Origin: an uncultured Spartobacteria bacterium | Lineage (GTDB): Bacteria; Verrucomicrobiota; Verrucomicrobiia; Chthoniobacterales; UBA6821 | NCBI GenBank assembly: GCA_903868795.1 | Contig: CAIPWR010000095.1 | Span: 1-46,923 of the forward strand | Direction of reading: 5' to 3' | DNA length: 46,923 bases | In this document: one piece after another, positions 1 to 46,923 of the stretch | Position numbering within the stretch: the stretch's first letter is position 1 | How the letters are laid out: each line of letters starts with the position of its first letter | Notes under the pieces: model-generated | Databases searched by the model: none | Seen by the model: only the letters and a program-made list of their open reading frames with translations | What the model was told of the DNA's origin: nothing | Translations under genes and position numbers: made by a program

Positions 1-254
1 CGGAGTTCTTCCCAAACCGGTAGCTCTGGCTTAGCGCCAGCGCCCGAGCTGTTCGGCTCGGGCTGCCGCCACCTTGCCCTTCCGGGCATTTGCGAATAAC
101 TCCTTGAATATCCATATTCCGAGACCTACAAGACGCAGAGCTTTTGAGTTTGGACCGCAGGAAAGACTGGAGAAACATCGCCACGGATCTCGGCGATAGT
201 AAGTAGAGTCTCCACCCTCTTTTTCAGCATCTCTGCGACTCTGCGCGAGATATA
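1..254. other. Non-coding left edge with a GC-rich hairpin
   Basis: I see no supportable gene here. Positions 42-63 form a perfect 8-bp stem (GCCCGAGC/GCTCGGGC) with the loop TGTTCG. It has no T-run on either side, so it is not a convincing terminator. Positions 205-245 contain a phrase of the type 'catctctgcgactctgcgcgag', which resembles short dispersed repeats common in intergenic DNA of this kind of genome; that resemblance is from memory only. The stretch lies downstream of the minus-strand HAD gene. Confidence 0.4.
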
Positions 255-974
255 TCAGTCTTGGAGTGGTGCAATCGCCGCCAAAACGGCGTCGGCGTCG
301 GAAAAATCGTCGAAAAGGAAATCGGGATGGTGCGAGGAGAGTTCTTCGCGTGAGTATTTTCCCGTCGCCACGGCCACGGTGAAAGCACCAAAAGCCTTTC
401 CACACTCGATGTCACGGGGCGTATCCCCGATCACATAGATCCGATCGGGAGTAAAGTCCTCGCCATGCTCTTCAAAAGCCCGGGAGGCCGCCACAGGGCC
501 GAGTTGATTGCGTTCATGATGATCATCGGCAAATGCGCCGAAAGCGAAATAATGCCATACCCCGTAGTGAGTGAGCTTTAACTCTGCACCTGCCGCCAGA
601 TTTCCTGTCAGCAGGGCGAGAACCGCATCCGGTCGTTCCTTCAAGCAATCAAGCAAAGGGATGATTCCGGGGAGAAGGTTGCCCTGATGGCGATGGATCC
701 TATCCGCAAGGATCGCCAGATAGGTGTCGTGGAGACCCATGATGGCTTCCCGGGTCGGTTCCTTTCCTGCTGCCAGAAGGACGCCACGGGCGAGGCCCGT
801 GTCGGTATTGCCGGCGAAGTTAAGCCCCTCAAGAGGTGCCAGAGTCCCCAGAAACTCACCGACGGCCTCTCGATAGGAGGTCTCACCCGCACCACCCGAA
901 GTGATGAGGGTGCCGTCGATGTCAAAGAGGTAGAGGCGCTTTTTGGGGGAGGGCGCGATTCCATCAACCGGCAT
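255..974 (-). CDS. HAD-superfamily hydrolase, phosphoglycolate-phosphatase-like
   Basis: A 239-residue soluble HAD-fold phosphatase. Motif I is DIDGT (D18 and D20 as nucleophile and acid/base). A threonine in LLTGN is motif II, and GDTPRDIECG carries the motif IV acidic residues that bind Mg2+. A helical cap domain lies between motifs I and II, as in the Gph/PGMB subfamily. The substrate cannot be read from the sequence; phosphoglycolate or another small phosphoester is the family default. Its start overlaps the 3' end of infC by 11 bp, so it is probably translated from the same message as the last gene of the thrS-infC run. In many bacteria rpmI and rplT follow infC; they are absent here. 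Family is certain, substrate is not. Confidence 0.85.
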   Translation of the reverse strand: MPVDGIAPSPKKRLYLFDIDGTLITSGGAGETSYREAVGEFLGTLAPLEGLNFAGNTDTGLARGVLLAAGKEPTREAIMGLHDTYLAILADRIHRHQGNLLPGIIPLLDCLKERPDAVLALLTGNLAAGAELKLTHYGVWHYFAFGAFADDHHERNQLGPVAASRAFEEHGEDFTPDRIYVIGDTPRDIECGKAFGAFTVAVATGKYSREELSSHHPDFLFDDFSDADAVLAAIAPLQD

Positions 975-1596
975 GGCCGGTCTCCTCGGAAGTCACAGGG
1001 GCGTCACCTTCGTCCTCATCTTCGTCAGAATCGTCATCCTCGACATATTCCTCCTCGATCTTGGCAAACTTCCTCTTCCGCTTGGCGGCGGGGAGCGGGC
1101 TCATGGTCATCCCGACGGCGCGCCCCACGAGCTTCGGGGGCATATCGACCAGGGCCATGGTCTCGAGATCCTTCTTGATCTTCTCCATCATGGCCATGCC
1201 GAGATCCTTGTGGGCGTTCTCGCGGCCGCGGAACTGGAGAACGATCTTGAGCTTGTTTCCCTTCTCGAGGAACTCCTCGGCATGACGGAGTTTGGTTTCG
1301 TAATCATGGGCGCCAATCTTCACGCGGAACTTGATCTCCTTGACCTTGGTCGCGCTGTGCTTGCTCTCCTTCTCCTTCTTGGTGAGTTCGTACTTGAACT
1401 TGCCGAAATCAGCGATGCGGCAGACGGGAGGATTGGCAGTCGGTGCCACCTCGATCAGATCGAGGCCGTAGGACTTGGCGCGGCGTACGGCCTCGTCGGT
1501 GTTCAGGATGCCGAGTTGCTGGCCGGTGGAGCCGATGATGACTCGCACTTCGCGGGCGCGAATGCGGTCATTGATACGAATGAATGCTGGATTAAT
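964..1596 (-). CDS. infC: Translation initiation factor IF-3, probable AUU start
   Basis: IF-3 binds the 30S subunit, prevents early 50S joining and monitors the start codon. The protein has the IF3-N domain, a lysine-rich linker and the IF3-C domain, then an acidic tail (EEEYVEDDDSDEDEDEG) longer than usual. The first ATG/GTG-type codon in frame is GTG at 1546-1548, but starting there would delete the conserved N-terminus. Reading upstream gives IRINDRIRAREV, a typical IF-3 opening, and a TGA at 1603-1605 closes the frame. No ATG, GTG or TTG lies between. I therefore place the start at ATT (1594-1596), with GAGGG about 14 nt upstream; ATT at 1579-1581 is the alternative. AUU starts are known for infC (E. 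coli) and underlie autoregulation. It lies downstream of thrS and overlaps the HAD gene. Confidence 0.9.
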   Translation of the reverse strand: MNPAFIRINDRIRAREVRVIIGSTGQQLGILNTDEAVRRAKSYGLDLIEVAPTANPPVCRIADFGKFKYELTKKEKESKHSATKVKEIKFRVKIGAHDYETKLRHAEEFLEKGNKLKIVLQFRGRENAHKDLGMAMMEKIKKDLETMALVDMPPKLVGRAVGMTMSPLPAAKRKRKFAKIEEEYVEDDDSDEDEDEGDAPVTSEETGHAG

Positions 1597-1703
1597 GGGA
1601 CTTCAATATGCCCTCGTTTAGCGGGGGCACGGGGTTGTGGCGGCATGAGGATGCCGACGGTTTGCTGACTGCGGGAACAAAGAGACCAAAGTGATCAAGC
1701 GAC

Positions 1704-1735
1704 AAAGAAAAGGTCACGCTCATACGGTGAGCGTG
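1704..1735 (-). terminator. Hairpin plus T-run at the thrS stop codon
   Basis: On the minus strand CACGCTCA and TGAGCGTG form a perfect 8-bp stem with a 5-nt loop, followed by ACC and TTTTCTTT. The stem includes the thrS stop codon. It lies between thrS and infC, so it may be a terminator or a partial attenuator that sets how much infC is read from the thrS message. No termination data are available. Confidence 0.5.
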
Positions 1736-3642
1736 CGGTCGCGGATTTCGGATTCGAGACGTGGAATGAATGCATCTGCTGCGACGGCCCCTTCGTCGCC
1801 GCGTTGACGGCTGCGAATGGAGAGTTGGCCTGCGGCCTCCTCCTTGGGTCCGACAACGATCATGTAGGGAACCTTATCGAGCTGAGCAAGACGAATTTTG
1901 GAGCCGAGCTTTTCCGGAGAGAGGTCGGCGGTGGCGCGGATGCCTCTGGACGTCATTTCGGCGACCATTTTCTGCGCGTACTCGGCTACCTTTTCCGAAA
2001 CCGGAAGGATGCGTGCCTGCTCGGGAGCAAGCCAGACGGGGAAGTCTCCCGCGAAGTGCTCGATCAGGACGCCGGTGAAGCGCTCCAGGGATCCGAAGGG
2101 TGCCCGGTGGATCATCACAGGAACATGCGGCTTGCCGTCGGCCCCGATATAGGAGAGGTCGAAGCGGACGGGAAGAACGTAGTCGACCTGGACGGTTCCG
2201 AGTTGCCACTCGCGTCCCAGGACATCCTTCACCACAAAATCGATCTTCGGGCCGTAGAAAGCCGCTTCACCTGGTTCTTCGGAGAATGGGACTCCGAGGG
2301 TGGCCGCCGCATCACGGCAGGCCTGCTCGGCGAGGTCCCATTGGGCTGGATTTCCGGTGAACTTGCTGCTGTCGGGATCGCGAAGTCCCACGCGGACGCG
2401 GTAATCCGACATGCCGAGCGTGGTGAGAACTTTCTTCACAAGGGCAAGGCACCCCTGGACCTCGGCCGCTACCTGCTCCTCGGTGCAGAAGAGGTGAGCA
2501 TCATCCTGGGTGAAGCCGCGCACGCGGGTCATGCCGTTGAGTTCACCCGACTGCTCCCAGCGGTAGACGGTTCCGAACTCGGCGAGACGGACCGGAAGAT
2601 CGCGGTAACTGTGAGGTTGAGAGGCGAAGATCTTGATGTGATGAGGGCAGTTCATCGGCTTCAGCATGAAGCCGTCAAGCAAACGGGTTGGATCCATCAC
2701 GCGGTCCTTCGCTACGATTTCCTTGCCGGCCCGCTCGTTCAGGGAGGAAGCAAAGGATTCGGAGACAGCTTCCAAGCGTGCGGTCATCTCTGCACATCCG
2801 CATCCCTCCGAGGCGATCCGAGCGAGTTGATCCGGTTCGGGAATGGCTGGGAACTGGGACTCCTTGTAATAAGGGAAGTGACCCGAGGTCTTGTAGAGAC
2901 CGATCTTGCCGATGTGAGGCGTGAAGACCTGGGAGTAACCCTGCTTGGCAAGTTCCCCGCTGATGAAGTTCTGCAACTCCTGACGGATGATGGCTCCCTT
3001 TGGAGTCCAGAGGATCAGACCCTGGCCGACCGCATCATCGATATGAAAGAGTCCCTGCTCCTTGCCGATCTTGCGGTGATCGCGCTTCTTGGCCTCTTCC
3101 AGCATGGCAAACCAGTTCTCCATCTCCTCGATGGAGGGGAAGGCTGTTCCATAGATGCGCTGGAGTTGAGGATTGTTTTCGTCACCTTGATAGAAAGCGC
3201 TCGCCACATGGGTGAGGCGGAAGGCTGCCACCTTGGAGGTGTCGGCGACATGCGGGCCGGCACAGAGATCGGTGAAGGCACCGTTACGGTAGAGGGTGAT
3301 CTCCTCGCCAGCGGGAATACGGGTGATGATATCGAGCTTGAACTTGCTCGGTGAAGGACGGGAGGTCAGGCCTGCGAGTTCGCCCCGTTCTCCCATGGCA
3401 AGAGCCTCGTCACGGGTAATGACCTCACGCTGGAAGGGCTGCGCCTCGGTGATGATGGAGGCCATCTCTTTCTCAATTCGCTCGAAATCTTCGGGACTGA
3501 TCCTGTGCGAGAGATCGACGTCGTAGTAGAAGCCGTTTTCAACCGGAGGTCCTGCCGCAAACTGAGCCTCGGGCCAGATCCGGAGGATCGCATTCGCCAG
3601 AATATGCGCGCAGGAATGGCGGATCGTTTCGAGTTCGGTCAT
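1720..3642 (-). CDS. thrS: Threonyl-tRNA synthetase without TGS domain
   Basis: Class II aminoacyl-tRNA synthetase that charges tRNA-Thr. The protein opens directly with the editing domain (HSCAH, H9 and H13; CAGPH, C127 and H131), so the N-terminal TGS domain of E. coli ThrRS is missing although total length (640) is normal. Catalytic residues are in place: zinc ligands C332 in KPMNCPHH, H383 in TQDDAH and H512 in MIHRA; motif 2 begins RWEQSGE (R361). The anticodon-binding domain ends the protein. Length is restored by an extra segment of about 55 residues (267-324) inserted just before KPMNCPHH, where E. coli has a short loop; it contains the small Cys pair CGC. The gene starts 35 bp after the Trm112-like gene and is followed by a hairpin and infC. 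Confidence 0.96.
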   Translation of the reverse strand: MTELETIRHSCAHILANAILRIWPEAQFAAGPPVENGFYYDVDLSHRISPEDFERIEKEMASIITEAQPFQREVITRDEALAMGERGELAGLTSRPSPSKFKLDIITRIPAGEEITLYRNGAFTDLCAGPHVADTSKVAAFRLTHVASAFYQGDENNPQLQRIYGTAFPSIEEMENWFAMLEEAKKRDHRKIGKEQGLFHIDDAVGQGLILWTPKGAIIRQELQNFISGELAKQGYSQVFTPHIGKIGLYKTSGHFPYYKESQFPAIPEPDQLARIASEGCGCAEMTARLEAVSESFASSLNERAGKEIVAKDRVMDPTRLLDGFMLKPMNCPHHIKIFASQPHSYRDLPVRLAEFGTVYRWEQSGELNGMTRVRGFTQDDAHLFCTEEQVAAEVQGCLALVKKVLTTLGMSDYRVRVGLRDPDSSKFTGNPAQWDLAEQACRDAAATLGVPFSEEPGEAAFYGPKIDFVVKDVLGREWQLGTVQVDYVLPVRFDLSYIGADGKPHVPVMIHRAPFGSLERFTGVLIEHFAGDFPVWLAPEQARILPVSEKVAEYAQKMVAEMTSRGIRATADLSPEKLGSKIRLAQLDKVPYMIVVGPKEEAAGQLSIRSRQRGDEGAVAADAFIPRLESEIRDRTLTV

Positions 3643-3677
3643 GGAAGAAAGGTAATAAGGCTGAAGACTGAAGACTT

Positions 3678-3893
3678 TTAGGTCGGAGGCTGAAGGGGAA
3701 TCAGCGACTCGGGGAGGAGGGAGGGGATGCCGCCCTTCACAGGGAATGCTGCGGCACCATCTTCACGGACAAGAAACCCATCGGCATCGTGGGAGGCCAG
3801 GGCACGGAACTCCTCTGGGGTCGCCAGATGCAACTGCTGTCCCGTGACGGGGCAACGAAGCAGTGAGGCAAGATCAGTCAGGACATCCGCCAT
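3678..3893 (-). CDS. Trm112-like (UPF0434/YcaR-type) small protein
   Basis: A 71-residue protein with the Trm112/YcaR outline: an N-terminal helix, LLRCPVTGQQL, then DGFLVREDGAAAFPVKGGIPSLLPE, which matches the family ending (yPi.dGIP.LL.ea). Eukaryotic and archaeal Trm112 activates methyltransferases; bacterial members have no settled role. Only one cysteine of the usual zinc-ribbon pairs remains (C14), so metal binding is unlikely. It starts 3 bp after the stop of the MoeB/ThiF-rhodanese gene and is followed by thrS, so co-transcription is likely. Family confidence is good; function unknown. Confidence 0.8.
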   Translation of the reverse strand: MADVLTDLASLLRCPVTGQQLHLATPEEFRALASHDADGFLVREDGAAAFPVKGGIPSLLPESLIPLQPPT

Positions 3894-3896
3894 GGA

Positions 3897-5099
3897 TTAG
3901 TATTTTGCGACGGAGGGGTCGATCCGGTCAGCCCAAGCAAGGATGCCGCCCGCAACGTTGAAGAGCTTTGAGAAGCCGGCTCCCTGAAGTTCGCGAAGGG
4001 CGTTCGCGGAGCGGACGCCCGACTTGCACTGCAGATAGATCGTGTCGGCACTGTCGAGTTCGCTCATGCGGGAGTGAAGATCGCCAAGCGGGATGAGCTT
4101 GGCGCCGGGGATCCGGGCGATGTCCCACTCGAATTGCTCGCGGACATCGATCAGGGTGATTTTCTCCCCGCTCTGGAGTTTGGCCTGAAGCTCCTCGACA
4201 GTGATCTCCGGCACAGGGGCTTCCGCTTCCTCGGCGGCTGCCGCTTGGGGGATGCCGCAGAAGGTATCGTAGTCGATGAGTTCCGTAATGCTAGGATTCT
4301 CACCGCAGACGGGACACTTGGGATCGCGGCGGGGCTTGAACTCGCGGAAGCTCATCTTCAGCGCGTCGAAAGTCATCAGGCGACCAATCAGAGGATCGCC
4401 GATGCCTACGATCAGCTTGATCGCCTCGATGGCCTGCATGACACCGATGATGCCTGGGAGTACCCCGAGGACGCCTCCCTCGGCACAGCTTGGAACCATG
4501 CCTGGTGGCGGAGGTTCCGGATAGAGGCAGCGGTAGCAGGGACCGCCGAGATGAGGAGCGAACACGGTGCACTGACCGTCGAACCGGAAAATGGAGCCAT
4601 AGATATTCGGCTTCTTCTGGAAGACGCAGATATCGTTGGAGAGATAGCGGGTCGGGAAATTATCCGTCCCGTCAATCACGATGTCATAAGGGGCGACGAT
4701 TTCAGCCGCGTTCTCGGAAGTGAAGAAGCAGTCGTGAAGGTCGACCTGCACGTTGGGATTGATCTCCTTGATGGTGTCTCGTGCGCTGTTGATTTTCTTG
4801 CGGCCGACATCGCGCGTGCCGTGCAGGATCTGGCGTTGAAGGTTTGAGAAATCGACGGTGTCGAAATCAACGAGACCGATCCTTCCGATGCCGGCGGCGG
4901 CAAGGTAAAGAGCGATCGGGGAGCCGAGTCCGCCCGTTCCGATACAGAGAACGCTGGCCGCTTTGATCCGTTTCTGCCCCTCGAGGGTGACCTCGGGCAT
5001 GATGAGATGGCGTGAATAGCGCGCGATCTCGTCGTTGCTCAGTTCGACGGCTGTGGAGCGCGCCGGATCAATGATGCTTTTGCTCATAAAAAGGGTCAT
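3897..5099 (-). CDS. MoeB/ThiF-type adenylyltransferase fused to rhodanese (MoeZ-like)
   Basis: An E1-like enzyme that adenylates the C-terminus of a ubiquitin-like sulfur carrier (MoaD or ThiS type), followed by a rhodanese domain that supplies sulfur. The nucleotide loop is GTGGLGSP. Zinc ligands are two CxxC motifs (CYRC and CPVC). The thioester-type cysteine is in PSCAEGG, and the rhodanese loop is CKSGVRS. This two-domain layout is that of MoeZ and MOCS3. I chose ATG at 5099 because AGGGG lies 8 nt upstream; an ATG at 5087 is possible and a longer frame reaches 5129. No MoaD or ThiS gene is nearby, so whether it serves molybdopterin, thiamine, cysteine or tRNA thiolation is open. It follows trpB by about 100 bp. 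Confidence 0.9.
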   Translation of the reverse strand: MTLFMSKSIIDPARSTAVELSNDEIARYSRHLIMPEVTLEGQKRIKAASVLCIGTGGLGSPIALYLAAAGIGRIGLVDFDTVDFSNLQRQILHGTRDVGRKKINSARDTIKEINPNVQVDLHDCFFTSENAAEIVAPYDIVIDGTDNFPTRYLSNDICVFQKKPNIYGSIFRFDGQCTVFAPHLGGPCYRCLYPEPPPPGMVPSCAEGGVLGVLPGIIGVMQAIEAIKLIVGIGDPLIGRLMTFDALKMSFREFKPRRDPKCPVCGENPSITELIDYDTFCGIPQAAAAEEAEAPVPEITVEELQAKLQSGEKITLIDVREQFEWDIARIPGAKLIPLGDLHSRMSELDSADTIYLQCKSGVRSANALRELQGAGFSKLFNVAGGILAWADRIDPSVAKY

Positions 5100-5201
5100 A
5101 AAGGTAGCCCCTAAGGCCTCCCCTATCAAGGGAAAGAGGGTTCTTGAATCTCCTTAAGACACAGAAACATGGGGACCCGGAAACGATGGATTTCCGCAAG
5201 T

Positions 5202-6434
5202 TCAGGATGCTTTCCCCTCTTCCGACTCGAGAGACGCCACCTGCTGGACATCCTTGTCACCTCTGCCAGAGAGATTCACCACGATCAGTTGATCGGGATT
5301 CATGGTTGGGGCAACCTTGATCACCTCGGCGATGGCATGGGCGGTCTCAAGGGCAGGGATGATCCCTTCGATCGAGGCGAGTTTGTGGAAGGCGGCGAGA
5401 GCTTCGTCATCGGTGGCGTAGGAGTAGTCGACCCGTCCTGCGTCCTTAAGGAAGCTGTGTTCGGGTCCGATCGCCGCATAATCGAGACCTGCTGAGACGG
5501 AGTGGGTCAACTCGATCTGCCCATCGTCATCGGCAAGGAGCCATGTCTTGGTGCCTTGGAGAACACCCAGCTTTCCACCTTGGAAACGTGCGGCATGTTT
5601 CCCCCGGACGATGCCTCCACCTCCGGCTTCCACGCCGGTCATGCGAACACCCTTATCGTTGAGGAATGCATAAAAGAGACCGATGGCGTTGCTTCCGCCG
5701 CCGACGCATGCAACCAGGAGGTCTGGAAGTCGCTCCTCGCGCTGGAGGATTTGTTTGCGGGCCTCATCACCGATGATCCGATGGAAATCGCGTACGATCA
5801 TCGGATAGGGATGGGCGCCGAGAGCTGAGCCCAGAATGTAGTGGGTGTCGCGGACATTGGTCACCCAGTCTCGCATCGCCTCGTTGATCGCTTCTTTGAG
5901 CGTGGCTTGACCGGCGGTGACTCCGATCACCTCGGCCCCTAGAAAGCGCATGCGGGCCACGTTCAGAGCCTGACGTTCCATGTCGACAGCGCCCATGTAA
6001 ATGCGGCACTGGAAACCGAAGCGCGCCGCAGCCGTGGCCGTGGCGACGCCATGCTGGCCGGCTCCGGTCTCGGCGATGATCCGCTTCTTTCCCATACGCC
6101 GCGCCAGCAGGATCTGGCCGAGGGCGTTGTTAATCTTATGAGCGCCGGTGTGGAGGAGATCCTCACGCTTCAAGTAGATCTTGGCTCCGCCAAGTTCCTT
6201 CGTCAGTCGCTCGGCAAAATAAAGAGGAGTGGGACGGCCCACAAACTCCTGAAGCAGCGAGGCCAGTTCATTTCGGAATGCAGGATCTTTCTTCGCCGCT
6301 GCATAGTGTTGCTCGAGTTCGAGCAAGGCAGTCATCAGTGTCTCCGGAACAAAACGACCTCCGTAGGGGCCGAAGTGTCCGTATTGGTCGGGGTAACTTG
6401 TGAGATTCCCGGATGTGTGAGCTTCAAGTGACAT
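5202..6434 (-). CDS. trpB: Tryptophan synthase beta chain
   Basis: PLP enzyme that condenses indole with serine in the last step of tryptophan synthesis, normally as an alpha2-beta2 complex. The PLP lysine lies in [10 protein letters not shown], the phosphate-binding loop is [10 protein letters not shown], and the N-terminus [13 protein letters not shown] is typical of TrpB1. Length (410) is normal. The start ATG overlaps the mutY stop (TGATG), so translation is probably coupled; a GTG one codon upstream is possible. trpA is not in the window, so the trp genes are dispersed or split. The gene continues a minus-strand run through the MoeZ-like gene toward thrS. Confidence 0.97.
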
Positions 6435-7480
6435 CACGTATTAGTATGACTGGTATGGAGGATTGCGGCAATCGCCCTTCTGTGAGGTGAAGGAATTGGC
6501 AAGTTGGCCAACTCCTCTTGGGAAAATCCCTTGAGTCCTGCGGGGATCGCGCTTTTCACCGGATGAACCTTCATGGTGACCCGGTAGCGGGTGATCGGGT
6601 AGGTGATTTCGGCCAGTGCTCGACCCGATGGTTTGGCAGAGCCAAGATCGGGCAGAATCCAGAGGCCGCGCCATCGAGGCCCCAGCGACTGCTCCAGATA
6701 GAGGTGGTCGCCTCTCTGAAAACAAGCCCTGTGTTCCAGAAGTTTCGTGATGACGGCACGCGGGGATTTTTTTGGGAGTGTTTCGGGAGCAGGGGCGGCG
6801 CAGGTGTCCTTCAGGGGGCACTCCTTGCAGTCTGGCATGCCGGAGGTGCAAATCATCGCACCAAGATCCATGAGGGCTGATGCGAGGGATCGGCAGCCGG
6901 TCTTTGGGAAAAAGTTATCCGCAATGGCCTCCAGCGATGAACGTCCCGCTGCCGTATCGATGGGGGTGATCATGTTTCCCCAACGTGCGAGCACCCTAAT
7001 GATGTTCGTGTCGAGGACCACGGCATGCTGATCATGGGCAAATGCCCTGATCGCCGCCGCCGTGTAGGCTCCAACCCCCGGCAACGCCAACAGATCTGAT
7101 TCCTTCACCGGCACCTCCCCGAGATGGTGCTCCATGACGCTCCGTGCCGCCGCATGAAGTCTTCGCGCCCGGGAGTAGTAGCCGAGACCTTCCCAAGCCG
7201 CGAGGACCTCCTGCTCCTCAGCCACTGCGAGATCGCTGATGGCAGGGAATCGCTTCATCCAGGCATGGAAGCGTGGAGTCACCGTGGTGACGGTGGTCTG
7301 TTGAAGCATGAACTCCGAAACGAGGACTGCGTAGGGATCCGAGCGCTTGCGCCAAGGGAGTTCATGGCGACCATGCGATTCATGCCATTGCAGAAGTGTT
7401 TTCCTCGCCCTCGAGGCTCGTGAAATTTGGTCGCTGGTTGAATGGCTCTTCTTCTTGTCCACCTTTGCCTCGTAGGGCAC
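6434..7480 (-). CDS. mutY: A/G-specific adenine DNA glycosylase
   Basis: Base-excision repair enzyme that removes adenine paired with 8-oxoguanine. The catalytic glutamate is E56 in VSEFMLQQT, the helix-hairpin-helix is LPGVGAYTA (133-141), and the catalytic aspartate is D157 in VLDTN. The [4Fe-4S] ligands C211, C218, C221 and C227 follow the C-x6-C-x2-C-x5-C pattern. The C-terminal NUDIX-like domain that recognises 8-oxoG is present ([13 protein letters not shown]). Length (348) is normal. The start is a GTG at 7480, only 4 bp from the first possible rnhC start on the other strand, so the promoters must overlap or lie inside one of the two genes. Confidence 0.96.
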
Positions 7481-7484
7481 CTTC

Positions 7485-8447
7485 GTGAAAACAGCAAGCC
7501 GTCCTCTCGATTCATCCGCAATGCCTCCACTTCACTCCCAGACCTATCCGTTGACGTCGGAGCAGGCGGAAAAATTGCGCACTCTCCTGCGCGAGCGCGG
7601 ATTTACCTTTCAGGAGAAGCCTTACACTCTTTATGCGGCTACCAAGGAAAAGCTCAATATCGCCGTCTATGAGAAGGGGCCGAAGGCGTTGCTTCAGGGA
7701 CGCGGCCTGGAGGATTTCATCACCTTCGTGATGGAGCCCGAGATTCTCGGAGAGGCCCGTCTCGGCTACGAGGAGTTTCATGATCCGGAGCAATTTGCTC
7801 CTCACTTTGGAATCGATGAGAGCGGAAAAGGCGACCTGTTCGGACCCCTGGTCATTGCCGGGGTCTATGTTGATGGTGATCTTGCGCGGCAACTGCGTGA
7901 TGCCGGTATCCGTGACAGCAAGGGGATCGGAACGGATAAGAAGATCCGTGAACTGGCGCAGGTGATCAGGGATTCAGACGCACCTTCGGAAATCATTGTG
8001 ATCGGTCCTGAAAAGTACAACCAGCTCTATACCAAGATCGGGAATCTGAACCGGCTGCTGGCCTGGGGGCATGCCCGGATCATCGAGAATCTTTGCATCC
8101 GGGTGCCCTCGTGTCCGCGTGCGCTCTCCGACAAGTTTGCCGATGCCCGAGTACTGCAAAAAGCACTGCTCGAAAATGGACGCAAGATCCAACTCGATCA
8201 ACGTACCAAGGCTGAGAGCGACTACGCCGTGGCCGCAGCCTCGATCCTGGCGCGTGAGGGATTCATCGACTGGCTCGACAAGAATGGTGACGAGTTGGGA
8301 ATCCCGCTGGCCAAAGGAGTCTCGGCCAAGGTGAAGAGTGCCGCCTCTGATGTGATCAGGGTGTATGGTCCGGGGATGCTGGCGAAGGTCGCAAAGATGC
8401 ACTTCAAGACGGCGTCCGAGATTCTCTCAACATTCAAAGAAGTATGA
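7485..8447 (+). CDS. rnhC: Ribonuclease HIII
   Basis: Cuts RNA in RNA/DNA hybrids. The N-terminal DUF3378 (TBP-like) substrate-binding domain is followed by the RNase H fold that begins GIDESGKGDLFGP; the Asp-Glu pair here is the signature that separates RNase HIII from HII. Other active-site acids lie in DARVL and AESDYAV. Length (320) is typical. The start is GTG 7485 or ATG 7521; neither has a clear ribosome-binding site, and the later one leaves room for a mutY promoter. The stop overlaps the next gene by 4 bp (ATGA), so the pair is probably one operon. Confidence 0.95.
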   Translation: MKTASRPLDSSAMPPLHSQTYPLTSEQAEKLRTLLRERGFTFQEKPYTLYAATKEKLNIAVYEKGPKALLQGRGLEDFITFVMEPEILGEARLGYEEFHDPEQFAPHFGIDESGKGDLFGPLVIAGVYVDGDLARQLRDAGIRDSKGIGTDKKIRELAQVIRDSDAPSEIIVIGPEKYNQLYTKIGNLNRLLAWGHARIIENLCIRVPSCPRALSDKFADARVLQKALLENGRKIQLDQRTKAESDYAVAAASILAREGFIDWLDKNGDELGIPLAKGVSAKVKSAASDVIRVYGPGMLAKVAKMHFKTASEILSTFKEV

Positions 8448-9496
8448 ACACAACAATTCACGATGTCGCCGTTATCGGCGCGGGTATCAGTGGTCTCTCT
8501 GCAGCTGGAAGAATCCGTCAGGCTGGATCGGACGTTGTAATCGTCGAAAAAAGCCGTGGCCTCGGAGGGCGTGCCTCCACGCGGAGGATGAATCTCGCGG
8601 AAGGAATCGAGGTCCCTGTCGATCATGGGGCTCAATTCTTCACAGCACGGGATCTCAGGTTCCAGGATCAGGTCTCACGCTGGCAGGAACAGGGGATCTG
8701 CTTCCCCTGGTCGGAAGGATTCATGACCTGGAAGGATGGGGCGCTCCACGATCCTGATGCGCAATGGAAGGATACTCGTTATGCCTGCCGCGGCGGGATG
8801 AGCCAGTTGGGGAGGGCGCTCGGAGCGGGACACAATGTGATCCGGGAATTCACTGTCGACTCAGTCACGCTAGATGAGGGGATCTGGCATCTGCATGCCG
8901 ACCCTGCACACTCCTCCTCTCCAGTGCGCGCCAGAGCGCTCTTGGTCTCTGCTCCCCTTCCCCAAGCCATGAAATTGGTCGGCTCCCAGCTCTCGACTGA
9001 CCAGCAGGATTTTGTGGCCAGGATCACCTGCGGCCCCTGCATTGCCGTGATGGCCCGCTATCCTGATGACTCGGAGACCCCGCATTGGCATGGAATCCAA
9101 GTCAGGGAACCAGACTCTCCAATCTCCTGGATGGCTTGGGATTCCTCGAAAAGGAAGAAAGATGCTCCGGGCGCTTTTGCCGTGATTCATGCATCACCTG
9201 CTTACAGCTCACTCTGGCTTCAGGCTTCCAAGGAGGAGCTCAAGAGTGCGGGCGAAGAGTTACTCAAGGAGGCGGCCTTGATCGGTGGCGAGTGGATGAA
9301 TTCGCCTCTGGACCTCATCGTGCACCGCTGGCGTTATGCTCATCCGGAAGGGCCCAGTGCACCCGGAGGCTTCCTGAAGGCTCCTTGCCGCGAGCCACTC
9401 TATCTTATGGGGGATGGTCTCAATGGGGGGCGCATCGAGGGGGCTTGGCTCTCAGGGCTCTTTGCCGCCGAGGATTTCCTTGTCAAATTAGTGTGA
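8444..9496 (+). CDS. FAD-dependent oxidoreductase, renalase-like (COG3380 type)
   Basis: The N-terminal Rossmann fold has the dinucleotide motif GAGISGLSAAG near residues 13-23, then the second FAD motif EKSRGLGGRASTRR and DHGAQFFTARD, which are typical of the bacterial renalase-like family. The C-terminal FAD motif is LMGDGLNGGRIEGAWLSGL. The fold and cofactor are well supported; the substrate is unknown (animal and Pseudomonas relatives oxidise isomeric dihydronicotinamides). There is no signal peptide or membrane segment. It overlaps the rnhC stop by 4 bp, suggesting coupled expression without an obvious functional link. The next gene converges from the other strand. Confidence 0.85.
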   Translation: MNTTIHDVAVIGAGISGLSAAGRIRQAGSDVVIVEKSRGLGGRASTRRMNLAEGIEVPVDHGAQFFTARDLRFQDQVSRWQEQGICFPWSEGFMTWKDGALHDPDAQWKDTRYACRGGMSQLGRALGAGHNVIREFTVDSVTLDEGIWHLHADPAHSSSPVRARALLVSAPLPQAMKLVGSQLSTDQQDFVARITCGPCIAVMARYPDDSETPHWHGIQVREPDSPISWMAWDSSKRKKDAPGAFAVIHASPAYSSLWLQASKEELKSAGEELLKEAALIGGEWMNSPLDLIVHRWRYAHPEGPSAPGGFLKAPCREPLYLMGDGLNGGRIEGAWLSGLFAAEDFLVKLV

Positions 9497-9533
9497 GAGT
9501 CAGTCTCCTCGTATTCTTGAGAAGCTTGTAAGC

Positions 9534-10265
9534 CTATCGGGGATCCGAAAAGCGCTTTCGTAGGGACCAAGCATCACGAAGGGCCCTAAATCCATCCCGC
9601 GGTAACCAGACCCGGGAGCCGCCAACATCGGCCCAAGTCACGGGCACTTCCTCCATTCTGCAGCCAAGTTTCATCGCAATATTGAGGATCTCGACATCGA
9701 AGGCGAATCCATCGAGCTCGGATTGCGCGAAGATCGCCTTTGCGGCATCATGCCGGAAGAGCTTGCACCCGCACTGAGTATCCGCGAAGCGGGTCAGTCC
9801 ACCGAGGCGCAAGGCTGTGTTGAAGGCCTTCCCGGAGAGGCGTCTCATCAGGGGTTGGGCGATCACGATTTTACTCTCAGGCAGTCGCCTGCTTCCCAGG
9901 ATGCCATCGAGTTCGGCTCGTGATTCCATGATGCGCACAAGATCTTCCAGGCATTCCACCGGGACGCTCAGGTCGGCATCGGTAAAGAGAATGATCGATC
10001 CCCGTGCCGCCGTGATGCCAAGCCTGACCGCCATGCCTTTGCCTTCTCCTGAGTGCTGGATGATCGGGCGGATATCGGGATTCTCAAGGGCCGCCCTCTC
10101 CACGATGTCCGTGGTGGCGTCATATCCCTGGACCACTGGGATCACCTCGGTCTTCCTGCGCGATTTGAGATTCCAATCCCGGATCAGGTCCAGGGTCTTG
10201 GGGAGACGTCGCTCCTCGTTCCTTGCCGGAATGATAATGGAGAGGGCTGGGCGTTCTTGATTCAT
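9534..10265 (-). CDS. Family 2 glycosyltransferase, ALG5-like polyprenyl-phosphate sugar transferase
   Basis: GT-A fold enzyme. Motifs in order: SIIIPARNEERRLPKTL (nucleotide binding), GKGMAVRLG, FTDADLS (DxD-like metal site), GSRRLPES and DTQCGCKLF. The last motif is typical of dolichyl-phosphate beta-glucosyltransferase (ALG5) relatives, which make polyprenyl-phosphate-linked sugar at the membrane. It has no transmembrane segment. I start at ATG 10265 because homology begins seven residues later; the frame stays open upstream but would run into the divergent gene. A GTG at 10277 is possible. The neighbour on the other strand starts 27 bp away and is an Agl23-type integral membrane glycosyltransferase, so this enzyme may supply its lipid-linked donor (inference). 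Confidence 0.85.
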   Translation of the reverse strand: MNQERPALSIIIPARNEERRLPKTLDLIRDWNLKSRRKTEVIPVVQGYDATTDIVERAALENPDIRPIIQHSGEGKGMAVRLGITAARGSIILFTDADLSVPVECLEDLVRIMESRAELDGILGSRRLPESKIVIAQPLMRRLSGKAFNTALRLGGLTRFADTQCGCKLFRHDAAKAIFAQSELDGFAFDVEILNIAMKLGCRMEEVPVTWADVGGSRVWLPRDGFRALRDAWSLRKRFSDPR

Positions 10266-10292
10266 TCCTCGGGTCACGATTACTTGGTCTGA

Positions 10293-11939
10293 ATGCAGAT
10301 TCGCCGAAGTGATTACAGCGTCAAGCCACTCCTTGCTCTCGCAGGCTGGGGAGTGCTTCTTGAGGTCGCCATTATTCTTCTGGCTGCTCTCCTGAGGCTC
10401 TGGGCTCTTGACCTGAAACCGGCTCATTTCGACGAGGGAATCAATGGCTGGTTCGTTGATCAGATGAGAAGTGCAGGCTTTTACCACTATGATCCGGAGA
10501 ACTATCACGGTCCCCTTTATTTCTACGTCCTGTTTTGCTCCCTGACGCTTTTGGGAAGAAATCTCTGGGCGCTCCGTCTCCCGGCTCTGCTTTCGAGTAT
10601 CGCCTCGGTCTGGATTGCATTCCGTTTCGGACGTTTTTTTGGAACTACTGCTGCCCGCTTGGGGGCTCTGGCTCTGGCGCTCTCACCTGCGGCTGTCTTC
10701 TACGGGCGCTATGCGATTCACGAGTCGATGTTTGTTCTCGCGCTGATGATCACGGCCTATGGGGTCCTTGGACTCTGGAGGAGTGGAAGCAAGCGCGATC
10801 TCATGAATGCGGCTTTGGGGGTGACGATGCTACTGCTCCTGAAGGAGACGGCGGTGATTCATCTGGCCTGCTTTTTGGTCGCAGCAGGTTGTTTGGCGGC
10901 GTGGCAGTATCTTGTGCCTTCACGCCCCGCTGAGAGGCTTGCTCTCCGGCACTGGAATGGTCGTGATCTGCTCCTCTGTGGAGGGATCTCCATTCTGGCG
11001 CTACTCTTTTTCTATTCGGGCACGTTCATGAATTGGCACGGAGCCATTGATTTTTTCAGGGCCTATCTGAAGTGGTTCCAGACCGGAACCGGCGCCGGGG
11101 GGCACGTGAAAGCGGATTATCAGATCGGGAACTTCAGCTTTCTCAACTGGTACTGGCTGGCCTTGATGGGGCGCTACGAGTGGCCGTCCCTGCTGGGATT
11201 GATCTATGCGGTTCGCTTGGCCTGGCCCTCTCCCGCTCAGCAGCGCTATCTGGCGATCTATGGTTTGGGAGTGCTGATCGCCTACTCGATTGTTCCCTAT
11301 AAGACCCCCTGGTGCATCATTTCGATCCTTTGGCCCTTTGCCCTACTCTTTGGTTGTGCCGTTGAGGAACTATGGCAGCAAACCCGATTCCGCCCGGTTG
11401 TCGGTTTGGTTGCCGGCTTGCTTCTCACCGTGTCGCTTCTTGTAACGCTGAGGTTGAACTTTCGTCATTTCACCGATCCCTCCGAACCCTATGTCTATGT
11501 GCAGACCATGCCGGAAATTTCGGTGCTGACCGAGCCGGTTCTTGGCCTTGCTGCGCAGGATTCCCGTAACCATGCCATGAGCGGTCAGATCGCGCTCGAG
11601 AGCTACTACCCTCTACCATGGATCTTTGGCGACTTCACCCGGATTGGCTATTATGGCAAGGAGGAGATGCCGACGGTTCTTGACGGGGATTTCATCGTGG
11701 CGCTCACGGCTGAGCAGAAGGTCATTGAATCACGGCTTCGGGACACCTATTTAAGGAGGCGCTTTCATCTCCGTGATTCCATGGAGGAGTGTACGGTCTG
11801 GTTTCGCGAATCGCTTTTTGGTCCTTGGTTCTCGGGTGCAGGCCATGGGAAGCCAGAGCGCTTTCAACCAGAGCCTGCCAAGTCGCCAACCAAGGATCCG
11901 GAGGGCAACTCCTCGCCTGCTCCTACGTCAAAGCCGTGA
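10293..11939 (+). CDS. Agl23/TIGR03663-type polytopic glycosyltransferase-like protein
   Basis: A 548-residue membrane protein with about ten hydrophobic segments. After the first segment comes the extracytoplasmic loop PAHFDEGINGWF with the acidic D-E pair of GT-C enzymes (GT39/ArnT style), then the tag YDPENYHGPLYFY characteristic of the TIGR03663 family. Archaeal members sit in N-glycosylation clusters; bacterial members are undescribed to my knowledge. The C-terminus is a Pro/Ser-rich tail (about 500-548), likely disordered. The next gene starts 2 bp after the stop, and an ALG5-like GT2 is divergent at 27 bp, so a three-gene envelope glycosylation cluster is likely. Family call is good; the acceptor is unknown. 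Confidence 0.8.
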   Translation: MQIRRSDYSVKPLLALAGWGVLLEVAIILLAALLRLWALDLKPAHFDEGINGWFVDQMRSAGFYHYDPENYHGPLYFYVLFCSLTLLGRNLWALRLPALLSSIASVWIAFRFGRFFGTTAARLGALALALSPAAVFYGRYAIHESMFVLALMITAYGVLGLWRSGSKRDLMNAALGVTMLLLLKETAVIHLACFLVAAGCLAAWQYLVPSRPAERLALRHWNGRDLLLCGGISILALLFFYSGTFMNWHGAIDFFRAYLKWFQTGTGAGGHVKADYQIGNFSFLNWYWLALMGRYEWPSLLGLIYAVRLAWPSPAQQRYLAIYGLGVLIAYSIVPYKTPWCIISILWPFALLFGCAVEELWQQTRFRPVVGLVAGLLLTVSLLVTLRLNFRHFTDPSEPYVYVQTMPEISVLTEPVLGLAAQDSRNHAMSGQIALESYYPLPWIFGDFTRIGYYGKEEMPTVLDGDFIVALTAEQKVIESRLRDTYLRRRFHLRDSMEECTVWFRESLFGPWFSGAGHGKPERFQPEPAKSPTKDPEGNSSPAPTSKP

Positions 11940-11941
11940 GG

Positions 11942-13597
11942 ATGCCAGTTGCAATTCTCAGTGGCGTGGCGTCGGCTGTGATCGCGGCCCTGCCACTCGC
12001 CTGGTTGTTCGGAGGTCTTTACGGTCCTGTGGCATGGAGCGCGCTACTCATGGGTTGCCTTGTGATGGTCATTGTTTTTCGGAGCGTGCCACCCTCACCG
12101 AGTCGCACTCCTACGTTTTGGGATTGGGTTATGATCGCAGTGTTTGCCGCTGCTTCGGCCCGCGCTTTCTTTTGGTTAATCTACGCAGATGGGGACTCTT
12201 GGAAGGTGCTTTCGCCCAATAATCTCGGCGATCTCTCTCTTCATCTGACCTTCATTCATCATTTGGCGACCACTACCCATTGGTGGCCGCAGAGCCCGAT
12301 CCTTGTTGGGGATCCTCTCCGTTACCCACTCGGGGCCGATCTGTTCGATGCGCTGTTGCTTCAAGCGGGAGTGTCACCCGAGACCGGTTTGCTCTGGTGC
12401 GGGATTCTAGGTGCATCGATTGCCGGGTATTCCCTCTGGCGCTGGGGAGGAGCTATGGGACTCGCCGCACTGATCTTCAATGGAGGATGTGCCGGGTACC
12501 TTTTTCTTAAACTTGGATGGGGCGCACAGCCAGATGCCTCCACGGAATGGAAGAATCTCTTCCTGACTCTCTTCGTGACCCAAAGAGGGTTCCTTTTCGC
12601 CCTGCCGTCAGGATTGCTCCTGCTCGCCGCATGGAGGGAGGAGACATTTGGGAAGGGGGGCAAAGTCATTTTACCGCTTCCTGTTCAAGCAGTGCTTCTG
12701 GGGGCAATTCCGCTTTTTAGCATTCATGCGGCTCTCTTTCTGGGAGTTGCCATGACGGGACTCGCCTTTTTTGCTCCGGCCTCTCGCCAACGAATGGCTC
12801 GTCTGGCGCTTCTCACGTGGCCTGTCATGGCATTCTTTGGATGGCTTGTCACCAGCGGGGCTGGTGGTCCCTCGGCGGTTCATTCCTTAGGATGGGCCAT
12901 CGGATGGATGGGGGATGGAACCGTGGGATTCTGGTTGTGGAATTTCGGAATGAGCCTGCCGCTCTGCCTCTTGCTGACTCTTGTGCTGGTGAAAAGAGAA
13001 GGAGATGAGGAGGCGAGAGCTTTTGTATGGTCCGCGACATTTGTTTTCCTGCTCTGCATGTTCATCCGGTTTGCCCCGTGGCCTTGGGACAACATGAAGC
13101 TGATGCTTTGGTCGTGGATTGTTGTCGCTCCCTACCTCTGGAGCGTGCTGCTACGTTCCAGACCTCTCTGGATAACGCTTTCCGTACTGGTTCTTTTGTT
13201 CGGATCAGGTGCGGCGACTCTCCTCGCGGGTTTGGATGGGCGCCATGGCTGCGAACTCATCAAAAGAAGCGTTATGGATCAGGCAACGTGGCTCCTTCGT
13301 GATGTGAGTCCGGACGCAGTGATCGCCGTCGCCCCTGAATTCAATCATCCGGTGCTGATGCTCGGACATCCGGTTGTCTGCGGCTATGAGGGGCATCTCT
13401 GGAGCCATGGGTTGGATTACAAGGGGCGTTTGGCCGCCCTGAACAGCATCATGATGGGGGAGGCCGGTTGGCGTGAGAAAGCACGCAACCTCGGAGTCTC
13501 GTATCTTTACTGGAGTGATCTGGAAGCAAAGCGCTGGCCCGATTCAAAGCTGCCTTGGGCTGGGGAAGCGACCCCGTCGCTGCACCGATTAGAGTGA
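11942..13597 (+). CDS. Large polytopic membrane protein, GT-C-like, unknown
   Basis: I do not recognise a named family. About 551 residues with ten or more hydrophobic segments. The first large loop carries NNLGDLSLHLTFIHH, DPLRYPLGADLFD; this placing of acidic and His residues after the first helices resembles GT-C glycosyltransferases (inference). A soluble C-terminal part (from about 440) contains HPVVCGYEGHLWSHG and ends WAGEATPSLHRLE. I start at ATG 11942, 2 bp after the previous stop; the frame is open further upstream but there it overlaps the Agl23-like gene. The tight spacing suggests co-translation and a shared pathway with that gene. Confidence 0.65.
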   Translation: MPVAILSGVASAVIAALPLAWLFGGLYGPVAWSALLMGCLVMVIVFRSVPPSPSRTPTFWDWVMIAVFAAASARAFFWLIYADGDSWKVLSPNNLGDLSLHLTFIHHLATTTHWWPQSPILVGDPLRYPLGADLFDALLLQAGVSPETGLLWCGILGASIAGYSLWRWGGAMGLAALIFNGGCAGYLFLKLGWGAQPDASTEWKNLFLTLFVTQRGFLFALPSGLLLLAAWREETFGKGGKVILPLPVQAVLLGAIPLFSIHAALFLGVAMTGLAFFAPASRQRMARLALLTWPVMAFFGWLVTSGAGGPSAVHSLGWAIGWMGDGTVGFWLWNFGMSLPLCLLLTLVLVKREGDEEARAFVWSATFVFLLCMFIRFAPWPWDNMKLMLWSWIVVAPYLWSVLLRSRPLWITLSVLVLLFGSGAATLLAGLDGRHGCELIKRSVMDQATWLLRDVSPDAVIAVAPEFNHPVLMLGHPVVCGYEGHLWSHGLDYKGRLAALNSIMMGEAGWREKARNLGVSYLYWSDLEAKRWPDSKLPWAGEATPSLHRLE

Positions 13598-13628
13598 AAA
13601 GATCAGAGGATCCTGGCCATAAACCCGA

Positions 13629-13656
13629 TTGCATTTTGAAGGTGCTGTTTGATAAT
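13629..13656 (+). promoter_or_regulatory. Sigma-70-type promoter for the lipoprotein gene
   Basis: TTGCAT at 13629-13634, a 16-nt spacer and GATAAT at 13651-13656 (five of six -10 positions). The ATG follows the -10 by only 8 nt, so the transcript would start at or next to the start codon and be nearly leaderless; no ribosome-binding site is visible. Confidence 0.45.
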
Positions 13657-13664
13657 TAGAACAA

Positions 13665-14108
13665 ATGAAGATCACCTCCCTATTCTCGTTGATTCCTGCC
13701 GTTGCCCTGCTCAGTGCTTGCACCACCGAAGTCGGCCCCAATGGCCAACCCCGTCAAGTCATGACTCCGACGGGAGCCGCCGTCGTTCAGGGATTGTCTG
13801 CCGCCGCCATCGGTGCAGGAACCGGTGCCCTCATGCGTGGCGTGAACCCCGTCGCTGCCGGAGCCATCTCCGCAGGAGCGGGCAGTATCGGCTCACAGGC
13901 GATCAATGCTTTCATTCCCAAATCCAGCGGTTCCCAGTCCGGTCAGCAACAGACCAATCAGCAGCTCTTTGTCCGCTCGGGTGACAGCTTTGTTCCTGCC
14001 AAGATCAGCTACATTCAGCAGCCTGATGGCAGCTATGCCCCTTCCTATCCGAGGGGTAAGCAGCTCTTCCGCCAGCTCCAGAATGGCTCCTTCGCTCCGG
14101 TTAACTAG
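13665..14108 (+). CDS. Small lipoprotein with glycine-zipper segment
   Basis: A 147-residue protein with a lipoprotein signal peptide: MKIT, a hydrophobic stretch and lipobox LLSAC (acylated Cys19). Residues about 38-80 are rich in Gly and Ala (GAAVVQGLSAAAIGAGTGAL, then AAGAISAGAGSIGSQ) and resemble glycine-zipper segments of outer-membrane lipoproteins. The rest is Gln/Ser-rich and polar. Function unknown; I see no enzyme motif. Its TAG stop (14106-14108) is part of the CTAG that borders transposon-like repeat A, so the element was inserted exactly at the end of this gene and may have reset its 3' end. A promoter with a very short leader lies directly upstream. Confidence 0.75.
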   Translation: MKITSLFSLIPAVALLSACTTEVGPNGQPRQVMTPTGAAVVQGLSAAAIGAGTGALMRGVNPVAAGAISAGAGSIGSQAINAFIPKSSGSQSGQQQTNQQLFVRSGDSFVPAKISYIQQPDGSYAPSYPRGKQLFRQLQNGSFAPVN

Positions 14109-14382
14109 GGAAGCGCTGATTAAATCGCATTGAGGCCGTTGAGGGAAGAATGGGCCGCGGGCAAGGCGGCTTGGCACGAGCATCCCCGCAGTGGGCTGTA
14201 AGTGCCAAGCCAACACAGCCCCCGGCCTGTTATTTCCGCAACCCTATGGGCTGAAGCCAGTTGTCGATTTTTGTGGCGTTACTCGCTCGGGCGAGACCGC
14301 TGCGGGTATCGCCCAGCGCTCGCGCCTTCAAAAATCAGCAACTGCACTTCAGCGGCCATCATGGGATTTAATCAGCGCTTCC
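14109..14382. mobile_element. MITE-like repeat, family A copy 1
   Basis: A 274-bp element with perfect 18-bp terminal inverted repeats (GGAAGCGCTGATTAAATC inward from each end), imperfectly extended to about 35 bp. It is bordered by CTAG on the left and CTAA on the right. An inner inverted repeat (GCTGAAG...CAGTTG...GATTTTTG and its complement) makes the whole element foldable. It codes for no protein. Copy 2 at 29516-29745 is about 95% identical by eye over 230 bp. Copy 1 has an extra 44 bp (about 14166-14209) that is itself a hairpin with 10-bp arms GGCTTGGCAC/GTGCCAAGCC. The TIR start and 4-bp YTAR target recall IS5-group elements. It lies exactly between two convergent TAG stops. Confidence 0.85.
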
Positions 14383-16407
14383 CTAAGGATTTTTTAACGC
14401 TGTCTCCGGGAGTTTGATTCCAAGCAACCGGAGGCTGTTCAGCACCACAAGAAGGGTGCTCCCCTCATGGGCTGCGACTCCGAGGGTGAGAGGCACCGGG
14501 TAGATGAAAGCTGCGCAGACCATCACAAGGACGGTGCCGAGGGCGACGAAGATATTCTGAGTGATGATACCCTTCGCCTGAACGCTGAGAAGGCGGGCGA
14601 GGAGAAAGTTCTCGAGGCGGTCATTCATCAGAACCACTTCGGCCTGCTCGAGGGCGGCGTCGGAGCCGCGGGCGCCCATGGCCACGCCGACATCAGCCGC
14701 AGCAATGCAGGGGGCGTCATTGACTCCATCACCGATCATTGCGACGCGGACTTTGCCTCCCTCCTTCAGATGCTCAATCGCCTCCACTTTCTTGTCGGGT
14801 GAAAGTTCGCATAGGATCTCCCTGATGCCAACCTTCGCTCCGATTAACTCGGCAGCATCCCGGTGATCCCCTGTCAGCATCACGGTACGGATTCCCTGTT
14901 CATGAAGGGCCGTTAGAGTGAGAAGGGATTCTGGTCTGATCTCATCGGTAAAAACCATTCTCCCCAAGAGGGTCTCTCCGGCTACCCAGACGACGGCACC
15001 GGCAGTTTTACCTGCTGGTGGCAGTTCTCTATTGGCAAAGCGGTCAAGAGCTAGGACAAGTTTGCGGCTCCCCATGACAAAAGTCTCACCACCGATCTGG
15101 GCACGTACGCCCTTGCCAAGGATCGTCTCGAAGTTGGCGGCCTCCATGGCGGGGGTGCCCCATGTGGCCGCGATTTTGCGTATGGCTCGTGAGAGCGGAT
15201 GCTCGGAAAGCCGCGCCAGAGAATGGGCAACCTGACGGAAGTGATCTTCATTTCCCTCAAAGAGATCGACCTCGGCAAGTGTCAGGTTTCCTGAGGTCAG
15301 GGTTCCTGTCTTGTCGAGGGCGACGACGCCGACATTGGCTAGGGTTTCGATGGCGGCCCCGCCACGGTAAAGGATGCCGCGGCGAGCCCCGCTAGCGATG
15401 GCGGAGAGGATCGCCGAGGGAACGGAGAGGACGAGGGCGCAGGGAGAGGCGACCACCAGCAGGGTCATCGTGCGGTAGAAGGCACTGGCTGTGTCGTCGC
15501 GGGACTCGAAGGGGGAAAGTCCAAGGATCAACCACCAGACAAAAAACATGATGGTGCAGAGGGAGAGGATGACCCAGGTATAGCCGGTGCCGAACTTGTC
15601 GGTGAAGCGCTGGGAGGGGGCCTTGAGGTTCTGGGCATTCTGGATAAGGCGGATGATCTTTTGCAGGGAGCTTTCGCTTGCAGGGCGGAGCACGCGGCCT
15701 TCGAGGACTCCCCAGAGATTGATGGTTCCGGAGAGGGCTGTGTCGCCGGGACGCTTTGCCACGGGGATTGCTTCGCCGGTCATGTTCGATTCATCACAGG
15801 CGCTCTCGCCCTTGATCACCTCGATATCGGCGGGAATTTGTTTCCCGGTGGTGACAAGAACGATCATTCCCGGGAGGAGTTGCCCGACAGGAAGCTGTTC
15901 CTCAAGGCCTTCCTTCAGAACCCGTGCCGTCTTTGGTGCACCTCGGAAAAGGGCGTCGATCGCCTTCTTGGTGCGGCCCATGGCGAAGTGCTCCATGGCG
16001 CCGGATGCCGAGAAGAGAAACAGGAGAAGCGCGCCTTCGCGCCAAGCCCCGATGATTCCTGCGCCTACCGCCACGGCGAGCATGAGAAAGTGGACGTCGA
16101 GTTGTCCCTTCCTAAGGCGTTCCCAGGCATCTCCCGCCGCATCCCATCCGCCGCAAACATAAGCCAGCATGTAAAAAACTGTGGCCGCGCCGCGCAGTTG
16201 AAAGAGCAGTTCCAAGGCAAGTCCCAGAGTACCGAAGAAAAGGCATCCCGCTGCCAGGATCGCCATGAAACGCCATTCCTCGTGATCTTCCGGACTTCCG
16301 AACACGTCATGCTCGCGTGGGGCGTATTTGGGGAGGCAGGAGGAGCAGAAGCTTCCTAGTCTGGTGAATAGGGAGGTGCGCTTCGAAACGGATGACATGA
16401 CACGCAC
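14383..16407 (-). CDS. P1B-4-type heavy-metal P-type ATPase
   Basis: An ATP-driven metal exporter of the inner membrane (674 residues). Membrane metal site SPCALVLS replaces the CPC of copper pumps, and the last helix pair contains HEGSTLLVVLNSLRLL; SPC plus HEGS/HEGG marks the P1B-4 group (Co, Zn, Fe or Cd). Actuator loop TGEAIP, phosphorylation site DKTGTLT, nucleotide-domain SEHPLSRA and hinge GDGVNDAP are complete. There is no N-terminal HMA domain; instead a short leader with FCSSC and a His pair may handle metal. An alternative ATG is at 16398. The TAG stop lies in the CTAA border of repeat A. It is divergent from rfaE2. Confidence 0.92.
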   Translation of the reverse strand: MRVMSSVSKRTSLFTRLGSFCSSCLPKYAPREHDVFGSPEDHEEWRFMAILAAGCLFFGTLGLALELLFQLRGAATVFYMLAYVCGGWDAAGDAWERLRKGQLDVHFLMLAVAVGAGIIGAWREGALLLFLFSASGAMEHFAMGRTKKAIDALFRGAPKTARVLKEGLEEQLPVGQLLPGMIVLVTTGKQIPADIEVIKGESACDESNMTGEAIPVAKRPGDTALSGTINLWGVLEGRVLRPASESSLQKIIRLIQNAQNLKAPSQRFTDKFGTGYTWVILSLCTIMFFVWWLILGLSPFESRDDTASAFYRTMTLLVVASPCALVLSVPSAILSAIASGARRGILYRGGAAIETLANVGVVALDKTGTLTSGNLTLAEVDLFEGNEDHFRQVAHSLARLSEHPLSRAIRKIAATWGTPAMEAANFETILGKGVRAQIGGETFVMGSRKLVLALDRFANRELPPAGKTAGAVVWVAGETLLGRMVFTDEIRPESLLTLTALHEQGIRTVMLTGDHRDAAELIGAKVGIREILCELSPDKKVEAIEHLKEGGKVRVAMIGDGVNDAPCIAAADVGVAMGARGSDAALEQAEVVLMNDRLENFLLARLLSVQAKGIITQNIFVALGTVLVMVCAAFIYPVPLTLGVAAHEGSTLLVVLNSLRLLGIKLPETALKNP

Positions 16408-16479
16408 GCTACAAGTGTCAGCGTGATAAAACAGGAGAATCTTCTTTCCTAGGATCGTGCGTCAGTTTCCCATGAACTG

Positions 16480-16959
16480 ATGGATCGACTTGTCTCTCCC
16501 AATGAACTTCCGGCTCTTGGTGCGGAATATGCTGCCAATGCAAAAAAGCTCGTCCTCACCAACGGATGCTTCGATCTCCTGCATACGGGACATGTCCGTT
16601 ATCTGGAAGAGGCTCGCAGGTGCGGGGACGCATTGATTGTTGCGGTGAATTCGGATGCTTCGGTGCGCGAACTCAAAGGACCCGAGCGTCCCTTGAATAA
16701 CGAACTCGATCGGGCCGAGGTACTCGCGGCGCTTCGCTGTGTCGATCATGTGACGATCTTCACCGGCAAACGGGTGACCGACGTGATCCGTCTTCTGAGG
16801 CCGTCTATTTATGCCAAGGGAGGTGACTATACGCTCGAGACACTTGATTCCGGAGAGCGTGCCGCTCTCGAAGAGGTGGGTGCGGAAATCAGTCTCCTGC
16901 AACTGGTGCCCGGACGTTCCACGACGGGAATCCTGGAAAGGATGAAGCAGTCTTCCTGA
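16480..16959 (+). CDS. rfaE2: D-glycero-beta-D-manno-heptose 1-phosphate adenylyltransferase
   Basis: A 159-residue nucleotidyltransferase that makes ADP-heptose for the LPS inner core. It matches the C-terminal half of E. coli HldE as a stand-alone protein. TNGCFDLLHTGHVRYL contains the HxGH ATP-binding motif (H35-H38); SDASVRELKGPERP, AKGGDYTLE and the ending VPGRSTTGIL (the ISTT-like nucleotide motif) are all family landmarks. The kinase half (RfaE1) is not in this window. It supports a heptose-containing outer membrane. The start ATG has no obvious ribosome-binding site. It is convergent with the next lipoprotein gene at 18 bp. Confidence 0.92.
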   Translation: MDRLVSPNELPALGAEYAANAKKLVLTNGCFDLLHTGHVRYLEEARRCGDALIVAVNSDASVRELKGPERPLNNELDRAEVLAALRCVDHVTIFTGKRVTDVIRLLRPSIYAKGGDYTLETLDSGERAALEEVGAEISLLQLVPGRSTTGILERMKQSS

Positions 16960-16977
16960 GAAGACGATGACTCCCGA

Positions 16978-17457
16978 TTAATACTGCGGCGGCCCGATGA
17001 GACGGATCGCCGGATCGATCCAGCGCTGATCAGGGAAAATCAACGGAGCATTGGTGGAGATCACCGTGGCACTGTTCAGGACAAACTCGGGATAGAAGCT
17101 GTCGCTGGCTGGCTCGTAGACTTTTTCTCCGGAGAAGTATCCGTTGAGGCGGTATTCGTAGTTATTGTCCGATCCGATTTTCCTCTGGTCGCGATCAGGG
17201 GCCAGTTTCTTCTGCTCGTTGAACATGACGAGTTGAGATTGCTTCCAGGGTTCCCCTGGCTTTTTGACCCATCCCCACATCTTGTAGTCGACTTTGTAGA
17301 AGCGACGGCCGATGAAATAGTTCCCGGGAGTCTCCTTGGCAATGGAGGCCGTGATGGTGGCTCGGTCTTGTGCGGACTGGTAGATGATCGGTGTCTCACA
17401 ACCCGAGAGCACGAGCAAAAGAAGGCAAAGCGCAATCTGATGACCCGCCCGTACCAT
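16978..17457 (-). CDS. Lipoprotein of unknown function
   Basis: A 159-residue protein with a lipoprotein signal: MVRAG, a leucine-rich core and lipobox VLSGC (Cys20). I chose this ATG because the frame's upstream part is polar and would bury the signal peptide. The mature part (YFIGRRFYKVDYKMWGWV, then YEYRLNGYFSGEKVYEPASD) is aromatic-rich and probably beta-structured. I recognise no family. It follows dnaN by 38 bp on the same strand, so it is probably read from the dnaA-dnaN transcript, but no functional link is implied. Confidence 0.7.
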   Translation of the reverse strand: MVRAGHQIALCLLLLVLSGCETPIIYQSAQDRATITASIAKETPGNYFIGRRFYKVDYKMWGWVKKPGEPWKQSQLVMFNEQKKLAPDRDQRKIGSDNNYEYRLNGYFSGEKVYEPASDSFYPEFVLNSATVISTNAPLIFPDQRWIDPAIRLIGPPQY

Positions 17458-17495
17458 GATGGAAGTGAGGTCGACTCTTGCTGTCACCTCAGACC

Positions 17496-18608
17496 TTAGA
17501 CGGAAACACGCATCGGCATGAGCACGTAGAGGAAGCGCTGTGCCGAATTGATCTTGATGACACCCGGGCTCATCTCGTCGATCAGCTCAAGGGCGATGGT
17601 GTCGTCCGAGAGATTGCGAAGCGGATCAATGACGAACTCGGGATTGAAGGCGATCGAGAGATCGCGCCCCTTGTAGGCGACGGCAAGAGACTCTTTGGCT
17701 TCTCCAACCTCAGGGGTGTTGGAGGTGATATCGAGATTGTTTTTGGTGAAGTTGAGGCGAACGGAGCCGCTCTTGTCACTGCTGAGGAGGGCCACACGGC
17801 GAACCGACTGGAGCAAGGTTTCGCGCTCGAGGGAGACGCGTTCCTTGGCCTCACCTGGAATCACCTGACGGTAGTTTGGATAGGTTCCGTCGACGAGTTT
17901 GGTTGCCAGCACTGTAGTCCCGAGATCAAAGGCGACGAGGTTGTCCCCGATATGGAGGCGGACATCCTTGTCATCGACAAGCAAGCGCTGGAGTTCTCCG
18001 ATTGCCTTGGTAGGAACGATGAAGTCACGCTCGTGACCGGCGGGATACTTGATTTCGCCAAGCTCCGCATCGCAGAGCGCAAGGCGCCGGCCATCGGTGG
18101 CGACAAGAGTCAGGCGGCCATCGCGGAAAGAAAAGAGGATGCCGTTGAGAACATAGCGGGTTTCGTCGAGGGAGATGGCGTAGGAGGTCTTCTTGAGGCC
18201 CTCCTTGAGATCACCCTGTTTCATGGAGAAGCCGCGTGATTCCTCCAGTGATGGGAAAGCTGGGTATTCCTCCTTGGAGAGACCAAAGACCTTGAAGAAG
18301 CTCGCTCCGCTGCGGATGGAGGTAATGTTGCGGGAATCAGTTTCGAGCTCGATCTCCTCAGCCGGCAGTTCCCGGATGATTGAGAGCAGACGCTTGGCAG
18401 GGAGTGTGGTCGACCCAGCCTTCTCAATGGAGGCAGGGGTCTCTGTACGGACACTGACATCCAGATCCGTAGCCGTGAGCTGAAGACCGGTCTCGGTCGT
18501 TTCGAGCAACACGTTGGAGAGAACGGGCAACGTAACCTTGTTGGAGACGATGTTCTGAATGCGCTGGAGTCCGTCGAGAAGGGCTTGCTTGGTGACCGTT
18601 AGTTTCAT
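17496..18608 (-). CDS. dnaN: DNA polymerase III sliding clamp (beta subunit)
   Basis: The ring-shaped processivity factor of the replicative polymerase (370 residues, three repeated clamp domains). The opening MKLTVTKQALLDGLQRIQNIVS and the ending LMPMRVSV (compare MPMRL in E. coli) are diagnostic, and FNPEFVIDPLRNL is a typical domain III segment. It is the second gene after dnaA, the classical order, with 113 bp between. That gap has a palindrome set between two CTAAGGG repeats (18634-18667). No ribosome-binding site is clear at the ATG. Confidence 0.97.
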   Translation of the reverse strand: MKLTVTKQALLDGLQRIQNIVSNKVTLPVLSNVLLETTETGLQLTATDLDVSVRTETPASIEKAGSTTLPAKRLLSIIRELPAEEIELETDSRNITSIRSGASFFKVFGLSKEEYPAFPSLEESRGFSMKQGDLKEGLKKTSYAISLDETRYVLNGILFSFRDGRLTLVATDGRRLALCDAELGEIKYPAGHERDFIVPTKAIGELQRLLVDDKDVRLHIGDNLVAFDLGTTVLATKLVDGTYPNYRQVIPGEAKERVSLERETLLQSVRRVALLSSDKSGSVRLNFTKNNLDITSNTPEVGEAKESLAVAYKGRDLSIAFNPEFVIDPLRNLSDDTIALELIDEMSPGVIKINSAQRFLYVLMPMRVSV

Positions 18609-18633
18609 GGATAAAGTGATGGGTGATGGGCCA

Positions 18634-18667
18634 CTAAGGGCAAACTATGTGCATAGTTTCCTAAGGG
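18634..18667. promoter_or_regulatory. Palindrome bracketed by direct repeats upstream of dnaN
   Basis: Reads CTAAGGG, c, AAACTATG-TG-CATAGTTT, c, CTAAGGG. The palindrome is perfect over 8-bp arms and the flanking 7-bp repeats are placed symmetrically. It lies 25 bp upstream of the dnaN start and could be an operator for a dimeric regulator. No DnaA box consensus is present here. Confidence 0.45.
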
Positions 18668-18721
18668 GGCGCCTGTCAAAGCGATTCTCTGAAGAAGAGA
18701 GCGAATAATACCCGGAGACCA

Positions 18722-20146
18722 CTACCGCTGGAGCTGCTGGTCCAGGAGACGTACCAGATGTCGGGTCTTGGAGTCTTTCTCCATCTGGGCCTTTACGAGC
18801 TTGCAGGCGTGAATAACAGTGCCGTGATCCTTGCCTCCAAAGGCGCCTCCGATCTCCACTAATGTGGAGGGGGTCATTTCTCTGGCCAGGTACATGGCGA
18901 CCTGACGTGGGTAGGCGATGGAGGCCGTCCGCTTCTTGCTGGTCATGTCGGCCAGGCGGATATCGAAGTGTTCCGCGACCTTCTTCTGAATCTGGTCAAT
19001 CGTCACTGCCTTGCGGGCCTGCTCTTGAAGAACATCGCGTAGGAGGTGCTCCAGGGCGTCGGTGGTGAGTGATTGACCGCTGAGTGATTTGTAAGCGGCG
19101 ACGCGCATCAGCGCACCCTCGAGACGGCGGATGTCGCTACGGATCTTGTCTGCAAGGAATTCCAGGACCCAATGCTCGATCTCAATGTGCATCCGGGAAG
19201 CCTTGCCCTGAAGAATCGCAATGCGGGTCTCCATGTCAGGTGGCTGGATCTCGGCCGTCATTCCCCACTCGAAACGGGAGACAAGGCGCTGCTCCAAGTT
19301 GGCGATCTCGCTGGCCGGCCTGTCGCTGGAGAGAATGATCTGCTTATGGCCGTCGTGAAGCGCGCCGAAGGTGTGGAAAAACTCCTCCTGAGAGCGCTCT
19401 TTTCCGGCAAAGAACTGGATATCATCGATCATCAGGATGTCGGCCTGACGATAGCGCTTGCGGAAGGCCACCAGAGCATTGTTCTGGATCGCGTCGATGA
19501 ACTCGTTGGTGAACTGCTCACTGCGAAGGTAAACGACGCGGGCATTCTTTTTCACGGAGAGAATGTGGTGACCGATCGACTGGAGAAGATGGGTTTTTCC
19601 GAGACCGCTCCCACCATAGATGAAGAGTGGATTATAGGTTCGGGCAGGTGCGTTGGCAACGGCCTGCGAGGCAGCGTGTGCGAACTGATTGTTCGCCCCG
19701 ACGATGAAGCTGCCGAAGGTGTAGGAGGGATTCATGCCTGCAGCCGCGGGTGCATTGGATGAAAGACGCTGAGTAGTTACCGCAGAGGAGGGCTCGGTAA
19801 CCGCGGGGGCTTCCTTTTCGTGGGTTGGTTCCGATATGACATGCCCGGACTCCTGGGCGCATTCCAGTCGGAGTTCCCTTGGGCCGCCATGCACTTCCTC
19901 CAGCGCGGAGGAGAGGAGACTGGAGTAATTACTCTCGATGAAAAACTGATGGATGGGATTAGGGACTCCGAGTGTCACGGAATCCGCCGATGACGCGATG
20001 ACCGAGACATTGCTGAACCAACGGTCGAAGCTGTCAGCGCTCACCCGACTACGGATGACGTTGGAAAGACTCTCCCAGAGCTTGGCGAGGGGAGGCATCG
20101 TCGGATGGAGTGATTGCTCCGAGGTGTTGGCTAAAGGGTCGTTCAA
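18722..20146 (-). CDS. dnaA: Chromosomal replication initiator DnaA
   Basis: The AAA+ initiator that melts the origin. Domain I (KLWESLSNVIRSRVSADSFDRWFS), a Pro/Ala-rich linker (about 100-140), then domain III with Walker A GGSGLGKTH (178-186), Walker B LMIDD (238-242) and the sensor region. Domain IV carries the DnaA-box helix-turn-helix signature GKDHGTVIHACKLV. The frame begins with TTG at 20146; an ATG at 20098 (residue 17) also gives a normal domain I and may be the true start. dnaN follows on the same strand. I found no cluster of TTATCCACA-like boxes next to the gene, so the origin is not shown to be here. A terminator separates it from the symporter upstream. Confidence 0.96.
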   Translation of the reverse strand: MNDPLANTSEQSLHPTMPPLAKLWESLSNVIRSRVSADSFDRWFSNVSVIASSADSVTLGVPNPIHQFFIESNYSSLLSSALEEVHGGPRELRLECAQESGHVISEPTHEKEAPAVTEPSSAVTTQRLSSNAPAAAGMNPSYTFGSFIVGANNQFAHAASQAVANAPARTYNPLFIYGGSGLGKTHLLQSIGHHILSVKKNARVVYLRSEQFTNEFIDAIQNNALVAFRKRYRQADILMIDDIQFFAGKERSQEEFFHTFGALHDGHKQIILSSDRPASEIANLEQRLVSRFEWGMTAEIQPPDMETRIAILQGKASRMHIEIEHWVLEFLADKIRSDIRRLEGALMRVAAYKSLSGQSLTTDALEHLLRDVLQEQARKAVTIDQIQKKVAEHFDIRLADMTSKKRTASIAYPRQVAMYLAREMTPSTLVEIGGAFGGKDHGTVIHACKLVKAQMEKDSKTRHLVRLLDQQLQR

Positions 20147-20250
20147 GGTAAGGGAAAGATTTTGGGGGATGAGCAGATTAGCAAGCTACCCTTCCCCCCC
20201 CTCAAGCAGAAATCCTCCCCATGGACCTTTTTATTTTTTTAAGCTGCCGG

Positions 20251-20278
20251 AAAAACCTTGACCCGAGATGGAGGTCAA
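20251..20278 (-). terminator. Rho-independent terminator after the symporter gene
   Basis: On the minus strand TTGACC and GGTCAA form a 6-bp stem with a 9-nt loop, followed by GG and five T. It lies 11 bp after the symporter stop (20289) and about 100 bp before dnaA, so it would separate the purF-argA-symporter run from dnaA-dnaN. Confidence 0.5.
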
Positions 20279-20288
20279 CTGGTCTGTT

Positions 20289-21917
20289 TTATTTTCGCGG
20301 CAACGAACGAAAGGGGATGGCTATCGCAAGGGTCGCCGTACAACCAATCAGGACATACCAAGGCCAAGCAACCTCCGGCCACCATGTCGGCATCCAGCGT
20401 CCGAAGTCGATGATTCCCGGGAGATGGACTTTTCCCACAAAAAACACGGCGGCAATGCCACCGAGCATGGCGGCGACATTCGCCCTGTCGTTGCCCCTGG
20501 TGCCGGAAAGCATTCCAAGCAGGAAGATTCCTAGGAGCGACCCGTAGGTGTAACCGAGGATTCCAATCGCGATCGGGATGATGGTCAGCCGAGGGTCATG
20601 GAGTACTGAGTAGGCTGCCATGGTTCCGATCAGCACCATCAGCAATCCGAAGACCAGGGTGGCGATTCGGGCAGCGCGTACCGAGGTGCGGTCGTCGGCT
20701 TTGGGATTGAGGTAGGGAAGGTAGAAATCGGCGGTGAAACTGGTGGCGAGCGCGTTGAGTGCCGCTGAGGTGGATCCCATCATGGTGGCAAAGACCCCCG
20801 CAATGATGAGCCCCCGGAGGCCGGTTGGAAGATTCCCCACGATAAAATCTGCAAAAATCTCATTATCAGGAATATGCGGAGCCCCACCTCCCGGTCCTGT
20901 ATAGTAGAGGGCCAGCAGGATGCCGACTCCTAGGAAGGCGAGGGCAATGGGAATATCCGCTAACCCACTCACAATCAGCGAAAGGCGTGAACGTCTGATA
21001 TCGGGGGCGGTCAGCAGGCGCTGGACCATATCCTGGTCAGTGCCGTGCGTGGCCATCGTGAAAAAGGTGGAGCCAATGACGGCCGCAAAAATCGTGTAGG
21101 GTTCCTCCAGCATCCCGGTCAGCGCCTTCCCAAAGGGTAGTGAACTATCCCAGCCAAGTTGGATCCAGCGAAGATGATCCCAGCCACCGATGAGATGCCC
21201 CGTTGCTTCGACCCCTCCGAGTTGATGAAGCAGGAACCAGAGAACAAAAACAACGGAGCCCAGCATCAGGGTTGCCTGGATCAGGTCGGTCCAGATCACG
21301 GCCTTGATGCCGCCAGCCATCGTGTAGGCGGTGGTGACGAGCGTCACAAAGAGGATACCCCAGAAGTAGGTGGCGAGTGTCACCGGAAGATCCGGGAAGA
21401 GGTGGCGCTGCAACACGACCAGAATCACCCCTCCGAGGTACAGACGCACCCCGATTCCAAGCACGCGGGTGAAGAGGAAAATGCCGCTGGCCATGTTCTT
21501 GGTCCAGGGGCCGAAGCGAACCATTAGGAACTCATAGATACTCTCGACACCATACTTGTAATAGGGGCCGATGAAGGTGAAGGCGATCACCACACGGGCG
21601 ATGACGGTACCAATCGCCAGCTGCCCGTAGAAAAAGGCGCGTGTCTTGTATCCCTCGGCCGGGGTGCCTAAGAAGGTGGCGGCGCTCGTCTCTGCCGCAA
21701 CAATGGATGCCAGAACGGCCCACCAAGGGATCGAGCGTCCTCCGAGGGCGAACTCCTTCAGCGTGGCGTTTCCACGGCCCGCACGAAGTCCGATCCCAAT
21801 GATCACACCGAAGTAGATCAGGATAACGACCGCGTCGATCAGAAGAGAGGGCGAGACCTGAGGCATTCCGCCGATAGCAACGGCCAGATCCGCGGGTGGG
21901 AGATATGAGGGGATCAC
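20289..21917 (-). CDS. Sodium:solute symporter family transporter
   Basis: An inner-membrane SSS-family (LeuT fold) secondary transporter of 542 residues with about 13 hydrophobic segments. Landmarks: GRGNATLKEFALGGRSIPWWAV after helix 1, ASIVAAETSAATFLGTPAEGY, YTMAGGIKAVIWTDLIQ (the family signature G-G-x-x-A-V-x-x-T-D) and FATMMGSTSAALNALATSFTAD (Ser/Thr residues of the second sodium site). The substrate is not readable. The frame starts with GTG at 21917 with AGGGGG nearby; ATG 21866 is an alternative. It begins 19 bp after argA, suggesting the same transcript. A terminator follows. Confidence 0.9.
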   Translation of the reverse strand: MIPSYLPPADLAVAIGGMPQVSPSLLIDAVVILIYFGVIIGIGLRAGRGNATLKEFALGGRSIPWWAVLASIVAAETSAATFLGTPAEGYKTRAFFYGQLAIGTVIARVVIAFTFIGPYYKYGVESIYEFLMVRFGPWTKNMASGIFLFTRVLGIGVRLYLGGVILVVLQRHLFPDLPVTLATYFWGILFVTLVTTAYTMAGGIKAVIWTDLIQATLMLGSVVFVLWFLLHQLGGVEATGHLIGGWDHLRWIQLGWDSSLPFGKALTGMLEEPYTIFAAVIGSTFFTMATHGTDQDMVQRLLTAPDIRRSRLSLIVSGLADIPIALAFLGVGILLALYYTGPGGGAPHIPDNEIFADFIVGNLPTGLRGLIIAGVFATMMGSTSAALNALATSFTADFYLPYLNPKADDRTSVRAARIATLVFGLLMVLIGTMAAYSVLHDPRLTIIPIAIGILGYTYGSLLGIFLLGMLSGTRGNDRANVAAMLGGIAAVFFVGKVHLPGIIDFGRWMPTWWPEVAWPWYVLIGCTATLAIAIPFRSLPRK

Positions 21918-21936
21918 CAGTCAGGGCCCCCTGCAA

Positions 21937-23232
21937 TCAGGCGCCTTTTGGGCGAAGCTGCTTCAGCAGGATCTTGGAGTTTCTACCGCTTCCCTCATAC
22001 CGAAGGCGTCTTTCCTCAGGCATGATGGAGGGGTCGGACTCGCTGTACCCACCCTTCTGCTGAAGGTAATTCACGGCACGCGTGGAGAGGGCATAGATCC
22101 GATCGATTCCCTTTTCCTTCGCAAGGTTTTCGGCAAAGGCCATCAGCTTCCTGCCGAAGCCTTTGTTCTCATGAGACTTGCTGACATAAAGACAGGCCAT
22201 CTCCGCGAGGGAGTTCACCTTGTCGACATGAAGTGCCACGCAGGCGATCGGTGTCCGGTCGATTTCCAGAATCCAGTAATCCTCGATCCTCGAAAGAATA
22301 TCCGCCCGGGTTCTCCGTGCGATCTCCTCATCCTCGACCGACTGCCGGATGAGCGACATGACGGCCCGGACATCCTTTTTGAAGATACGCCGGATCTGCT
22401 GATACTCGTTGGAGTAGATCATGGTACCCGAGCCTTCATGACTGAAGATCTCCGTCAATAACGCCTCGTTGATCCTGCCGTCGAGCAGGTGAGCCCGCGG
22501 GACACCGCCACGGCAGGCGCGCGAGGCGCATTCGATTTTAGAAATAAGTCCCGAGGGGCCGTTCGTGGCCCGCAGTTTCTTGATCATTTCCTCCGACTCA
22601 TCGATGGAAAGTTGCCGCGGCAAGGGATTGGTTCCTCCCACCACCTCGTCCGCTCCAAGGAAAATGATTTTTGCGGCATGGAGTGCTTCCGCCACTTCCA
22701 GAGCGATGCCGTCGGAGTTGACCCGGTAGGTCCTGCCTTCGCCATCAAAGCCCAGGGGGGGGATAACCGGAATGATCCCCTCCTTGAGGAGGAGTTCGAG
22801 GGCGTGATTATCGACCCTCTCCACCCGTCCGGTGAAGAGCTGGTCCGTGCCTCCGAGAATGCCGGCTGGGTGAGCAATGATGGCATTTGCATAAGCGGTC
22901 CGGAGGTCAACAGCCGAAAGTCCCTCCATGATCCCATTGGTCAGCCTGATAGCCGCATCGATCGCGATCTCCAGGGTGGAGTCACTGGTGATACCGGTAC
23001 CATCGCTATTAGTGACAGGGATACCGCGTTTTTTTGCGAGTTCTTCGATCTGGTGACTTGCCCCATGGACCAGGACAACCCTGACGCTCAGCGAGCGCAG
23101 TACGGCGAGGTCGAGCAGGATGTTCGGGAAGTTCTCCGAAGCCACAACGGCTCCATCGACCGCAATCACGAAGATCCTCTCCCGGAAGCGGGGTACATAC
23201 TGGAGGATTTCTCTAAGATCGGAAACGTTCAC
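21937..23232 (-). CDS. argA: Amino-acid N-acetyltransferase (N-acetylglutamate synthase, ArgA type)
   Basis: Makes N-acetylglutamate, the first step of arginine synthesis. The N-terminal amino-acid-kinase domain (about 1-280) has VVLVHGASHQIEELAKKRGIP and a glycine-rich NAG-kinase-like pattern but acts mainly in arginine sensing in this family. The C-terminal GNAT domain (about 285-431) has the acetyl-CoA loop SHENKGFGRKLM. The layout and length (431) match E. coli ArgA (443). The start is GTG at 23232; a small hairpin (GGTGA/TCACC) lies just upstream. Neighbours are the hydrolase-like gene and the symporter, neither an arginine gene. Confidence 0.9.
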   Translation of the reverse strand: MNVSDLREILQYVPRFRERIFVIAVDGAVVASENFPNILLDLAVLRSLSVRVVLVHGASHQIEELAKKRGIPVTNSDGTGITSDSTLEIAIDAAIRLTNGIMEGLSAVDLRTAYANAIIAHPAGILGGTDQLFTGRVERVDNHALELLLKEGIIPVIPPLGFDGEGRTYRVNSDGIALEVAEALHAAKIIFLGADEVVGGTNPLPRQLSIDESEEMIKKLRATNGPSGLISKIECASRACRGGVPRAHLLDGRINEALLTEIFSHEGSGTMIYSNEYQQIRRIFKKDVRAVMSLIRQSVEDEEIARRTRADILSRIEDYWILEIDRTPIACVALHVDKVNSLAEMACLYVSKSHENKGFGRKLMAFAENLAKEKGIDRIYALSTRAVNYLQQKGGYSESDPSIMPEERRLRYEGSGRNSKILLKQLRPKGA

Positions 23233-23272
23233 GGAAGAGTGAATGGTGAGGTTTCACCTCCCGATGGTGCAA

Positions 23273-24298
23273 TCAATTTATGATGCCGCCCGAGGTTTCG
23301 GGCTGGAGAGGCGTTTCCAGTTCTCTCTCCAGGGCAACTGCCACACTCTCCGGTTCGGCAAGCGGAGCCAGAGCGCCGAGAGCCGTCACCTCGACGATGG
23401 AAAACCGTGTCACAAGCGGGCGCAGGTCATTGATCGCCGCCGAGGAGTCCTTGTCCGATCGATTGGCCAGGAGCACCGAGACAGGAGAGGCTAGGTTGCG
23501 AAGACCCGTACGCAGGCTGCGCCAGTAGGTTTTTGACGATTGGGCCAAGAAGGCATGCTCGGCCCCATACTGTTGGGCGGTTGACGTGATGACGCTGACC
23601 GACTCCTCGAACCCTGGCCCTTCCGCGACGAAGCCGGAGCGAAGCAACCAAGCTCTTAGGAAGGAATCAGTGGAGAGTTGGTAGCGGTAGACAAGTCGAG
23701 CCATTCTCGGGAACCAGCCGAGACGATGCCATCCACGCGAGGGATTTGCCTTCCCCAGAGCCACATCCGGCATCCAGAGGACGAGTTTTACGGTTTTCTC
23801 GGGATGACGCGCCGCAAAAAGCAGGGCGATATTGGCGCTCAACCCGGAGGCGACAATCACAGCAGGCTGTCCCGGGGCGCAGGCATCCAGAAACTCAGCG
23901 ATCGAACGCACCTGTTCCTCGGCAGTAGGCGATGGGGAGGGGCGCTGCGATTCCCCGAATCCGATCATATCAGGAACGAGTACCCTCCATTTCTCTGCGA
24001 AGCGTGGATAGATCTTCGACCACTCAAAGGAGGAGGCGCCGGGGAAGACGCCATGCAGGAAGAGAAGAGGCTGCCCCGGAAACTGACTGTCGGCGGTATG
24101 GTAAACGATCTCACCGGCCGACGTGTCGGCCACGCGGGTTGCAAAGACCGCCGGCGAGATGGCATCGGGGATGATGCTGCGCAGGGTATTGCGCCAGCCA
24201 TACCTCACGGCCAGTGCCACGGCACCGAGGAGGCCTGCTCCCAATCCTACACCAAGAGCCTTCCGACGGCTTGGTTGGTTTCGGGATTCCTCGCTCAT
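23273..24298 (-). CDS. Alpha/beta-hydrolase-fold protein with degenerate catalytic triad
   Basis: The fold is clear: LLFLHGVFPG (oxyanion loop, HG at 82-83), VPDMIGFGES, and the nucleophile elbow ASGLSANIAL. The elbow serine (S154) is present, but the usual G-x-S-x-G ends in Asn. The C-terminal motif, which should read G-H-x-P-x-x-E-x-P, is GALAPLAEPESV, so the catalytic His is Leu310. It is therefore probably not a classical hydrolase. The N-terminus has an Arg pair followed by a 20-residue hydrophobic stretch (SRRKALGVGLGAGLLG), a membrane anchor or Tat-like signal. ATG 24298 is 10 bp after the purM stop; an upstream ATG (24340) would overlap purM. It lies between purM and argA. Confidence 0.8.
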   Translation of the reverse strand: MSEESRNQPSRRKALGVGLGAGLLGAVALAVRYGWRNTLRSIIPDAISPAVFATRVADTSAGEIVYHTADSQFPGQPLLFLHGVFPGASSFEWSKIYPRFAEKWRVLVPDMIGFGESQRPSPSPTAEEQVRSIAEFLDACAPGQPAVIVASGLSANIALLFAARHPEKTVKLVLWMPDVALGKANPSRGWHRLGWFPRMARLVYRYQLSTDSFLRAWLLRSGFVAEGPGFEESVSVITSTAQQYGAEHAFLAQSSKTYWRSLRTGLRNLASPVSVLLANRSDKDSSAAINDLRPLVTRFSIVEVTALGALAPLAEPESVAVALERELETPLQPETSGGIIN

Positions 24299-24308
24299 GA
24301 CGGGCTTC

Positions 24309-25439
24309 TTATTTCCCGGGTTCGGGGACGAAGCGGACAATACCGCTGCCTTTGGTGACCTGACCGATGATTTTACCCCCTAGGGTCTTGGCGATCTTGG
24401 AGCCCTCCTTGCCTGGAACAACAAGCACCATGCCAATACCCATATTGAAGACCTGGTACATTTCGAGCGGGTCGACATTGCCGCCGCGTCCGATGATTCC
24501 GAAGATCGCGGGTACCTTCCAGGAGCGTGGATCGATCACCGCGTCGCAGTCCTTGGGAAGGATGCGAGGCAGATTGTCGATCAGCCCGCCGCCGGTGATG
24601 TGTGCCGCGGCATGGAGAGGTTTGCCCTTCATCTTGTGAATCTTATCGAAGGCCGGCAGGTAGCTGCGGTGAATCTTGAGGAGTTCTGCTCCGACGGTTG
24701 TGCCGAGTCCGGCGGGGCGGTCGCTGAGTTTTAGTCCCAGAAGGTCAAAGAGAACCTTGCGGGCGAGTGAGTAGCCGTTGGTGTGAAGACCATTGGAGGG
24801 GAGTCCGACGAGGGCATCACCGACTTTCACCCTGCTGCCGTCGAGAAGATCCTTCCGGTCGACGATGCCGGTGATGGAGCCGGCGAGGTCGTACTCGCCT
24901 TCGCTGTAGAGACCCGGCATCTGCGCGGTCTCCCCGCCGATCAAGGCGCACCCAGACTCTTTGCAGGCGCGGGAGAGACCGGTGATGATTTCCTTGAGTA
25001 CGCGCGGATCGAGTTTCGCGGCGGCAATGTAATCGAGGAAGAAAAGGGGACGTGCGCCCGTCACGGCGATGTCGTTGAGACAGTGGTTCACGAGATCAGC
25101 TCCGATCGTGTCGTGCTTGTCGGTGGTGAAGGCGATTTTGAGTTTAGTACCGACTCCATCCACACTGGAGACCAGAACGGGATCCTTGATGCCGCGCTTC
25201 TTGAAATCAGGTCTGAAGAGGCCGCCGAAGCCCCCGATGCCGCCCAGTACCTCGGCCCCGTGGGTGGGACGGACGAGAGCACCGATGCCTGACTTGACGC
25301 GGTTGCCAAGCGCCACATCGACTCCTGCGCGAGCGTAAGAACTCTTTGAGGGGTTCACGGTTTTTGCTTTGGAGGCAGGTTTTACGGACTGCTTCTTGGA
25401 GGTTTTTGGAGCTTTGGAGACTTTTTTCTTCATGGTCAT
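24309..25439 (-). CDS. purM: Phosphoribosylformylglycinamidine cyclo-ligase
   Basis: AIR synthetase, step five of purine synthesis. Diagnostic segments are SSVDGVGTKLKIAF, NDIAVTGARPLFFLDY, ALIGGETAQMPGLY, GLPSNGLHTNGYSLAR and HITGGGLIDNLPRIL. Length is 376 because about 33 residues rich in Lys, Ser and Pro (KKKVSKAPKTSKKQSVKPAS) precede the normal start at SYARAGVDV; the tail looks disordered and basic. ATG 25439 and ATG 25433 are both possible starts and neither has a ribosome-binding site. It follows purF by about 40 bp, so both purine genes are likely one operon. Confidence 0.96.
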   Translation of the reverse strand: MTMKKKVSKAPKTSKKQSVKPASKAKTVNPSKSSYARAGVDVALGNRVKSGIGALVRPTHGAEVLGGIGGFGGLFRPDFKKRGIKDPVLVSSVDGVGTKLKIAFTTDKHDTIGADLVNHCLNDIAVTGARPLFFLDYIAAAKLDPRVLKEIITGLSRACKESGCALIGGETAQMPGLYSEGEYDLAGSITGIVDRKDLLDGSRVKVGDALVGLPSNGLHTNGYSLARKVLFDLLGLKLSDRPAGLGTTVGAELLKIHRSYLPAFDKIHKMKGKPLHAAAHITGGGLIDNLPRILPKDCDAVIDPRSWKVPAIFGIIGRGGNVDPLEMYQVFNMGIGMVLVVPGKEGSKIAKTLGGKIIGQVTKGSGIVRFVPEPGK

Positions 25440-25479
25440 GTCAGAGGTCTTGGAAGAGTTATTGGAGGGTGTTGGTCAA

Positions 25480-27030
25480 TCAGGATCGGGCCGTGATCAG
25501 TGATGGCTGGGCGCTCTGGTCAGGAAGGAGTTGGGCACTCCCTTTGCGTCGTTCCATGACCAGCTTGTCGAAGGCCGCATCGAAGGGCACAGGGTATTCC
25601 CCGGTGAAGCAAGCCATGCAGAAGGAGTTTTTCTCCAGGCCGGTTGCTCTGACCATGCCGTCGACGTCCAGGTAGCCGATGCTGTCAGCTCCCAGATAAT
25701 CGCAGATCTCCTGATGGGTATGCTGATTGGCGATGAGCTTCTCCGGATCGGGAAAGTCGATGCCGTAGTAGCAGGCGTGGCGGTGTGGGGGGCAGCTGAT
25801 GCGAAGGTGGACCTCCTTGGCGCCGGCCTCGCGGAGATTCACCACACGGGCTTTCGCCGTGGTGCCGCGGACGACCGAATCATCCACGACGACGACGCGC
25901 TTCCCTCTCACGGCATCCCCGATGAGGTTGAGTTTCACACGGACGTTGAAATCCCTGATCAACTGCGTCGGTTGAATGAAGGTGCGGCCGATATAGTGAT
26001 TGCGGACGAAGGCGGGGTCATACGGAATCCCCAGCTCCTCTGCAAAACCAAGCGCTGCGTAGATGCCTGAATCCGGCACCGGAATTACGACATCGGCCTC
26101 GACAGGGTGAAGGCGGGCCAGTTCCCGACCCATGTTCACACGGGCCTTGCTGACTGTCACACCGCGCAGGCGGCTGTCCGGGCGGGCGAAGTAGACATAC
26201 TCGAAGATGCAGAAGGCTTCTTTTGCCGGAACGAAGGGAAACTCGGAGCGGAGACCCTGATCATTGATCACCACCACTTCCCCCGGTTCAAGATCGCGAA
26301 CGAATGTTGCCCCGATCAGGTCGAAGGCACAAGTTTCCGAGGAGAGCACCCAGGCATCGTCGAGCTTTCCAAGCGAGAGAGGGCGAAGGCCATTGGGATC
26401 ACGAACACCGATGATCTCGTTCTCTCCCATGACGACAATCGAAAAAGCCCCCTCGAGGCGGCGTAGGGAACCGATGGGTCCTCCCATCGTGTCATCAGGC
26501 TGCGCCAGGAGATGCAGCACGATTTCGCTGTCGACCGTTGTCTGGAAGATGGAACCACGGGTCTCCAGTTCATCGCGAAGAGCGGATGCATTGACCAGAT
26601 TTCCGTTGTGGGCCACCGCGATCTGCCCGCGGGCCGTGTCGACGCCGAGAGGCTGAGAATTCAGAAGAGTACTCGAGCCGGTGGTGGAATAACGGACATG
26701 GCCGATGGCCCGCGTGCCTTTGAGTGAATCGAGGTTCTCCGGCGCAAAGACCTGAGAAACAAGGCCCATGCCTTTGTGGAGGCAAAAGACTTTCCCGTCG
26801 CCGTTGCTTGAGGCGATGCCTGCGCTCTCCTGCCCACGATGCTGAAGTGCAAAGAGTCCATAGTATGTCAGCAAGGCGGCATCCTTGTGACCGAAGACGG
26901 CGAAGACGCCGCATTCATGTTTGGGGCGATGGGACTCGGTCGAAGGATGAGTGGTCGGGATGTTCAACAGGATGGGTCGGTCAGGTGGAGGACTGGAAGA
27001 AACAAACTTTTCATCTTTTGCCCTGATCAT
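25480..27030 (-). CDS. purF: Amidophosphoribosyltransferase, Fe-S/propeptide type
   Basis: First committed step of purine synthesis: PRPP plus glutamine to phosphoribosylamine. It belongs to the B. subtilis class. The catalytic Cys (C40, in HECGVFAVFGH) is preceded by a leader of about 39 residues that must be cleaved, longer than the 11-residue B. subtilis propeptide. Iron-sulfur ligands are suggested by CIFEYVYFARPDS, SCPPHRHACYYG and FCMACFTGEYP. The PRPP loop is VVVVDDSVVRGTT. I start at ATG 27030 (TTG 27033 is adjacent). It heads the minus-strand run purF-purM-hydrolase-argA-symporter and is divergent from the GNAT gene. Confidence 0.96.
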   Translation of the reverse strand: MIRAKDEKFVSSSPPPDRPILLNIPTTHPSTESHRPKHECGVFAVFGHKDAALLTYYGLFALQHRGQESAGIASSNGDGKVFCLHKGMGLVSQVFAPENLDSLKGTRAIGHVRYSTTGSSTLLNSQPLGVDTARGQIAVAHNGNLVNASALRDELETRGSIFQTTVDSEIVLHLLAQPDDTMGGPIGSLRRLEGAFSIVVMGENEIIGVRDPNGLRPLSLGKLDDAWVLSSETCAFDLIGATFVRDLEPGEVVVINDQGLRSEFPFVPAKEAFCIFEYVYFARPDSRLRGVTVSKARVNMGRELARLHPVEADVVIPVPDSGIYAALGFAEELGIPYDPAFVRNHYIGRTFIQPTQLIRDFNVRVKLNLIGDAVRGKRVVVVDDSVVRGTTAKARVVNLREAGAKEVHLRISCPPHRHACYYGIDFPDPEKLIANQHTHQEICDYLGADSIGYLDVDGMVRATGLEKNSFCMACFTGEYPVPFDAAFDKLVMERRKGSAQLLPDQSAQPSLITARS

Positions 27031-27126
27031 CAAACATGATTTGGAAAATGAATCGCCGGAAATTCCATGGCTGAGATAAATCCATTGACCTGAATCGGGT
27101 TTTGCCGTTCGCTCTCGCCCTCTCCG

Positions 27127-27756
27127 ATGGCTTTCCGTACGTCCGCGACTTCTTCGCTTCCCTGCCTTCCCATTGTTTTTTCAGCCGATGCGGCTGTTGC
27201 CGGAGGTCCGATGATCCGCCGTCATGACTCACCCTGGAGGCGTTTCTCCTGGTCGCTGCCTTCGATTTTATCGATTGCCCCCACGTCCCAGAGTGGTGAT
27301 GTGATCCGGTTGGCCAGACGTGAGGAGGGGGAGGAAGTCCTCCAGACGATTCTCCTTTCGCTCTCGATGGATTCCGCATGGAACGATTCCTTTGTCAAGG
27401 CGGAGCATTATCTGACCGCTGCGGTTAGCGGGCTTTTTAACGAGCAGGAACCCTTCTGCCTCGTCATTCAGAAGGGAAACAGACTCATTGCCGCATCGCT
27501 TCTGGATCCCGATCCCGAGTCAGTGCAGCAGCTTGTCAGTGGTCCCATGGTCACGATGGAGTACCGGAACAGGGGCATCGGCTCCCGTCTCCTCCACGCA
27601 TCACTCGTAGCGCTTCAGGAGCGCGGCCTCGCGACTGCGAGCGGGATCACTCGGGAAAGGACCGTGGCCGCCCGTCATGTCTATGCGAAGTTTGGCTCAG
27701 CCTCCGAATCCTTCAGCTTTCCCACCCTCTTGGAGGGGCGTGAAGCAAAGGCTTGA
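27127..27756 (+). CDS. GNAT-family N-acetyltransferase
   Basis: Up to 209 residues; the recognisable GNAT domain begins near residue 58 (GDVIRLARREEGEEVLQTIL). Acetyl-CoA-binding motif A is SGPMVTMEYRNRGIGSRLLHA (R-x-x-G-I-G/A loop), followed by ITRERTVAARHVYAKFGS, the typical motif B with the N-x-x-A-x-x-x-Y-x-x-x-G-F pattern slightly changed. The first 28-50 residues have no match to the fold, so translation may start at ATG 27211. The acceptor is unknown. It is divergent from purF and followed by tRNA-Gln. Confidence 0.75.
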   Translation: MAFRTSATSSLPCLPIVFSADAAVAGGPMIRRHDSPWRRFSWSLPSILSIAPTSQSGDVIRLARREEGEEVLQTILLSLSMDSAWNDSFVKAEHYLTAAVSGLFNEQEPFCLVIQKGNRLIAASLLDPDPESVQQLVSGPMVTMEYRNRGIGSRLLHASLVALQERGLATASGITRERTVAARHVYAKFGSASESFSFPTLLEGREAKA

Positions 27757-27802
27757 AACCCCCGGCCCGGTAGGGCACTCTCTTCAACTCAGTTTTTACC
27801 AC

Positions 27803-27876
27803 TGCCTTGTGGTGTAACGGTAGCACAGCAGATTCTGGATCTGCTTGTCATGGTTCGAATCCATGCGAGGCAGCCA
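27803..27876 (+). tRNA. tRNA-Gln (CUG)
   Basis: A 74-nt cloverleaf with encoded CCA. The acceptor stem TGCCTTG pairs with CGAGGCA (one G-T pair), the D-arm contains GGTGTAACGGTAGCAC, the anticodon stem GCAGA/TCTGC encloses TTCTGGA (anticodon CTG), and the T-arm is CATGGTTCGAATCCATG. The T1-A72 pair is typical of tRNA-Gln. It stands alone, 46 bp after the GNAT gene. Confidence 0.96.
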
Positions 27877-28293
27877 CTTCATTTAGGGAATGGGAAATAG
27901 GTGATTGGGAATAGGGGGTTGATACCCACCCAACTCTTAATCCCAGATTTTGCGATAGCGTGCTGGCAACAGATTTGGGTGCTTCACCTAGATGGTGACC
28001 TCAGAGATCGTTAAAATTGTTACAATGTTAAAAGGGTTAAAAAGGACTGAATCCAATCATCCTGAATCGGGAATGCCTCCTCTTATGCCATTCATCTGGC
28101 GTCCACCTTCGGTCGATGCTCCGATGCACCCTCATCTCCACGTTGTAACGCTTCAACTTTTCTAACGATTTTAACTCCTCGGGATTCCGACTGGATGGTT
28201 GCTAATGCAAATTTTGGGTTAATTGTTGGTTTTGATGGCCCAAGATCCTTTGACGAATTCCCATCTTTAAAGGCCGAACAGCCTTCAGCCTGT
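27877..28293. other. Non-coding region downstream of tRNA-Gln
   Basis: No gene is visible in this 417-bp stretch. Most of it is structured repeat B copy 1 (27937-28222). The last 70 bp include a small hairpin on the minus strand (AAGGC, loop TGTTCG, GCCTT, about 28270-28290) just after the methyltransferase stop, which may help end that transcript. Confidence 0.6.
27937..28222. repeat. Structured dispersed repeat, family B copy 1
   Basis: About 286 bp. The left end TTAATCCCAGATTTTGCGATAGC and the reverse complement of the right end (TTAACCCAAAATTTGCATTAGC) form imperfect terminal inverted repeats. The related copy is at 38363-38672. Shared parts are the exact string CCCAGATTTTGCGATAGCG, CAGATT direct repeats, a hairpin TTCACC/GGTGA, AT-rich inner arms of the GTTAAAAT type and their inverted counterparts near the right end, and TTTTGGGTTAA at the right boundary. 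The middle is poorly conserved. No protein is encoded. Confidence 0.65.
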
Positions 28294-28962
28294 TTACTTC
28301 TTTCTGACCGGCTTTGAGTAGCTTAGCACCTTGGCAGGGGGGATGTTCCGGTGCACGGTCCTGCTCTTGTGATGATCGTCGAAATGATCGAGGGCCACCT
28401 TGCGGAAGCGCTGGCTTCCCGTCATGTACCAGCAGATCGGGTAGGTGAATGTGCGGAACGTCCCTTCCTCATGCAGAGCCTCGCGCGTGGCGGTAAGAAT
28501 CAGTTCCTGAACGTGGTGGGGCATGCTTGCGAAGGGCAAACCGGAGAGAATCAATCGTGCTTTCCCTAGACCTTTCCCTTCAAGAAGAGACTGGATCTCC
28601 ACAGCGGAGCCATGATGGAAATGACGGCCTGGAAAACGTCGGGTCAGATGTCCGTGGAAATGAGAGTCCAGTTCGATGCCCAGGTACTCGGCCCCTTCGG
28701 GTAGGCGTTCCAGCAGTAGTTCTGTGAAGGCCCCTGTTCCCGGGCCATACTCGACCACGACATCCCCTGGCTGAAATTCGATGCCATGGAGCATCGCTTC
28801 GGCGAGATCACGGGAACTCGGGAAGACTGCCCCAATATTCGTTGGTGCGGAGGCGAACCTCGTGATGAAGGCGATCGCTTCGGCCAGGTTTTCGGACACC
28901 TTCTTCGACTCTTTGCGCGACTGAGCGCCGAAAGGGTGGCCTTTTTTGGAATGCTTACTCAT
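28294..28962 (-). CDS. PmtA-like SAM-dependent methyltransferase (COG3963 type)
   Basis: A class I methyltransferase of about 222 residues. The N-terminus is basic, then ITRFASAPTNIGAVFPSSRDLAEAM, which closely fits the phospholipid N-methyltransferase/rRNA-adenine-methylase-like family COG3963. SAM-binding motif I is VVEYGPGTGAFTE; the acidic motif II is LGIELD; motif IV-like is ILSGLPFASMP. Rhodobacterial PmtA methylates phosphatidylethanolamine; whether this protein acts on lipid is inferred only. I start at ATG 28962 because the frame's upstream extension overlaps the region divergent to rlpA. Family B repeat copy 1 lies downstream. Confidence 0.8.
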   Translation of the reverse strand: MSKHSKKGHPFGAQSRKESKKVSENLAEAIAFITRFASAPTNIGAVFPSSRDLAEAMLHGIEFQPGDVVVEYGPGTGAFTELLLERLPEGAEYLGIELDSHFHGHLTRRFPGRHFHHGSAVEIQSLLEGKGLGKARLILSGLPFASMPHHVQELILTATREALHEEGTFRTFTYPICWYMTGSQRFRKVALDHFDDHHKSRTVHRNIPPAKVLSYSKPVRKK

Positions 28963-29042
28963 GCGTTGGCGGTGGGAAGAGATGCATAGTATCATGCGTA
29001 TCCGTGCTTGCACGCCTTTCCATGTCCGTGCTTCATACCCCC

Positions 29043-29504
29043 ATGCGCTTCCCTCCTGCGCCGACGTTGATTTTCGCGTCGGCGGTCATTCTGCTGATGA
29101 CTGGCTGTGCTTCGTTGGTGCCATCGCCGTCGCCCGGTGTTGCTCTTTACGACCCAGTTCCGAAGTCGATCGAGACAGGGAAGGCCTCTTATTATGGAGG
29201 GCGATGGATCGGCAGGCTGACGGCCAACGGGGAGCGCTATCATTCCGGGGATTGCACGGCCGCTCATAAGCGTCTGCCGTTCAATACGATGGTTCGGGTC
29301 ACTAATCTCAGAAATAACAAGAGCGTTATCGTCAGGATCAATAATCGTGGACCTTACGCCAAGGGACGCATTCTCGACCTAAGCATTGTGGCTGCCAAGA
29401 AGATCGAAATGATCGGCGACGGAATCGTTCCGGTACGGGCAGAGGTTCTGAAGAAGATCCCAGTCCTTACGAAGCCGAACCGGCAGCTGTCGGAGGTTCA
29501 ATAG
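29043..29504 (+). CDS. rlpA: RlpA-family septal ring lipoprotein, lytic-transglycosylase domain
   Basis: An outer-membrane lipoprotein with a double-psi beta-barrel, about 153 residues. Signal peptide with lipobox LMTGC (Cys22). Domain landmarks: GKASYYGGRWIGRLTANGERY, TAAHKRLPFNTMVRVTNL, VRINNRGPYAKGRILDLS and the final VRAEVLKKI. Active-site acids of characterised RlpA (Glu in NGE and Asp in LDLS) are present. There is no SPOR domain, so it is the short form. Characterised RlpA cleaves naked glycan strands at the septum. I prefer ATG 29043 over the upstream ATG 29004 because the signal peptide then begins properly. Repeat A copy 2 starts 11 bp after its stop. Confidence 0.88.
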   Translation: MRFPPAPTLIFASAVILLMTGCASLVPSPSPGVALYDPVPKSIETGKASYYGGRWIGRLTANGERYHSGDCTAAHKRLPFNTMVRVTNLRNNKSVIVRINNRGPYAKGRILDLSIVAAKKIEMIGDGIVPVRAEVLKKIPVLTKPNRQLSEVQ

Positions 29505-29515
29505 GCCAAGCTTAG

Positions 29516-29745
29516 GGAAGCGCTGATTAAATCGCATAAAGGCCGTTGCGGGAAGAATGGGCCGCGGGCAAGCCAACACAGCCCTCGGCCCGTTATCTCC
29601 GCAACCCTATGGGCTGAAGCCAGTTGTCGATTTTCGTGGCGTTGCTCGCTAGGGCGAGACCGCTGCGGGTATCGCCCAGCACTCGCGCCTTCAAAAATCA
29701 GCAACTGATCTTCAGCGGCCATCATGGGATTTAATCAGCGCTTCC
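29516..29745. mobile_element. MITE-like repeat, family A copy 2
   Basis: A 230-bp copy of the element at 14109-14382, in the same orientation. The 18-bp terminal inverted repeats GGAAGCGCTGATTAAATC are perfect. It is bordered on both sides by TTAG (29512-29515 and 29746-29749), a clean 4-bp target-site duplication. Relative to copy 1 it lacks the 44-bp hairpin insert and has about a dozen substitutions by eye. It lies between rlpA and the TonB receptor gene and codes for nothing. Confidence 0.88.
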
Positions 29746-29797
29746 TTAGGAAAATCTTTTCATCGAATGTTCGTAGGAAAAACAGGATCAGATTGAC

Positions 29798-29843
29798 TTT
29801 TTCTTAAACATATCATCGTATGCGCATCAGATGATAAGAAAAA
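29798..29843. promoter_or_regulatory. Inverted repeat covering the TonB receptor start codon
   Basis: TTTTTCTTA (29798-29806) and TATCATC (29811-29817) are the reverse complements of TAAGAAAAA (29835-29843) and GATGATA (29830-29836). The ATG at 29831 sits in the right arm. It could be an operator for an iron-type regulator or an mRNA hairpin that hides the start. It is not a standard Fur box. Confidence 0.45.
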
Positions 29844-32035
29844 CAACTTGCTTGGCGCTTATGCTGCTCGCTTTATGCCCGGCTATGAAGGCAGAGCAAG
29901 ACACCAAGGTGCTTCCCTTATCGTCCCTCATTCCCTCCGCTGCGTTACCGGTCGTGACTGTGGTGGGGGATAATCCCGTCCTGGGGATGGATGCGAGTAC
30001 GATTCCCAACCCGGGTGGCTACAATCCACTCTGGGACAATGCCGCCACACGGACCGTGACCCCGGATCTGCAGAATCCTGTCTCTGTTCAAACCGTGCCA
30101 CAGCAGGTGCTGAAGGATCAGCAGACCATCTATCTGGATGACGCGCTTCAGAATGTCAGCGGCGTGACCCCCCAAAACAGCAGCTACGGCACGGGGGATA
30201 GTTTTGCAATCAGGGGATTCAATATGAACAACCTCGTGTTCGAGGATGGACTGCGCAGTGACTACTTTGCCGCGGGATTCCAGCGCTCCATGCAAAATGT
30301 GCAGAGTGTCACGGTCGTCAAGGGACCCGCCTCCGTCCTCTATGGACAGGCTGAGCCGGGCGGCTTGGTCGACATCGAAACGAAGAAGCCTCTCTCGACG
30401 AATTACTTCGCTCTCGATCAGCAGATCGGCTCCTTCAGCTTTTACCGCACCACCCTAGATGCCACGGGGCCGCTGAATGCCGACAAGACCCTGCTTTACC
30501 GATTGAATGTGGATGAGGAAAATTCCTACTCCTACCGCGCCTTCATCAAATCGCAGCGCCTCTTCCTCTTCCCGACGATCCAGTGGAAGCCGAACAAGGA
30601 GAACCAAGTCACCCTGGAGGTCACCTATGCGAATCTCAATCAGGTTCAGGACAACGGAATTCCATTCAAGACCAACGGCGTTCCGGCCTCCGTACCGATG
30701 GGGAATAATTATGCAATGCCCGGAGCCAATGAAAACCCCACTCAGGATCTGACGGTCAAGCTCTCGGCCACCCATCATTTCACCGATGATTGGATGATCC
30801 ATGCCGCCTATAAGACGGAGTTCATGAGTTCCCCGATTTCCAAATCCCAGTTTTATGCAGGGGACGTGGACCAGAGCGGTAACCTGCCGCTCTATGTCTC
30901 CTCCACCCCGCTCTACAACCTCTGGACGCAGGAGTACCTGGTCGATCTGACGGGGAAGTTCCAAACATGGTTCCTCAAGCACACGCTGCTGGGGGGATTT
31001 GATTTCTACCATCAGAACTTCCATTACACCTACGAGCAGGCGGATAACCCCTTCATCTCGCAGAATATCTTTCAGCCAAATTGGAGCCAGCCATTACCCC
31101 CGATCGACCCCAGCAAGACAGGAAATACCTACCAACAGCTCAATGACTGCGGCGCTTATTTTCAGGATCAGGTGGAGCTTCCGTGGCATCTTCACCTCCT
31201 TGCGGGCTTTCGCTACGACAATGTGTCTGTCTCCAACACCGGCTACTCCAAGTACGGAACCTCCTCCGTTCACGAGGTCCCTCCGTTAACACCTCGTTTC
31301 GGTGTTCTCTGGCAACCGGTCAAGCCGGTGAGCTTTTACGGAAGCTATACGGAAAATTACGGCACCACGGCCTTGGGTGCTGTCACGGCCAATGGACAGC
31401 CCCTGCCCCCCGAAGGAGCCAAGCAATGGGAGGCCGGCATCAAGACCGAGTTTCTCGACAAGAAACTCACGACCACCGTGGCCCTTTATCAGCTCACGCA
31501 AAACAACATTCCCACTACCGATCCTTCGAATCCCGGTTTTCAGGAGGCCGTCGGACAGGCCCAAAGCAAGGGGTTGGAGCTGGAGACGGCCGGTGAAATT
31601 GTGCCGGGCTGGAGGGTCATCGGGGGCTACTCCTACATCAACTGCGTCACCACCTTGGATAATAATTCCCCCAGTCTACAGGGGCTCAGGTTCCCCGGTG
31701 TTCCCTACAACAGTGGCAGTCTCTGGAGCACCTACGAGATTCAAGGAGGCCCTTTGAAGCGGTTCAAATTCGGGGCCGGAGTCGTGGGGCGTAGCGAGGA
31801 ACAGGCCTATGCCTATCCTTCCTCTGGAACATCTTATGAAGTGGACCGCATCCCGGCTTTTGCCGTCGTTAATGCCATGGCCAGCTATCCTTGGAACCTC
31901 GGGAAGACCAAGTGGACTGCTCAGATCAATATCAACAATATGTTCAATACCGCTTACTTCTCCAGTGTGAATCCAAGCCAGGCGATGCCAGCTGCTCCCT
32001 CCAACTTCATGGCCTCGCTCAAGATGGAGTTCTGA
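29831..32035 (+). CDS. TonB-dependent siderophore-type outer-membrane receptor
   Basis: A 734-residue protein with signal peptide (MIRKTTCLALMLLALCPAMKA). The plug domain (about 75-190) has QQVLKDQQTIYLDDALQNVSG, FAIRGFNM and VTVVKGPASVLYGQAEPGGLVDIETKKP, the hallmark of the FhuA/FpvA-like siderophore receptor group (TIGR01783 style). The rest is a 22-strand barrel with aromatic-rich strands, ending LKMEF with the terminal Phe used for outer-membrane assembly. The ligand is not readable; iron chelate is the family default. No TonB/ExbBD gene is near. A DUF6580 membrane protein gene follows at 86 bp on the same strand, and an inverted repeat covers the start codon. Confidence 0.92.
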   Translation: MIRKTTCLALMLLALCPAMKAEQDTKVLPLSSLIPSAALPVVTVVGDNPVLGMDASTIPNPGGYNPLWDNAATRTVTPDLQNPVSVQTVPQQVLKDQQTIYLDDALQNVSGVTPQNSSYGTGDSFAIRGFNMNNLVFEDGLRSDYFAAGFQRSMQNVQSVTVVKGPASVLYGQAEPGGLVDIETKKPLSTNYFALDQQIGSFSFYRTTLDATGPLNADKTLLYRLNVDEENSYSYRAFIKSQRLFLFPTIQWKPNKENQVTLEVTYANLNQVQDNGIPFKTNGVPASVPMGNNYAMPGANENPTQDLTVKLSATHHFTDDWMIHAAYKTEFMSSPISKSQFYAGDVDQSGNLPLYVSSTPLYNLWTQEYLVDLTGKFQTWFLKHTLLGGFDFYHQNFHYTYEQADNPFISQNIFQPNWSQPLPPIDPSKTGNTYQQLNDCGAYFQDQVELPWHLHLLAGFRYDNVSVSNTGYSKYGTSSVHEVPPLTPRFGVLWQPVKPVSFYGSYTENYGTTALGAVTANGQPLPPEGAKQWEAGIKTEFLDKKLTTTVALYQLTQNNIPTTDPSNPGFQEAVGQAQSKGLELETAGEIVPGWRVIGGYSYINCVTTLDNNSPSLQGLRFPGVPYNSGSLWSTYEIQGGPLKRFKFGAGVVGRSEEQAYAYPSSGTSYEVDRIPAFAVVNAMASYPWNLGKTKWTAQININNMFNTAYFSSVNPSQAMPAAPSNFMASLKMEF

Positions 32036-32121
32036 AATCCATTGATTCTTTCCTAGTGTCGTCGCTGTCCATATCTTCCCAATTCTTACCTATTCTTCCC
32101 TATGACTACTCTCTCAGTTTT

Positions 32122-32718
32122 ATGAAATCAGCAATCCCCAGTCATGTTTCCAGAACAGTCGTTCCAGCCATCATTCTCTTGCTTGCCGGTACCTTCTTCC
32201 GGGTGCTCCGTGTCGATCTGGCGCCGCAGACGTTGCCTAATTTCTCCCCTTTAATGGCGGCGGCATTATGCGGCGCAGTCTTCATTCCGGGTTGGCTAGG
32301 CCTGGTGGTGCCCGTGGCGGCCCTTCTGATTTCAGATTCGCTGCTGAATCTCCACTATGGAGTCCCTGTCATCTCATCCCAACTCCTCTGGACACTCCCT
32401 GCTTACCTGATTGCCGTCGGGCTTGGCTGGATGACCCGTGAGCGCCGCGGTGCATTGCTGCCTGTTCTTGCCGGCACCCTGCTCTCCTCGGTTGCCTTTT
32501 ACCTGATTACCAATACGGGTAGTTGGCTAGGGCTTGCTGCCTATCCGCAGAACTTCGCCGGATGGATCCAGGCACTGACCGTCGGTCTACCCGGTTATCC
32601 CCCCACCTGGACCTTCTTTCGGAACAGTCTCGTGAGCGATCTTCTCTTTGCAGCTCTCTTCGTTGTCATGGAGCGGTTCCTTGCCGTTGATTCAGCAAAG
32701 ACACCCGTCAGCGCCTGA
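32122..32718 (+). CDS. DUF6580 family putative membrane transport protein
   Basis: A 198-residue protein with five or six hydrophobic segments. The family pattern is visible: LPNFSPLMAAALCGAVFIPG, VPVAALLISDSLLNLHYG, FYLITNTGSWLG, YPQNFAGWIQALTVGLP and TFFRNSLVSDLLFAALFV. DUF6580 proteins resemble ECF-type substrate-binding membrane components in size and outline, but their substrate is unknown. It follows the TonB receptor, so receptor and inner-membrane protein may move the same compound across the two membranes (inference). I start at ATG 32122; the longer frame overlaps the receptor gene. Its stop is 2 bp from that of the convergent next gene. Confidence 0.8.
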   Translation: MKSAIPSHVSRTVVPAIILLLAGTFFRVLRVDLAPQTLPNFSPLMAAALCGAVFIPGWLGLVVPVAALLISDSLLNLHYGVPVISSQLLWTLPAYLIAVGLGWMTRERRGALLPVLAGTLLSSVAFYLITNTGSWLGLAAYPQNFAGWIQALTVGLPGYPPTWTFFRNSLVSDLLFAALFVVMERFLAVDSAKTPVSA

Positions 32719-32720
32719 TG

Positions 32721-33389
32721 TCACCGCCGCGCAAGCCAGCGGAGCGCGGGGCCGATTCTCTGCTGCCAAGAGCGGATCTCTTGGGCCCCTCCGGGCACTC
32801 GACGGATCTCAAACTCAACCCCGTCTTTCCAGCCTTTGGTACGGAGGATTGCTCCGAGATCTCGATGATACGGCTCATAGCACTCGTCGAGGCCGATCGT
32901 TCCATAGTCGAAGAAGATGCGACTGCCCGTAGGGAGGGACTTCCTCTCTTCGAGATCGAGAAGCATTGGAGAGTGGGGAGGAGGTGCTCCCTCCACTCCC
33001 TCGAACGAGGTCGAAAGACAGCACGCGGCACCGAAAAGTTCTGGATGATCGAGCAGTGCGCGAAAAGAGGTCATAGCGGCATGACCCGTTCCTCCGATCC
33101 AACGAGCCGCAGGAGAGTCCAGCACTCGGAAGTGACCAGAAAGTACGGTGGTGATTGTAATCGGATCAATAGGATCGGATTGAGTTGCCACAGCTTTGAC
33201 TTCCGCCACGATCATCTCAGGCAGCACACCTTCTTCGTTCAGTTCAGCGATCGCCTCCTCGGCCTTCAGTCCCGGGGTCAGCATCACCAGAATGGGAAAT
33301 TTCCGGACTGGAGTCCGGCTGTAAGTCCTCGGCAGGAACACAGTGACCTCTTTTCCTCCAACTGTGATTGTTTCAGTGGCTTCCAGCAT
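32721..33389 (-). CDS. Putative esterase-fold protein with degenerate active site
   Basis: A 222-residue protein resembling the esterase D/enterochelin-esterase fold: [56 protein letters not shown], and a C-terminal [22 protein letters not shown]. In active members the elbow is G-S-S-M-G-G and the final motif is G-x-H-x-E-x-x-W. Here the serine position is Thr101 (or absent) and the His is missing (GGAQE). The helix and Trp around it are kept, so the fold is probably maintained without serine-hydrolase chemistry. No signal peptide. It is divergent from metH and nearly touches the DUF6580 gene at its 3' end. Confidence 0.7.
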
Positions 33390-33444
33390 TGCCCATCCGT
33401 ACCATTCCCCAACGCCTTATCCAACCCGTAAAGCAGCTCCACTC

Positions 33445-36400
33445 ATGATCTCCATGCTTCCCAACCACGAATCGGATTCCCTCCTGAGGGAGCTTTTCTC
33501 CCGCCGCATCGCCCTGCTCGACGGAGCGATGGGAACCATGATCCAGCGTCATCCGCTGACGGAGGAGGACTTCCGAGGCGAGCGCTTCAAGGATCACGGG
33601 CATGACCTCAAGGGGAACAACGACATCCTCTCGATTACGCGTCCTGATGTGATCAAGGGGATCCATCGTGCCTACTTCGAGGGGGGGAGCGATATCGTCG
33701 AGACGAATACCTTCAGCACTACGACCGTCTCTCAGGCCGACTACGCCTTGGAGGATGCGGTTCGTGAGATCAATCTTGCCGGTGCCAAGGTGGCCCGTGA
33801 AGCGGCCGATGAATTCATGGCGGCGAATCCGGGACGCAAGGTCTTCGTCGCCGGATCGGTAGGGCCGACCAATCGTACCGCCTCGATGTCGCCGGATGTG
33901 AATAATCCCGGCTACCGCGCCGTGACCTTTGATGGGTTGGTGATTTCTTATGCCGAGCAGATTGAGGCATTGCTCGACGGTGGAGTCGATCTCCTCCTGC
34001 TTGAGACGGTCTTTGACACCCTGAATCTCAAGGCCGCGATCTTTGCCTGCGAGGAGGTCTTTGAGAGGCGCGGAATGCGCTGGCCGATCATTCTCTCGGT
34101 CACAATCACCGATGCCTCGGGTCGTACTCTCTCCGGTCAGACCGTGGAAGCCTTTTGGAATTCTGTCCGACACTCCAAGCCCCTCGCCGTCGGTATCAAC
34201 TGCGCGCTTGGTGCTGCCGAGATGCGTCCCTATATCGAGGAGCTCTCGCGCATCGCCGACTGCTACATCAGCTGTTACCCGAATGCCGGCTTGCCGAATG
34301 CTTTCGGCGGCTACGATCAGTCGGCCTTCGAGATGGCGGCGCTGGTGGCTGACTTTGCCTCCGAGGGGTGGATCAATGTGGTTGGTGGTTGCTGCGGTTC
34401 CACACCCGAGCATATCGCGGCGATCGCAGAGGCGGTCCGTCCTCATCCTCCACGCAAGCCCTCGACTCCTTCCCCGGCAACCCGTCTGAGCGGACTTGAG
34501 GCTCTGACGATCGAGAAGGGAAGTTCATTTATGATGGTCGGTGAGCGGACGAATGTCACCGGATCACCCCGCTTCTCGAAGCTCATTATCGCGGGTGATT
34601 ACGAGACAGCCCTCTCCGTGGCCCGACAGCAGGTCGAGAGCGGTGCCAATATCCTCGATGTGAATGTCGACGAGGGGATGCTCGACAGCGAGGCTGTGAT
34701 GGAGACCTTCCTGAACCTGCTCGCCGCCGATCCCGAGATCAGCCGCGTGCCGATCATGATCGACAGCTCGAAGTGGTCGGTCCTCGAGAAGGGGGTGAAG
34801 TGCCTTCAGGGTAAATGCGTCCTCAACTCCATCAGCCTCAAGGATGGCGAGGAGACCTTCCTCAAGCGTGCCCGTCTTGCCCAGCGCTACGGCGCCGCGG
34901 TGATCGTTATGGCCTTCGACGAGGAGGGGCAGGCTGCAACCAAGGATGATAAGGTTCGCATCTGCACCCGCGCGTACCGACTGCTGGTTGACAAGATCGG
35001 TTTCGATCCCGAGGACATCATCTTCGATCCGAATATCCTGACGGTCGCTACCGGCATCGAGGAGCACAATAACTACGCGGTCGATTTCATCGAAGCGGTC
35101 CGTGAGATCAAGGCAACCCTCCCCGGAGCTAAAACCAGTGGCGGTCTGAGCAATATCTCCTTCTCCTTCCGGGGCAACAATCCCGTGCGGGAGGCGATGC
35201 ACTCTGCCTTCCTTTTTCATGCGATCCAAGCCGGCCTCGACATGGCGATCGTGAATGCAGGGATGCTGGAGGTTTACGAGGAGATCAATCCGGAACTCCT
35301 CACGATGGTCGAGGATGTGCTCCTGAACCGTCGTCCCGATGCCACGGAGCGTCTGGTCGATTTTGCCGAAGGACTGAAAGCCGCCGGCAGCGATGTCAAA
35401 GAGCAGAAGACCGAGCAGGCCTGGCGTTTAGGCACCGTCGAGGAGCGTCTCCAGCACGCCCTGATCAAGGGAATCGTGGATTACATCGATGAGGATACCG
35501 AGGAGGCCCGTGAGAAACTCGGCCGTCCTCTGCTGGTCATCGAGGGGCCCCTCATGGACGGGATGCGTGTCGTCGGCGATCTCTTCGGCGCTGGCAAGAT
35601 GTTCCTTCCCCAGGTGGTGAAAAGCGCGCGCGTGATGAAGAAGGCGGTCGCCTACCTGACTCCCTTTATGGAGGCCGAGAAGGCGGCAGCAGCCGATACC
35701 TCTTCTGCATCAAAGATCCTCATGGCCACGGTGAAGGGGGATGTTCACGACATCGGTAAGAACATCGTCGGCGTCGTCCTGGCCTGCAACGGCTACGAAG
35801 TCGTCGACCTCGGTGTCATGGTTCCGTGCGACAAGATCCTCGCCGCTGCCAAGGAGCAGAAGGTCGACATCATCGGCCTCAGCGGACTCATCACCCCATC
35901 ACTTGACGAGATGGTCCATGTCGCCCGCGAGATGAAGCGTGCGAATTTCGATATTCCCCTCCTGATCGGTGGAGCAACCACGAGCCCCGCCCACACCGCG
36001 GTGAAGATCGCCGGGGAGTATGGCCATCCCGTGATCCATGTGCTCGATGCCTCCCGTGTCGTGGGAGTCGCCGCGGAACTCCTCTCCGAGGATCGCAAGG
36101 AGGCCTACCATCTCCAGGTCGAGGCGAATCACAAGCGACTCCGCGAGGAGCATGCCGGCAAGCGAGCCAAGGGGGATCTCCTTCCCCTTGAGGTCGCCCG
36201 AGAAAACATCACCCCGATCGATTGGAGTACAGCTGATCTCGCCATTCCTGAGAAGACGGGTGTGCTAACCTTCGACGAGATCCCGCTGGCTGAGCTGGTG
36301 GAGTATTTCGACTGGTCACCCTTCTTTGCAGCCTGGGAAATGCGCGGTCGCTACCCCGGCCTGCTGTCGGATCCCGAGATCGGGGCTCAGGCCACCGAGC

Positions 36401-37200
36401 TTCATAAAGATGCGCTGAAGGTGCTTGAGACCATTGTGGCTGAGAAGCGCTTCCGAGTACGTGGAGTCTGCGGCTTTTGGCCCGCTAATCGCGTCGGTGA
36501 CGATGTCGAGCTCTACGCCGATGCTGAGCGCTCCTCGGTGATCGGGAAGTTCCACATGCTGCGTCAGCAGAACAAGAAACCTGCCAGCCAGCCGAACTAT
36601 TCCCTGGCTGATTTCATTGCTCCGCGTGATTCCGGCAGGATCGACACCATCGGAGGATTTGCCGTCACGGCAGGCCCTGAAGTCGGCGAGTATGCCGAGT
36701 CGTTTGAGAAGCAGCACGACGACTACACCGCCCTCCTCGTGAAGGCGTTGGGTGATCGCTTTGCCGAGGCCGCCGCCGAGTGGCTCCACAAGCAGGCCCG
36801 TGACCTCTGGGGCTTCGGCCGCACGGAGAACCTCACCAAGGAGGAATTCATCCGGGAGAAGTACCGCGGGATCCGTCCCGCCGCAGGCTACCCAGCCGGG
36901 CCTGACCACACCGAGAAGTGGGAACTGTTTCGCCTGCTCGATGCCACAAAGCACACCGGAATCACCCTGACCGAGAGCCTCGCAATGAATCCCGCCAGCT
37001 CCGTTTCCGGCCTCTACTTTGCCGCTCCCGAGTCCCGCTACTTCGCGGTCGGCAAACTCGGCCGCGACCAGATCGAGGATTATGCGAAGCGCAAGGGGAT
37101 GCCCGTGGCCGAGGTGGAAAAGTGGTTGGGTCCTTACCTGCAATATGATCCGGATGCGGAGCTTGTCGGGGTTTGTATGCCTGGCGTCCTCAACTCCTAG
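33445..37200 (+). CDS. metH: Cobalamin-dependent methionine synthase
   Basis: Transfers a methyl group from methyltetrahydrofolate to homocysteine through cobalamin. All four modules are present: the homocysteine domain ([11 protein letters not shown], zinc Cys pair in [11 protein letters not shown]), the pterin domain ([12 protein letters not shown]), the cobalamin domain ([19 protein letters not shown] with the DxHxxG cobalt-ligating His, then [14 protein letters not shown]), and the SAM-dependent activation domain ([25 protein letters not shown]). Length from ATG 33445 is 1251, near E. coli's 1227. ATG 33454 is an alternative, and the frame is open to 33343 but overlaps the divergent hydrolase gene. 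The upstream gap is too short for a cobalamin or SAM riboswitch. Confidence 0.97.
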
Positions 37201-37306
37201 GAGAGGCTCGCGATATTAAATGGCACTTTGCTCCCACAAAGCGGTGCCACCCTACGGGTTCCGCTGCGTGGGTTCGACCGCGTGACTCTCGAGTCACTTG
37301 GTTCCA

Positions 37307-37329
37307 GCATATGCGGGATCGGTCTGCCT
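37307..37329. repeat. 23-bp direct repeat, left of HepT/MntA
   Basis: GCATATGCGGGATCGG followed by TCTGCCT. It matches 38111-38133 in the same orientation at 20 of 23 positions, so the pair flanks the toxin-antitoxin genes about 800 bp apart. A perfect palindrome GTGACTC-TC-GAGTCAC lies just to the left (about 37281-37296). Confidence 0.5.
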
Positions 37330-37390
37330 GCTTCCTCTTGCATTCTTTCCCCGTGTTGACGCCATGTGTTGTCGGGGGTAAGAGTGTGGG

Positions 37391-37711
37391 ATGAATCCCG
37401 CGTTCGACGATCTTCTCACCCGTAACCGAGAGTCGCTGAGGGAATTGTGCCATGCCCAGCGGGTGCAGGAGTTGGAGATCTTCGGTTCAGCGACCACAGC
37501 CGATTTCAATCCCGAGAGGAGCGATCTAGATTTTCTCGTGGAGTTTCAGGATCCCGATCGTCCCGGAATCGCCGACCGCTTCCTTTGCCTTGCTGAAGGA
37601 CTTGAGCGGATTTTTCAGCGCAATGTGGATCTTGTGACCCGGAGGTCACTGAAGAACCCTTTCTTCATCGGGGCGGTCAACCGCTCCAAACAGCTCGTCT
37701 ATGCAGGATGA
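37391..37711 (+). CDS. mntA: MntA-type nucleotidyltransferase antitoxin
   Basis: A 106-residue minimal nucleotidyltransferase. The active-site pattern is FGSATTADFNPERSDLDFLVEF: G32-S33 and the two aspartates D45 and D47, with a third acid expected in NVDLV. Characterised MntA antitoxins neutralise the partner HEPN RNase by transferring AMP units to a tyrosine. The stop overlaps the start of the HepT gene by 11 bp, the usual order for this toxin-antitoxin type. A possible promoter (TTGACG, 17 nt, TAAGAG) lies just upstream at about 37354-37382. Flanking 23-bp direct repeats suggest the pair arrived as a module. Confidence 0.88.
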   Translation: MNPAFDDLLTRNRESLRELCHAQRVQELEIFGSATTADFNPERSDLDFLVEFQDPDRPGIADRFLCLAEGLERIFQRNVDLVTRRSLKNPFFIGAVNRSKQLVYAG

Positions 37712-38036
37712 GGCACTCAAGCTCCTGACGGATATCCGTGAGGCATTGGAGGAGCTCGACGGCTTCACTGCTGGGATTGATCTTCCAGCCTATGAAGCAG
37801 ATTCGATGCGGAGGGCGGCGGTAGAGCGCAAGTTCGAGATCATTGGCGAGGCCTGCAATCGGCTTTCTCTCCGAGATGAAGAAGTCTTCGAGAAAATTAC
37901 CCATGCCCCGCAAATCATTGGATTCCGTAATCGGTTGATACACGGATACGACGCCGTGGATCATGCGATCGTCTGGGATGTCGTGAAGCACAAACTACCC
38001 CTGCTCAAGACAGAGGTGGATTCCTTGCTTGGATAA
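37701..38036 (+). CDS. hepT: HepT-type HEPN ribonuclease toxin (DUF86)
   Basis: A 111-residue all-helical HEPN protein. The catalytic motif R-x4-H-x-Y is intact: R76, H81 and Y83 in RNRLIHGY. In characterised HepT the Arg and His make the RNase site, and the Tyr is the residue AMPylated by MntA, so toxin and control site both appear functional. The helix with AVERKFEIIGEACNRL is a DUF86 hallmark. It begins inside the 3' end of the antitoxin gene. The region after it is non-coding and repeat-rich for about 630 bp. Confidence 0.88.
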   Translation: MQDEALKLLTDIREALEELDGFTAGIDLPAYEADSMRRAAVERKFEIIGEACNRLSLRDEEVFEKITHAPQIIGFRNRLIHGYDAVDHAIVWDVVKHKLPLLKTEVDSLLG

Positions 38037-38362
38037 TACAAGTTGGTAAAGGGAATACATCCTGTCTCATTCCTCTGCGTTCTCCGCGCCCTTGTCCTCA
38101 GGCTCTCCCCGCATTTGCCGGATCGGGCTGCCTTTGGCATGACTACCTCCCCCTCCCGGCAGGAGGTTTGCGCGAGGCATTTCAGTTTTTCCCCTTTCTG
38201 AACTGGCTTACTCGACCGTTGCTTTGCATTTGACTCGGGCTCTCCCGAGTCGCTCGCCCCTTTCAGGGACTGCTTTGCAGTCTTATAAGCTCCCGCCAGT
38301 CGCTGATTTGTAACGGCTACGGGAGTTCTTCTGCGCCTGTTCCGAAGGGCTTGGACCAACGT
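38037..38362. other. Non-coding, hairpin-rich region after HepT
   Basis: No supportable gene. It contains the second 23-bp direct repeat (38111-38133) and several perfect small palindromes: GACTCGGG-CTCT-CCCGAGTC near 38231-38250, GACTGC-TTT-GCAGTC near 38268-38282, and CTCCCG/CGGGAG arms near 38290-38331. A minus-strand open frame crosses the stretch but has no codon pattern, start or family that I would defend. The composition suggests decayed mobile or repeat DNA. Confidence 0.5.
38111..38133. repeat. 23-bp direct repeat, right of HepT/MntA
   Basis: GCATTTGCCGGATCGG followed by GCTGCCT, 20 of 23 identical to 37307-37329. With the left copy it brackets the toxin-antitoxin pair. Confidence 0.5.
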
Positions 38363-38672
38363 TTAAACCCAGATTTTGCGATAGCGGCGGGTTAACAGAT
38401 TCGAATCTCTCACCTGAAAGGTGAGTCTCTACCGAGTTAAAATGTGAAAAAGTTAGAACGTTAAAATGGACTGCAAGAAAGCCATTCCTCCATGCGCTTC
38501 ATGCTCTCCATGGTAAATTTCTTACAACCTTGGTTGTCGTACTTGGTTGTTGGGCGATCAGTGAGGCTCTAGAAAGGTGGTCGTAGATCCACTTTTTAAC
38601 CTTGTAACGATTTTAACCTTTTAACCCATTCCCCATTCTAGGCGTCGGCTTTTAATGCAATTTTTGGGTTAA
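38363..38672. repeat. Structured dispersed repeat, family B copy 2
   Basis: About 310 bp, related to 27937-28222. The left end TTAAACCCAGATTTTGCGATAGCG and right end TTAATGCAATTTTTGGGTTAA are inverted with respect to each other. The internal hairpin is CTCACCT-GAA-AGGTGAG here against TTCACC-TAGAT-GGTGA in copy 1, so the stem is kept while bases differ. Inner AT-rich arms (GAGTTAAAATG... and ...CGATTTTAACC) also pair. The right end covers the TAA stop of the PIN toxin gene. Confidence 0.65.
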
Positions 38673-39097
38673 ACCCTCCGCAGGAAGTCCGCGGGGCTCA
38701 GGATGCGGATTCCTTCGTAGGTCTTGAGGGCTAGAAGGTGCTTTTTGTCACCGCTGATAATGCAGTCGGCTTCTGCCGCGAGGGCTGCCTCTAGGATTTT
38801 CTCATCGTCGGGATCGATAGTCGCTCCGGTGGCCCGATGTGAAGGGAAGACCAGTTCGGCAGCATCGCCTAGGGCCGCCACCCATTCCACGGGAGTGATT
38901 GCGGGATAGTCGGCACGCAGTTCGTCCATAGTTTCATGGTATTCGGCCAGGATTTGCGGACTGATCACGGCTTCGTATTTTCTCTCCGCCCATGCAGCGA
39001 GGCATTGAAAGGGTGAACCTTTCCAAAAGGCGGCGCTTACCACCACGTTCGTGTCGAAAACAACCCGCAGTGCGGGTGACTTAGGAGGCCTTGGCAC
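38669..39097 (-). CDS. PIN-domain toxin (VapC-like, PF13470/TIGR00305 type)
   Basis: A 142-residue putative ribonuclease. The acidic PIN residues are present: D15 in VVFDTNVVVSA, a Glu in ILAEYHETM, DPDDEKILEAA and ISGDKKHLL. The ending RILSPADFL is characteristic of the family. It starts with GTG and overlaps the antitoxin gene by 17 bp, so translation is coupled. The TAA stop is inside the right end of family B repeat copy 2, which may therefore shape its mRNA 3' end. Toxicity is inferred from family and pairing only. Confidence 0.85.
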   Translation of the reverse strand: MPRPPKSPALRVVFDTNVVVSAAFWKGSPFQCLAAWAERKYEAVISPQILAEYHETMDELRADYPAITPVEWVAALGDAAELVFPSHRATGATIDPDDEKILEAALAAEADCIISGDKKHLLALKTYEGIRILSPADFLRRV

Positions 39098-39341
39098 GAC
39101 GACGAACCCTTGTGATGGACTGGGCGACGTTGGCTTCGTCCTTTGCCGTCATTTGTGGAAGATTACGGCCACTAAGCAGGAGAGCTCTCACCCGCGAGGG
39201 GGTCAAGGACTGGCGCTTCCGCATCACGATGAGACCACCCGAGTATCCGACATCAAGTTGATCGCCGGTTTTGATCCGTGCCATTTCCCGGATGGAGCTA
39301 GGAATCACTGTCTGCCCTTTGACTGATACTGTAGTAAGCAT
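39081..39341 (-). CDS. AbrB/MazE-type antitoxin
   Basis: An 86-residue protein. The N-terminal swapped-hairpin DNA-binding domain is plain: TVSVKGQTVIPSSIREMARIKTGDQLDVGY (the K-G-Q-x-x-I-P motif). The C-terminal half, which should wrap the PIN toxin, is basic and helical. It is first in the pair and overlaps the toxin start. A perfect -35 (TTGACA on the minus strand, 39376-39371) and a palindrome containing ATTCGAAT lie immediately upstream, consistent with autorepression by the complex. Confidence 0.88.
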   Translation of the reverse strand: MLTTVSVKGQTVIPSSIREMARIKTGDQLDVGYSGGLIVMRKRQSLTPSRVRALLLSGRNLPQMTAKDEANVAQSITRVRRRAKAS

Positions 39342-39343
39342 AA

Positions 39344-39376
39344 AGTAAGATTCGAATTACTAATCCGAAATGTCAA
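39344..39376 (-). promoter_or_regulatory. Promoter and operator candidate for the AbrB/PIN pair
   Basis: On the minus strand: TTGACA at 39376-39371, then about 17 nt to a weak -10 (GAATCT). The spacer/-10 area holds the palindrome ATTCGAAT (39350-39357) with near-symmetric flanks AGTA and TACT. An AbrB dimer bound here would block the promoter. Confidence 0.45.
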
Positions 39377-39433
39377 GTGGGAGCTAAATTTTGACTAAAA
39401 GCCTAAAGCCTCAACCGCTAACAGCCTCGCTTT

Positions 39434-40990
39434 CTACATCAACGTGGCGCCCATTTCCGCAAGCGGTGACCTCTCGCCCTTGGTGAGGGAGATGTGGGCG
39501 GTCAGTTTTTGGCCGCGGAGTTTGTTACGGGTGTGGACGAGGCCATTGGAGCGGCGGTCGACGTAGGGATTGTCGATCTGGGCGGGGTCGCCGACCATGA
39601 CGAGCTTGGAGCCCTTCGACATGCGGGTGACGACGGTCTTGGCCTCGAGCGGGGTCAGTTGCTGGGCCTCGTCGAGGACGAAGAAGCGGTTCGGGATAGA
39701 TCGGCCGCGGATGTAGCAGAGGGCCTCGATCTCGAGGAGTCCGCGCTGGATGAGCTGCTCGTAAGGCTTGAGTGGTGTCTGGCCTCCCCCGTTGCCGTTA
39801 TCCTGCTGCTGGACGGACTGTTTTTTCTGCTTCTTGCGCTCGGAGGCGTGGGGAGCCCCCGGGCCTTCGTTCCGCTGAGGATGGAGGGGAAGGAGTACCT
39901 CGAAGGCGTCGTAGATCGACTGGAGCCAGGGGTGGAGCTTCTCGTTGAGTGTGCCGGGGAGGAATCCGAGGGTGTCTCCCATGGCGACCACGGGGCGGCT
40001 GACGGTCATGCCATTGTACTCGCGCTGTCCGGTGAGGTAGAGTCCCGCGGCCACGGCCATGAGGGTCTTGCCGGTTCCCGCCTGGCCATAGCAGGTGATC
40101 AGCGAGATGGAGGGGTCGAGCAGGGCGTCGAGGAAGCAGAGTTGTCCGAGATTCGCCGGGCGGAGTTCGATGCCGCGAGGCATCTGGAGACTCTGGGGAA
40201 CCTTCAGGCGCTGGAAGTGGCCGTTACCGATATGGCGGGCGGGCATGAGCTTCTGCTCTGAGGCCTCGAGGAGGACATATTCGTTGATCTCGAGTTTGCC
40301 GGTGCGGCTCTCCTCAAGATCGATGCTCTGGGCGCTTCCGAAGCGTTGGAGTTCATGGGCTTCGACCTTGATCTTCCGGATCTCACCCTCCTCGGCATCT
40401 TCAGCGGAGACCTTGTCGTTGAGGTAATCCTGGCAGGTGATACCAAGGGCCATCGCCTTGAGTTGCATGTTCAGGTCCTTGGTGATGAGGATCGCTGGGG
40501 TCTTATCCTGCTCCTGAACAGCGAGGCAGGCAGCCATGATCTTGTGATCGACCTGATTCTTGTCGGGGAAGATCTCGGTGAATCTCCTGATCGCTGCGGA
40601 GGGACGATCCGTATTCAACGCATCATTGATAAAGATACGAACGGTGCCTCCTCCTGCCGTGGGGACGCCGCTGATTACCTTCTTGGTCTGATGATCAAAG
40701 GTCTGGGTCAGGAAGCGGTGGACGGTGCGGGCATTGGCGCCGCGTTCGGTCTGCTCGTTCTTGAATTTGTCCATCTCACCGAGGACCTCGACCGGAATGA
40801 AGATATGGTTGTTCTCAAAGCGGTTCAGGCAATACGGGTCATGGAGCAGCACATTCGTATCGAGGACGAAGTTCTTCACTGCGCTCGCGTTCTTTTTGAG
40901 TTTCTTTTTGCCGCTGCCCGACCCTGCTTGAGTTGGTGGTAGAAGGATGCTCTGTTCTTCGGAGGTTTCCAGCGGTGCGGTGCGGTGCAT
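39434..40990 (-). CDS. PIN-PhoH fusion ATPase (PhoH2/YlaK type)
   Basis: A 518-residue cytoplasmic protein. The N-terminal PIN domain (about 38-190) opens NFVLDTNVLLHDP with further acids at DHKIMAACLA and ITKDLN. The C-terminal PhoH P-loop ATPase has Walker A CYGQAGTGKTLMA, Walker B FFVLDEAQQLT and the GDPAQIDNPY loop. Characterised PIN-PhoH proteins are RNA helicase-ribonucleases. Between the Walker motifs there is a low-complexity Lys/Gln/Gly insert (KKQKKQSVQQQDNGNGGGQ). I start at ATG 40990; the frame is open to 41074, but that part is not PIN-like. It is divergent from lysA. Confidence 0.92.
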   Translation of the reverse strand: MHRTAPLETSEEQSILLPPTQAGSGSGKKKLKKNASAVKNFVLDTNVLLHDPYCLNRFENNHIFIPVEVLGEMDKFKNEQTERGANARTVHRFLTQTFDHQTKKVISGVPTAGGGTVRIFINDALNTDRPSAAIRRFTEIFPDKNQVDHKIMAACLAVQEQDKTPAILITKDLNMQLKAMALGITCQDYLNDKVSAEDAEEGEIRKIKVEAHELQRFGSAQSIDLEESRTGKLEINEYVLLEASEQKLMPARHIGNGHFQRLKVPQSLQMPRGIELRPANLGQLCFLDALLDPSISLITCYGQAGTGKTLMAVAAGLYLTGQREYNGMTVSRPVVAMGDTLGFLPGTLNEKLHPWLQSIYDAFEVLLPLHPQRNEGPGAPHASERKKQKKQSVQQQDNGNGGGQTPLKPYEQLIQRGLLEIEALCYIRGRSIPNRFFVLDEAQQLTPLEAKTVVTRMSKGSKLVMVGDPAQIDNPYVDRRSNGLVHTRNKLRGQKLTAHISLTKGERSPLAEMGATLM

Positions 40991-41288
40991 GATGGGTGTT
41001 TGTGGGGTGATGAGTTGGGTTATAAAAAAGCGGCTATGAAAAAACGGGGGTGCAGAACCATGGAGAGACGACACTGCCTCTGTGCAATCTCCAACCGGAG
41101 ATGCTTAAACCACACCGAATCAATCTGGTGGCGGGAGTTGCTCAACTCGTCATCTTGTATTGCAGTGGGGGTTGGCATTCACAATCTAAAAATTGTGGCA
41201 TTTTCGTCTTTTTGAAGATTCAGACCACTACGGGTGGTGGCCTTATTTGCCCTTTCGCTTTCTCCTTTTCACCTTTTACAATCACCTG
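40991..41288. other. Divergent intergenic region, PhoH to lysA
   Basis: About 300 bp with no gene that I can support. It holds two small hairpins toward lysA: CACAAT-ctaaaa-ATTGTG near 41180-41197, followed by a T-rich stretch, and ACCAC-TACG-GGTGGT near 41223-41236. Promoters for both divergent genes should be here, but no convincing -35/-10 pair stands out. Confidence 0.4.
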
Positions 41289-42593
41289 ATGCATTCTTTC
41301 CGATATGTCGATGGCTCGCTGAAGTGCGAGGGGGTGGATCTTGAGAAGCTGGCCTCCGAAGTAGGGACGCCCGCCTATGTCTATTCCGCCGAGACGATCC
41401 GCGGAAACTACCGCCGTCTTGATGAGGCACTTGCTCCGCTGGGAGACCGGATGATCTGCTACGCCATGAAGGCTAACGGAAATCTCTCCGTCCTGAACCT
41501 ACTTGCCAAGGAAGGGGCGGGATTTGACATCGTCTCGGGTGGTGAACTCTTCAAGGTGCTCAAGGCTGGTGGCCGCGCTGATCGCTGCACCTTTGCTGGA
41601 GTTGGCAAGACCGCTGCGGAGATCGAGTACGCGCTGCGCCAGGGAATCTACAGTTTCAATGTCGAGTCGGAGGAAGAACTCGAAATGATCAATGCAGTCG
41701 CCGCTAAGGCTGGACTGGTCGCGCCGATTGCCATTCGTGTGAATCCCGATGTCGATGCCCCGACGCACAAGTACATTTCGACCGGCAAGAGTAAGAACAA
41801 GTTCGGCATCGGTCTTGACCGCGCCGCGGCTGTCTATGAGCGGGCCGCCTCCCTACCGAATCTCAAGATCCGTGGTCTGCAGACTCATATCGGCTCCCAG
41901 ATCCTCAAGGCGCCACCCTTTGCTGAAGCGGTCCGTAAACTTACTCCTCTCGTCCTCGAGCTCAAGGCCAAGTACGGACTGGAATTCTTTAGTGTTGGTG
42001 GAGGTGTCGGTATTGTCTACCGGGGAGCCCTCTCCAGCGGCGATGCTGCTTGGTGGAAGGGAAGTGGGGAGAATGGGGAAGGAGACCGTCTTGCTCCCGA
42101 AACCTATGCTGCCGAGGTGATCGAGCCCTTGAAGGCGCTCGGCCTTCGGATTCTCTTCGAGCCTGGGCGCTTTATTGTCGGGAATGCGGGCGTCCTTCTG
42201 ACCTCCGTGCTCTACCGGAAGTCGACGCCGACCAAGAACTTCGTGATCGTTGATGCTGGCATGAATGATCTCATCCGTCCTGCTCTTTATGAGGGATACC
42301 ATGAGATCGAGCCACTGAAGCAGCCCTCCTCAACAGATCTCGAGAGAGTCGATGTGGTCGGGCCTGTCTGTGAGAGCGGTGATTTCTTTGCCCAGGATCG
42401 CGAGGTTCCGGTGCTGGTACCAGGGGATCGGATCGCGCTGATGAGCGCGGGGGCCTACGGATTTGTCATGGCCTCCACTTACAATGCTCGTCCACTGCTT
42501 CCCGAAGTGCTGGTCGAGGGTGACAAGGCAACGATCGTCCGTGCGCGCCAGACTTGGGACGATCTCCTGCTAGGCGAGCGACTTCCAACTTAA
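41289..42593 (+). CDS. lysA: Diaminopimelate decarboxylase
   Basis: PLP enzyme that makes L-lysine from meso-diaminopimelate. The PLP lysine is in ICYAMKANGN; other landmarks are IVSGGELFK, HIGSQI, FEPGRFIVGNAG and GPVCESGDFFA (the substrate-binding Cys-Glu). Length from ATG 41289 is 434. After GGGVGIVYRG there is an unusual insert, SSGDAAWWKGSGENGEGDR, in place of a short loop. The presence of lysA fits DAP-type peptidoglycan. The start has no clear ribosome-binding site. An inverted repeat follows the stop by 40 bp. Confidence 0.96.
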   Translation: MHSFRYVDGSLKCEGVDLEKLASEVGTPAYVYSAETIRGNYRRLDEALAPLGDRMICYAMKANGNLSVLNLLAKEGAGFDIVSGGELFKVLKAGGRADRCTFAGVGKTAAEIEYALRQGIYSFNVESEEELEMINAVAAKAGLVAPIAIRVNPDVDAPTHKYISTGKSKNKFGIGLDRAAAVYERAASLPNLKIRGLQTHIGSQILKAPPFAEAVRKLTPLVLELKAKYGLEFFSVGGGVGIVYRGALSSGDAAWWKGSGENGEGDRLAPETYAAEVIEPLKALGLRILFEPGRFIVGNAGVLLTSVLYRKSTPTKNFVIVDAGMNDLIRPALYEGYHEIEPLKQPSSTDLERVDVVGPVCESGDFFAQDREVPVLVPGDRIALMSAGAYGFVMASTYNARPLLPEVLVEGDKATIVRARQTWDDLLLGERLPT

Positions 42594-42632
42594 TCCCCCT
42601 CGCGGCTTCAGGGCAGTTTGAATGGAGAATTG

Positions 42633-42717
42633 GCCACAAGATGCACAGAAGGCACAGAGTCGTAAGTTAAAGTCGTACGCAATTTCTCTTTTTGTGTTTT
42701 TTTGTGCCTTATGTGGC
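42633..42717. repeat. Imperfect inverted repeat between lysA and a convergent gene
   Basis: GCCACA (42633) pairs with TGTGGC (ending 42717), and AGGCACA (42650-42656) with TGTGCCT (42703-42709), with a T-rich right arm. It may act as a bidirectional terminator between convergent genes. The wording of the arms (cacagaaggcacag) resembles short dispersed repeats known from many environmental genomes; this is memory, not a search. Confidence 0.5.
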
Positions 42718-42744
42718 TACAAATTTTTCGAAAGTTTTTTCTTC

Positions 42745-43881
42745 CTAGTGTGCCGGCACCGGAGAGCCAAGGGCGGCGGGTGCTGAGGAATTCGTAGGTG
42801 TCGGCGTAGGCGTAATGGCCGCATTGGTTGCGGTAGAGATGGCTGTGGACGCAACCGGAGGATTCGTGAGGAGTCCTCGGGCCGTAGTGATCCAGTCCTG
42901 CATGGAGGAGTTGGCCGGATAGTTCCTTACAAGCATCATGACTTCACTGAGGGCCCGGTTCGGTTGGCCGATGGCTGCGGTGTCTTGAGCCTTGCGGAAA
43001 AGCAGGTCGGGAAGGCGTATCTGGTTAAAGGTATCTGCCTGTTGCTTGGAGTTGCTCTCGGTGGTGGTGGCTGTTTCCCGTGCGATCTGAGCATCCCAGG
43101 TCTTAAGGATCCGAGGATCATTCTTGGCCCTGAGTGGTTTGCGAACATTCTTCTCCATGATCGACTGGTAATTTCCAGCGCAGGGTTCGAAATCACTATC
43201 CGGGAGTAGGTCGGATATCTGGAGCCATTCGACCACGCTCGATTTATTGACCGATTGATTGATCAATGCGATGGCCTCGGGGTAGGGCTTGTCGGTCGAG
43301 GTGCTCTTGGCTGTTTTTTTCTGATTCTTGTTCTCTGAAGAATTTGGTGAGTCGTCAGCAGAGGTTGAATCTGGAGACTCTTTCCTCAAGGATTTCTGGG
43401 AGGAGAGTGTCTCAAGGTAGGCAAGGCATTCCGAAATCTGCGAGTAGGCATCGTGTCTCTCATCGCGTTGAAGGGCCACGGCCAGATAACGCATCTGGAG
43501 CTGTGCAGCAGTCTGGAAGGAAATGCTGTGCAGGAGTTCCTGATTTTTACGGCTCCAGTCCACATAGTCTTGATGAGTCTCGAGGTACTTCGTGTTCTCC
43601 AACGACTTGAGGTAGAGCTCCACGGCGGTTGGTGCGGAATTGGCGGCGGCCTGGATCTGAGAAATTGCTGCGCTTCGACGGTTCTCTTCATGGGCCTTGG
43701 CTCCCTGGTCGATCTTGTCCAATTCCTTGAGAATCGCAGCCGAGTTTTGTGGAACTGGTAAATCTTGGGCCGCCATTCTCCCTGCCCAGAGAAGGGAGGC
43801 AAAAACTGTAAGAATGGAAATGGCGCGCAGGGGAAGAGCGTGAGGGTGGAAACACATCAGAAGAGATAAAAGGCATCCCAT
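42745..43881 (-). CDS. Secreted hypothetical protein
   Basis: A 378-residue protein of unknown function. The N-terminus has a signal peptide ending near GRMAAQD. The body (about 45-330) is helical, with patterns like LYLKSLENTKYLETHQDYVDWSRK and RYLAVALQRDERHDAYSQISECLAYLETL that suggest TPR-like helical repeats. A polar Ser/Asn/Lys insert lies near 165-195, and the C-terminus is a Thr/Pro/Ala-rich tail (TPTPTPTNSSAPAALGSP), probably disordered. ATG 43857 is an alternative start. It starts 9 bp after the phosphoesterase stop, so the two are one operon. Confidence 0.65.
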   Translation of the reverse strand: MGCLLSLLMCFHPHALPLRAISILTVFASLLWAGRMAAQDLPVPQNSAAILKELDKIDQGAKAHEENRRSAAISQIQAAANSAPTAVELYLKSLENTKYLETHQDYVDWSRKNQELLHSISFQTAAQLQMRYLAVALQRDERHDAYSQISECLAYLETLSSQKSLRKESPDSTSADDSPNSSENKNQKKTAKSTSTDKPYPEAIALINQSVNKSSVVEWLQISDLLPDSDFEPCAGNYQSIMEKNVRKPLRAKNDPRILKTWDAQIARETATTTESNSKQQADTFNQIRLPDLLFRKAQDTAAIGQPNRALSEVMMLVRNYPANSSMQDWITTARGLLTNPPVASTAISTATNAAITPTPTPTNSSAPAALGSPVPAH

Positions 43882-43890
43882 TCCCTCGGG

Positions 43891-44853
43891 TCAACGGGGA
43901 AGAGGGGAAGATCGCAGGGTATGGATGGTGATCTCGGGAGGGCAATAAAAGCGGGCTGCTACGCCGGCGGATCCCGTGCCACGGGAAGTGTAACCGATCA
44001 TCCTGCCCTCTCTCCACGAGCCCGCCAGATGTTCCCTGCGGCAGCCTAGGGCATTTCGATAGAGGGGGATGCCACTCGGGGCGCAGATCTGTCCCCCATG
44101 GGTATGGCCGCTAAGGTGGAGGTCGTAGCCGAGCGGCGCGGCCTCCCGATAGGTCTCGGGTGAGTGGGAGAGAAGGATCGAGATCTCTCCTTTGGGAACC
44201 CCTGCCCGTGCCTTCTCCAAATCATGGGTGCGGAAGAAGTGAGGATCATCGATCCCGCAGATCCAGAGTCGTGACCCCCCGCGCTCGATGCTGCAGGATT
44301 CGTTGAGTAGGAAGGGAAGTCCTGCTGCCTCAAGTGGTTCCACCTTTTGCAGAAAGTCATGGTTCCCGAGAGTGGCAAATCGGAGCGGATGAAGATGGGG
44401 AATTAACCGGAGCATTTCGTCCAGGGAACGATCGAACGGCTTCGAGACCTTATTATGATAATCTCCGGTTAGGACGACGGCGTCATGAGGGATGGTGAGC
44501 ATGACCTCTCTGATCCGCTCCATCATCTGGACTTCCAGATCGCAGTGAAGATCTGCCAACTGCATCAGGCGGAATCCCTCGAAGGCCGCAGGGAGAGACG
44601 GCAGGATCACATCATGCTCCTCAACGCGCAGATCGAGGATGTTTCGCAATCCCCTTTCCCTCATCCCACAAAGTGAAATGAGAGCGCTGATGCCGGCATT
44701 CACCGAGAAGAAGCGCTCGAGGGCGAAAAGGCCGAGTCCTTGGGCAATCTTACGCTTCTTCAGTTGTTCCTGAAGCTCTAGGCGCTGAGTTGTCTTTTCC
44801 ATGCCCAACCGCTTGCTGATCTCTTCGGGAATGGTTGAGCCGGGTGAATTCAT
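43891..44853 (-). CDS. Calcineurin-like metallophosphoesterase (YkuE/YaeI type)
   Basis: A two-metal phosphoesterase of about 320 residues. Motifs in order: QLADLHCD (D-x-H), LTGDYHN, TLGNHDF, a His in LLSHSPE, and LSGHTHGGQ, after which ICAPSGIPLY matches the YkuE/YaeI branch known for membrane-linked phosphoesters such as UDP-diacylglucosamine. The N-terminal 95 residues form a basic helical segment with a moderately hydrophobic stretch and may tether it to the membrane. I use ATG 44853 (GTG 44856 is adjacent). The next gene downstream is a secreted hypothetical protein. A terminator-like hairpin lies just upstream. Confidence 0.88.
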   Translation of the reverse strand: MNSPGSTIPEEISKRLGMEKTTQRLELQEQLKKRKIAQGLGLFALERFFSVNAGISALISLCGMRERGLRNILDLRVEEHDVILPSLPAAFEGFRLMQLADLHCDLEVQMMERIREVMLTIPHDAVVLTGDYHNKVSKPFDRSLDEMLRLIPHLHPLRFATLGNHDFLQKVEPLEAAGLPFLLNESCSIERGGSRLWICGIDDPHFFRTHDLEKARAGVPKGEISILLSHSPETYREAAPLGYDLHLSGHTHGGQICAPSGIPLYRNALGCRREHLAGSWREGRMIGYTSRGTGSAGVAARFYCPPEITIHTLRSSPLPR

Positions 44854-44892
44854 CACGAGACTCCCACTATGACATCACTCCGGGCGGAATCC

Positions 44893-44966
44893 AAAAAAAG
44901 AGCAGCCCGGTCGGATGATTCCGAGTTCCCCCCCCGAGACCTCGAAAGTTTTAACGACCGGGCTGC
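44893..44966 (-). terminator. Strong hairpin with T-run; possible 3' end of a small RNA
   Basis: On the minus strand, GCAGCCCGGTCG (44966-44955) pairs perfectly with CGACCGGGCTGC (44913-44902) and is followed by TCTTTTTTT. The 41-nt interior has its own stem (TTCGAG with CTCGGAA). The hairpin stands upstream of the phosphoesterase, so the transcript it ends must begin in the 150-bp space before ligA. No gene for that transcript is evident. Confidence 0.6.
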
Positions 44967-45100
44967 AACCACAAACCAACTTTTGTTAAGCACGTGCCGT
45001 GCCAACTCTTCCGAGTCTCTATCTCTACTCTGTTCCGAGGCCATTCGGGCCGGGATGTTCAAAGATCGCCAGCAATCCCCTGCAGAGGTTAAAAAAGTAA

Positions 45101-46923
<1,823 letters not shown>

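Follow-up and report, generated by a model that had tools for sequence, protein, structure and literature searches.

The window, i.e. the whole stretch of 46,923 nucleotides analysed here, carries two closely related non-coding repeats, which raise the question of what moves them and whether their interior has a meaning of its own. MITEs are usually seen as degenerate IS elements whose interior carries no meaning. In the family described below this picture is reversed: conservation across a phylum concerns the middle, and it is the ends that vary. The parts of the two window copies are as follows:

14105–14108, plus strand: left target CTAG of copy 2, containing the TAG stop codon of ORF 13665–14108
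14109–14382, plus strand: MITE copy 2, full length, 274 bp, fold z = -13.4
14109–14126, plus strand: left terminal inverted repeat of copy 2 (18-mer search)
14149–14231, plus strand: arm A of copy 2
14239–14253, plus strand: central mini-hairpin CCC-N3-GGG of copy 2, conserved phylum-wide
14259–14343, minus strand: arm B of copy 2, an inverted relative of arm A
14365–14382, minus strand: right terminal inverted repeat of copy 2 (18-mer search)
14383–14386, plus strand: right flank CTAA of copy 2, in which CTA is the TAG stop of the minus-strand ORF 14383–16407
29512–29515, plus strand: left target duplication TTAG of copy 1
29516–29745, plus strand: MITE copy 1, 230 bp, without 44 bp of arm A; the junction is the CAAG at 29569–29572
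29516–29533, plus strand: left terminal inverted repeat of copy 1 (18-mer search)
29602–29616, plus strand: central mini-hairpin CCC-N3-GGG of copy 1 (from the alignment)
29622–29706, minus strand: arm B of copy 1, with the motif AAGGCG..CAACGC on the minus strand
29728–29745, minus strand: right terminal inverted repeat of copy 1 (18-mer search)
29746–29749, plus strand: right target duplication TTAG of copy 1

The initial annotation described copy 1 as bounded by perfect 18-bp terminal inverted repeats and by TTAG on either side, and both features are confirmed. The 18-bp ends (GGAAGCGCTGATTAAATC) are perfect in both copies, and a related 18-mer with up to three mismatches is found at only four sites, namely the ends of the two copies (0.01 expected). 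The identity to the second copy, put at about 95%, was measured at 95% over the shared parts. As to the absence of a transposase inside or near the element, neither copy contains a transposase ORF, and a search of the contig for the DDE_Tnp_1 and DUF772 transposase domains detected none. The 44-bp loss of copy 1, located between two CAAG words, removes most of one hairpin and sets this copy apart from every other one in the genome. Copy 2 lies between two convergent ORFs, to both of which the flanking CTAG and CTAA give stop codons; before the insertion, both genes apparently overlapped in a single CTAG at this site.

Beyond the window, the whole-genome count proposed in the initial annotation yields at least nine copies, eight recovered by DNA search and the ninth, on contig C85, with a covariance model for which a capped number of candidates was scored. 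Recent movement had been suggested from the high identity; across the genome copies are 77–98% identical, and movement has therefore not all been recent. Identical flanking 4-mers are present in 34 of the 65 home-genus copies with both flanks, and 31 of the 34 are YTAR (CTAA 16, CTAG 7, TTAG 6, TTAA 2), so that an exact YTAR duplication is present in 31 of 65. Since 22 of these are non-palindromic (CTAA or TTAG), the duplication length is fixed at four bases. The suggested comparison with empty sites was made at sites other than those of the window copies. Flanks joined with one 4-mer align gaplessly over 80 columns to an unoccupied site in a relative of another species (L221) and over 96 columns to a paralogous repeat (L225; likewise L051, in this genome). 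At an insertion site common to two species, the element measures 274 bp in one (L080 1501–1774, G012) and 307 bp in the other (L106 512–818, G003); a 33-bp hairpin module has therefore been gained or lost in place after insertion.

The family thus shows the features of bacterial MITEs (reviewed in PMC10969869): (i) terminal inverted repeats; (ii) target duplication; (iii) dispersed copies; (iv) filled and empty sites; (v) a length of about 121–430 bp, i.e. under 500 bp, without an internal transposase. Home-genus elements are mostly intergenic, and their enrichment between convergent genes is not above that of neighbours. About a fifth of the 3' ends of genes next to these elements (~10/49) terminate exactly in the duplicated YTAR, which supplies the TAG or TAA stop. 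In the MAG CANKJN01 more than 30 contigs carry the end pattern, and more than 40 end matches are present in G025; as many of these copies lie at contig ends, the copy bursts probably fragment both assemblies.

A candidate for the mobilising enzyme is provided by the sister species G003, in which an intact 1,233-bp IS with the same ends is flanked by TTAA on both sides (L240 1336–2568). Its transposase of 325 aa (L240 1411–2388) belongs to the IS5 family (NCBIfam NF033581, 342.6 bits vs a cut-off of 140). In this genome an IS with the same ends, flanked by CTAA on both sides, is located on contig C68 (L053 ~994–2004), and its transposase gene is broken, with about 86 bp missing. The search for a full-length IS with the ends of the MITE, proposed in the initial annotation, has thus produced an intact element in the sister species and a truncated one here. 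The ends of IS5 and MITE agree in 16–18 of 20 nt, compared with a shuffle maximum of 15. Movement by an IS5-like enzyme encoded elsewhere in the genome, as originally proposed, is supported in its ends, its YTAR targets and its IS5 partner, but the only such IS assembled here is broken, and for this reason the active enzyme is deduced from the sister species. The element is a non-coding MITE with IS5-type ends and target sites, and judging from these sequences it would be mobilised in trans by an IS5-family transposase. The window element is distinct from the IS630 type, since the home genus has IS5 ends and exact, non-palindromic duplications of 4 bp. A MITE with an IS5 partner is in itself of a known kind.

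The interior of the element is less ordinary. In the predicted fold of the 274-nt copy the terminal repeats pair into a closing stem, and arms A and B stand on either side of a small central hairpin (-165.4 kcal/mol, z = -13.4; z = -11.5 as DNA). Two-sided changes are found in 23 of 93 pairs within the home genus and in 82 of 93 in a class-wide alignment, the covariation score of the latter being 0.702 vs 0.172 for shuffled alignments and 0.08–0.14 for slid partners. In 15 further elements, all but one of them outside model building and mostly from other classes or families, 89 of the 93 pairs have two-sided changes and the score is 0.738 vs 0.196 shuffled; pairing counts are inflated in alignments A4 and A5, which were fitted to the structure, and some elements are present on both strands. 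Because of this fitting, homology was also assessed without structure, and a sequence-only profile recovers all 15 elements (L301 and L306 at E ~1e-32). Conserved bases cluster in the AGGC and AACGC of the arm feet and in the CCC-N3-GGG of the centre. The interpretation given in the initial annotation is supported for the element itself, but it missed an interior conserved far beyond the element's own ends. No Rfam 15 family matches above its gathering score, and plasmids, phages and IMG/VR contain no match to the element patterns.

The covariance model matches 49 of 213 genomes of the order, 47 of 286 genomes and 33 of 137 genera of the class, and 51 of 388 genomes of the phylum Verrucomicrobiota, several of them outside the class; these counts are lower bounds, few candidates having been scored per genome. 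The element length is near 264–280 bp in most lineages, and from one lineage to another the terminal repeats are completely different. The flanks of f5 and f9 elements have the form YTAG...CTAR, and their outer bases are unequal; for this pattern a TA duplication within a YTAR target is a better explanation than a duplication of 4 bp. The ends of L301 and L306, which belong to another class (genomes G556 and G603), match those of the IS630 element L252 from a different genome, G112, at 21–25 of 27 nt, whereas the next best element reaches 16 and the shuffle maximum is 18. The transposase of L252 is of the IS630 family, with a reading frame split in two, and the flanks of L301 and L306 fit a TA duplication. 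The module therefore sits on the ends of two transposase families, IS5 and IS630. As a module of near-constant size is found on unrelated ends, these sequences suggest that it has exchanged transposon ends during its history.

Other partners were sought for the remaining ends. Among IS630 candidates (PF13358) in 12 genomes of the order, a clean terminal-repeat pair was obtained in G112 only, and this IS630 was rejected as a local partner: its ends match the elements of another class, not those of G112. For the AGAGCCTGTCTGAAAA ends in G263 and G313 no partner IS was found, only MITEs, bare end palindromes of ~51 bp and solo ends. In G025 more than 40 element ends of the TGTACCGTCTCC type include no pair at IS distance; the partner has possibly been lost in assembly. 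Two of the coreless two-end palindromes of G263 (C42:28853–28903 and C51:18444–18494) stand beside full 275-bp elements, a hint that the core is dispensable for mobility.

The construction of the core can be read from its parts. Solo-arm elements of ~160–169 bp exist, and in the sequence-only profile the solo arm matches arm A and arm B on opposite strands, so that the two arms are inverted (head-to-head) relatives. A preference of the whole element for one RNA strand was dismissed, being seen in 25 of 26 cases in the home genus and in only 17 of 52 elsewhere; the strands were therefore compared arm by arm. Counting of GU/AC changes as a strand test was abandoned as biased on model-fitted alignments. 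When the arms are folded separately, the plus strand gives the more stable structure for arm A in 53 of 74 elements, and the minus strand does so for arm B in 44 of 74 (40 of 60 without the home genus), a modest preference among related copies, which the choice of orientation may bias. In terms of predicted stability, it agrees with selection that acts on a folded single strand in the orientation of the motif.

Taken as a whole, the repeats are probably IS5-type MITEs, mobilised in trans, that carry an older structured module which has changed ends. According to this explanation, an IS5-family transposase would recognise the ends of ~18 bp, insert at YTAR and duplicate 4 bp. The MITE would be the carrier of an older module with two head-to-head arms, foot motifs AAGGC..AACGC and a central CCC-N3-GGG hairpin, all enclosed in one long stem that the terminal repeats form. 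The module would have moved between ends, of IS5 type in the home genus and of IS630 type in at least one other class. Its arms are probably under selection in the form of folded single strands, the simplest case being RNA in read-through transcripts, and their opposite orientations would provide one sense arm whichever strand is read. On sequence grounds a role of the folded arms in transcripts is plausible. The broader proposal of a phylum-wide selfish module (RNA or ssDNA), persisting across unrelated DDE ends and selected as a folded strand with one functional arm per strand, is tentative and somewhat short of an even chance.

An ordinary MITE, in which pairing is maintained by mutation through template switching at imperfect palindromes and the motifs are simply inherited, would account for terminal repeats that change completely and stay near-perfectly complementary (helix 1, 94.7% paired), as well as for the palindromic modules gained within arms. 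It is nevertheless considered unlikely, because unpaired bases at the arm feet and the centre are kept across classes, wobbles stay uncorrected (e.g. U-G at A2 columns 31:281 in 26 of 26) and the total length is held at 264–280 bp in most lineages. The exchange of ends is likewise open to another explanation, in which a single DDE transposase lineage and its MITEs shifted their ends gradually and the IS630 likeness is incidental. Most ends do share a GC-rich tip followed by an A/T-rich stretch near positions 12–17, and the targets have a TA/YTAR-like character in common, but the IS5 and IS630 transposases are distinct families, and a 4-bp YTAR duplication in one contrasts with the TA duplication that better suits the flanks of the other; gradual change is therefore doubtful. 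The inverted hairpin pair and the mostly intergenic position also recall a REP/BIME-like element whose mobility would depend on a RAYT (HUH tyrosine transposase), an origin made highly improbable by the exact 4-bp duplications and the perfect terminal repeats common to a DDE transposon, by an element length about ten times that of a REP, and by alignments in which no GTAG-tagged foot was seen.

Several known systems resemble the carrier and its module in part. The IS5 duplication motif is YTAR (PMC10359306), and IS5-family MITEs are, like the elements described here, short, non-coding and dispersed, with terminal repeats shared with IS5, YTAR duplications and a stable transcript fold; here, however, the interior is homologous across the phylum and occurs elsewhere on unrelated ends. 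In the same way, L301 and L306 resemble IS630-type MITEs in ends that match an IS630 element and flanks that fit a TA duplication, and differ in that their interior is the module of the IS5-type elements. ERIC, NEMIS, YPAl and bcr1 have been named as MITEs (PMC3733652). They are gene-adjacent, as here, and their transcripts reportedly fold and influence mRNA stability. The present elements differ in having two inverted related arms with a central hairpin, as predicted from sequence, and a range that is phylum-wide. REPINs and BIMEs are abundant, non-autonomous inverted hairpin pairs (PMC3733652, PMC3116915), and GTAG REPs are numerous in the verrucomicrobium O. terrae (PMC3733652). The formation of a larger hairpin by an inverted pair, the non-autonomy and the abundance are shared with the present elements, whereas DDE-type ends and target duplications, with no GTAG tag seen, are not.

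No report of a phylum-conserved non-coding core on unrelated ends was found in the open-licence papers searched or in Rfam. The family provides a covariation-supported structure missing from Rfam 15, and opens the questions of what a non-coding passenger contributes, whether it benefits the carrier or makes the host tolerate it, and by which route ends are exchanged.

Some further observations concern individual loci. The arms of L212 3640–4069 and 6125–6554, L229 642–990 and L110 572–931 contain inserted series of tiny hairpins, whose loops on one strand are in many cases GGGA (GNRA-type). An element of 199 bp (L208 2921–3119) shares the ends of the MITE, is flanked by CTAA at either side and lies on a contig labelled Armatimonadetes, representing either a misbinned contig or a transfer between phyla. 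Within the window, the adjacent ORFs at 17496–20146 are putative dnaN and dnaA, as read by eye from the translations.
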